From assembly GCA_003554615.1 (NCBI GenBank), contig PWGX01000027.1, positions 1 to 38,618 of the forward strand: a DNA stretch of 38,618 bases, read 5' to 3'. Both the position numbers and the translations under genes were made by a program. This document shows positions 1-38,618 of this stretch, piece by piece. This DNA comes from Syntrophomonadaceae bacterium. GTDB taxonomy: Bacteria > Bacillota > Dethiobacteria > DTU022. The notes under the pieces were generated by a model. The model had not been told where the DNA came from. It did not search any database and saw only the letters and a program-made list of their open reading frames with translations. Position 1 is the stretch's first letter. Each line of letters starts with the position of its first letter.

Positions 1-130
1 AGCTGAAGCTGCAGCTTAGCTGCTGGCGCATAATTTGTTACCCAAAGATAGGCTGCTGGTTCTGGTCTCCCGCAGCCACATGGTACTTTTGTCCATTTTG
101 ACCTGGGTTTTCAGAGTAGAGTTAAACAGT

Positions 131-178
131 AAAAAACCAGCCTCTGTTCCGCCAGGAAGGCAGATCAGGCTGGTTTTA
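131..178 (-). terminator. hairpin terminator after the C_GCAxxG protein gene
   Basis: Ten-base perfect inverted repeat, AAACCAGCCT at 134-143 and AGGCTGGTTT at 167-176, with a T-rich tail on either strand. It lies just past the stop of the leftward gene at 184 and could also stop rightward transcription. The preceding bases 1-130 hold no gene I can support. They begin with a near-palindrome around AAGCTGCAGCTT. Confidence 0.7.
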
Positions 179-183
179 TATAT

Positions 184-717
184 TTATGGTTTGTTCTTTA
201 AGATCGGGACCTTGCGATCGATCAATTTTTCAGCCAGCCAGGCGCTGGCTTCTCCCACCACGGCAGGGCATACATCTTTATGCCCGCCCCTTTTTTCGTA
301 TTCATAATACTCGTCATTGTCAAGAAAACGGTAAGCAGTCCCGAAAAAGTAGTTCTGGACTTCGCGGCAGGATTCGCCCCTGTACTTTTCACGAAACATA
401 TCCCAGTATTCTTGAACCAGCGGGCCGGGTCTTCGCAGGAGGCTGATATCGGAAAATTCCTCACGGGGACGGCCAAAAAAGTAGCTCAGCACCATGATCC
501 CACCGCTCAGGGCTCCGCAGGTTCCTTCTATTGAAGAGGCAATCCCACCTGAAAATGAAGTGGCCGCCTTAAATACAGCATTATTCAGCGGGAAAAAGTC
601 CTGGATGGCGCCCACCACGCACTGGGCACAGCCATAGTAACGCTGTTCCAGTTCGTATCCGCGCCGGTAAACTTCTTGAATCAGCTGTTCCCTGTCCGCA
701 TCTGATCTTTCGGTCAC
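184..717 (-). CDS. C_GCAxxG_C_C family putative redox protein
   Basis: A 177-residue protein of the C_GCAxxG_C_C family (putative redox-active or metal-binding proteins of anaerobes with no firmly assigned reaction). The family core is visible: YGCAQCVVGAI near residues 28-38, then SFSGGIASS and GTCGALSGGIM near 54-74, and late cysteines at 117 and 150. No signal peptide or membrane segment is seen, so it is probably cytoplasmic. The start is placed at the GTG at 717, because AAGGAG lies eight bases before it. A GTG nine bases further upstream overlaps that ribosome site. It stands 50 bp downstream of holA and ends in a good hairpin terminator. Family assignment is firm; function is not known. 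Confidence 0.85.
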   Translation of the reverse strand: MTERSDADREQLIQEVYRRGYELEQRYYGCAQCVVGAIQDFFPLNNAVFKAATSFSGGIASSIEGTCGALSGGIMVLSYFFGRPREEFSDISLLRRPGPLVQEYWDMFREKYRGESCREVQNYFFGTAYRFLDNDEYYEYEKRGGHKDVCPAVVGEASAWLAEKLIDRKVPILKNKP

Positions 718-774
718 CCCGATCACTCCTTTTCATAAGCTCTACCAGCCTTAGGTACTATGCCTGGTGGAGCT

Positions 775-1860
775 TCACCTGCTTGCTTTTTTCTGCATAT
801 GATCAATCCGGCTTAAAACTAATTGTAACGCCTGGTTAGGTTCAAGGCAACCTGTTTTAATCTCATAGTCCGTTTTCTGCAGGGTCAGCATCGCTTCTTC
901 CAGGGTCCGGCGGTTATAGCGGGAAACCTGGCTTTTTAGCTTGCGGGCCACAAATGGTTGGATACTTAGGGCTGATGCCAGGTCGGCCCCGCTGCGTCCT
1001 TCCTCGAGCAGGCTGTATCCCTGCAGGAGCATCCGGTAATGGCGAGTTAGCAAGAAAAAAATCAGCAGGGGTTGTTCCCGCCTTCTTAAGAGAAGTTCCA
1101 GCAGATCCTGGGCCCCGGCAAGGCTTCCTTCGGCCAGGGCATCAGCCAGTTTAAAAACATTGCCCTGCAGGTCTCCTGAAAACAAAGTTTCCACTGTAGC
1201 GGCCGTTATTGTATCCTCCTCATCACCCAGGTAAGTGCAGTATTTTTCCAGCTCGTTGGACAGGTAGTGCAGGTTATGGTCACCGGCCAGCATCAGCCTT
1301 TCCACTGCGGCCCGGTCAATTTTTTTGCCCAGCTTTTCGGCTTTTTTGCGGATCCAGGCCGCCAGGGTATCCCCTTTCGGGGTGGTGCATTCAACAGCTG
1401 CTCCGTGTTTATCAATTAGCTTAAACAGGCGCCGGCGCTTATCTGCACCCGGCGTCAAAAAGACGAGGATGCTGTCTGGATCACCGGCCTCCTGGCCACC
1501 AAGGTAACCAATTAGCAGGTCAGCACCTTGCTTTTCCCGGGTGTTCGGCCCCATCTCTTCATCCTCTGCTTCCGGTTCTTCTTTTCTTCGGGGCGGGGCC
1601 AAATAAGGCGGATTTTCAACAACCACAATGCGGCGCCGGGTAAAAAGCCCTCTTTCACTCAACCTGGCTGTTATATCTGCCAGATCGTGCTCCGAGCCAT
1701 CAAGTTTTTCCAGGCCAAATTCGGCTTCGGCACCCAGGTAACTATCGGCCAGGCGGGCGGTAAGCTCCTGCTGGATATATTTTTCTTCACCGTAAAAAAG
1801 ATATACCGGGGCAAAATTGCCCTCTTTAAAATGCTTTAACAGGGACTGGTAAGATACCAT
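775..1860 (-). CDS. holA: DNA polymerase III subunit delta
   Basis: A 361-residue protein of normal length for the delta subunit, which opens and loads the beta sliding clamp as part of the clamp-loader complex. It starts with the family pattern APVYLFYGEEKYIQQEL (residues 17-33) and has the AAA+-like lid and helical collar further on (FKLADALAEG near 236, LTRHYRMLLQG near 273). A charged insert (residues about 90-112) is rich in Glu, Lys and Arg. The ATG lies two bases after the trkH stop (TAGTTATG), so it is probably translated from the same message as trkH. In many Bacillota holA follows comEC; here comEC is 9 kb away, so the usual neighbourhood has been broken up. Confidence 0.93.
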   Translation of the reverse strand: MVSYQSLLKHFKEGNFAPVYLFYGEEKYIQQELTARLADSYLGAEAEFGLEKLDGSEHDLADITARLSERGLFTRRRIVVVENPPYLAPPRRKEEPEAEDEEMGPNTREKQGADLLIGYLGGQEAGDPDSILVFLTPGADKRRRLFKLIDKHGAAVECTTPKGDTLAAWIRKKAEKLGKKIDRAAVERLMLAGDHNLHYLSNELEKYCTYLGDEEDTITAATVETLFSGDLQGNVFKLADALAEGSLAGAQDLLELLLRRREQPLLIFFLLTRHYRMLLQGYSLLEEGRSGADLASALSIQPFVARKLKSQVSRYNRRTLEEAMLTLQKTDYEIKTGCLEPNQALQLVLSRIDHMQKKASR

Positions 1861-1862
1861 AA

Positions 1863-3338
1863 CTACCTCTTTCCTTGTAAGGCCCTGGTCCAGAGGTGCC
1901 TCGACTCGGGCAGGATAATGACCAGGACTGTAAAAATTTCCAGGCGCCCGACCACCATCAGAATCGACAGGATCACCTGGCCGGCCGGCGGTATAACCTG
2001 GTATGTTTCCACCGGCCCTACCCCGCCAAGGCCGGGCCCGACATTGCCGATCGTTGCCGCCACCGCCGAAAAGGCCGTTTCCGTATCTAACCCCATCAGG
2101 GCCAGGAGCAGGGTCGAGCCGACCGTAAGTAAAAGGTACAAGAATCCAAATCCCATCACCGACCGCAGCACTTCTTCATTCACAAACTGCTTGCCCAGTT
2201 TAACCGAAGAGATGGCTGAAGGGTGAATAACCCGGGACAGTTCGCGGAAAGCATATTTAAACATCAGCATCCAGCGCACCTGCTTCATCGCCCCACCTGT
2301 CGAGCCGCCGCAACCGCCGATAAACATGACCAGCAGCAAAAAGAGGCGGGAAAAGTTATGCCACCCGTCAAAGTCCGCCGTGGCATAGCCGGTCGTGGTG
2401 GTAATGGATACTACCTGGAAGGCGCTCTGCCTTAAAGCAAGGAGCAAACCGCCGCCTGCATGTTCGAAATTGTTTACAGTAACCATACAAATTCCCAGCA
2501 GTATAACCAGCAGGTAAAAACGAAGCTCCGGGTTTTTTAAAACGTTGAATTCGCCGCGAATTACCCGGAAATAAATGGCAAAGTTGATCCCGGCAATAAG
2601 CATAAAAAAGATAATGATTACTTCCGCGGCAGGATTATTAAAGGCGGCGATGCTGGCATTATAAGGCGAAAATCCACCGGTAGGCATGGTGGTAAAAGCA
2701 TGGGCTAGAGAATCATAAAAGCCGATCCCGCTTAGCAGTAAGAGTAAAGTTAAAGCCGCCGTAAAAGCCACATAAATCAACCAGAGCCGGCGGGCGGTTT
2801 CAACTACCCTGGGTACAACCTTTTCTGCCACCGGGCCGGGTATTTCCGCTTTAAACATGGTCATGCTGCGAAAACCGAATTTAGGAAGAACAGCTAAAAA
2901 GAGGACAATAATCCCCATACCGCCCAGCCACTGGGTTAAACTCCGCCACAGCAGCAGGCCGCGGGGCAGTACTTCAATATCTTCAATCAGGGTGGCCCCG
3001 GTTGTTGTAAACCCGGAAACCGATTCAAAAAAAGCCTGGAGAAAACTTCCTTCAAAAACTCCATAGAAGTGAAAAGGCAAAGCACCAAAAACACCGGCCA
3101 CAAACCAGGCCAGGGTAACCACGGTAAAATTTTCAACTATACTTAATTCACTGCCGCGCGAAGGAAGAAAATAAAAGTATAAGGCACCGCCTGCAACACC
3201 AGTAAGCAGGATCGATTTCAGGAATGATAGCTGATCCGGCCCCTGTTCGGCTACCGCCCACAGAGTGGGTAGAAGCATGGACAGGGCCAGGAACAGAAGC
3301 ATTATTCCCAGCAGGTATGGAATGCGAAAATTACGCAA
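1863..3338 (-). CDS. trkH: TrkH family potassium uptake membrane protein
   Basis: A 491-residue polytopic membrane protein, the ion-conducting subunit of Trk/Ktr potassium uptake. All four pore loops with the selectivity-filter glycine can be read: SGFTTTGATL, TTMPTGGFSPY, SITTTTGYATADF and ATIGNVGPGLG. The length and two-helix-per-repeat layout match the family. The start appears to be a TTG at 3338 preceded by AAGGGGA. The regulatory partner TrkA lies 79 bp upstream on the same strand, so the two are probably one operon. Whether sodium or protons are co-transported cannot be told from sequence. Confidence 0.95.
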   Translation of the reverse strand: MRNFRIPYLLGIMLLFLALSMLLPTLWAVAEQGPDQLSFLKSILLTGVAGGALYFYFLPSRGSELSIVENFTVVTLAWFVAGVFGALPFHFYGVFEGSFLQAFFESVSGFTTTGATLIEDIEVLPRGLLLWRSLTQWLGGMGIIVLFLAVLPKFGFRSMTMFKAEIPGPVAEKVVPRVVETARRLWLIYVAFTAALTLLLLLSGIGFYDSLAHAFTTMPTGGFSPYNASIAAFNNPAAEVIIIFFMLIAGINFAIYFRVIRGEFNVLKNPELRFYLLVILLGICMVTVNNFEHAGGGLLLALRQSAFQVVSITTTTGYATADFDGWHNFSRLFLLLVMFIGGCGGSTGGAMKQVRWMLMFKYAFRELSRVIHPSAISSVKLGKQFVNEEVLRSVMGFGFLYLLLTVGSTLLLALMGLDTETAFSAVAATIGNVGPGLGGVGPVETYQVIPPAGQVILSILMVVGRLEIFTVLVIILPESRHLWTRALQGKR

Positions 3339-3417
3339 CGATGATATCCCCTTTAACCACTGCTACTTGTGGGCTTCATTTATACATCATTAATACTACA
3401 TATATAAAAGGGTAAAA

Positions 3418-4824
3418 TCAACTGTCTTCGCTGTGCACCAGTTTATTCCGAAGATACTCCTTATTTTCTTTGCCAACCGGAGGAGCAAAGTAGCGATCCA
3501 GGGCACCGCTCACTTTAGGGATAGCAAAAATAACCAGGTGATCTCCGGGCAGGAGCACCGTGTCACCGGTGGGGACTATTACTTCACCGTTGCGGGCGAT
3601 AGATCCAATAATCATGCCCCGGGGAAATCGGGCATCAACAATTTTTTTATTAACCACGCTGGCATTTTCAGGTAATACGATTTCAATCACTTCGGCTTTT
3701 TCATCCTGCAGAAGAGAAAATGCTACAGCATCCTCTTTGCGGGTTAAGCGAAGGATCTGGGAGGCAGCCAGGATTCGGGGATTGATTACACTATCTATGC
3801 CCAGAGTGCTGTAAACGGGAACATAGTGAGGCCGCATAACTTCACAGATAATTTTTGATACTCCAAACTGGCGGGCCAGGAGGGACACCACGATATTGCT
3901 GCGGTCATCACCGGTTACGGCAACCACCGCATCAGCTCGCGCTGTATCTTCTTCTTCCAGCATGGCTATCTCAGTGGCATCTCCTTCCAAAACAAGGGTC
4001 TTATCCAGATCCCGGCACAGTTCTTCACAGCGCTCCACATCTTTTTCAATAATTTTCACATCAAAGCGCTGTTTGCTTTTTTCAAGCAGATGGGCCAATT
4101 GGATTCCAATCAAACCGCCGCCCATGATCGTCACCTGCCTGATTGTTTTCTGTTCATGGTGTAAAAGAGATCCTATATCCTTCAAAGACTTGCTTTTCCC
4201 CACGAGATAAACCTTATTACCGGACATGACCACATCATCGCCCCCGGGCACTATAAATTTGCCATCGGGATCGCTGATTCCGACAATGATCATATCAAGA
4301 TTTTGGGGAAGTTTACGCAGCGGGATTCCAACAATTCCTGCTTCTGCTTCCACGGTAATGCCCACCATCATGATCCTGCCCCGGTTGAAGTATTCTATTT
4401 CGCTGGCATCGGGGAAGTGAAGCATCTTGGAAATTTCCATGGCTGCAACTTTTTCCGGGTTGATGACCACGTCGATTCCCAGCTGCTGCGGGGTTAGAAC
4501 CGACGAAGCACCGACATACTGCGGGTTCCGAATCCGGCATACTGTGATCGGGACATCGTACTGCTTGGCGATCATGCAGGCGATTACATTTACTTCATCA
4601 AACTGGGTAACCGCAACCACCATGTCGGCTTTTTTTACCCCTGCTTGTTCCAGGACAGCGGCATTGGCGCCGTTGTCTTCAATAACCATTACGTCCAGGG
4701 CTTCCTTAAAGCGCAAGGCTTTCTCTTCATTTTTTTCTATAACTACAACATCCTGATTTTTTTCAGACAGGTTCCGGGCCAGTTCATAGCTGACTCCCCC
4801 GCCTCCAACAATGATAATGTGCAT
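3418..4824 (-). CDS. trkA: Trk potassium channel regulatory subunit TrkA
   Basis: A 468-residue full-length TrkA with two RCK units, each a Rossmann nucleotide-binding domain followed by a TrkA-C domain. The first begins MHIIIVGGGGVSYELARNL and the second near residue 231 with VTIMGGGLIGIQLAHLLEK. In the first glycine-rich loop the usual last Gly is Ser (GGGGVS); the second is regular. TrkA binds nucleotide (NAD(H) or ATP/ADP in characterised relatives) on the cytoplasmic face and gates TrkH. The ATG at 4824 has AAGGGG six to seven bases before it. A hairpin followed by eight T residues stands about 35 bp upstream and may attenuate the operon. Confidence 0.95.
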   Translation of the reverse strand: MHIIIVGGGGVSYELARNLSEKNQDVVVIEKNEEKALRFKEALDVMVIEDNGANAAVLEQAGVKKADMVVAVTQFDEVNVIACMIAKQYDVPITVCRIRNPQYVGASSVLTPQQLGIDVVINPEKVAAMEISKMLHFPDASEIEYFNRGRIMMVGITVEAEAGIVGIPLRKLPQNLDMIIVGISDPDGKFIVPGGDDVVMSGNKVYLVGKSKSLKDIGSLLHHEQKTIRQVTIMGGGLIGIQLAHLLEKSKQRFDVKIIEKDVERCEELCRDLDKTLVLEGDATEIAMLEEEDTARADAVVAVTGDDRSNIVVSLLARQFGVSKIICEVMRPHYVPVYSTLGIDSVINPRILAASQILRLTRKEDAVAFSLLQDEKAEVIEIVLPENASVVNKKIVDARFPRGMIIGSIARNGEVIVPTGDTVLLPGDHLVIFAIPKVSGALDRYFAPPVGKENKEYLRNKLVHSEDS

Positions 4825-5204
4825 AAAAAACCCCTTCCTCTCAGCTCATATGAGCATTGAAAAAAAAGAGACAGCGGCTACGCTGCCTCATCAGGGAGAA
4901 AAAGTATAGCAAATTTATTCAATAAGACCGGCAACTATCTATCTTTAGACAACCCTGTGAGCTATTAAACCAATTGTTCTATTTTAAGGTGCCAGTCCTG
5001 ATTTCTTCTATAATTATATACGATCACTTCTCTAAAAACAACACCATTTTCGATAAAAAAACAATCAAATTAAAGCTTTGACAGCGCCCGTTCGCTGAAG
5101 GGCAAAAATGTCTGTTATTATTTCAGCCAGCCTGTTAACTACATATTATTATACAATAATAATCAAATACATGCATCTCGTTATTACTTTTTTTAACTTT
5201 CTAT
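4825..5204. other. AT-rich intergenic region upstream of trkA
   Basis: 380 bp with no gene I can support. It holds the trkA leader (described separately), a hairpin-forming GC patch near 5082-5103 (CAGCG paired with CGCTG), and an AT inverted repeat near 5143-5162. I looked for the c-di-AMP (ydaO) aptamer often found before potassium genes and did not recognise it. Confidence 0.6.
4844..4911 (-). promoter_or_regulatory. trkA leader: extended -10, hairpin with T-tract, RBS palindrome
   Basis: Reading leftward there is an extended -10 box TGCTATACT (4911-4903) without a convincing -35. Next comes a nine-base-pair hairpin (4889-4868, arms GAGGCAGCG and CGCTGTCTC, loop TAGC) followed at once by eight T residues. 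A perfect palindrome GCTCATATGAGC (4855-4844) comes last, just before the trkA ribosome site. The hairpin plus T-tract has the form of an intrinsic terminator placed in front of the gene. This is seen in sequence; that it acts as an attenuator is inference. Confidence 0.5.
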
Positions 5205-6197
5205 TTAAGTATCGCTATTTGCCCGGCTCAGACCTGTTTTAACAAACACAAGCGGGGCCAGGTAGGTGGCCCAGAAGGTAGACAGGGCGTGAAGGGTAAA
5301 GGTGAGTATATTGATATTTGAAGGGAGCACATATCCCAGGCCCAAAACGATCGCCGCAATGACCGGCATGCCGATCAGGGCCCGCGCCAGGTGTTCAAAG
5401 CAGCTCCCCCGGGGATCAAAGTCCAGTTTTTCCTTTTCCAGCAGGCGCCCTGCGCCTGCTCCCGCCAGGTAACCCATTAAATTGGGGGCGTAAGTAGCGG
5501 GTAAAAACGACAGGGCGATGGGAACAACCAGGGCCAGCAACAGAAGCAGCCTGGGGGAAATTTTTTCATAAATCCGGGTTTCAATCATTTCCAGGCCGAT
5601 ACCCATGAATATGGCCAGGAAAATCATCCCGGTGACGATGCCTCCGATCACATCCCCGGGAAAATGATAACCAAGGGTGATCCTGGACAGGCCCACCAAA
5701 AGGGAGATTACAACAGCCCAGATCCAGAACCAGCGGTTTTTAAGCATAATGGCCAGGTAACCCCAAACGCTGACCGCTCCGGAGGTGTGGCCGCTGGGAA
5801 AGGTATAGGTGGGAACGGTAATCCCCCGCACGTCGGGGCGGGGCAACCTGATGATATCTTTTGGAATTTCACTGGTCACAAAAATAGCCGAAGGCATCAG
5901 GATCAAGCCCCAGAAACCCAGGGACTTGTTAAAAGACCAGTAGATTACAGCTAGAAATACCAGGAAAAAGCCTTCACTGCCCAGGGTGGTTATAACCTGG
6001 AACAAATGCAAAACCACTACGTTATGCACTGTAATCGAAACCATGGAATAGGAAAAAGCGGGATCGCGAAGCGGATACCAGAACAGGTAAAGGATAATTA
6101 CAAGCAAAACCGTGAAAATAAGGCAAAGCCAGCGCCATGTTCTTTCGGTATTGTGATCTGTTGAAAATATATTGCCCGTAAGGGGGGGTAACTCCAT
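5205..6197 (-). CDS. PAP2-family membrane phosphatase
   Basis: A 330-residue integral membrane protein of the PAP2 superfamily, which hydrolyses lipid phosphates or pyrophosphates such as phosphatidate or undecaprenyl pyrophosphate. All three phosphatase motifs are present: KDIIRLPRP, PSGHTSGAV and SRITLGYHFPGDVIGG. Many hydrophobic helices follow, and the C-terminal region is longer than in minimal members. The ATG at 6197 shares one base with the stop of the upstream gene (TAATG), with GGGAG nine bases before it, so translation is probably coupled. A longer start 36 bases upstream is less likely. The exact substrate cannot be told. The nearby polyprenol-kinase-like gene suggests an isoprenoid or lipid phosphate. 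Confidence 0.87.
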   Translation of the reverse strand: MELPPLTGNIFSTDHNTERTWRWLCLIFTVLLVIILYLFWYPLRDPAFSYSMVSITVHNVVVLHLFQVITTLGSEGFFLVFLAVIYWSFNKSLGFWGLILMPSAIFVTSEIPKDIIRLPRPDVRGITVPTYTFPSGHTSGAVSVWGYLAIMLKNRWFWIWAVVISLLVGLSRITLGYHFPGDVIGGIVTGMIFLAIFMGIGLEMIETRIYEKISPRLLLLLALVVPIALSFLPATYAPNLMGYLAGAGAGRLLEKEKLDFDPRGSCFEHLARALIGMPVIAAIVLGLGYVLPSNINILTFTLHALSTFWATYLAPLVFVKTGLSRANSDT

Positions 6198-7168
6198 TAC
6201 TGTGATTCTCCCGCGCCGACCTGTTCTACCCATTCTGCCAGATCGCTGATCGTATTTATATCATGTTCAGCGGCGTGATCATTTCGCATTAAAAGGGTGT
6301 AAGTTTTATTCAAAGGCGCATAATCTAGCCAGACCAGGCCTATTTCAGCGTCTTTTTCAGCCACTTTTCGGTAAACCTGTTCCGGGTCGCTGATCCTTTC
6401 CTCTTTTTCATAAACATCTCGCCAGACCACACCGGTATACTCCCAGTAAAGATCTATGCCCTCCAACAGTAAGGCCCGCCTGATCGGGGCAGTGCCGGCA
6501 ATGGGTTCCCTTTTTTCCACAGGGATACCGGCATTTTCAAAAGCAAGAACGGTAATCTGGCCCAGGATCATTTGCTCCATAAATTCCTTGGAGCTGACTA
6601 CTACCGGCTCTCCCTCAACCGGGATCCGGGCGTCTTCAGTGATCAGATCTTGCTCTAAAAGCCACTGCCTCGCCACATCAACCGGTTCATTTTCTTCCAG
6701 GTCAACTTTGTAATTAAGTTCAATCATAGTCCGGTTGTCAAGCCGGCCCGATATTTCCGCCAGGATACCTTTTAGCTGGGGATATTGCTCCAGGACTTCT
6801 TCACGGGTTAAAGGAGCGGGGTTAGAGGCGGGAAAAACCTGGTTGTCGTCTTCAAGCCTGACCAGTTCCAGTTCTTTAATTTTGCCGTCGGTGGTAAAAC
6901 CGAGCGCCACATCCACGTCGCCAACATTCAGCGCCTCGTGGGTCAGGCCGAGAGCCATTTCATGGACTTCATCGAAGACCAGCCCGTATTCTTCTTCCAG
7001 GAGGGCCAGCCCTTCTTCTTCAACGATAAACTGTTCGTTGGCAGCCAGGCGCACTTTTTCTTCCGGTTCCACCAGCTCCTGGACAGGACAGCCGCTCAAC
7101 AAAAAAGCAAATAACAGGCCCATTAATACTATAAAACTACTCCGTGCTGTCATAGCTTTCACATTCAT
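6197..7168 (-). CDS. osmoprotectant-type substrate-binding lipoprotein, lobes in permuted order
   Basis: A 323-residue lipoprotein (signal helix then LLSGC, Cys27) of the glycine betaine/choline-binding OpuAC/OpuCC superfamily. The order is unusual. Residues about 37-175 look like the second half of the family (EEGLALLEEEYGL, DVDVALGFTTDGKIKE, LEDDNQVFP, then the YPQLKG..LNYKVD stretch). Residues 188-312 look like the first half (VVVSSKEFMEQMILGQI, GIDLYWEYTGVVW, IGLVWLDYAPLNKTY, INTISDLAEW). In ordinary members the second block comes first. A short linker rich in acidic residues joins the blocks. No ABC permease or ATPase for it lies in this window. It overlaps the PAP2 gene by one base. The family is clear; ligand and transport partner are unknown. 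Confidence 0.85.
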   Translation of the reverse strand: MNVKAMTARSSFIVLMGLLFAFLLSGCPVQELVEPEEKVRLAANEQFIVEEEGLALLEEEYGLVFDEVHEMALGLTHEALNVGDVDVALGFTTDGKIKELELVRLEDDNQVFPASNPAPLTREEVLEQYPQLKGILAEISGRLDNRTMIELNYKVDLEENEPVDVARQWLLEQDLITEDARIPVEGEPVVVSSKEFMEQMILGQITVLAFENAGIPVEKREPIAGTAPIRRALLLEGIDLYWEYTGVVWRDVYEKEERISDPEQVYRKVAEKDAEIGLVWLDYAPLNKTYTLLMRNDHAAEHDINTISDLAEWVEQVGAGESQ

Positions 7169-7242
7169 GATTATCCTGCCTCTGAATAAATACTAAGTCT
7201 TTTATAACTATAACATTAACAGGCCCGGCAATAATAGGGGCC

Positions 7243-7995
7243 CTATAAATAAACCATGATCCCAAACAGGGAGAGGTAACCGGCAAAAAACATGGTCGGC
7301 GAATCCCAGGTATGGGGTGAAAAAGCCTCCACCAGGGTCAAAAGAAGGGGAACAACAGCCATAGCCACGGCGAACTGCAGGGGGGTAAAGTAATTGTAAA
7401 AAGAACCGATAACACCCAGCCCGGTCAAGAAAACCACGGCGCTTCCCTCAAGGGTGCGGACATAGGATTTACTCGTAAACAGGGCATAAGAATGGTACTT
7501 GTTCTTGCCAAAACGGATCCCGACCGGCTCGGCCAGCCCATCGCCAATCCCGTAAATCAGGATCGGGATTACCATCAGGTGCAGCAAATCGTAACGGGCA
7601 AAAAGCATACCGGCCGGCAGAAGAACCGCGTAACCGGCCGCTGTCTGGGTAACAATCCACTGCAGGGTATGAGGGCGATCTTCAGGCCGGTCAAATGAGC
7701 GAAACATGACTTTGATGAAGGGAACCCGGTCCCGGATTGGTTCAATGTAAAAAATGAATTTGGCCACGGCAAAAAAGGCCCCCAGGGCATAAAGATCAAA
7801 CGCTTCAATATGGGCATAGCCACGGTTTGAATAAATAGGGATAAAAAAAAGCAGGAAATGATTGATCTTCCGGGTATAATTGACTTTTACATTTTTATGT
7901 ATCACCAGCAGCCCGTTTAAGTACTGGCTGAGGATCAGCGCTATCACATTGGAAGATTGGTTTAGCGCAAAACCAAAATCAAGTATTTTTTCCAT
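7243..7995 (-). CDS. polyprenol/dolichol kinase-like membrane protein
   Basis: A 250-residue polytopic membrane protein resembling the CTP-dependent dolichol/phytol kinase and phosphatidate cytidylyltransferase-like group. The signature is visible: YTRKINHFLLF near residue 40, then IYGIGDGLAEPVGIRFGK followed by TSKSYVRTLEGSAVVF. These correspond to the conserved GDGxAxxxGxxxG and KSxEGS blocks of that family. It would phosphorylate a lipid alcohol at the membrane. It is 74 bp upstream of the binding lipoprotein and in the same direction, so it may head a three-gene unit ending in a PAP2 phosphatase. The substrate is not known. The family is fairly sure, the reaction less so. Confidence 0.75.
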   Translation of the reverse strand: MEKILDFGFALNQSSNVIALILSQYLNGLLVIHKNVKVNYTRKINHFLLFFIPIYSNRGYAHIEAFDLYALGAFFAVAKFIFYIEPIRDRVPFIKVMFRSFDRPEDRPHTLQWIVTQTAAGYAVLLPAGMLFARYDLLHLMVIPILIYGIGDGLAEPVGIRFGKNKYHSYALFTSKSYVRTLEGSAVVFLTGLGVIGSFYNYFTPLQFAVAMAVVPLLLTLVEAFSPHTWDSPTMFFAGYLSLFGIMVYL

Positions 7996-8344
7996 AACAC
8001 CTTACTTTCCGGGTCTCCTTATCTTAGAAAATCAAAAAAGGGAACAGAGGGAATGGGCATATAGATAGACAATTATAAAACAATTTTTCTGGAACGCTAT
8101 TAATATTTTAATCTAAACAGAATTAATAGCAAGCAAAACCGGGCGTTTTCATGTAAACAATTTGTAAACTTTCATTCATTCATCATAAAGGGATGTTTCT
8201 TTTTCGGCGTTTGAATAATTAAGAAGTGCGGAATTAATACAATTGCCGCGGTCCAATTTCAAACTTTACCTTACCTTCCGGCAGGAGTTTAACCAAAAAC
8301 AGCCAATTATTTTAGGTATTAAATTTTAGGGAGGATTATTAGAA
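7996..8344. other. divergent intergenic region before ilvC
   Basis: 349 bp between two divergently transcribed genes. It is AT-rich, with a GGGAGG ribosome site for ilvC at about 8329-8334 and a TATAAT-like box on the minus strand at 8072-8077 for the kinase-like gene. I see no T-box core sequence here despite a CCGCGG at about 8247, and no riboswitch I recognise. Confidence 0.5.
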
Positions 8345-9337
8345 ATGGCGGTAATGTATTACGACCAAGATGCAGACTTAAGCATGCTGAAAAACAAAAA
8401 GATCGCAGTACTGGGGTACGGAAGCCAGGGGCATGCCCAATCTCAAAATTTGAAAGACAGCGGGCTTGATGTAGTAGTCGGCCTGCACCCGGAAAGCAGG
8501 CGATGGAATAAAGTAAAAGAGGACGGCCTGGAAGTGGCGACCGTTAGCGACGCTTCAAAAGCAGCGGATATAATCCAGATCCTGATCGGGGACAACCACC
8601 AGCCGGCTGTTTTCAAAGAATCGGTCCTGCCTCATTTAGCCGAAGGGAAAGCCCTGGTAGTCTCCCACGGTTTTAATATTCTCTATAACCAGGTTATACC
8701 CCCTGAGGATGTCGATGTTTTCATGGTGGCACCAAAAAGTCCGGGACACCTGGTAAGGAGGCTGCACAAGGAAGGAGCCGGAGTCCCTGGACTGCTGGCC
8801 ATTCACCAGGATTACACCGGCAAAGCAAAAGACCTGGCCCTGGCCTACGCCAAAGGGATTGGCTGTACAAGAGCGGGCGTTATTGAAACCACTTTCCAGG
8901 AGGAGACTGAAACCGACCTGTTCGGGGAACAGGTGATCCTCTGCGGCGGAACGTCAGCCCTGATTAAGGCCAGCTTCGACACCCTGGTTGAAGCCGGTTA
9001 CCAGCCCGAGATCGCCTATTTTGAATGCCTGCACGAACTAAAACTGATTGTCGACCTGATCTACGAAGGCGGGCTGGAAAGAATGCGTTACTCGGTGAGC
9101 GATACCGCCGAATACGGCGACCTGACCAGGGGACCCCGTATCGTCAACGACCAGGTTAAAGAAGAGATGAAAAAAATACTGGATGAGGTCCAGAGCGGCC
9201 AGTTCGCCCTGGAATGGGTAGCCGAAAACCAGGCCAATCAGCCCAAATTCAAGGCTTTAAGGAAAATAGAGGAAAACCACCGCATCGTAGAAGTAGGTAA
9301 AAAGCTGCGCAGGATGATGAAGTACATCGAGCAATAA
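8345..9337 (+). CDS. ilvC: ketol-acid reductoisomerase
   Basis: A 330-residue class I enzyme converting acetolactate or acetohydroxybutyrate to the dihydroxy acid in valine, leucine and isoleucine synthesis, using NAD(P)H and magnesium. The nucleotide loop [17 protein letters not shown], the metal ligands in ETDLFGEQ and [11 protein letters not shown], and the [11 protein letters not shown] block are all present. It departs from the usual pattern at several places: [10 protein letters not shown] instead of the common PDE(L/T)Q stretch, APKSPGH instead of APKGPGH, and HGFNILYNQ instead of HGFNIHF. GGGAGG lies ten bases before the ATG. It stands alone, with no ilvB/ilvN/leuA beside it, and its 3' end nearly meets the convergent anti-sigma gene. 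Confidence 0.93.
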
Positions 9338-9355
9338 TTTTTTAAGCAGATCTTC

Positions 9356-10135
9356 TTAATCCAGATCAGCAGTGATGCTTTCCAGCTCTTCGATGGAAAC
9401 AGGACCGGATATCACTACCAGGGCCTGGTTTTGCTCATCTTCCTGCCAGGCCAGGCCCGGTTGACCGGCCGCTTCAAAGTAAGTATATCCGTCTATTTCT
9501 TCCACCTGTCGGGACTCGGCCTGGATATGTTCTCCCAGGGCTTCGATGAAAGTGGCTGTTTCTTCTCGGTCATCTTTCGATTTTACCCACAACAGCTTTT
9601 CTTCATCCCCGTAATAGAGCGCTCCGTGATAATCCTGCCTATCACCGGCGCTTAAAAGAACCGCTTCTTCAAAAAACAGGCTGTCATTTAAGGCTTCCTG
9701 CCACTGCGGCGGAGAAGGATCGGCCGTGGTTTCAAACGGAGGCAGTTCGCTTACAGCTTCTTCTTCGGCAGCAATATCGACATCTTCCGCTTCCTCTTCG
9801 GGGACCTCCATATCTTCAACATCCAGGGCTTCCATTTCCTCATCGGCGGCCCTCATGGGCGCTTCTTCTTCGACCGCAGGAGTAGCAAAATCAGTCACCT
9901 GCATGATGCCAACACTGCTTAAAACAATAACCAGGAGGGCTGCTGCTGCAATGGCAGCATAGCGGATCCAGCCGGTGAACCATGCCTGCCGGCGCTCATC
10001 GTTACCGCGCAAGCCGGCTTCAATCCGGCGCCAGCTTTTATCGGCCGGGGGAGGTTCTACGGATTCAAAATCACGAACCAGGGCCTCGCGAATAAACTCA
10101 TCGCTCAATTGTTCAGGCTTGTTCTTCTCAGTCAC
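9356..10135 (-). CDS. anti-sigma factor-like membrane protein
   Basis: A 259-residue protein with a cytoplasmic N-terminal part of about 57 residues, one membrane segment (about 58-80, YAAIAAAALLVIVLSSVGIM) and an outer part. The outer part starts with a very acidic stretch (about 90-135) and ends in a small folded domain. It follows the ECF sigma gene with a one-base overlap (TAGTG, GTG start at 10135), the usual arrangement for a sigma/anti-sigma pair. No HxxxCxxC zinc motif is seen, so it is not a ZAS-type anti-sigma. The C-terminal half loosely resembles DUF4367-like sensor domains. Role is inferred from position and topology. Confidence 0.7.
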   Translation of the reverse strand: MTEKNKPEQLSDEFIREALVRDFESVEPPPADKSWRRIEAGLRGNDERRQAWFTGWIRYAAIAAAALLVIVLSSVGIMQVTDFATPAVEEEAPMRAADEEMEALDVEDMEVPEEEAEDVDIAAEEEAVSELPPFETTADPSPPQWQEALNDSLFFEEAVLLSAGDRQDYHGALYYGDEEKLLWVKSKDDREETATFIEALGEHIQAESRQVEEIDGYTYFEAAGQPGLAWQEDEQNQALVVISGPVSIEELESITADLD

Positions 10136-10710
10136 TATTCCCGCTCACCTCCTCTGTCTTTAAGACAAGCAGGATCGTCATTTAGTTCCAGTTCCCTGGC
10201 CAGCCTCTGCCGGGCCCGGTGCAGGCGCGACTTTACGGTACCAGGGCTCAGTTTGAGCATGGCTCCGATTTCTTCCACCCGCAGATCGTAATAATACTGC
10301 AGGACTATGACCTGGTAGTGGTCCGGGGGTAGGTTCTTGATTGCCCTGCGAACGCGGTCCACTTCCATATTGAGCAGTGCCGATTCCTCGGTATAATCTG
10401 CTTCCGAAGCACCGTCGGCAATCACTTCCTGGTCGGTATAGTTAATCCGTTTTTCTCGCTTCAGGTAGTTGCGGGCCAGGTTGGAAGTGATCACGGCCAG
10501 CCAGGCCCCGAATTTAGTTTCATCATGAAGCTGGTGGATGTTCTGAAAAGCTTTAATAAAAGCATCCTGGGTGATATCTTCGGCATTTTCACGGCTGCGC
10601 AGGATATTGTAAGCCACGGCATATGTTTTTTTATAATAGGCTTCAAAAAGCAGGCGTCGCGAATCATTGTCATTTTTCCTGACCGCTTTTTTTAGTTCTT
10701 CAGGCTCCAA
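10135..10710 (-). CDS. ECF (sigma-70 family, group 4) RNA polymerase sigma factor
   Basis: About 191 residues with the two expected domains. Sigma region 2 contains RSRENAEDITQDAFIKAF; region 4 contains EEIGAMLKLSPGTVKSRLHRAR. It would direct RNA polymerase to a small regulon, held in check by the membrane protein encoded just downstream. The TTG at 10710 is preferred because GGGGGG lies six bases upstream; an alternative TTG is at 10743. It begins about 80 bp after the comEC stop, so it could be read from the comEC message or from its own promoter. The inducing signal is not known. Confidence 0.92.
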   Translation of the reverse strand: MEPEELKKAVRKNDNDSRRLLFEAYYKKTYAVAYNILRSRENAEDITQDAFIKAFQNIHQLHDETKFGAWLAVITSNLARNYLKREKRINYTDQEVIADGASEADYTEESALLNMEVDRVRRAIKNLPPDHYQVIVLQYYYDLRVEEIGAMLKLSPGTVKSRLHRARQRLARELELNDDPACLKDRGGERE

Positions 10711-10790
10711 AGTATTCCCCCCGGTTACAGCTTCTCCTGGCAATAATATTTCGCCGGACAGGGCCTGATTCCTTTATTGGGAGACCGGCC

Positions 10791-13286
10791 TCACTGCGCC
10801 GCCGGCACCGGCTTTTCAGTTGTATAAACTTCCAGCCCGGTTCCGTCGGTTTGGATCATTACCGCCCCGTGACGGTCGTTGCGGAAAACCTCCGCCCCGG
10901 CCCCTTCCAGGGACTCGATTACAAAAGGGTGAGGGTGCCCGAAAGGGTTTGTCCCCACCTGGATAACGGCCAGGCGGGGCCTTACCTGCTCCAGGAATTC
11001 AGGCATTTGAGCCATGTAGCCACCATGGTGGGGAACCTGGAGGACCTCCGCCTCCAGATCAACCCGGCGTTTGAAAAGATCACTCACGGCCGGATCTTCA
11101 ATGTCTCCCGTAAAAAGCATCCTGACCTGGCCGTAATTCAACCTGAACACAATCGAATTGTTATTGAGGTCGCTTCCGGTGCCGCTAAACAATTTTGGGG
11201 GCGGCCCGTACATTTCCATTACCAGTCCGCCTGCACCGCAGCTCCAGGCTTCGACTGCTCCTGCCGGTTCAACCGGGATCCCTTCCGCTTCGGCCTGCAG
11301 GATCAATTCTTCATAATAAACCGACCCGCCCGGAACCGGGGAAACCAGGATCAAATCCATCTCCACTACCCCGATCAGGGGGATAAATCCTCCGAAATGG
11401 TCTTCGTGGGGATGGGTAATAACAGCCAGGTCAATTTTATCGATCCTTTCCCGCCTCAACAACGGCAGCAGCACCCTTTCCCCTATTTCCCCAGGGGCCC
11501 CGTAAAAAGGCAGTTCACCGCCGGCATCAACCATGATCACCACCCCGCAGGGCGCCTCAATCATTGCCGAAGCGCCCTGGCCCACATCGATAAAGGTAAC
11601 TTTCAGATCATTTGAAGAAGGGAAAATGATTCCCTTCCAGATCATTATAACCGCGGCAAAAAGGACAATTCCGTAAGCAGCATTACCGCGAAAAGACGCC
11701 GCCGGATTGATCCCGGCCAGGGCCTTTATAGCATACCGGCAAAAACCGGGTTCCTGACTTCCGCGCTCTTTTTGCTTTTCCCACCGGTAATAAACGATCA
11801 GAAAGCCGGCCAAAAACCCGTAAAACAGGGCCAGCAAAAGGAAGCCGGGCGGCTGAAGAGCGATATAAAAACCGGGCAGGCTGCTCCACTCGACTATTCT
11901 CAGCATCAGTTCAAGCAGGGGGCGGGCCGCCCAGAGCAGGATTTCCCCCACCGGTGGAAACAGCAGCCCGATTAAAGCTCCCGCCAGGCCCAGCCCGATC
12001 ATAAGAGCGGTGAGCGGCATTAAGAGCAGGTTAAAAATGACTGCTGCAGTGGGCAGGTGATGAAAATAGTAAACACATAAGGGCAAAACCCCGAGCTGGG
12101 CCGCCAGGACTACCGCCAGGGGGGAGCGTAAAAAAACGGGCAGGCCTGCAGACCCAAGCAAATGTTCCAGGGGACGGTAGGCGTAAATCAGGGTCAGGGT
12201 GGCGGCATAAGAGAGCTGGAAACCCGGCCCGAACAGGAGCAGCGGGTTAACAGCCAGGGTGACCAGGGCGGCCAGAGACACTGCCGTGGGCAGATCGCGT
12301 TCCCGTTCCAGCAGCAGAGCTCCAAGGGCTATTGAAACCATCACTGCCGCCCTGAGGGCAGAAGGCCGCATCCCGGTCAGGTAGGCATAGCCCAGGACCA
12401 GGACTACGGCCAGAAGCAGGGGAAACCGGCCCCGCAGCCCCAAACGCCTCCATAAACCGGCAATCAGGGCGGCAACAAGGCCAACGTGGAGGCCGGAAAC
12501 GGCCAGCAGGTGGCCGGCCCCGGCACGCTGGAAGTTGTGCTCGACGGTTTCAGGAAGACGGTACCCCTGCCCGAATAAAATGGCCGCCAAAAGATCGCCG
12601 GATGGTGAGGGAAGGGTAGAATTGATTACTTCAACCATACCGCCGCGAAGATTGATGGCACCTTCAGCTAAAAACCCTGTTTTTCCATGACCCAGGTATT
12701 CAACCCGATCGGTGCGGGGATAAATGAGGGCATCGATTCCCCGGCTTTTCAGGTAAAACCGGTAATCAAAACTGCCGGGGTTGCGCTGTCCGCGCGGCTC
12801 GACTATTGTAGCCCTCAGGCGCAGGCTGTCACCGAAACGGTATTTTATTTCATTTTCTCCATACAGTTTAACCAGCAAAGTTCCCCGGACGGCATGCCGT
12901 CCTTGCCCGGTTTCCACCGTTTCAACCTGTATAATGTAGGCATCGTGATCTTCATAAAAATGCGGTTCTTCAGAAACAGTGCCTTCAATGTATGCCGGTA
13001 CACCGGCATAATCGAGCAGACCGCCTGCAGGGTCCTGAACGGCATAAAAAAAAGCGGCCCCGCCACAAAGGGCTGCCACAACTAGAACGGCCAGTTTATA
13101 AAAACCGATCCGGCCAAAACATATAATGAAGGCCGAAAGAACAATAAATATTCCAGCCGGAAGCAAAGCCTCTTTCGGATTTAAAATCCCCTGGCGTACC
13201 ATGATGATCCCGGCAGTATAAAACAGGGCCAGCAGCACCATAAAGCGATCCGCCAGCTCGTGCCCGCCCTGCTTTAGAAGCTGCAC
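10791..13286 (-). CDS. comEC: ComEC/Rec2 DNA uptake channel
   Basis: An 831-residue protein with the complete ComEC layout: an N-terminal DUF4131 region with membrane helices, the central competence domain (AGAGHLLAVSGLHVGLVAAL near residue 254), and a C-terminal metallo-beta-lactamase-like domain. The latter has VTFIDVGQGASAMIEA, the metal motif THPHEDHFGG, FTGDIE and VPHHGGYM. ComEC carries single-stranded DNA across the membrane in natural transformation, and the last domain is thought to degrade one strand. The GTG start shares a base with the stop of the upstream symporter (TAGTG). The comEA partner is about 21 kb away in another operon. Nothing in the ORF suggests decay. Confidence 0.95.
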   Translation of the reverse strand: MQLLKQGGHELADRFMVLLALFYTAGIIMVRQGILNPKEALLPAGIFIVLSAFIICFGRIGFYKLAVLVVAALCGGAAFFYAVQDPAGGLLDYAGVPAYIEGTVSEEPHFYEDHDAYIIQVETVETGQGRHAVRGTLLVKLYGENEIKYRFGDSLRLRATIVEPRGQRNPGSFDYRFYLKSRGIDALIYPRTDRVEYLGHGKTGFLAEGAINLRGGMVEVINSTLPSPSGDLLAAILFGQGYRLPETVEHNFQRAGAGHLLAVSGLHVGLVAALIAGLWRRLGLRGRFPLLLAVVLVLGYAYLTGMRPSALRAAVMVSIALGALLLERERDLPTAVSLAALVTLAVNPLLLFGPGFQLSYAATLTLIYAYRPLEHLLGSAGLPVFLRSPLAVVLAAQLGVLPLCVYYFHHLPTAAVIFNLLLMPLTALMIGLGLAGALIGLLFPPVGEILLWAARPLLELMLRIVEWSSLPGFYIALQPPGFLLLALFYGFLAGFLIVYYRWEKQKERGSQEPGFCRYAIKALAGINPAASFRGNAAYGIVLFAAVIMIWKGIIFPSSNDLKVTFIDVGQGASAMIEAPCGVVIMVDAGGELPFYGAPGEIGERVLLPLLRRERIDKIDLAVITHPHEDHFGGFIPLIGVVEMDLILVSPVPGGSVYYEELILQAEAEGIPVEPAGAVEAWSCGAGGLVMEMYGPPPKLFSGTGSDLNNNSIVFRLNYGQVRMLFTGDIEDPAVSDLFKRRVDLEAEVLQVPHHGGYMAQMPEFLEQVRPRLAVIQVGTNPFGHPHPFVIESLEGAGAEVFRNDRHGAVMIQTDGTGLEVYTTEKPVPAAQ

Positions 13287-14764
13287 TATTTGAAAACCCG
13301 CTCAAAGAGGCCGAAAGTTTTTTCCCGCTGTTCAGGGGAAGGGGCCGGGGTCAGGTAAGATACGACGACCAGGGTTATAACGGCCAGAACAAAAGAAGGA
13401 AATACAGGCATAAACCCAAGTGTGGTCCACTCTGGAAGAACACCGAGATACCAGAGGTGAAGCATGATTGCCGGCAGGACCAGGGCGGCACAGGCCCCCT
13501 GCCTGGTGGCCCGGGGCCAGTAAAGGGCCCCGATCATAACGGGCAGCATAACCGAAAACCCGGAAAAGGCAAACCCGGCAATGCTCAGGATAGCCGCCGG
13601 GCGAATGAGGGCTATAAAGTATGCCACCGCGGCAAAAACCACCAGCAGCATCCTGCCCCAGAGCACGGCCTGTCCGGATTCGATCCGCTTAAAGCGGGGC
13701 AAGAGATCATCGGTCACCAGGTGGGCTACAGATAAAAGCTGGGAATCAATCGAAGATTTTACGATGGCCAGGACAACCACCAGGCCCAGCACCATCCAGG
13801 TCGGAGTAAGAAACTGGTGAATTAAAAGGGGCACAATGTTGTCTGCTTCTTTCCCCGCCAACCCGGGTACGGCTACCGAACCCCACACTCCAAGCAGGGT
13901 GGAAACACCAAAAATTACGGCCAGGGCTATGGGGTAATAAAGGCTGACCTGCTTTAAATTATTACTGCCCCTGGCAGCCAGGATCCGGGTGTAGATCTGG
14001 GGAAATACAACAACCGCGATCGAGTTGACAAACGAATAGCTGAACCAGTTTATCGGGGCCAGGTCTTCCGAGAGGGACCTTTCCAGCATAGCCGGGTTGC
14101 TCTGCACAATATCGGCGGTTATCTCAGAAAACCCGCCTAAAGCCCGGGCCACTGCCGAAAGCAGGAATGCCGCCACCACCAGGAACAGGGTTCCCTGGAA
14201 TACGTCGGTCCAGACTGTTCCCCGCAGGCCCGCGGGGAGAGTGTAGATAAGGGAAATACCAATCAAGACCATGGCGGAAACCCAGTAGGGGACCAGGCCT
14301 TCGGTTACGGTGGTAAAAGCCAAACTGCCCCCGATAATGCTAACCACCAGATAGGGCAGGGTATAGTATAGAAGCAGGACCAGAAATAACAGGGAGATTA
14401 ATTTACTGTTAAAAATTCCGCCGAAAACCTGGGGTTGGGTCGCAAAACCGTACTTTTTACCAAGGAGCCAGGAGCGGTAACCAACCAGGTAATAGGTAAA
14501 AGGGGTAACAAAAATACTCCATCCGATCACATAGCCATAAGCCCCGTATCCGACCTCATAGGAAAATCCGGCATGGCCGATGATCGTAAAGGCGGTAATA
14601 TTGCTGGCAAAAAGGGCCATGAAAACGGCGATGCTGCCCAGGCCGCGGCCGGCCAGGAAATAATCTTCCCTGGTTTTCAGGGAGACCCTGGCCCCGTATA
14701 CGCCAATTGCTATGAGGATGCACAGGTATGAAAGCAGTAGCCCGATTCCAATAACATTGGTCAT
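13286..14764 (-). CDS. sodium/solute symporter (SSS family)
   Basis: A 492-residue protein with about 13 hydrophobic helices and the features of the SSS family, such as the early LAGRGLGSIAVFMALFASNI block and the AGFSYEVGYGAYGYVIGW stretch. It would take up an organic solute with sodium. The proline/pantothenate branch is the closest by eye, but the substrate is not certain. It lies 40 bp downstream of a DUF3311 protein, a small partner often seen with such symporters. The last base of its TAG is the first base of comEC's GTG. Nearby ornithine/proline enzymes make an amino acid a reasonable guess. Confidence 0.9.
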   Translation of the reverse strand: MTNVIGIGLLLSYLCILIAIGVYGARVSLKTREDYFLAGRGLGSIAVFMALFASNITAFTIIGHAGFSYEVGYGAYGYVIGWSIFVTPFTYYLVGYRSWLLGKKYGFATQPQVFGGIFNSKLISLLFLVLLLYYTLPYLVVSIIGGSLAFTTVTEGLVPYWVSAMVLIGISLIYTLPAGLRGTVWTDVFQGTLFLVVAAFLLSAVARALGGFSEITADIVQSNPAMLERSLSEDLAPINWFSYSFVNSIAVVVFPQIYTRILAARGSNNLKQVSLYYPIALAVIFGVSTLLGVWGSVAVPGLAGKEADNIVPLLIHQFLTPTWMVLGLVVVLAIVKSSIDSQLLSVAHLVTDDLLPRFKRIESGQAVLWGRMLLVVFAAVAYFIALIRPAAILSIAGFAFSGFSVMLPVMIGALYWPRATRQGACAALVLPAIMLHLWYLGVLPEWTTLGFMPVFPSFVLAVITLVVVSYLTPAPSPEQREKTFGLFERVFK

Positions 14765-14804
14765 TGCCGCCTAGTTAACTCCTTTGCAGGGGCTTGATCA
14801 GTAT

Positions 14805-15062
14805 TTAGTGATCCGAATGCTTATCAGGCCCGGTTTGTTCAAACAGATCGTCCGGAGGGTCCGGCCAGGCCAGGCCAATAACCAGCCTCATGGCCAGTAC
14901 AGCCAGGATCGTATAACCGATATAGTACGAGTAGGCAAACGGCATGAACCCGAATAACAGGGGCACGCGGCCATCCAGGTCCCATAACCAGAAGCTGTTG
15001 TGCAGCAAAAACATGATCAAGACGATCAGGATAACCAGGCCCAGGCGTACTTTAAAACTCAT
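14805..15062 (-). CDS. DUF3311 small membrane protein
   Basis: An 85-residue protein with two hydrophobic helices (about 7-22 and 42-66) and the family pattern LLHNSFWLWDLDGRVPLLFGFMPFAYSYY read in pieces. Members are usually encoded next to SSS symporters and may be an accessory subunit. AGGAGG lies 11 bases upstream of the ATG. The C-terminal tail is acidic and polar. It heads a run of genes through the symporter and comEC. Confidence 0.85.
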   Translation of the reverse strand: MSFKVRLGLVILIVLIMFLLHNSFWLWDLDGRVPLLFGFMPFAYSYYIGYTILAVLAMRLVIGLAWPDPPDDLFEQTGPDKHSDH

Positions 15063-15133
15063 CGTCCTGTTTGCCTCCTAAAAGAAAGGGCCGGTTTGTA
15101 CCAGCATAACATACTACTGCTAATTCGACAGCT

Positions 15134-15199
15134 TTATAATTTTTCCTGCCTGCTGGTAAAAATCACCCCAAGAAAGCCCAGGTAAAATGAAGATACCAT
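15134..15199 (-). CDS. possible 21-residue hydrophobic peptide
   Basis: A short reading frame, starting MVSSFYLGF and ending RQEKL, with GGAGG ten bases before its ATG and a short hydrophobic core. It lies between the cyclodeaminase-family gene and DUF3311, on the same strand. It partly overlaps one arm of a long inverted repeat, so the open frame may be chance. I do not recognise it. Small hydrophobic partners do accompany some sodium symporters, which is the only reason for listing it. Confidence 0.25.
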   Translation of the reverse strand: MVSSFYLGFLGVIFTSRQEKL

Positions 15200-15230
15200 T
15201 ATAATCAAACCTCCATCATACCTGGGCTTT
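15173..15230 (-). repeat. 12-bp perfect inverted repeat, 34-base loop
   Basis: AAAGCCCAGGTA at 15173-15184 is matched by TACCTGGGCTTT at 15219-15230. The loop carries a ribosome-site-like GGAGG. The ten bases GGAGGTTTGA occur twice on the minus strand (15214-15205 and 15239-15230). No T-tract follows, so it is not a standard terminator. Confidence 0.6.
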
Positions 15231-15316
15231 CAAACCTCCGGGCAGCTGCCGTCATTATAATTTTAATAACAGCAGCCAGGCTTCACACCATCCCCCTTTT
15301 AAGGATCCGGTTAAGG

Positions 15317-16309
15317 CTATTCCAGCGACAGCTCTGTCCCCGCCTTATTTTTAACAGCATTATCGTAAATGGCTCGGGCGGCAACCACATCGAGCGAACC
15401 CATACCCACGGTTTCATACACGGTCAGTCCGTCGCCCTTTTCGCGCCCGTTCATTCTTTCCAGCAGTACTTCGCCAATTTCTCCCGTAATATTTTCTTTT
15501 CGGAGTTTCCCTTCCCCAATGGGGATGATTAAATCTCCCGATTCAGCCAGGGCTCCTTCAAAGTCATCGACGTATAGCTTGTCGGCTTTCAGCATCACTT
15601 CAGCATCTATTTCCTGCATCTGAGGCGTAAAGGCGCCCACGGCATTGACGTGGACTTCTTTTTCTCCCAGGTCTGAGTATGAGAAAACCGGCTTCTTTGA
15701 AGTAGTGCAGGTGGTGATAACCTGCGCTTCTTTTACCGCTTCGGCTGCAGATGAAGCCACCTCAAAGCGCACCCCGGTAAAATCTTTTTCCACCTGGCCC
15801 TTAAAGGCCTCGGCCTTGTCCCGGTCAATGTCAAAAATCCGGTATTCTTTAATCCCCGGTACGGCAGTCATAACCGCCCATAGTTGCATATAGGCCTGGG
15901 CCCCGGTGCCGATGATGGCTGCCCGGGAAGCGTCACTGGGGGCCAGCTGCCGGGTAGCCACCCCGCTTGAAGCTCCCGTCCGGAGCTTGGTCACATAAGA
16001 GGCTTCCATGACCGATATAGGGGTGCCCGTTTCTCCGTCAAAAAGCTGGACCGTGCCCTGGATCACCGGCAGGTTTTTTTTGGGGTTGTCCTGATAAACT
16101 GTAACTGTCTTGATCCCCATGGCTTTAATCGGTTCCACCCAGCTGGGCATAAACAGCCCGATTCCGTTAACCGCATCCAAATCCAGGTGGGTCCTCACCG
16201 GGGTCTTGGTTTTGCCCTCGGAATGGACCCGGAAGGCGGTTTCAAGCGCATCTATAGTCCCCTTCATATCAATGGCCGCTTTAATGTCGCTTTCCGATAA
16301 AAACAGCAT
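15317..16309 (-). CDS. ornithine cyclodeaminase / mu-crystallin family protein
   Basis: A 330-residue member of the family that includes ornithine cyclodeaminase (ornithine to proline plus ammonia), archaeal-type alanine dehydrogenase and pyrroline-2-carboxylate reductase. The family blocks are seen: MGIKTVTVYQDNP, the VQLFDGETGTP and KLRTGASSGVATRQLAP stretches, the Rossmann loop IIGTGAQAYMQL near residue 136, and a late GMGSLDVVAA. The second ATG (16309) is chosen because GGGAGG lies seven bases before it. Family members are hard to separate by sequence. The glutamate-semialdehyde dehydrogenase and transporters nearby fit ornithine or proline metabolism. Confidence 0.85.
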   Translation of the reverse strand: MLFLSESDIKAAIDMKGTIDALETAFRVHSEGKTKTPVRTHLDLDAVNGIGLFMPSWVEPIKAMGIKTVTVYQDNPKKNLPVIQGTVQLFDGETGTPISVMEASYVTKLRTGASSGVATRQLAPSDASRAAIIGTGAQAYMQLWAVMTAVPGIKEYRIFDIDRDKAEAFKGQVEKDFTGVRFEVASSAAEAVKEAQVITTCTTSKKPVFSYSDLGEKEVHVNAVGAFTPQMQEIDAEVMLKADKLYVDDFEGALAESGDLIIPIGEGKLRKENITGEIGEVLLERMNGREKGDGLTVYETVGMGSLDVVAARAIYDNAVKNKAGTELSLE

Positions 16310-16312
16310 CAT

Positions 16313-16792
16313 ATCACCTCCCTTTTTAATGCTAATACTTACTTAATTTAATAATAACAGAAATTTGAGCCCCTGGAACAAAAAAGATTATTTATCTACT
16401 ACCCCTAAAGAAAGTGCGCATGGACATTTTCGTCCCAAAAATTGTGAAGCTAAAACTTCAAGATCTTTACTTGAAAATAGAACTGTTCCCTGTTATTGAA
16501 TCTCAGTTTGGAAAAAGCAGAACCGTCCCCATTAGTGCACGTCCCCTAATCAAAAATAAGGGACAGCCGGGACCGGCGGAAGTAATGTTTCTTTTCTGCC
16601 ACCGGTTTATATCGCAAAGCTGCCCCTTTTGTTTAAAGCGGCGGAACTGACCTGGTTGCAGAGCAGCTCCGGCCTGTTTGATACATTTATTTAATGCTGA
16701 ACTGCTTGAGCTATTTTCAGCCTTTAACCTGTTCTTCTTTCTGCTTCATCTGCCAACCGGTTCCAGCGGATGGCGCCATAAATTCCTTCTTA
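16313..16792. other. intergenic region with repeat remnants
   Basis: About 480 bp between the cyclodeaminase-family gene and cstA with no gene I can support. The middle part carries GGGGACGGTTCT-type sequence copies, described separately. A GGGAGG ribosome site for the leftward gene lies at its left edge. Confidence 0.5.
16421..16566. repeat. degenerate GGGACGGTTCT-type repeat cluster
   Basis: On the minus strand the sequence contains GGGGACGTGCACTAATGGGG leading into GGGGACGGTTCT (16530-16519), then GGGAACAGTTCT (16490-16479), and an inverted pair GGAC..GTCC (16429-16438 region). Similar GGGGACGGTTCT phrases recur in many anaerobe genomes, next to IS200-like/REP-associated tyrosine transposases. 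No transposase is present here, so this would be a non-autonomous or dead copy. The association is from memory, not from a search. Confidence 0.4.
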
Positions 16793-18439
16793 TTAGCTTA
16801 CCCTTCTCCTGGCTTCCTCAGGCAGATTTTTCCAGTTAAGCAGCCTCGGGACAAACTGGATAAAGGACAGGATCAAGAGGATCAGGCACAGCGTAAGAAT
16901 GACCAGGCCATACCACTGGGCATCGATTACATAACGATACAGGTAGTAGATTAAAGCAACAACGGTGGTTATCGTCATAAATCCGCCGGGAATAGCGATC
17001 CAGAAGATGAATTTCCCGTCAATGGGCTTTTCCTGCTCGGCAGTATAGAGTGTGATCATCATGTAGGAATAGACGATGACGAACAGGTTCATGGCCACGT
17101 AACCGGCCCACATAGCCATAAAATCCGTATAGGTAGCAATGAGCCAACCAATGAAGGCAATGGCAAAGGTGGACGGCCAAACCCGGTGGACGTGGAGGGA
17201 TTTCAGGCCCGGGAATTCTTCGGCCATCTCCTGCAGCAGGTAACGCCCGGCCCGGGCGTAAGAGTCCATGGTTGTCATCACGAAAGCCGATAAGATCAAA
17301 GCTCCAAAAGTTGCCCCCACTACTTCCGGCAGCCCGATATAGCCTACTGCATGAGCATAGGCACTTGTAAAAGCGGGGCCCGGATCCGGGACCACTTCGG
17401 CGATAAAAGCATCGAAGCTATAGTAGGTGGCCACCAGGCAGATCGCCATCAGGGCAATCACTGTTTCCCCTTTGGTCCCGAGAGAAGCAATCCAGTAGGT
17501 GTCCCCTTCAGTTTGGACTTGCTTAGAAGTGGTTCCCATGGAAATCAGGGAGTGGGTTGCCGCTACCGCCCCGCAGGTTACCATGATAAAAATACCGGGA
17601 TAAAGCCAGCCGGCCGGGCTGTCCCAGCTTACGAACGCAGGCATCGTGAAAGATGGCATCCCCACGATCAGGGCAATGGTCCCGACCACAAGGCCGATAA
17701 TCAGGATGGCTGTATTGAGAAAATCCCGGGGCTGCAAAAGAGACCACACCGGCATACCGGTGGCAAAGAAAGTATAAACCACAAACGCGACAATCCAGTA
17801 TTCCCACGACCACTGGATCGGAATAGACTGGCCGATAGTAATGGTAATTCCCCACAAGATTACAAAGACAATTGAAGTAATGGCCAGGTTAGCGCCTTTG
17901 ATATAGCGTAGATAACCAAAGATCATGGCCAGGGGTATCAGCGACAGGGTTGGAATAACCGCCTCAGGGGTGGCTTCCAGGGTCGTAGATATTACGAAAG
18001 CAAAAATAGCGTATACCAGGATACAGAAAAAGATAAGAATAAGGTTCAGGTAAGTTCCCGTCGCCCTGCCTACCTTTTCCACGACCACTGAGCCAAGGTT
18101 CCTGGCTTTATGGCGCATGGATATCAGAATATGCATATATTCTGTAAACCCGCCAAGCCAGTGGACACCAATAAGCATCCAGAGCAGTACCGGCAGCCAG
18201 CCCCACTGCATCCCGGCAATTGCCGATAACACCGGGGAAAGGCCGGCAATAGACATGTAGTAGTGGCCCAGAGCAACGGCCCGGTCGGTGGGGACATAAT
18301 CCACGTCGTCCCGGTATGCCAGAGCCGGGGTTTCACGATCGGGATCAGGAGGATGGAGGCTCTGGGTTGGTGTTTTTAACACATGGTGACCCAGAACAAG
18401 TAGTAAATAACCGCCACCCAGGAATATTAAAGGATTCAT
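16793..18439 (-). CDS. cstA: CstA-family carbon starvation transporter
   Basis: A 548-residue membrane protein with many helices and the CstA pattern early on (LALGHYYMSIAGLSPVLSAI, GVHWLGGFTEYMHILISMRH) and DSYARAGRYLLQEMAEEF late. CstA proteins take up peptides or pyruvate when carbon is short. This is shorter than the roughly 700-residue enterobacterial form and closer in length to forms found in Bacillota. AAAGGAG lies close before the ATG. It follows the glutamate-semialdehyde dehydrogenase gene, from which it is separated by a hairpin terminator. Substrate is not fixed. Confidence 0.9.
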   Translation of the reverse strand: MNPLIFLGGGYLLLVLGHHVLKTPTQSLHPPDPDRETPALAYRDDVDYVPTDRAVALGHYYMSIAGLSPVLSAIAGMQWGWLPVLLWMLIGVHWLGGFTEYMHILISMRHKARNLGSVVVEKVGRATGTYLNLILIFFCILVYAIFAFVISTTLEATPEAVIPTLSLIPLAMIFGYLRYIKGANLAITSIVFVILWGITITIGQSIPIQWSWEYWIVAFVVYTFFATGMPVWSLLQPRDFLNTAILIIGLVVGTIALIVGMPSFTMPAFVSWDSPAGWLYPGIFIMVTCGAVAATHSLISMGTTSKQVQTEGDTYWIASLGTKGETVIALMAICLVATYYSFDAFIAEVVPDPGPAFTSAYAHAVGYIGLPEVVGATFGALILSAFVMTTMDSYARAGRYLLQEMAEEFPGLKSLHVHRVWPSTFAIAFIGWLIATYTDFMAMWAGYVAMNLFVIVYSYMMITLYTAEQEKPIDGKFIFWIAIPGGFMTITTVVALIYYLYRYVIDAQWYGLVILTLCLILLILSFIQFVPRLLNWKNLPEEARRRVS

Positions 18440-18550
18440 AAATCAACACTCCTTTTGCTAGTTTTATTTCTTGAAGTCACTTTCGGTTTGTTTCTTTTGC
18501 CTTACCTGTTCCTGCCTGTTTCTATTTAACACCCCCTTATTTGATATACT

Positions 18551-18577
18551 TGAAAAGCCGGCTTCAAGAGCCGGAGC
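18551..18577 (-). terminator. terminator after the semialdehyde dehydrogenase gene
   Basis: The stop codon at 18577 is followed by CCGGCT, a five-base loop and AGCCGG (18574-18558), then CTTTTC. A compact intrinsic terminator with a short T-tract. It separates this gene from cstA, so cstA may depend on readthrough or its own promoter. Confidence 0.65.
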
Positions 18578-20211
18578 TACTTTTCATCCAGGTGCGGGTA
18601 GCGGTAGCTCTTCGGAGGGTCGAGGTTTTCCTTGATCGAACGCGGCGAGATCCAGCGGATCATGTTCCACAAAGCCCCCGCCTTGTCGTTGGTCCCCGAA
18701 GCCCTGGCCCCACCAAAGGGCTGCTGGCCCACTACCGCCGCCGTGGGCTTGTCGTTCAAATAGAAGTTGCCTGCGGCATGGGTCAGGATATCTTCCCCCT
18801 TCAACAGTGCGTTCCTATCTTTGGCAATCACACTGCCGGTCAGGCCGTAGGGGGAAGTCTCGTTGCACAGGTGCAGGGTCTCTTCGTATTCGTCGTCGGG
18901 ATAAATGTATATCGTCAGCACCGGGCCAAAAATCTCTTCTTCCATGGTCTTAAAGCGCGGGTTGGTGGTTAAAATCAGGGTCGGGCGGATAAAGTAACCG
19001 GTAGAGTCGTCGCACTGCCCGCCGGCTAAGATCTCGGCTTCGTCGGAAGATCTGGCGTAGTCGATGTAGCCCTTGATCTTGTCGTAGGCAGCCCGGTCAA
19101 TCACCGCACTCAGGTAGTTGGTAAAGTCTTCAACATCGCCCACTTTAATCTCTTCCGTGGTCGAAATAAGATCGCCTTTCAGTTCCTGCCACAGGCTTTC
19201 CGGGATATAAGCGCGGCTGGCCGCAGAGCACTTCTGGCCCTGGTATTCAAAAGCTCCCCTGACCAGGGCGGTGACCACTTCATCCTTGTCGGCACTGGGA
19301 TGCGCCACCACGAAGTCCTTGCCCCCGGTCTCGCCCACTATCCGCGGATAGGTCTTGTAGTTGGCTATGTTCTCACCTATAGTTTTCCACATATGGCGGA
19401 AGGTCGCCGAAGAACCGGTAAAGTGCACCCCGGCCAGGTCGGGATGCTTCAAAACATAGTCGCCGATCTCTTCGCCGGAACCAGGAATAAAGTTGATCAC
19501 TCCGGCCGGAAGGCCCGATTCTTCCAATATCCTCATCACCAGGTAATTCGAATAAACAGCCGTGGAGGCAGGCTTCCAGAGCACCGTGTTGCCAGTCATC
19601 GCCGGCGCCGCCGGCAGGTTGCCCCCGATAGCCGTAAAGTTAAATGGTGATACCGCAAAAACAAAACCTTCCAGCGGACGGTACTCCACCTGGTTGACAA
19701 CCGTGCGCGGGGAATCGGGCTGGTCCTTGTAGATCTCATTTAAATAGTAAACATTAAATTGGTAAAAATCCACCAGCTCGCAAACCGCCTCTATCTCCGA
19801 CTGAAAGACGTCTTTGCCCTGCCCCAACATCGTCGCCGCGTTGATCGTGAACCGGTAGGGGCCCGCTATCTTGGCCGCCGCCTTGCGGAAAATTGTGGCC
19901 CGCTTTTCCCAGGGCATCCGCTCCCAGGCATGCTTGGCTTCTTTAGAAGCTTCAACCGCCTGGTCCACTTCCGCTTTGCCAGCCTTGTGGTAACGGGCGA
20001 TCACTTTGCCGTGATTGTGGGGCATCCGCACTTCGCCCAAATTGTCAGTCTTCACTTCACGGCCGCCGATGATCAGCGGAATCTCTGTAACTTCTGAAGA
20101 AAGTTCCTTGAGCTTCACTTTCACTTCTTCTTTATCTTTACTGCCGGGACCATACATATACGGCGCCTCGTTAACCGGACGCACAAACTCAAAGACACTG
20201 TTATTCGGCAT
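18577..20211 (-). CDS. pruA: L-glutamate gamma-semialdehyde dehydrogenase
   Basis: A 544-residue aldehyde dehydrogenase of the 1-pyrroline-5-carboxylate dehydrogenase type, which oxidises glutamate semialdehyde to glutamate with NAD(P)+ at the end of proline, ornithine and arginine breakdown. Catalytic residues are in IVGETGGKD (Glu near 294) and YQGQKCSAAS (Cys near 328), and the substrate-specific SPFNFTAIGGNLPAAP stretch is present. The ATG at 20211 is chosen because AAGGAG lies eight bases upstream; a GTG nine bases earlier overlaps that site. No proline dehydrogenase lies in the window. The 5' side has a hairpin and a pair of palindromic boxes that may regulate it. Confidence 0.93.
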   Translation of the reverse strand: MPNNSVFEFVRPVNEAPYMYGPGSKDKEEVKVKLKELSSEVTEIPLIIGGREVKTDNLGEVRMPHNHGKVIARYHKAGKAEVDQAVEASKEAKHAWERMPWEKRATIFRKAAAKIAGPYRFTINAATMLGQGKDVFQSEIEAVCELVDFYQFNVYYLNEIYKDQPDSPRTVVNQVEYRPLEGFVFAVSPFNFTAIGGNLPAAPAMTGNTVLWKPASTAVYSNYLVMRILEESGLPAGVINFIPGSGEEIGDYVLKHPDLAGVHFTGSSATFRHMWKTIGENIANYKTYPRIVGETGGKDFVVAHPSADKDEVVTALVRGAFEYQGQKCSAASRAYIPESLWQELKGDLISTTEEIKVGDVEDFTNYLSAVIDRAAYDKIKGYIDYARSSDEAEILAGGQCDDSTGYFIRPTLILTTNPRFKTMEEEIFGPVLTIYIYPDDEYEETLHLCNETSPYGLTGSVIAKDRNALLKGEDILTHAAGNFYLNDKPTAAVVGQQPFGGARASGTNDKAGALWNMIRWISPRSIKENLDPPKSYRYPHLDEK

Positions 20212-20263
20212 CGAAATCACTCCTTTTCCTCTAGTTTATATACAGTTTTGGACATATTTGTTC

Positions 20264-20290
20264 AAAACAAAACCAGCATGAAATGCTGAC
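20264..20290 (-). promoter_or_regulatory. hairpin with T-rich tail in the pruA leader
   Basis: CAGCAT, loop TTC, ATGCTG (20288-20274) followed on the minus strand by GGTTTTGTTTTG. The hairpin sits about 55 bp before the pruA start, in the position of an attenuator. The stem is only six base pairs, so activity is uncertain. Confidence 0.35.
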
Positions 20291-20394
20291 TTGTCGGGAA
20301 AATTTCATGAACGGCGAAATATTGTTAGAATATCTGAATATATTGGTGTATCCATTTTTATTTTGTTACAAGTAAACATTTTGTTGTTAACATC

Positions 20395-20425
20395 AATTCG
20401 GTACAAATTTAATTCGGTACGAATT
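20395..20425. promoter_or_regulatory. tandem palindromic boxes, possible repressor or activator site
   Basis: AATTCG GTA CGAATT (20411-20425) is a perfect interrupted palindrome. A second copy with one mismatch, AATTCG GTA CAAATT, is at 20395-20409, 16 bp away. Two such sites in tandem upstream of the catabolic gene suggest binding of a dimeric regulator on one face of the helix plus a half-turn. No regulator gene is seen nearby. Confidence 0.45.
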
Positions 20426-20545
20426 GTTAAATTCCTGCTATCAATTTAGCCAAATTTGTATAACCATACCGATTTGATTATAAACAGCCTTCAATCTTAA
20501 ATCAATTCGCTTCCACCATTATATTCCGGCATTACAGGTGAATAG

Positions 20546-20614
20546 GAAAGGCCGGGCAGCCTTATTAACCGGGAGATTTAACATCCGCCAGCTTTCTTGG
20601 AGTCCCGGCCTTTC
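20546..20614 (-). terminator. long inverted repeat after the aldehyde ferredoxin oxidoreductase gene
   Basis: Eleven-base perfect arms, GAAAGGCCGGG at 20546-20556 and CCCGGCCTTTC at 20604-20614, with a 47-base loop. It is 35 bp past the stop. Leftward, the second arm ends in CCTTTCC with no real T-tract; rightward it is followed by AGGGATTTTTT. It may end or protect the message. Confidence 0.45.
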
Positions 20615-20648
20615 AGGGATTTTTTACCCAGTTACAATTAAATACCTT

Positions 20649-22406
20649 TTACCCACGCGGCCTGCCCCCTTCATCCCAGCCGTGCAATTCATAATATTCG
20701 CGAAGCATGATGGCCAGGTTGTCGGGATTGACCACGAGGTTTTTCTCAGGGCCGATCGGATCATTGAACAGGCGCGGAGGAAGGCTGTCGTCTTCCCTGG
20801 TCCACCCTTCACGCATATTAAATTTCTTGGCCAGGGTGGTAACGCTGCGCCCGATATCAAAAAGCTGTTCCTTGGTCAGGTCCATGCCGGTAGCAAGCTT
20901 GATGATCTGCTGCATGCCTTCCCATCCAATAAACTGCTGATAAAAACGGCATAAAATTAAGCAGTCTTCCAGGGCGTTCCTGCTTTCATAGTCGATAAAG
21001 AGTTTGGCCTTGCCCTCGACCATGTCCTTGGGGATTTCCCCCTTTAATTCGCCCATGTAGAAACTCGAGCGGAGGTGGCAGCCGCCGCGGTTGGACACCG
21101 CGTAGCCAAGGCTCATACCGGGCAGGGCCCGGGGATCATAACCGGCGGGTTCCATACCCTTGGCATGGACGGCGATATCTTCCAGGCCCAGTTCTTTCGA
21201 AGCGTGCTTTATACCTTGCGAAAGCAGTTCGCCGACCCCTTCCTTGTAGGCAATCTGATGGAAAAGTTTGGCAATGCCGTCGACATTGCCGTAGTCGGGC
21301 ATATCGCTGAGCTTACCTCTTTTACCCGCCTCAATGGCAAAAGCAGCCATGTTGCCGCCGGAAATTGTATCCAGGCCCAAGCGGTCGCAGACATCGTTTA
21401 AATAAACCACTTCTTCAATCGGGTGAACGCATAGAAGTCCCCCGATAGCATAAAGGGTTTCGTATTCCGGACCTTCCAGTTCCAGGCCCTTGTGGCGGCC
21501 CTGGGGGACCTTGCTCAATTTTCCGCAGGACATAAAACAGCGGTGGCAGCCCTTAGGCTTGACTTCCATCCTGGAACGCATGGCATCGGTGCTGATTTCT
21601 TCCCACTTTTCAAATCTTCCCTCAGCCCAGTAGCGGGTGGGAAATGCCCACTGCTCGTTGGTTGTAGTAACCATGTAGGGAGTACCCTTTTCTTTCATGT
21701 TCTTGGTTCGTTCGGTATCCCTGCATTCTTTAATCATATTCTTCCCATAGTCTTTGAGACCCTCTTCATCGGCCAGGGGAGCTTTCTGATCGCCGCTGAA
21801 GACGATCCCTTTCAATTTCTTGGATCCCATCACCGTACCCATACCGGACCGGCCCGCCGAGCGCCAGTGGTTATTCTTGATGCAGGCAAATTTGACCAGG
21901 TTTTCTCCGGCCGGCCCGATAGAAACAGCCTGGGCCCCGCTAACATTAACCTTTTCCAGCAGGGCGTCTTCGGTCTCGTAACTTTCCTTGCCCCACAAGT
22001 CGGATGCGTCTTCGAACTTTACACCCTCATCGGAAACATGCAGGTATAGCGGCTTTTCCGAGGCCCCTTCGATCATAATGGCGTCATAACCGGTACTCTT
22101 CATAGGTGCCGCTGTGTAACCGCCCGAATAAGATTCGCCAAAAAATCCGGTCAGGGGTGATTTGGCGAAAACGCCGTGCCGCCCTGCTGCGGGCACGGTA
22201 GTTCCCGTAGCCGGGCCGGTAGCAAAGATCAGCTTGTTGTCGGCCGACAGGGGATCAATATTGGCCTCCATATAATTAAGCATCAGGTATGCGGCCAGCC
22301 CCTTGCCGCCCAGGTATTTTTTTAGAATATCCTCGGGAATGGTTTCTTCTTTCACTTCCTGCTTCGTTAAATCAATCCGTAAAACCTTTCCAAACATACT
22401 GTCCAT
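20649..22406 (-). CDS. aor: aldehyde ferredoxin oxidoreductase (tungstopterin)
   Basis: A 585-residue cytoplasmic enzyme oxidising aldehydes to carboxylic acids with ferredoxin as electron acceptor. It binds a tungsten (or molybdenum) bis-pterin and one 4Fe-4S cluster. Cluster ligands are CHRCFMSC (Cys287, 290, 294) and a late Cys in DCLILCRF (Cys486 by family position). The N-terminal domain starts FGKVLRIDLTKQ and contains GPATGTTVPAAGRHGVFAKS. GGAGG lies 11 bases before the ATG. It lies 132 bp downstream of an aminotransferase gene. Together they could turn amino acids, via oxo acid and aldehyde, into acids and reduced ferredoxin. The reverse direction (acid reduction) is also possible. 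Confidence 0.95.
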   Translation of the reverse strand: MDSMFGKVLRIDLTKQEVKEETIPEDILKKYLGGKGLAAYLMLNYMEANIDPLSADNKLIFATGPATGTTVPAAGRHGVFAKSPLTGFFGESYSGGYTAAPMKSTGYDAIMIEGASEKPLYLHVSDEGVKFEDASDLWGKESYETEDALLEKVNVSGAQAVSIGPAGENLVKFACIKNNHWRSAGRSGMGTVMGSKKLKGIVFSGDQKAPLADEEGLKDYGKNMIKECRDTERTKNMKEKGTPYMVTTTNEQWAFPTRYWAEGRFEKWEEISTDAMRSRMEVKPKGCHRCFMSCGKLSKVPQGRHKGLELEGPEYETLYAIGGLLCVHPIEEVVYLNDVCDRLGLDTISGGNMAAFAIEAGKRGKLSDMPDYGNVDGIAKLFHQIAYKEGVGELLSQGIKHASKELGLEDIAVHAKGMEPAGYDPRALPGMSLGYAVSNRGGCHLRSSFYMGELKGEIPKDMVEGKAKLFIDYESRNALEDCLILCRFYQQFIGWEGMQQIIKLATGMDLTKEQLFDIGRSVTTLAKKFNMREGWTREDDSLPPRLFNDPIGPEKNLVVNPDNLAIMLREYYELHGWDEGGRPRG

Positions 22407-22538
22407 TTTCTTTTCAACCTCCGTTTTAGTTAAAATGTTGAATTAGCTGGCCCATCACATTTATTTGTTATATAAACTCCGGTTCAATGATAACATTTAA
22501 CCGGCGCCCAGGCCAAATTATGCGGTATAAAGCAATCA

Positions 22539-23693
22539 CTACCCGAGCACTTTGCCGATTTTTTCAGCAGCATATTCCAGCTCTTCCAGGGTCGTAGCGT
22601 AAGCAAGGCGAATAAAGCCTTCACCGCCGGCCCCGAAAGCCGGGCCGGGAACCGTTGCCACTCCTTCATCAAGTAAGCGGTTAACGGCTTCCTGGGAAGT
22701 ATAACCGGCCGGCCTGACATCCAGGAAAAAGTAAAAGGCCCCGTCCGGTTTCACCGGTACCAGTTTTGAGCTGATGTTATTTAAAAGAAACTTCCTTCTT
22801 TCAGCCAAAGTAGATGCCATCTCCCTGACACAGTCCTGGGACTGATTGAGGGCGGCAGCACCGGCAGCCTGCACAAAAGACGTGGAAGAACCGACCACAT
22901 ACTGGTGCACCCGCACCATGGAACCGATCAGGTTTTGGGGGGCAGCTATATAGCCCAGCCTCCATCCGGTCATAGAATAAGTCTTGGAAAAAGAATTAGC
23001 CAGGATGGCCCGTTCCCACATCCCGGGCAGGGTGGAAATGCTGACATGCTCCCCTTCGAACACCATCTGATCATAAACCTCGTCGCTCAGAACCAGGAAA
23101 TCATGCCGCCGGGCCAGGTCAGCCACCCCTTCCAGGGTTTCTCTGCTTAAAACCGTGCCGGTTGGGTTATGGGGGGAGATGATAACCATGATCTTGGTCC
23201 GCGGGGTAATTTTTTTCTCCAGTTCTTCCAGGTTGATCTGAAAGCCCTCTCCGGCTTTCATCTCCAGGGGTACCGGAATTCCCCCGAAAAACCGGGGAGC
23301 ATTAAGGTAACTGACGAATGTTGGGGTCGGAACGATGACTTCATCGCCTTGATCCAGAAAGGCTCCCATGGCCAGTAAGGCTCCCTGGGTTGCTCCCATG
23401 GTGGCAATAATTTCTTTGTCCGAATAATTTAAGCCCAGCTGCCTCTGCAGGTGGTTTTTGACGGCTTCCCTGAATACGGGCAGGCCCAGGTTGGGCGTGT
23501 AATGGACCAGGCCTTCGTCCAGGGCCTTTTTAGCTGCATCTTTAATGTGCCGGGGCGTATCAAAATCAAGCCTCCCCAGCTCGAGGTGGACAACTTTTTT
23601 ACCTTCTGATTCCAGCTGGTTGGCCTTGTCAAAAACGGCCCTGATGCCTGAAAATCCAATATGTTCAAGCGCAGAAGATGTAAAATCTTTCAT
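22539..23693 (-). CDS. class I/II pyridoxal-phosphate aminotransferase
   Basis: A 384-residue fold-type I aminotransferase. Pyridoxal-phosphate residues can be seen: Asn176 in SPHNPTGT, Asp204 and Tyr207 in LSDEVYDQM, the lysine in NSFSKTYSMTGWRLGY (Lys237), and a late substrate-binding Arg in GFIRLAYA. It moves an amino group from an amino acid to an oxo acid; aspartate-, alanine- and aromatic-type members cannot be told apart here. AGGAGG lies close before the ATG. It heads the leftward catabolic group and precedes the aldehyde ferredoxin oxidoreductase. Confidence 0.9.
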   Translation of the reverse strand: MKDFTSSALEHIGFSGIRAVFDKANQLESEGKKVVHLELGRLDFDTPRHIKDAAKKALDEGLVHYTPNLGLPVFREAVKNHLQRQLGLNYSDKEIIATMGATQGALLAMGAFLDQGDEVIVPTPTFVSYLNAPRFFGGIPVPLEMKAGEGFQINLEELEKKITPRTKIMVIISPHNPTGTVLSRETLEGVADLARRHDFLVLSDEVYDQMVFEGEHVSISTLPGMWERAILANSFSKTYSMTGWRLGYIAAPQNLIGSMVRVHQYVVGSSTSFVQAAGAAALNQSQDCVREMASTLAERRKFLLNNISSKLVPVKPDGAFYFFLDVRPAGYTSQEAVNRLLDEGVATVPGPAFGAGGEGFIRLAYATTLEELEYAAEKIGKVLG

Positions 23694-23755
23694 TTTTCAA
23701 AACCTCCTGTTGAAATTATAATCTTATTCCGGGTGCCTGAAATAAATCCGGACAG

Positions 23756-23785
23756 GAAAAATCCGCACACTTTATTGCGGATTAA
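23756..23785 (-). terminator. terminator after the unknown lipoprotein gene
   Basis: AATCCGC and GCGGATT (23760-23766 and 23777-23783) form a seven-base-pair stem, followed on the minus strand by a T-tract. It separates the lipoprotein gene from the aminotransferase gene. Confidence 0.75.
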
Positions 23786-23806
23786 AAAGAGACAAATTAA
23801 GATCTG

Positions 23807-24265
23807 TCACTGGTTTTGATCCGGTTCGATAATCACTTCCCGGGCAGCGCGGATCTCGCCTCCAACCTCCACAGAAATTTTGTACATTCCCGGCTCTCCA
23901 AACCAAATCATGTCGGCCACCAGGTCCCAATCCGGATCAACGTCATAGGTGTTCTCTGCTTTCACTTCGCCCGTATCACTGAATATTAGTTCAACTGTTA
24001 CCTCCTCAACCCCGAGCGGTTCATTGTTGTAAAAGGAGAAATAGAAATCTTCGCCGGCTTTAAAACTAGTCTGCGGGGAAACAATTCTTTTATCATCATC
24101 GATTTCGTAACCTGTCTCCAGGACGGAACCGCCCACCGATGTACTTTCCGGGGTTCGTTCCGGCTCCTCCTCTTCCTCACATGAAACACAAAACAGAATG
24201 ACCGGGATCAAAAGTAACACCAACCACCCATTCTGTTTTAGCATCTGTCGGAAAGCCCCTTTCAT
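23807..24265 (-). CDS. lipoprotein of unknown function
   Basis: About 152 residues. It has a charged N-terminus, a hydrophobic segment (GWLVLLLIPVILFCV) and a Cys in a lipobox-like FCVSC. A run of Glu and a serine/threonine linker follow, then a single beta-rich domain of about 100 residues that could be immunoglobulin-like (KAGEDFYFSFYNNEPLGVEEV, MIWFGEPGMYKISVEVGGE). I do not recognise a named family. The ATG at 24265 has GAGG 12 bases upstream; a TTG at 24274 is an alternative. It is divergent from the ECF transporter operon. Confidence 0.65.
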   Translation of the reverse strand: MKGAFRQMLKQNGWLVLLLIPVILFCVSCEEEEEPERTPESTSVGGSVLETGYEIDDDKRIVSPQTSFKAGEDFYFSFYNNEPLGVEEVTVELIFSDTGEVKAENTYDVDPDWDLVADMIWFGEPGMYKISVEVGGEIRAAREVIIEPDQNQ

Positions 24266-24347
24266 CTGCCGCAATTACCTCTTTAATTTTGTCCTGATTT
24301 ATATTATTCTTCACATAGCCGGCTATTCCTTCCCGGAGCAGGTTGCA

Positions 24348-24359
24348 ATTTGGCCAAAT
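24348..24359. promoter_or_regulatory. perfect 12-bp palindrome between divergent genes
   Basis: ATTTGGCCAAAT lies in the divergent region between the lipoprotein and the ECF operon. It is a good shape for a dimeric repressor site, but it is a single copy and could be chance. No riboswitch (THF, TPP, preQ1, cobalamin) was recognised in this region. Confidence 0.25.
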
Positions 24360-24491
24360 ATGAAGGCCCTGTTTTCGCCACGCGGTATAAATATTGCCGA
24401 AAGCAACTAAACCTCAGTGAAGGATTACCCGGTTTAATGTAGAATTTAACTTTGGCATTTGACATTTAAGACAGGAGGATCTACTAGCAAT

Positions 24492-25100
24492 ATGAATTTA
24501 TCAGTCAGAAAAATTGTAATTTCAGGTATCCTGGGCGCGATCGCGATTTTGCTGGGAGTTACCAGGCTAGGGTTTATACCCGTCCCCACCCCGGCCGGTC
24601 ATGCCACTATTATGCACATCCCTGTGATCCTGGGAGGTGTTTTGGAAGGACCGGTGGTCGGCTTGATTACCGGAGCCATCTTTGGACTGTTTAGTTTTCT
24701 GCAGCCCGGGGCTCCTTTTTTTGCCGATCCCCTGGTTTCCATATTCCCCCGCCTTTTTATCGGTGTTGTCTCCTATTTCGTATACTTTTTAAGCAAAAAA
24801 GCACTGGATCTGACAGCCCGTCCGACTTTTAGTACCAGCCCAGGAGAAGACGCTTCGCCGGCCTCCACCGGGCCTATTTCAAAATTAAGCAGAATCCTCC
24901 CCTGTCTGTTTGCCGGCGCCTTTGGCTCCGCCACCAATACAATCCTGGTTATGAGCATGGTCACCTGGAGGGGCTATTTGCCTTCCGAAGTTTCAATCTC
25001 CATCGGAGTTCTGCACGGTGTTCCCGAGTTAATCGTAGCCGCTATTTTAACGGTTATCCTGGTCCAGGGCATCCAGAGAATCCGTCCTTCAGAAGATTGA
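24492..25100 (+). CDS. ECF transporter substrate-binding (S) component
   Basis: A 202-residue membrane protein with about six helices, of the ECF S-component type. The N-terminal part MNLSVRKIVISGILGAIAILLG and the following GHATIMHIPVILGGVLEGPVVGL and GAIFGLFSFLQPG blocks, with a short loop PFFADPLVSIFPR, match the group. It captures a vitamin or similar small molecule and works with EcfA1, EcfA2 and EcfT encoded next. AGGAGG lies 13 bases before the ATG. The substrate cannot be read from the sequence, and no riboswitch helps to decide. Confidence 0.85.
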   Translation: MNLSVRKIVISGILGAIAILLGVTRLGFIPVPTPAGHATIMHIPVILGGVLEGPVVGLITGAIFGLFSFLQPGAPFFADPLVSIFPRLFIGVVSYFVYFLSKKALDLTARPTFSTSPGEDASPASTGPISKLSRILPCLFAGAFGSATNTILVMSMVTWRGYLPSEVSISIGVLHGVPELIVAAILTVILVQGIQRIRPSED

Positions 25101-25125
25101 GCCCGGGTATTGGAGTTGTTAACCA

Positions 25126-25968
25126 TTGCACAAACTGATTGAAACAAACGGCCTGACTTATTATTACCGCAAAGGGACCAAGGATGAAGTAAAAGCCCTT
25201 GACAGCGTAAACATGGCTGTTTACAAAGGCGAGATGCTTTCTATCACCGGCCAAAACGGCTCGGGAAAGTCAACCCTGGCCAGGCATTTCAATGCCCTGC
25301 TCAAACCCGGTCAGGGCAGTATTTTAATCAAAGGCCTGTCTACCGCTAATAAGGACAGCATCCCTGAAATTCGTAAAATCATTGGTATGGTGTTCCAAAA
25401 CCCCGACAACCAGCTGGTCAGCAGTATCGTGGAAGAAGACATCGCCTTCGGGCCGGAAAACCTGGGCCTGCCCCAGGCAGAAATAATTGACCGGGTCGAC
25501 TGGGCGCTTGAAACTCTTAACCTTGAAGATCTGCGCCGGGAACCTCCCCACAACCTCTCTGAAGGGCAAAAACAACAGGTGGCCATCGCCGGTGTGCTGG
25601 CCATGAAGCCGGAATGCATTGTTTTGGATGAGCCAACAGCCCACCTGGATCCCCGCGGACGTCGAGAAGTACTGGAAAGCGCCATCCGCCTGAACAGGGA
25701 AGAAGGCATCACCATTGTCCTGTTAACCCACTTTATGAGCGAGGTGGTTCACTGCGACCGGATGCTGGTCATGGAAGGCGGAGCAGTTAAGATGGATGGT
25801 TCACCGGAGAAAGTTTTCCGGCAAAGCGCTGAGATAAAAAGTGCGGGCCTCGATTTTCCCGTCGCTTCGCAGGTTGCCGAGGGACTGCGCCGGGAAGGGT
25901 TTAAAATAAAACCGGACATTGTTCGCACCGAGGAGTTAATCGACTGTTTATGTCAATTGAAGTCGTAA
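25126..25968 (+). CDS. ecfA1: ECF transporter ATPase EcfA1
   Basis: A 280-residue ABC ATPase. Walker A is GQNGSGKST (42-50), Q-loop Gln91, Walker B with catalytic Glu in IVLDEPTAHLDP (Asp168, Glu169), and the switch His202 in LLTHFMSEV. The signature reads LSEGQ (144-148) rather than LSGGQ. The start seems to be TTG at 25126, with TGGAG ten bases upstream. It overlaps ecfA2 by 19 bases. Its own catalytic residues are intact, while the signature it gives to the partner's site is altered. Confidence 0.93.
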   Translation: MHKLIETNGLTYYYRKGTKDEVKALDSVNMAVYKGEMLSITGQNGSGKSTLARHFNALLKPGQGSILIKGLSTANKDSIPEIRKIIGMVFQNPDNQLVSSIVEEDIAFGPENLGLPQAEIIDRVDWALETLNLEDLRREPPHNLSEGQKQQVAIAGVLAMKPECIVLDEPTAHLDPRGRREVLESAIRLNREEGITIVLLTHFMSEVVHCDRMLVMEGGAVKMDGSPEKVFRQSAEIKSAGLDFPVASQVAEGLRREGFKIKPDIVRTEELIDCLCQLKS

Positions 25969-26816
25969 ATTTAAGCCACAGCTACAAAGAAGGGACCCCT
26001 TTTGAAAAACAGGTCCTGTTTGAGATCAACCTGTCCATTGGCGAAGGAGAATTTGTCGGCATTATCGGTCCAACCAGGTCGGGCAAAACCACCCTGGCCC
26101 AGCATTTTAACGCCCTGCATATTCCCCGCCGGGGCAAAGTGCTGATCGACGGCCTTGACACAAAAGATAAGCGGGCCGACCTGGTAAAAATCCGCCACCG
26201 GGTCGGTTATGTTTTTCAGAATCCAGAATACCAGCTATTTGCCCCCACGGTGGGAGAAGATATCGCCTTCGGCCCGCTGAACCAGAAACTATCCCGGGAG
26301 GAGGTAGAAGGACGGGTACGGGAAGCCATGGCCCAGGTCGGCTTAGATTACCGGGCCCTGCGTGATCGCGACATTTTCGCCCTGAGCGGCGGTCAAAAAA
26401 GGCGGGCCGCCATAGCGGGAGTTTTGGCCTGTAAACCAGGAGTGCTGGTACTGGATGATATTACCGCCGGCCTTGATCCCCGCGGCCGGGAAGAAATATT
26501 GTCCGTAATCAAGGAGCTCCACCACCGGCGAAACCTGACCACCATTTTTATCAGCAACAGCATGGATGAAGTGGCCGCCATGGCTGAAAGAATTATTGTC
26601 ATCGACAGGGGCAGGGTAATCATGGATGACCCTACCAGAAAGGTATTTGCCCGCTTCAAAGAGCTGCGGGACATCGGCCTGGAGCTGCCTGAAGTCACCG
26701 TTCTGATTGACAGTCTGCGTACGGCCGGTTTTAACCTGCCGGCCGGGGTTTTAAACATCAGCGAAGCCCTTACTTCTATCTCTGCAGCGCTGAGGGAATT
26801 GGAGGCGCGTAAATAG
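25950..26816 (+). CDS. ecfA2: ECF transporter ATPase EcfA2, with altered catalytic residues
   Basis: A 288-residue ABC ATPase with Walker A GPTRSGKTT (40-48), Q-loop Gln90 and a normal signature LSGGQ (145-149). Two usually fixed catalytic residues differ: the Glu after Walker B is Asp (VLDDITAGLDP, Asp170, codon at 26457), and the switch His is Asn (FISNSMDEV, Asn203, codon at 26556). It pairs with EcfA1 and couples ATP use to EcfT. The start at 25950 has AGGAG 14 bases upstream. Its TAG shares one base with the ecfT GTG. Confidence 0.93.
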   Translation: MSIEVVNLSHSYKEGTPFEKQVLFEINLSIGEGEFVGIIGPTRSGKTTLAQHFNALHIPRRGKVLIDGLDTKDKRADLVKIRHRVGYVFQNPEYQLFAPTVGEDIAFGPLNQKLSREEVEGRVREAMAQVGLDYRALRDRDIFALSGGQKRRAAIAGVLACKPGVLVLDDITAGLDPRGREEILSVIKELHHRRNLTTIFISNSMDEVAAMAERIIVIDRGRVIMDDPTRKVFARFKELRDIGLELPEVTVLIDSLRTAGFNLPAGVLNISEALTSISAALRELEARK

Positions 26817-27643
26817 TGGAACTGACCAAAAATATAACCCTTGGGGTTTACCTGCCGGGCAAAAGCAGCATCCACAATCTTGATCCCCGGACGAAAATAA
26901 TCACCGCCACCATAATGATCGTCCTGCTGTTAATATCCCGATCCTACGCCGCCTTTGCCCTTTCAGCCCTGTTCACCGGATTCCTGATCACCCTGTCCGG
27001 TGTTCCGGCCGGTTATGCCATGCGTGGTTTAAAACCGATGCTGCCGGTCCTGGCTATAATGTGGGTTTTTCAGCTTTTCCTGTTCAAGGCCCCTGATACC
27101 ACCGTATATTTTCACTGGTGGATTTTTGAAGCAACCGCTGCGGGACTGCACATGGGCAACCTGATCATTTTAAGGGTGCTATTCCTGTTTACGGTTACCA
27201 CCTTTCTGACCCTGACCACTTCCGTGGTCAGCCTGACCGACGGCCTGGAAAATTTGCTTAAGCCGCTGCGGGCAATCGGCATCCCTTCCCAGGAACTGGT
27301 AATGACGCTGGTCATCGCCCTCCGTTTTGTCCTGATCCTGGCCGAAGAGCTGGAAAAGATCATCAAGGCCCAGATGGCCCGGGGAGTTGCCTTCGACCGG
27401 GGCAACTTCATCCAAAAAACCAGGAAAATATTCCCGGTTTTTCTACCCCTGTTTATCGGGGCCTTTAAAAGAGCCGAAGAATTAATCGTGGCCATGGACG
27501 CCCGCAGTTACACGGGAGGCAAAGGCAGAACCAAGATGAAAACCCTGCACATGGGCAGGGTCGATCTTGGAGCGGCAGCGGTAATGATTGTTTACGGCGG
27601 CATGCTGATCTATATTATTATTTCTACAGAACCAATGATTTAA
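26816..27643 (+). CDS. ecfT: ECF transporter transmembrane coupling protein EcfT
   Basis: A 275-residue protein with membrane helices in the first half and a cytoplasmic coupling region. The two Ala-Arg coupling motifs are visible as AQMARGVAFDRG and AMDARSYTGG; the second usually ends ARG. They fit the grooves of the two ATPases. The GTG start overlaps the ecfA2 stop (TAGTG). It is the last gene of the operon and ends 36 bp before a convergent gene, with no strong terminator between. Confidence 0.92.
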   Translation: MELTKNITLGVYLPGKSSIHNLDPRTKIITATIMIVLLLISRSYAAFALSALFTGFLITLSGVPAGYAMRGLKPMLPVLAIMWVFQLFLFKAPDTTVYFHWWIFEATAAGLHMGNLIILRVLFLFTVTTFLTLTTSVVSLTDGLENLLKPLRAIGIPSQELVMTLVIALRFVLILAEELEKIIKAQMARGVAFDRGNFIQKTRKIFPVFLPLFIGAFKRAEELIVAMDARSYTGGKGRTKMKTLHMGRVDLGAAAVMIVYGGMLIYIIISTEPMI

Positions 27644-27679
27644 AACAGAGGCAGATCTTCTGTCCTGAGCGTGCTGAAT

Positions 27680-29329
27680 TTATATCGGATACCCAAAAGA
27701 GGTCCCCACGGCCAGGGCCGCTCTGACCTGATCGCTGGCGGGGTCGACCCGCTTTGTCCCCCCCACTGCCTCTTCCAGGGGCACAGATTCAATATTGTGG
27801 CCCCTGAGACAGACCATCTCGTCATATTTTTCTTCCCGGAACAGCTCCACTGCTTTCACTCCAAAACGGGTAGCCAGGACCCGGTCATAAGAAGTGGGGC
27901 TGCCCCCGCGCTGTATATGGCCGAGCACAGTAGCCCGGCTTTCCATATCAGTCTTGTTTTCAATTTCCCGGGCAATGGCCGAGCTGATCCCGCCCAGCCT
28001 TTTTACATCACCCCTGGTCTGGTACATGGGCTCTCCCCCTTCCGGGTAAGCGCCTTCAGCCACCACGATGATGCTGAACTTTTTGCCCCGGTGGTGGCGC
28101 TCCCTGATTTTATCCACAATATACTGGTATTCAAAGGGGAGTTCAGGGATCAGGATAATGTCGCCACCGCCGGCCATCCCGGCCTGGAGGGCAATCCATC
28201 CCGCGTGGCGGCCCATTACTTCCACCACCATGACCCGGTGATGCGATTCGGCAGTGGTGTGTATTTTATCAATAGCTTCTGTAGCGGTGGTTACCGCCGA
28301 GTCGAATCCAAAAGTTACATCCGTGGCAGGCAGATCGTTGTCAATCGTTTTCGGGATCCCGATTACAGGAACACCCAGCTTGCTGAAGCGGTGAGCAAGG
28401 AGCAAACTCCCGTCACCCCCGATAATCACCAGGCATTCAATACCCCACTTTTCCAGGTTTTTCACGGCATCCCCGGAGCGGTCATTATCGGTTTCCCGGT
28501 AATCGGACGACCCGCCGGGGCGAAAGTCAAAGGGATTGTCGCGGTTGGAGGTGCCCAGAATGGTTCCCCCGCGGTTTAGAATTCCCGAAACGGCAAAATC
28601 GTCAAGCAGGGAGGCATCATTTTCAACCAGCCCCCTGAAACCGTTATTAAACCCGACCACTTCCATGTTGTAATTGTAGGTAGCCCCTTTAACCACGGCC
28701 CTGATTACGGCATTCAAACCGGGGCAATCCCCACCGCCGGTCAGTAAGCCCAACCGGCGCACCCCGGGATTTTTGGCAGGAAGCTCCTTGCCGCCCGGTT
28801 GCGTCCTGGAATTAATAACGCCAAATTTCTCCGGGCCGGGTTTGCCGCCTGCTTCAGAATTGCCTTCCCTCCCGGGAGAGCCGTTTTCTTTTGCAGAAAC
28901 AATGGCCTCGCGGGCCAGGTGGTCACAGCGCTGGTTTAGGCGATCGGTGCTGTGGCCCTTAACCTTGATCCACTCCACGGTATTCGCCATGGATAGTTCC
29001 AGGAGCTCGCTCCACAGGTCCCGGTTCTCCACAGGCTGGCCCTTCCCGGTCAGCCAGCCGTTTTTCTGCCACCGATCGATCCAGCTCTGGTTGAAGCAGT
29101 TGACCAGGTAGGCGCTATCGCTGAACAGCCTGACCCTGCTCCCGGGCGGAACCATGCGCAAAGCTTCCACGGCCGCCTTTAGTTCCATACGCTGGTTGGT
29201 GGTTCTTTCTTCATGGCTGCTGATTTCCCGGGCCCGGCCACCCTCCATGATTACGGCCGCCCATCCACCCGGGCCGGGATTGCCGGCACAGGCTCCATCG
29301 GTATAAATATCAAAGTCGCTTGTTGACAA
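27680..29329 (-). CDS. RNase HI - phosphofructokinase fusion protein
   Basis: One uninterrupted frame of about 549 residues joining two enzymes. Residues 1-150 are a complete RNase HI with all active-site acids (Asp11 in YTDGACAGNPGPGGW, Glu49 in MELKAA, Asp71 in FSDSAYL, His126 and Asp136). Residues about 190-549 are a phosphofructokinase (LGLLTGGGDCPGLNAVIR, GGDGSL, PKTIDNDL, VEVMGRHAGWIAL, HIQRGGSPTSYDRVLA). A linker of about 45 residues rich in Gly, Pro, Lys and Glu joins them. The donor-site pair is Gly307 with Lys327, a mixed type, so ATP or pyrophosphate use is open. The TTG at 29329 has GGGAGG nine bases upstream, and its RNase HI numbering then matches E. coli. A GTG at 28762 could give a separate kinase. 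Confidence 0.88.
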   Translation of the reverse strand: MSTSDFDIYTDGACAGNPGPGGWAAVIMEGGRAREISSHEERTTNQRMELKAAVEALRMVPPGSRVRLFSDSAYLVNCFNQSWIDRWQKNGWLTGKGQPVENRDLWSELLELSMANTVEWIKVKGHSTDRLNQRCDHLAREAIVSAKENGSPGREGNSEAGGKPGPEKFGVINSRTQPGGKELPAKNPGVRRLGLLTGGGDCPGLNAVIRAVVKGATYNYNMEVVGFNNGFRGLVENDASLLDDFAVSGILNRGGTILGTSNRDNPFDFRPGGSSDYRETDNDRSGDAVKNLEKWGIECLVIIGGDGSLLLAHRFSKLGVPVIGIPKTIDNDLPATDVTFGFDSAVTTATEAIDKIHTTAESHHRVMVVEVMGRHAGWIALQAGMAGGGDIILIPELPFEYQYIVDKIRERHHRGKKFSIIVVAEGAYPEGGEPMYQTRGDVKRLGGISSAIAREIENKTDMESRATVLGHIQRGGSPTSYDRVLATRFGVKAVELFREEKYDEMVCLRGHNIESVPLEEAVGGTKRVDPASDQVRAALAVGTSFGYPI

Positions 29330-29365
29330 GGGCTTTACCCTCCCGTCTTTATCCAACCTGTTTTA

Positions 29366-32107
29366 TTAAGAAGTAAGACGCGATAAATCAGACAGGATCT
29401 CTTCCAGCTCTTCGATCTTGTCGCCGTAACCGGACCAGTTGCCTTCCTGCTGGTATTCAACAGCCTGGTCGTAGGTTTCCCGGGCCCGCCTGATCAAATC
29501 GGCCAGTTCCCCATCTAGATCAATGGGGATATCAGCCACAGGTTCATCAAGGTCAAAATCCTCGGGTAGATCTTCGGCCGGGATTTCAGCGGGCAGCTCG
29601 TCCCTCTCACCAAAGACCTGGACTAAAGCTTCATCAAGGCTGCGGCCCATGACTACGATTTCCTCAAAGCTGACAATAACCCGGGCCAGCTCCGGCAACC
29701 CCCCGTCATCGGCTTGCAGGAAAATCGGTTCTACGTAGAGCAGGGCATCGTTAATCGGCAGGACCAGCAGGTTGCCGCGGATAACCCGGGAACCGACCTG
29801 CCCCCAGAGAGTGAACTGTTCCGATATATCGGTATCCTGGTCAATCCGGTTCTCAACCTGCCTGGGTCCCAGAATTACGCGATCCTTGGGGAACAGGAAC
29901 AGTTCCACATTTCCATAGTTGGGCTGGTCACAGCGGGCCACCATCCAGGCAATAACGTTGTTCCTCTTGTCAGGCGTAAAGGGCAGGATCAGGACGTATT
30001 CCGGCTCGTCGTAACCGGGAAGCTGCAGTATGGTGTAGTAAGGTTCCATTAGCTGTTCCTGGCCGAAAGACTGCTCAAAGGGAATCGCCCAGAGGTCCTC
30101 GCGGCTGTAAAACTGGTTGGCATCGGTGATGTGATAAAGCTGCATCATCTCGGACTGGAGGGTAAACAAGCCTTCAGGGTATCGAATATTATCCATCAGC
30201 CCTTCCGGCATTTCATCCATGGTGCTGAACATCTCGGGGAAAATACTGTTATAGGTCTGCACCAGGGGATCGTCGGGATCGCTGACGTAAAATTCAACAT
30301 CGCCGTTGTAGGCATCGATGACCACCTTGACCGAATTGCGGATATAGTTAATGCCATCACGCGGATCGGAATAAGGGTAACGGTCGGTCACCGTGTAGGC
30401 ATCCTGGATCCAGAACAGGCGTCCCCCGTTAACCACAATATAGGGATCTTCGTCGTAGCGAAGGAAGGGAGCGATCTTGCGGACCCGCTCATGGATGTTG
30501 CGGTCGAATACAAGGCGGCTGTCATTGTTAAGTTCATTTGAAATCAGGATCCGGTATTCCCCGAATCTTAAGGCCATTATGGCCCGGCGGAAAATTGAAT
30601 TCAAGGGGATCCCGCCATCGCCGTCATAGTAAATAAATTCATTTTCGTCACCGGCAGTAGCGTAATGGAATTCCGGCGTTTCCGTATTAACGATGATATA
30701 ATCATCGGTAAGTTCGCCAAAATAAATGGAAGGATTGTCGAGCTCCACGTCGCCGGCGGGGGGAATATCGCCCAGGAAATAGCGGGGCAGCCCTTCCGGA
30801 CTGACTTCGTTGACCGGGCTCATAGCTACACCGTACCCGTGGGTGTACTGCAGGCGAAGGTTGACCCAGGTCTGGGCCCTTTCGGCCAGCCTGCTCTTGT
30901 CCAGCTCCCTGGCGGCCACCATCACCTGCCGGTATTCATCATTGACCGTGTAGCGGTCAATGTCGACATCGACAAAGCGGTAGTAGGGCCGAATGGCCTG
31001 AAGTTCGTTAAAGGTGGTTAAAAGCGGCCGGTGATCCCAGAGGCGCACATTTTTAATCGTGCCTTCATTGGCCCGCAAATCATCCCAGTTTAAATCCTGG
31101 GAAGCCTCATAACGGCGCGAGTCAAATTGATCGATACCGTAAGCGGCGCGGGTAAATTCGATATTATGCTCCAGGTATTCGCGTTCGTAGCTGAATTCGC
31201 TGGGTTCGACCACAAAATTCTGGATGGCGGCCGGGTAAGCCCAGCCTCCCAGGAGCGAAACCCCGATTAAAACCATGATCCCGTAAATAAAAAAGCGGAA
31301 CCGGCGCAGGAAAATGTTGGCCGCAAAAAATAGGGCAATTATCCCGGCCAGGACCATCAGGATCATTAAAACGGTGTAATTGGCGTTAAGATCGGTGTAT
31401 CCGGCGCCGTAAACCACCCCCCGCTCCGACAGGAGCAGTTCAAGCTGGCTCAGCCTGTAATCCCAGGCCTTCAGGCCGAAAATAAGGGCCAGCAGCACGG
31501 CCAGGTGGCTGACTCTCCTCGAGGGAGGCAGGATCCAGTTTTGTTTACCCTGGGAAGGGGGGTTTAACACCATGTAAATACCGCCGACGATCACCAGGGC
31601 AATCACCAGGCTCAGCATCAAAAACTCGTATATAAAGCGGTAAAAAGGGAGACCGAAAACATAGAACGACACGTCGGCTCCAAATACGGGGTCGCCGACT
31701 CCAAAGGAAACCTGGTTGAAATAGCGGAGCACATCCATCCAGGCATCTCCCACATATCCGGAAAAAATAAAAGCCAAAACCGCCGAGGCCCCTGCAATGT
31801 ACATCGCCAGGCGGCGCGGAGTAAAAAATTTCATTGCCCCCGAAGCCATTAATTTTTCCCTTAAAGCAAGGTTGGGGAAACTTAGAATATAGCGCCTGGT
31901 GAACATCAAATTGGCAAAAAGAAATGCAAACAGGAATACAAAAGCGCCAACCCTCATTCCCCAGCGGGTCAGGTACTGGGTCCAAAAAACCTGTTCCAGG
32001 TTCAGCTCGGTAAACCAGAGCAGATCAAGATAAAAAGTAGTTCCGGCCAGCAGAAATGACCCCAAAATTATCACGGCAACAACAATCAGAAAAAAACGAC
32101 TGCGCAC
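29366..32107 (-). CDS. UPF0182 family large membrane protein
   Basis: A 913-residue protein of the UPF0182 family (COG1615), whose function is not established. The first 300 residues hold about seven membrane helices (starting RSRFFLIVVAVIILGSFLL). The rest is a large outer domain with the family blocks SEFSYEREYLEHNIEFTRAAYG, YTHGYGVAMSPVNEV and VKVVIDAYNGDVEFYV, and a short acidic helical tail. The GTG at 32107 has GGGAGG seven bases upstream; a TTG 18 bases earlier overlaps that site. It lies just upstream of the RNase HI-phosphofructokinase fusion, on the same strand, 36 bp apart. Confidence 0.93.
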   Translation of the reverse strand: MRSRFFLIVVAVIILGSFLLAGTTFYLDLLWFTELNLEQVFWTQYLTRWGMRVGAFVFLFAFLFANLMFTRRYILSFPNLALREKLMASGAMKFFTPRRLAMYIAGASAVLAFIFSGYVGDAWMDVLRYFNQVSFGVGDPVFGADVSFYVFGLPFYRFIYEFLMLSLVIALVIVGGIYMVLNPPSQGKQNWILPPSRRVSHLAVLLALIFGLKAWDYRLSQLELLLSERGVVYGAGYTDLNANYTVLMILMVLAGIIALFFAANIFLRRFRFFIYGIMVLIGVSLLGGWAYPAAIQNFVVEPSEFSYEREYLEHNIEFTRAAYGIDQFDSRRYEASQDLNWDDLRANEGTIKNVRLWDHRPLLTTFNELQAIRPYYRFVDVDIDRYTVNDEYRQVMVAARELDKSRLAERAQTWVNLRLQYTHGYGVAMSPVNEVSPEGLPRYFLGDIPPAGDVELDNPSIYFGELTDDYIIVNTETPEFHYATAGDENEFIYYDGDGGIPLNSIFRRAIMALRFGEYRILISNELNNDSRLVFDRNIHERVRKIAPFLRYDEDPYIVVNGGRLFWIQDAYTVTDRYPYSDPRDGINYIRNSVKVVIDAYNGDVEFYVSDPDDPLVQTYNSIFPEMFSTMDEMPEGLMDNIRYPEGLFTLQSEMMQLYHITDANQFYSREDLWAIPFEQSFGQEQLMEPYYTILQLPGYDEPEYVLILPFTPDKRNNVIAWMVARCDQPNYGNVELFLFPKDRVILGPRQVENRIDQDTDISEQFTLWGQVGSRVIRGNLLVLPINDALLYVEPIFLQADDGGLPELARVIVSFEEIVVMGRSLDEALVQVFGERDELPAEIPAEDLPEDFDLDEPVADIPIDLDGELADLIRRARETYDQAVEYQQEGNWSGYGDKIEELEEILSDLSRLTS

Positions 32108-32237
32108 AACAAGCCCTCCCGACAAAATAAATACCGGTATTTCACCGGTCAGTGATTACGTGTAGTAATTGTAGCTAATAGCTGTTTCCTTGTCAAAATT
32201 TTTCCTCCCCATGATTGTAACCCTGTCCTGCCTGTTT

Positions 32238-32906
32238 CTAAGCATTGCTCCCAGAATCATCCCGGGTTATTATTTTTACCCCGGAACTGGTCCCAATCCT
32301 CTGTGCCCCGGCTTCAATAATCTTGCGGGCGGTTTCCGCAGTCCTGACCCCGGCGGATGCTTTAATCTCCATTCCCGGCCCAACCGCCTCACGCATCAAA
32401 CTGATGTCGGCAACCGTGGCGCCGCCCGGGCCAAAGCCGGTTGAATTCTTTACCATCCGGGCCCCCGCCTGCTCGGCCAACCGGCAGGCCAACACCTTTT
32501 CATCGTCGGTAAGTAGGCCCGATTCAATAATTACCTTGACCGTCTTTCCCTGCGCCGCCCGGACCACAGCTGAAATATCATTCATTACATATTCACTGTA
32601 TCCACCCTTAAGAGCCCCGACATGAATAACCATGTCAATCTCATCGGCTCCTCCTTGCACCGCTTCGGCCGTTTCAAAGGCTTTGGCCGCGGTGGTAACA
32701 GCCCCCAGGGGGAAACCGACCACGATGCAAATCTTGACCGCGCTCCCTGCCAGTTCCTCCGCCGCAACCGGTAAATAGGAAGGGTTAATACAAACGGCAT
32801 AAAAGTGGTGTTGCTGCGCTTCCCGGCAAAGCCTGATGATATCCTCCTTTGTAGCTTCCGGCTTCAGCAGGGTATGATCAATGTATCCGGCCAGGTCCTC
32901 AGACAC
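32238..32906 (-). CDS. deoC: deoxyribose-phosphate aldolase
   Basis: A 222-residue class I aldolase that splits 2-deoxyribose 5-phosphate to acetaldehyde and glyceraldehyde 3-phosphate. The family start YIDHTLLKPEATKEDI, the lysine-containing TVKVIIESGLLTD and RMVKNSTGFGPGGAT (Schiff-base region), and IKASAGVRTAE are all present. The GTG at 32906 is chosen: AAGGAG lies nine bases upstream, and the resulting N-terminus fits the family. It overlaps the end of the phosphorylase gene by eight bases. With that gene it makes a deoxynucleoside salvage pair. Confidence 0.94.
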   Translation of the reverse strand: MSEDLAGYIDHTLLKPEATKEDIIRLCREAQQHHFYAVCINPSYLPVAAEELAGSAVKICIVVGFPLGAVTTAAKAFETAEAVQGGADEIDMVIHVGALKGGYSEYVMNDISAVVRAAQGKTVKVIIESGLLTDDEKVLACRLAEQAGARMVKNSTGFGPGGATVADISLMREAVGPGMEIKASAGVRTAETARKIIEAGAQRIGTSSGVKIITRDDSGSNA

Positions 32907-34236
32907 GGTGTTCATCTCCTTCCCGGTCAATCCACCCGCAGATCAAGTAAGGGGCAGATGCGGGCTCATTAGAATATTTATAGGCCGAACGGACCGTACT
33001 TTTGACAGATTCAATCAACTCTGCCCTGCTGTCACTCCGGGCATGAATTACTGCCAGACAGTCACCAGCCTTTACCAAATCCCCTATTTTCTTTTCTAAA
33101 ATAATACCAACCGCCAGATCAATGTGATCGCCTTTTTTTTGCCTCCCGGCTCCGAGTACTACCGCAGCTGTGCCAATTTTTAGGGCATCGAGGCCGATAA
33201 TATAGCCATCGCGATCTGCTGCGACCCTAATTTTTTGTTCAGCTTCCGGTAAAAGTGAAAAATCATCAACTGCCTTCCAGTCACCCCCCTGCTTTTTAAC
33301 CAGCGCTTTGAATTTATCCAGGGCGGCCCCATTTTCGATCAGCTCCTTCAACATTTCTCCGCCGGAGTCCGGGCTTTCTGCTTTCCCGCCGAGAAAAACC
33401 ATCCACCCGCCCAGCACCAGGCACAGTTCCTCCAGGTCTGCAGGACCCTCCCCGCACAGGGATAATACGGCCTCTTTAACTTCCAGGGCATTGCCTACCG
33501 CTCTGCCAAGCGGCTGATCCATCCTGCTGATCAGCGCCGCTGTATCTCGCCCCGCCCCCCGTCCGATAGCAGTCATGATCCGGGCCAGCTCAAAAGCCTC
33601 TTCTCTTTCTTTCATGAAAGCACCTTTTCCCGTTTTGACGTCAAGGACCAGGGCGTCGGCACCGACGGCCAGCTTTTTGGCCATAATGCTGGCTGCAATC
33701 AGGGAAATGCTGTCCACGGTAGCGGTAACATCCCGCAGGGCATAAAGTTTTTTATCGGCCAAAACCAGGTTCTGGCCCTGGGCGGCCACCGCTGCCCCGG
33801 TTTCGTTAACCGCTTCGGCCAGTTCGGTATCCGAAAGGCCAGTATTAAACCCGGGTATCGATTCCAGCTTGTCGAGAGTCCCACCGGTATGCCCGAGCCC
33901 GCGCCCGGACAACTTGGGCACCTTTACCCCGGCGGCAGCCACCAGGGGTGCCAGGACCAGGGTGGTGGTATCGCCTACCCCGCCGGTACTGTGCTTGTCG
34001 ACCTTGATTCCAGGAAGATGATCAAGGTTAACTTTTTGCCCTGAATTAACCATGGCCCGGGTTAAGAAAAGGGTTTCGCTTTCGGACAGGCCCTGGAAAA
34101 AAACAGCCATGGTAAAAGCCGCCATCTGGTAATCTGGAATAGAACCTTCCGTGTAACCTGCCACCAGGTGTTCGATCTCTTCTTCTGAAAGGGCCCCTCC
34201 GGTACGCTTTTTTAAAATTAGATCATAAATCCTCAT
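32899..34236 (-). CDS. pdp: pyrimidine-nucleoside phosphorylase
   Basis: A 445-residue enzyme splitting thymidine, deoxyuridine or uridine with phosphate to base and sugar 1-phosphate. The active-site block KVDKHSTGGVGDTTTL (near residue 79) and KLSGRGLGHTGGTLDKLE are typical. Thymidine and pyrimidine-nucleoside phosphorylases are close relatives, and the length fits both; Bacillota normally have the latter. GGGGA lies about seven bases before the ATG. It follows comEA, with a 63 bp gap, and precedes deoC with an overlap. No phosphopentomutase is present in the window. Confidence 0.93.
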   Translation of the reverse strand: MRIYDLILKKRTGGALSEEEIEHLVAGYTEGSIPDYQMAAFTMAVFFQGLSESETLFLTRAMVNSGQKVNLDHLPGIKVDKHSTGGVGDTTTLVLAPLVAAAGVKVPKLSGRGLGHTGGTLDKLESIPGFNTGLSDTELAEAVNETGAAVAAQGQNLVLADKKLYALRDVTATVDSISLIAASIMAKKLAVGADALVLDVKTGKGAFMKEREEAFELARIMTAIGRGAGRDTAALISRMDQPLGRAVGNALEVKEAVLSLCGEGPADLEELCLVLGGWMVFLGGKAESPDSGGEMLKELIENGAALDKFKALVKKQGGDWKAVDDFSLLPEAEQKIRVAADRDGYIIGLDALKIGTAAVVLGAGRQKKGDHIDLAVGIILEKKIGDLVKAGDCLAVIHARSDSRAELIESVKSTVRSAYKYSNEPASAPYLICGWIDREGDEHRV

Positions 34237-34299
34237 TAATGTTTCCCCGCTCCCCGGCAGTTACTCCATAACCACAAGCCGTCAACAAAACATTAATAG

Positions 34300-34884
34300 T
34301 CAATAGATGGTAATCATGTCGGCAAAATTATCGAAGGTAGCCTGTCCGATCCCGCCTACATCCATTATATCCTCTTTTACCTTAAAATAACCATGTTTTT
34401 CCCTGTGCTGCACGATCTGGGCCGCTCTCACTTCCCCAATGCCGGGCAGGGCAGTCAACTCCGATTCTGAAGCCCGGTTGATGTTGATCAGGGCCGTAGC
34501 GCCGCCCTGATCGGAAGGCGGATTTTCGCCCACCAGGTGGACGTAAACCTGTTCACCATCAAGCAGGGGCCTGGCCTGATTAAGACTTTCCCGGTCGGCC
34601 TCCCCGGTAAATCCTCCGCCCAGCTCCAGCAGCTCATAGACTCTTGATCCCTCAGGCAGCTGGTATACTCCGGGGCTGTTCACTGCCCCGACCAGGTGGA
34701 CCGAGATCAATGCTGGTTCAGGCACTTCCTCCGGCTGGCCGCCCGTTTCATAATGATCAACCCGCATTATTTCCGGGCCGGGATCCCGGTAAATATCAAC
34801 CGCCCGCCAGGCTCCCCCGGTAATTAAAAGCAGGACCAGTACTCCCAGGATTACTTTCTCGCGTAATGCAGTTTTCCCTTCCAC
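34300..34884 (-). CDS. comEA: ComEA DNA receptor
   Basis: A 194-residue protein with one N-terminal membrane helix (about 9-28), an SLBB domain (ISVHLVGAVNSPGVYQLPEG, VYELLELGGG, EQVYVHLVGE) and a C-terminal helix-hairpin-helix pair (ININRASESELTALPGIGEV, VGGIGQATFDNF). It binds incoming double-stranded DNA at the cell surface and hands it to ComEC. GTG start at 34884, with GGGAG 11 bases upstream. In many Bacillota comEA and comEC are neighbours; here they are separated by about 21 kb and comEA sits with deoxynucleoside salvage genes. Confidence 0.93.
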   Translation of the reverse strand: MEGKTALREKVILGVLVLLLITGGAWRAVDIYRDPGPEIMRVDHYETGGQPEEVPEPALISVHLVGAVNSPGVYQLPEGSRVYELLELGGGFTGEADRESLNQARPLLDGEQVYVHLVGENPPSDQGGATALININRASESELTALPGIGEVRAAQIVQHREKHGYFKVKEDIMDVGGIGQATFDNFADMITIY

Positions 34885-35068
34885 TTAGACACCATCTCCC
34901 GACATTAATTTTTAATTATATGAAAGTATAAATAATTCTCCCTGCCGGGCTATTTCCCCTGCTTTTAGGGAACTTATGGTATTTTGGGCGGGAGGCTCAG
35001 ATTTAACCCGGCAGCCTGCACAGGCCGCAGCCTGTAAGAAAGATAAATTAACCAATTTCCAAGCCGGA

Positions 35069-35112
35069 AGTAAGTGCCCGGAATAACCCGGAAACAACTG
35101 CCGGGACTTACT
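35069..35112. repeat. inverted repeat with one bulge
   Basis: AGTAAGTGCCCGG at 35069-35081 and CCGGGACTTACT at 35101-35112 pair over 12 bases with one bulged G. The loop contains a further CCGG. It lies between the asp23 terminator and comEA; purpose unknown. Confidence 0.55.
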
Positions 35113-35124
35113 ACAAACCGAATC

Positions 35125-35165
35125 AAAAAGCCCCGGCGCCCTTCTTTCAGGGGGCCGGGGCTTTT
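35125..35165 (-). terminator. strong bidirectional terminator after asp23
   Basis: AAAAAGCCCCGGC and GCCGGGGCTTTT form a stem of about 12 base pairs with flanking A and T runs, 33 bp past the asp23 stop. It would work in both directions. Confidence 0.85.
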
Positions 35166-35197
35166 CTCCGCAAAGTTAAGTTAATTCCGGGAAAAGG

Positions 35198-35650
35198 TTA
35201 TTTCTTTTCTCCAGATTCTTCTTCTTTTAATTCTTCTTCAGGGACATTGATACCCTGGACATAGATGTTAATGGCTTCAACCGTTAAACCGGTTGACTTT
35301 TCAACATTGGTGCGAATCTCTTTTTTCAGCTTATCGGTTGAGTCAACTATAGATTTTCCATATTCAACGATCACACTTATATCAATAGTTACCCTGTCTT
35401 CATTAACATCCACTTTAATTCCCTTGGTCATATCACGGCGGCCCAGCCTTTCGGCAATACCGCCTACCATTCCACCGCTCAAACCGGTTATACCAGGAAT
35501 GTCACTGGATATAAGGCTGGTTATAACGGCAATCACATCTGAAGATATTCTAACGCTATCTCCTTCTTTTGATGGATCCGGCTTTAGTACAGCTTCACCA
35601 CTTCCACCTGTTTTGCTTTCAGTCTTGCCTTTTTTTTCCTCTTCAGTCAT
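35198..35650 (-). CDS. Asp23/Gls24 family envelope stress protein
   Basis: A 150-residue protein of the Asp23/Gls24 family. It has a charged low-complexity N-terminus, the core VRISSDVIAVITSLISSDI, SGGMVGGIAERLG and VTIDISVIVEYGKSI, and an acidic tail. Relatives are abundant, membrane-associated proteins tied to envelope or alkaline stress. The ATG at 35650 is chosen because AAAGGAGG lies seven bases before it. It has its own consensus promoter and strong terminator, so it is probably a single-gene unit of high expression. Confidence 0.9.
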   Translation of the reverse strand: MTEEEKKGKTESKTGGSGEAVLKPDPSKEGDSVRISSDVIAVITSLISSDIPGITGLSGGMVGGIAERLGRRDMTKGIKVDVNEDRVTIDISVIVEYGKSIVDSTDKLKKEIRTNVEKSTGLTVEAINIYVQGINVPEEELKEEESGEKK

Positions 35651-35793
35651 TATAATTCCTCCTTTCACGATTTATAAAACGGGTAGTTAATAACCGCCAT
35701 TGCTGCCGGTTATGCCAGGTAAAAACTTGTCAACATCTGAATTATACAGAAAACCCGGGACTTTAAGTAAATAACTGGCTTATTTACCTCTTA

Positions 35794-35822
35794 ATTATAA
35801 AACGTGAATATAAATATGTCAA
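35794..35822 (-). promoter_or_regulatory. consensus sigma-A promoter of asp23
   Basis: TTGACA (35822-35817), a 17-base spacer, and TATAAT (35799-35794) on the minus strand: a perfect match to the vegetative consensus. It lies about 145 bp before the asp23 start, leaving an untranslated leader of about 135 bases with no structure I recognise. Confidence 0.85.
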
Positions 35823-35867
35823 GGTTAAGGCATCAATTTGCCTGTTTTTTCCTAATTGGCAAAAATA

Positions 35868-38348
35868 TTAACGGGCCACTATATTTACCAGCTTGTTGGG
35901 GACAGTGATCGCTTTGATGATCTCCTTGCCCTCTAGCAGTTCACCGATCCGGTCACTGCTGCGCGCCTTTTCAACAAGTTGATCTTCCGGGCAATCGGTC
36001 GGCACGGTAATCCTGCCGCGCACTTTGCCGTTGATCTGGATTACTACTTCAACCTGGTCCACCTCGAGCATTTGCGGATCATAAGCGGGCCAGTGCTGGC
36101 GGTGCACGCTTCCCTCACAGCCCAGCATTTCCCATGATTCTTCGGCAAGGTGAGGAGCAAAGGGGGCCAGCAGGATCACTGTTTTTTCCAAAGCTTCACG
36201 CAATATTTCACGGTTATAGCCTTCCTTGTCCATCGCCTGCCGGTAGGCGTAGATGGAGTTGACCAGTTCCATGATGGCACTGATGGCGGTGTTAAAGTTA
36301 AAGCGCTCCTCAATATCGACGCTCACCTTTTTGATCGCGGCATGCAGGCTGCGCTGCAGTTCGGCTTCATGTTCTCCCTCTTCAGCCCTGACCGGCGATG
36401 CATCAATCTCCGCGGAGCTGTCGGCAACCAGGCGCCACATCCGGCGCAGGAAGCGGTGACAGCCTTCAACCCCCTGATCGTTCCAGTCCAGGTCCTTTTC
36501 AGGCGGTGAAGCAAAAAGGATAAAAAGGCGCCCGGTATCTGCGCCGAACCGCTCTACAATTTCGTCTGGAGTAACCACGTTTCCCTTGGATTTGGACATT
36601 TTTGCTCCGTCCTTATAAACCATACCCTGGGCCAGAAGCCTGTTAAAAGGCTCTATGACTTTGACCATGCCGGCATCATAAAGGACCTTGGTGAAATAAC
36701 GGGCATAAAGGAGGTGAAGCACGGCATGTTCGATCCCCCCGATATATTGATCGACCGGCATCCAGTAATCAGCATCGTCCGGATCGAAGGGAGCATAATC
36801 GCAGTTCGGGCTGGTAAAACGCAGGAAATACCAGGATGAACAAATAAAAGTATCCATGGTGTCTGTTTCCCGGGTGGCTTCTCCCCCGCACTCGGGGCAT
36901 TTAGCCTCTACAAAACCGGGATAATGGGCCAGGCTGGGCACCCGGTTGCCTGACAGTTCCATGTCGAGCGGCAGTTCTACCGGCAGGTCTGATTCCGGGA
37001 CCGGGGCGGCGCCCCACTGATCGCAGTAAATGATCGGGATCGGCGTGCCCCAGTAGCGCTGGCGGGAAATTAGCCAGTCGCGGATCCGGTAGGTCACCCG
37101 GAAGTTCCCGAGGCCCTGTTCCTCCAGGTAGGCGGTTACTTTTTTAATCCCCTCCCGGCTGTCTGTCCCGCTGAAAGAACCGGAATTAACCATGTACCCT
37201 TCATCAACATAAGCTTCTTCCAAGGTTTCCAGATCAAGTTCCGCCCGCTTCCCGGGCTGGATGACTACCCTGATCGGTAAATCGTACTTCCTGGCAAAAT
37301 CAAAATCCCTGTGGTCATGGGCCGGAACACCCATTACCGCTCCCGTCCCGTAGGCCATCAGGACATAATTACCCACCAGGATTGGCACTTCTTCCCCGTT
37401 GACCGGGTTTACGGCATAGCGGCCGGTAAAAAGACCGATTTTCGGCACTTCCTCCGAGGTCCGGTCAATTTCGCTTTCCCGCCTGGTCTTTGCCACAAAA
37501 TCAAGTACTTCCTTTTCCCGGTCCGTCCCCTCTACAAGGGGCCTGACCAGGGGATGTTCGGGAGCCAGGACCATGTAGGTTACCCCAAACAGGGTGTCGG
37601 GACGGGTGGTAAAGGTGCGGATTTCTTCTTCAGGAAAATCCTTGACCCGGAAAACAATTTCAGCACCCTCACTGCGGCCGATCCAGTTCTGCTGCATCAG
37701 CTTTACCCGTTCCGGCCAGCCTGGAAGCTGTTCCAGGTCATTAAGCAGCCTTTCAGCGTAATTGGTAATGCGTAAAAACCACTGCTCCAGTTCCCTGGTT
37801 TCCACAACATTCGAGCAGCGCCAGCACAGGCCCTTTTCGACTTGTTCGTTGGCCAATACCGTGGCACAGGTTTCACACCAGTTAACATCTGATTTTTTCT
37901 TGTAAGCCAGGCCCCGTTTATACATCAACAGGAACAGCCACTGCGACCAGCGATAGTAATCCGGGGAAGAGGTATTCACTTCCCGGTGCCAGTCATAGCT
38001 GACTCCCAGCCTTTTTTGCTGTTGTTTCATATGCTCAATATTACGGGCGGTCCAATCCGCCGGATTGACGTTGTTTTCAATGGCAGCATTTTCGGCCGGC
38101 AGGCCAAAAGCATCCCAGCCCATGGGATGAATGACATTAAAATTTCGCATCCGCAGGTAGCGGGCCAGGACATCGCCGATGGAATATACCCGCATATGCC
38201 CCATATGCAGTTTCCCGGACGGGTAGGGGAACATCTCCAAAACATAATACTTTGTTTTCGAACTGTCCGCCCGGGAACGGTATGAATCCTGCTCTTCCCA
38301 TAATTTTTGCCATTTTTCCTCGATCTGGGTCGCATTGTAAGTGGTCAT
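35868..38348 (-). CDS. leuS: leucyl-tRNA synthetase
   Basis: An 826-residue class I synthetase charging tRNA-Leu. The ATP-binding HIGH-type motif is in YPSGKLHMGHMRVYS, the zinc-type region has CETC and CWRC cysteines, the editing domain holds TTRPDTLFGVTYMVLAPEHPL, and the second signature is KMSKSKGNVV. Length is normal. The ATG at 38348 is preferred over a TTG one codon earlier. A T-box leader precedes it, so expression should rise when tRNA-Leu is uncharged. No convincing terminator follows the stop. Confidence 0.96.
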   Translation of the reverse strand: MTTYNATQIEEKWQKLWEEQDSYRSRADSSKTKYYVLEMFPYPSGKLHMGHMRVYSIGDVLARYLRMRNFNVIHPMGWDAFGLPAENAAIENNVNPADWTARNIEHMKQQQKRLGVSYDWHREVNTSSPDYYRWSQWLFLLMYKRGLAYKKKSDVNWCETCATVLANEQVEKGLCWRCSNVVETRELEQWFLRITNYAERLLNDLEQLPGWPERVKLMQQNWIGRSEGAEIVFRVKDFPEEEIRTFTTRPDTLFGVTYMVLAPEHPLVRPLVEGTDREKEVLDFVAKTRRESEIDRTSEEVPKIGLFTGRYAVNPVNGEEVPILVGNYVLMAYGTGAVMGVPAHDHRDFDFARKYDLPIRVVIQPGKRAELDLETLEEAYVDEGYMVNSGSFSGTDSREGIKKVTAYLEEQGLGNFRVTYRIRDWLISRQRYWGTPIPIIYCDQWGAAPVPESDLPVELPLDMELSGNRVPSLAHYPGFVEAKCPECGGEATRETDTMDTFICSSWYFLRFTSPNCDYAPFDPDDADYWMPVDQYIGGIEHAVLHLLYARYFTKVLYDAGMVKVIEPFNRLLAQGMVYKDGAKMSKSKGNVVTPDEIVERFGADTGRLFILFASPPEKDLDWNDQGVEGCHRFLRRMWRLVADSSAEIDASPVRAEEGEHEAELQRSLHAAIKKVSVDIEERFNFNTAISAIMELVNSIYAYRQAMDKEGYNREILREALEKTVILLAPFAPHLAEESWEMLGCEGSVHRQHWPAYDPQMLEVDQVEVVIQINGKVRGRITVPTDCPEDQLVEKARSSDRIGELLEGKEIIKAITVPNKLVNIVAR

Positions 38349-38372
38349 CAATAATATACCCCCGTAGTGAAT

Positions 38373-38618
38373 AAAAAAATCCGTCCTTGTTAAGGGACGG
38401 AATTATACCCGCGGTACCACCCTTATTGGTGAAAATAATGGTGGAGCTGGCGGGAGTCGAACCCGCGACCTCTTCCATGCCAAGGAAGCGCGCTCCCACT
38501 GCGCCACAGCCCCCCGTTTATTACCCGCTCAAACCGTTAACGCCGGCCTTACGGCAGCGGCTAATCTCAGTTCACCGCCGCTTCTCCGGGACGAGTTCAG
38601 CAGTTCCGCCTGCCGGAT
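38373..38618 (-). promoter_or_regulatory. leuS T-box leader (5' part beyond the window), interrupted by a tRNA gene
   Basis: The T-box core AGGGTGGTACCGCGGG lies at 38423-38408, followed by a terminator (TCCGTCC, loop, GGACGGA, then seven T residues; 38403-38373). Upstream, GAACTC (38598-38593) has the form of a specifier loop with a CTC leucine codon followed by G, then come two stems (AGCGGC/GCCGCT, and a CCGT..ACGG stem) like the stem II/III part of T-boxes. The first strand of stem I is outside the window. Between these parts lies a whole tRNA-Ala gene. The T-box identity rests on the core, the terminator, the gene context and the specifier. Confidence 0.8.
38439..38513 (-). tRNA. tRNA-Ala (anticodon GGC)
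   Basis: A 75-base cloverleaf. The acceptor GGGGCTG pairs with CAGCTCC (one G-U pair), the D stem is GCGC/GCGC, the anticodon stem CTTCC/GGAAG with loop TTGGCAT (anticodon GGC), the variable loop AGGTC, and the T stem GCGGG/CCCGC with loop TTCGACT. The discriminator is A and CCA is encoded. All stems pair, so this appears functional. It lies within the leuS T-box leader, on the same strand. Confidence 0.95.

Follow-up and report, generated by a model that had tools for sequence, protein, structure and literature searches.

The locus described here raises the question of how a substrate-binding lipoprotein whose two lobes are encoded in reversed order came to be coupled to a gene for a membrane phosphatase, and what such a protein might do there. 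We examined it within a window of 38,618 nucleotides, the whole stretch of DNA analysed, from a contig of a Syntrophomonadaceae bacterium (PWGX01000027.1), and compared it with relatives from the order, class and phylum.

Sequence and lobe order of the binding protein

The gene lies on the minus strand at 6197..7168, with its ATG at 7168 and its stop codon at 6199-6197, and encodes a lobe-swapped, OpuCC/OsmF-type substrate-binding lipoprotein of 323 amino acids, P0001. Both halves place it in cluster F-III (PF04069) by sequence match, with the order lobe I - lobe II of that cluster reversed. The signal peptide and lipobox LSGC, which carries Cys27, occupy 7088..7168, and Gly26 and Cys27 are invariant among 17 permuted relatives. 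The lobe II half (residues 37-178, 6635..7060), which is second in ordinary relatives, is placed first and is followed by a new linker (residues 179-186, 6611..6634) that connects the old C-terminus to the old N-terminus; the lobe I half (residues 187-316, 6221..6610), which is first in ordinary relatives, comes last. All of these features are on the minus strand.

Against the PF04069 (OpuAC) profile, P0001 scores 163 bits compared with a cut-off of 21.2 (E 1.3e-47) in two stretches, the better of which places residues 31-170 on profile positions 107-255, the second half of the profile. A genome-wide search with the same profile matched the pieces of P0001 to positions 107-255 and then 2-113, in swapped order and each above the curated cut-off. 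The strong matches in the PDB are all swapped blocks (8dp6, E 1.6e-32; OsmF 4wep, E 6.9e-29). In the 8dp6 alignment, residues 183-311 of P0001 correspond to chain residues 3-130 and residues 45-170 to chain residues 142-267; in OpuCC, OsmF, AfProX and EgtUC-type structures alike, the N-terminal half corresponds to about residues 187-316 of P0001 and the C-terminal half to about residues 37-178. This swapped-block match is far beyond chance, and among the PDB matches no full-length alignment in normal order to solved OpuCC/OsmF/AfProX/EgtUC-type proteins was found. The score against the OsmF equivalog profile NF049931 (146 bits) is below its 400-bit cut-off.

An AlphaFold2 model of P0001 computed with 17 sequences is two-lobed (pLDDT 89.9, pTM 0.81). 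The initial annotation had read the protein from its sequence as a free lipoprotein with lobe II ahead of lobe I and a cut point right behind the lobe-I segment, and had proposed alignment and structure prediction as checks; the swapped-only matches to OpuCC/OsmF-type proteins, the predicted fold, the lipobox and the lack of adjacent ABC transporter genes agree with this reading. Sequence, predicted fold and relatives together show that P0001 is a genuine circular permutation at the first hinge, giving a two-lobed, membrane-tethered lipoprotein derived from an OpuC-type binding protein. The permutation kept the signal peptide in place and moved lobe I behind lobe II, with the tether now entering lobe II.

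Comparison with known permuted binding proteins

Circular permutation of binding proteins is already known, in OpuAC (PMC2395249) and in TpMglB-2 (PMC4990184). When the P0001 model was compared with solved structures using Foldseek and VIA-align, B. subtilis OpuAC was the top match by a wide margin, aligned over its full length and in order (Z 17.4-18.4, 242-247 residues, 15-16% identity). OpuAC (2b4l, 2b4m and related entries) has the same lobe order as P0001 and is the only PDB protein with a full-length, in-order alignment of high Z (2b4m, 18.4 over 243 residues); ordinary OpuBC/OpuCC-type chains align well to the model over one half only. Structures of OpuAC have been reported to relate it to ProX-type glycine betaine-binding proteins by circular permutation (PMC2395249). 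P0001 therefore combines an OpuAC-like topology with an OpuCC-like sequence.

The same structural match is the argument for supposing that P0001 inherits the ancient permutation of the B. subtilis OpuAC lineage, without any new event. However, P0001 is 16% identical to OpuAC, compared with 40-60% for each of its halves against ordinary OpuCC-type proteins, and does not belong to the OpuAC family by this measure; in the tree presented below, moreover, the permuted proteins lie amid ordinary OpuCC-type ones. Descent from OpuAC is therefore strongly disfavoured, and we consider it very improbable. OpuAC differs further in being part of an ABC transporter and in having a Trp-based site (PMC9732360). 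Its rearrangement is independent of that in P0001, and older.

P0001 shares with OpuCC, OpuBC, OsmF (YehZ), AfProX and EgtUC the colinearity of each half (about 30-60% identity), the two-lobe fold and part of an aromatic cage, and it has the lipoprotein form of the Gram-positive OpuCC-type relatives. Unlike these proteins, it has reversed lobes, replacements at R149, Y214 and the cage-base residue, and no ABC transporter genes beside it. MglB-2 (Tp0684) of Treponema pallidum is a permuted glucose-binding lipoprotein, for which the authors raise a possible adaptation of topology to tethering (PMC4990184). It resembles P0001 as a tethered binding protein of circularly permuted topology, but it has the Type I / cluster B sugar-binding fold, and its cut moves three strands of one lobe rather than a lobe half.

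Permuted relatives and their operons

Permuted relatives were present in 25 of the 98 genomes of the class and in 9 of the 398 genomes taken from the phylum. Three sorts can be told apart: A (resembling the protein of the window and located in the cassette described below), B ('ATDHEY' type) and C ('ATPAEW' type). The B and C types are mostly found in ABC operons, where OpuCA and OpuCB adjoin them wherever the neighbours are readable, and several B-type operons include MttB methyltransferase genes. Since many permuted relatives occupy complete, apparently intact OpuC-type ABC operons, reversal of the lobes does not in itself preclude transport, and permutation and transporter loss are separate events. 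The initial annotation was incomplete or mistaken on this point. At L125 (G351:C1), in a single-contig genome, two near-identical complete ABC operons with a permuted binding protein lie in tandem.

The A type is a single clade of 16 sequences, and its closest relatives are proteins with the ordinary lobe order, encoded in ABC operons of genomes G055 and G058. OpuCA/OpuCB transporter genes were not found as neighbours in the window or at the 18 cassette loci. The genome to which the window belongs has an OpuC-type operon (G000:C37) with a normal-order binding protein of its own.

Among named records, the nearest are metagenome-assembled genomes, which might invite the explanation that the swap is an assembly error or the mark of a decaying gene. 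Against this, there are 36 distinct permuted sequences, two of which lie within the single-contig genome G351, the linkers are conserved and the A-type genes show the low dN/dS of purifying selection (0.08-0.25). Assembly artefact and pseudogene were rejected on this evidence, and we regard their probability as negligible.

Changes of lobe order

A maximum likelihood tree was built from 36 permuted and 34 ordinary proteins (n=70), with the halves of all proteins put in one order. It contains eight changes of lobe order, at least six of them forced by well-supported branches, and none of 200 bootstrap trees had one change. Forcing a single permuted clade costs 608 log-likelihood units (AU test, p 1e-66), and trees made half by half gave eight changes from either half; the AU test and the two half-trees all rule against one ancient permuted clade. 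Six changes, all forced, persisted after 11 mainly long rows were dropped, and a long-branch artefact was rejected on this count.

Opposite lobe orders occur within one genus, in the binding proteins of G064:C80 (L103, lobe II-I) and G066:C73 (L169, lobe I-II). The two proteins are 92% identical in the signal peptide, 84% in lobe II and 89% in lobe I, and their flanks are colinear over about 10 kb (OpuCB 96%, OpuCA 94%, CBS 80%, MttB 92% and further genes, with a range of 80-96%). Comparable contrasts were observed between G025 and G015/G017, and between G042 and G010/G002. Tree and synteny together show that swaps, and possibly reversals, have occurred several times, in place within orthologous operons, whatever the direction of gain or loss.

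With an ordinary-order root, equally short reconstructions allow from 3 to 8 gains, the remainder being losses, and a normal-order group branches beside the permuted A clade. Both observations would suit a history of few permutations and, after them, several returns to the normal arrangement, in place of many independent permutations. We think such a history rather unlikely, given that a single permuted clade is rejected, that L022 and L091 are nested among ordinary proteins and that G064 and G066 differ at an orthologous locus. Because of this nesting and this orthologous difference, lobe order switches in place on either history.

Several B-type permutants now end within what is the hinge linker of ordinary proteins (INEGV-AP), and their new N-terminal lobe starts directly behind that linker. 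A duplication in which the outer halves were then lost, the route put forward in the initial annotation, would fit the sequences as the origin of the permutation; it is consistent with what we observed, although no leftover half-genes or tandem intermediates were found beside the permuted genes, where the sole multiple match is the duplicated G351 operon. Two further loci were seen in G003. One (L107, G003:C130) is a tandem pair of ordinary binding-protein genes, a possible start for permutation by duplication, and the other (L108, G003:C190) is a 642-aa open frame that contains a binding domain of ordinary order and is probably a fusion with another part.

The cassette with CdsA-like and PAP2 genes

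Directly downstream of the binding-protein gene, at 5205..6197 on the minus strand, a gene starting with MELPPL at 6197 encodes a membrane phosphatase of the PAP2 superfamily. It is identified by its match to PF01569 (E 2e-15) and by three catalytic motifs (KX6RP, PSGH and SRX5HX3D), which are invariant or nearly so across 14 orthologs. These motifs are common to the PAP2 phosphatases SepP, PgpB and LpxE, while every score of the gene against equivalog profiles is far below cut-off. The stop codon of the binding-protein gene and the PAP2 start overlap in TAATG (6195..6199, minus strand), which suggests translational coupling of the two genes and accords with the coupling to a phosphatase gene that had been noted at the outset.

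On the other side, at 7243..7995 of the minus strand, lies a gene for a polytopic membrane protein that we call CdsA-like from its fold, its product having no Pfam or NCBIfam match. The model (pLDDT 83.7) has its best PDB matches in CdsA (4q2e/4q2g), and these are weak (Foldseek E 0.17, Z 8.4). The product is possibly a CTP-dependent polyprenol/lipid kinase. Two homologs of this CdsA-like gene (L156, 6073-6909; L157, 2853-3701) each neighbour a UbiA prenyltransferase gene in divergent orientation, with no binding-protein gene nearby. A role of the upstream family in polyprenol or lipid phosphorylation is suggested because the weak match to the CdsA fold is joined by these UbiA neighbours.

The cassette order is CdsA-like membrane protein, swapped protein, PAP2 phosphatase, and all 17 cassettes that are readable there have the PAP2 gene on the downstream side of the permuted gene, while 17 of 18 have the CdsA-like gene on its upstream side. 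The CdsA-like family is present in 16 of 17 genomes with an A-type protein versus 4 of 81 others (Fisher 8e-14, relatedness ignored). These four genomes carry an upstream-type homolog without an A-type binding protein, and neither a PAP2 nor a binding-protein gene was seen beside the five stand-alone upstream-type homologs examined, so the cassette is not obligatory. The A-branch permuted protein is shown by these comparisons to be out of the transporter operon and fixed between the CdsA-like protein and the PAP2 phosphatase. A second A-type cassette in G001 (L058, G001:C82, 1306-2130) has its upstream and PAP2 genes and a binding-protein ORF that, as called, is shorter than its relatives (274 aa). 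Downstream of the cassette in the window (1863-4824) are genes for a TrkA-like protein (3418-4824) and, by a look at the sequence only, a TrkH-like membrane protein (1863-3338).

The ligand pocket

The residue numbers used here (R149 and others) are those that we take to apply to AfProX, and they were assigned to P0001 by spacing. The ligand-binding positions of AfProX and EgtUC were taken from published work (PMC9732360). In lobe II of P0001, E50, F91 and S115 stand at the R149, Y190 and Y214 positions, and in lobe I, K194, Y244, V247, K288 and Y290 stand at the K13, Y63, T66, cage-base and Y111 positions. R149, Y214, T66 and the cage-base Asn are replaced, whereas K13, Y63, Y111 and an aromatic residue at Y190 are kept. 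Within the A clade (n=16), R149 is retained in none, Y214 in one and the cage-base Asn in two (13 have Lys), in contrast to the 20 other permuted proteins and the three nearest canonical relatives, all of which retain the three residues.

Comparison of these positions shows that the A branch has lost the quaternary-ammonium/carboxylate residues, which speaks against the choline-like binder envisaged in the initial annotation. P0001 does not have the full aromatic cage and carboxylate-binding residue of cluster F-III and, because these residues are replaced, we do not file it as a betaine binder. Since K13, Y63, Y111 and the aromatic at Y190 are mostly retained among A-type proteins, some binding of a ligand, perhaps a different cation, is possible.

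Proposed role of the A-type protein

The conserved cassette and the lost ammonium/carboxylate residues therefore point to a role in a PAP2/lipid module, and we infer that P0001 is likely to be an extracytoplasmic partner or ligand sensor of that module and not a protein of betaine/choline uptake. On the outer face of the membrane it would partner the PAP2 enzyme, sensing a ligand other than betaine or presenting it as a substrate, while the upstream CdsA-like enzyme would work from the cytosolic side; the process served may be the recycling of a lipid carrier or lipid phosphate.

The main alternative is that P0001 is an orphan uptake protein of changed specificity serving an unlinked OpuC-type ABC transporter, such as that of G000:C37. 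It would account for the retention of the fold, the lipobox and some cage residues (Y244, Y290, F91, K194), for the presence of an OpuC-type operon with a normal binding protein in the same genome and for the B- and C-type permuted relatives that lie within transporter operons. Yet the G000:C37 operon is already supplied with its own binding protein, the A subfamily adjoins a PAP2 gene wherever the neighbours are readable and never a transporter, and three key ligand positions have been lost together; we judge orphan uptake to be rather unlikely. The account as a whole, of an OpuC-derived permutant with recurrent swaps, loss of the pocket and a role as partner of a PAP2/lipid module, we favour at slightly better than even probability. 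The fuller proposal, that permutation is a recurrent in-place switch and that one branch was recruited from ABC transport as the outer-face sensor of a lipid kinase/PAP2 pair, is put forward tentatively, as a possibility that may well prove wrong.

In the open-licence literature that we searched, permuted OpuCC-type proteins were not reported, and neither repeated in-place lobe switching between close orthologs nor a PAP2 gene coupled to a binding lipoprotein was found. Natural circular permutants usually come to light in comparisons of distantly related proteins, by which time the event is beyond reconstruction; in the present case, both lobe orders of one gene occur in orthologous operons within a single genus, at 84-89% identity. 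Because such close orthologs carry both orders, the permutation event and its effects on transport and tethering are directly testable, and G064 and G066 provide a natural pair for experiments. The branch to which the window belongs suggests a route by which a transporter subunit may be recruited into a membrane-lipid module.

Follow-up and report, generated by a model that had tools for sequence, protein, structure and literature searches.

Two kinds of described bacterial transcript come closest to the locus analyzed here. In transcriptional T-box riboswitches, the decision is taken while RNA polymerase passes the leader. In operons that combine tRNA genes with mRNA genes, the tRNA is freed from a longer transcript shared with a protein gene. 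The discriminator of the T-box, that is, the part sensing the 3' end of the bound tRNA, carries a conserved 5'-RRRxG-StemIII-AA-3' motif; according to the accessible parts of a 2020 review, Stem III is required for tRNA binding and tolerates length variation, and insertions in it are treated as structural, with no role assigned (PMC7583486). The outlook of the same review, as far as accessible, speaks only of 'curious insertions' in T-boxes (PMC7583486).

Here, we have analyzed the leuS leader in a 38,618-nucleotide stretch of contig PWGX01000027.1 (hereafter, the window), which belongs to a Bacillota assembly that is 71% complete. Like other transcriptional T-boxes of the leuS type (RF00230), the leader has a stem I with the Leu specifier CUC, Stem II where present, the RRRxG-StemIII-AA motif, a core, a terminator and leuS downstream, whereas its Stem III loop contains an entire tRNA gene specific for another amino acid. 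With tRNA/mRNA operons it would share the release of a tRNA from a protein-gene transcript, as we infer here; in contrast to them, the tRNA is enclosed by a regulatory RNA fold and separates its sensor from its switch. It also differs from the Stem III insertions covered in the accessible parts of PMC7583486, in that a tRNA gene is inserted, for which a cellular function of its own is expected. Because all defining T-box features that were tested are present, we place it as a variant of the T-box riboswitch and not as a separate class. The accessible parts of TBDB (PMC7778990), Wels 2008 (PMC2494555) and the 2020 review (PMC7583486) contain no mention of a tRNA nested in a T-box. The view of the sequence-only reading that such an arrangement is not described thus agrees with the accessible T-box literature searched, and a passing mention in subscription papers is possible.

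Anatomy of the leuS leader

The features of the locus are listed in Table 1. On the minus strand, the order is GAACTC, Stem II, a conserved CGTTA stretch, GAGCG, GGTAATAA, ACGG, tRNA-Ala(GGC), TTATTTTCACC, AA, GGGTGGTACCGCG, the terminator and leuS. Within the window alone, RF00230 gave a truncated match of 55.7 bits, as stem I is cut by the window end. On the whole contig (C46, 103,629 bases), the Rfam match extended over 38390-38680 and model positions 1-219 with 113.5 bits (cut-off 93), with the tRNA as an insert. Thus, stem I, whose absence beyond 38618 would have spoken against nesting, was present. The locus combines this full-length RF00230 match with a Leu specifier ahead of leuS, the RRRxG-StemIII-AA motif, and an antiterminator core with a competing terminator. 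The tRNA is likewise intact: ARAGORN and Rfam both support a cloverleaf with GGC anticodon, G3:U70, A73 and CCA. The proposal that a complete tRNA-Ala sits inside the leuS T-box leader was therefore borne out.

Table 1. Features of the tRNA-bearing leuS leader and of leuS (window positions unless stated otherwise)
Feature	Position	Strand	Basis or remark
Promoter TTGACA-17-TATAAT, directly ahead of stem I	contig 38733-38705, beyond the window	-	Sequence and promoter scan
leuS T-box leader, part within the window	38390..38618	-	Rfam RF00230; runs on to contig position 38680
Specifier loop GAACTC; Leu codon CTC at 38595-38593	38593..38598	-	Sequence; ahead of the tRNA
RRRxG purine string GAGCG (38530-38526) and Stem III 5' arm GGTAATAA (38525-38518)	38518..38530	-	Sequence, pairing test
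tRNA-Ala(GGC), CCA encoded, in Stem III loop	38439..38513	-	ARAGORN; Rfam tRNA 68.9 bits
Stem III 3' arm TTATTTTCACC (38438-38428), then AA	38426..38438	-	Sequence, pairing test
T-box core GGGTGGTACCGCG of the antiterminator; bulge UGGU complementary to ACCA	38410..38422	-	Pattern and Rfam alignment
Intrinsic terminator CCGTCCCTTAACAAGGACGG with T run	38372..38400	-	Sequence and fold
leuS, leucyl-tRNA synthetase, ATG at 38348	35868..38351	-	ORF; Pfam leucyl-tRNA synthetase editing domain 239.8 bits

Six other T-boxes were found in the same genome, none of them with a tRNA. Misassembly or chance could be ruled out as the origin of the arrangement, as the same junctions occur in independent genomes and phyla; in the window's family, about 20 genomes share the stretch in alignments that extend over both flanks. 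The ORF that follows leuS (window 35198-35668, minus strand) was assigned by eye as a putative Asp23/Gls24-type envelope protein.

Stem III as the site of the tRNA

A leader hairpin with the tRNA in its loop (GGT/ACC, AATAA/TTATT) had been predicted from the sequence; it is present and corresponds to the Stem III position of the discriminator domain. The tRNA can be equated with the Stem III loop because GAGCG is the RRRxG string, GGTAATAA and TTATTTTCACC are the arms, and AA comes next. In plain leuS T-boxes of other Bacillota, a simple hairpin occupies the exact site of the tRNA, for example GAGTG-GGTAATTTATTACC-AA in L219.

Pairing was measured in 34 loci with less than 70% LeuS identity to each other (a larger locus set was also tested). 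Helices anchored right after RRRxG and right before AA had a mean length of 5.12 bp, against 2.17 bp when the 3' flanks were exchanged between loci; the highest mean in 2000 shuffles was 3.29 bp, so that none of the 2000 was as good as the real arms. Helices of at least 5 bp were observed in 20 of the 34 loci (5.3 expected, 12 at most in shuffles). Examples are GAGTG-GGTAGGGCG-t[tRNA]t-CGTTCTACC-AA in a Ktedonobacter MAG and GAGCG-GATAGGCG-c[tRNA]ctgac-CGCCTATC-AA in a Sphaerobacter MAG. This covariation of the Stem III arms around the tRNA is the strongest evidence for nesting. RRRxG-anchored pairing was absent in a minority of nested loci in these tests. In the family to which the window belongs, the lower part of Stem III is weak, with GGU/ACC followed by an internal loop, so that the pairing support for this family comes mainly from other lineages. 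Folding of whole leaders was uninformative. The cloverleaf was not seen in the minimum-energy fold, which speaks against the arrangement; when folding was restricted to the Stem III region, the acceptor stem formed in most loci, the window locus included.

Occurrence in bacteria

To examine the distribution of this arrangement, GTDB genomes were scanned for the end of any tRNA with a T-box core within 61 nt, which gave at least 119 stretches. Among the matches listed and the earlier loci, Ala(GGC) accounted for 128 of the 133 ARAGORN tRNAs adjoining a T-box core. Among the matches listed, leuS lay downstream of most nested Ala(GGC) loci, directly or one gene later. We also considered whether any tRNA or any gene could be nested in this way; the few Arg, Tyr, Lys, Glu and Ala(CGC) cases among the matches listed were without leuS and were taken as chance.

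The same arrangement thus recurs both in the window's family and across phyla. Carriers of a nested Ala(GGC) include Syntrophomonas, Thermosyntropha, Desulfofundulus, Desulfotruncus, Symbiobacterium, Ktedonobacter, Dictyobacter and Sphaerobacter; Syntrophomonas wolfei subsp. methylbutyratica, Desulfofundulus thermosubterraneus and Dictyobacter aurantiacus are carriers that can be cultured. Nesting was found across Bacillota, Chloroflexota and records labelled Armatimonadota, Atribacterota, Coprothermobacterota and Caldisericota. When genomes were drawn evenly, 63 of 299 from the window's phylum (47 of 215 genera) and 15 of 151 from the Sphaerobacter phylum had the pattern. For the window's class the figure was 37 of 98, most of the window's family among them.

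A full-length Rfam T-box spanning the tRNA was detected at the curated cut-off in 7 of 20 diverse loci. With a relaxed threshold, all 11 loci searched, most of which had missed the cut-off, gave a full-length T-box (E-values 2e-5 to 2e-19). Of 142 loci, 113 had GAACTC where it is expected, and the antiterminator bulge was UGGU in 135 of 142. In a LeuS tree, nested, plain and absent states were interleaved on most branches, with Chloroflexota largely apart from Bacillota. This pattern, as read from the sampled sequences, would fit an old origin of nesting with many losses; because sampling favoured carriers, the number of gain and loss events is left unstated.

The genes that follow the leader vary. 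In seven Desulfotomaculum-type loci (L044, L051, L085, L106, L125, L136 and L153), an AMP-binding, acyl-CoA-synthetase-like gene lies between the tRNA-bearing T-box and leuS (Pfam on L051 only). In some Chloroflexota and a relative (L045, L099 and L105; Pfam on L105 only), a class IV, branched-chain-type aminotransferase comes first and leuS follows, so that the Leu T-box heads a small branched-chain operon. In addition, Caldilineales-like loci (L045, L097, L099 and L146) carry an additional tRNA, Ala(CGC), immediately before stem I of the leader.

Promoter position and retention of the tRNA gene

Promoter-like sites, defined by at most two mismatches to TTGACA/TATAAT, were searched for in 131 loci. 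In 106 of these loci such a site lay 150 nt or more before the tRNA, against 10 in shuffled sequence; the tRNA itself and the interval from the tRNA to the T-box core had no such site in any of the 131. A promoter in that last interval would have made the tRNA a mere neighbour of the T-box, as the sequence-only reading pointed out. Sites less than 150 nt ahead of the tRNA occurred in 16 loci; those with at most one mismatch were mostly 124-146 nt away, in apparently shorter leaders. In L149 (Atribacteria), 46 nt separate the end of the -10 box from the tRNA; stem I has apparently been deleted there, while the T-box core and the tRNA remain. Part of the tRNA-Ala(GGC) supply could also come from an undetected promoter.

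Several features indicate that the tRNA has been retained as a gene. In all 128 nested loci, G3:U70 and ACCA were conserved. In a pattern search, 30 of 34 genomes, mostly nesting carriers, had just one tRNA-Ala(GGC) gene, and in several of these 34 the locus is on a multi-megabase contig. Among 16 genomes without the exact nesting pattern, 15 had a tRNA-Ala(GGC) match elsewhere. The surroundings of the RNase P cleavage site in the nested tRNA resemble those of other tRNAs; U at -1 is kept, which is no more than ordinary tRNA genes would show. A possible masking of the CCA end through leader bases -1/-2 was considered and set aside, since its frequency (18 of 34 nested tRNAs) was not clearly higher than in other tRNA genes (10 of 35).

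In part of the window's order, the T-box has decayed around the tRNA. Stem I and core are decayed in G025, G028, G033 and G034, and the tRNA is still 100-400 nt upstream of leuS; in G025, G033 and G034 the surviving tRNA has its own promoter-like site and a terminator-like remnant. The decay series in this order comprises the loci L159, L160, L163 and L165, three of the four with an own promoter-like site at the tRNA.

Discussion

We consider it probable that this locus is a leucine T-box with a tRNA-Ala(GGC) gene in its Stem III loop, whose leader both gates leuS and doubles as the tRNA-Ala precursor. One strong promoter ahead of stem I would give one leader RNA. During transcription, uncharged tRNA-Leu(GAG), read by the CUC specifier, would decide between the terminator and readthrough into leuS. 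In both outcomes, terminated or read through, the tRNA-Ala(GGC) would be complete in the RNA, and RNase P and 3' trimming would then free it. The leader RNA, which is discarded in an ordinary T-box, would thus be a tRNA precursor, and the T-box terminator would serve as the regulated 3' end of the tRNA. Since the tRNA is in the RNA either way, the leader can be a constitutive tRNA precursor while uncharged tRNA-Leu gates leuS. Such dual use would explain why the promoter is near consensus and why the tRNA survives where the T-box decays; it also accounts for the site, as Stem III, variable in length among T-boxes, is a tolerated place for insertions. The anatomy of the leader, the covariation of Stem III, the promoter position, the single gene copy and the wide conservation belong to the observed side of this model; a single transcript, a decision that precedes processing, maturation of the tRNA and a response to leucine would complete it.

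The sequence-only reading had posed a dilemma, namely that either processing is held back or the cut itself regulates leuS. This does not follow: because the T-box decision happens during transcription, processing can come after it with no conflict, and a terminated leader is simply a tRNA precursor. The second horn of the dilemma may nevertheless be put as an explanation of its own, in which cleavage by RNase P at the embedded tRNA parts the sensor (stem I) from the discriminator. A fast cut would then turn leuS off and a slow one on, or a cut after readthrough would remove the bound sensor and shape the stability of the leuS mRNA. An RNase P site does lie between sensor and switch in every locus, and in L047, L148 and L065 Stem III closes 0-3 nt from the tRNA end, where a formed Stem III could hinder cleavage. 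The retained U at -1 would suit such a role, but ordinary tRNA genes would be expected to have it too, the nested loci showed nothing specific to delayed processing, and the simpler dual-use model needs no such step; we therefore regard regulation by processing as unlikely. Somewhat less doubtful, although still improbable, is a deep-rooted class of bifunctional riboswitch in which the switch of one amino acid's synthetase holds a tRNA gene for another and excision of the tRNA by RNase P would be kinetically coupled to the leucine decision, linking alanine tRNA supply and leuS expression.

The embedded tRNA might instead tune the switch in cis, by a delay of 75 nt before the antiterminator, as a folding block within Stem III, or by its own ACCA competing for UGGU. 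The conserved UGGU bulge is indeed complementary to the ACCA of both tRNA-Leu and the embedded tRNA-Ala, and the insertion is always between the sensor and the decision point. However, no sequence feature sets this apart from passive nesting, and ordinary T-boxes of the same kind keep the same core without a tRNA, which makes cis tuning very unlikely. The lowest probability falls to the notion of mere neighbours, with a tRNA transcribed on its own and a T-box that is a relic or works without its upstream part. Decay of stem I and core with the tRNA staying upstream of leuS, as in family f5, G025 and G028, speaks for this notion. Nevertheless, distant lineages have retained full-length T-box matches, the Leu specifier and Stem III arms that covary, and when promoter-like sites are limited to those with no more than one mismatch, L149, which seems to have lost stem I, is the only locus with one shortly upstream of the tRNA; this explanation is hence extremely improbable.

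As far as the accessible literature shows, this is apparently the first tRNA gene nested inside a riboswitch, and the same isoacceptor, in the same helix and mostly with the same regulated gene, is conserved across several phyla. For annotation, a leuS T-box that is longer by about 75 bases can be taken to contain a tRNA gene, and for T-box research these loci offer a natural experiment on the role of Stem III. They also pose a testable question: the regulatory RNA would have to be intact until the decision, yet an apparently needed tRNA would have to be cut from its middle.
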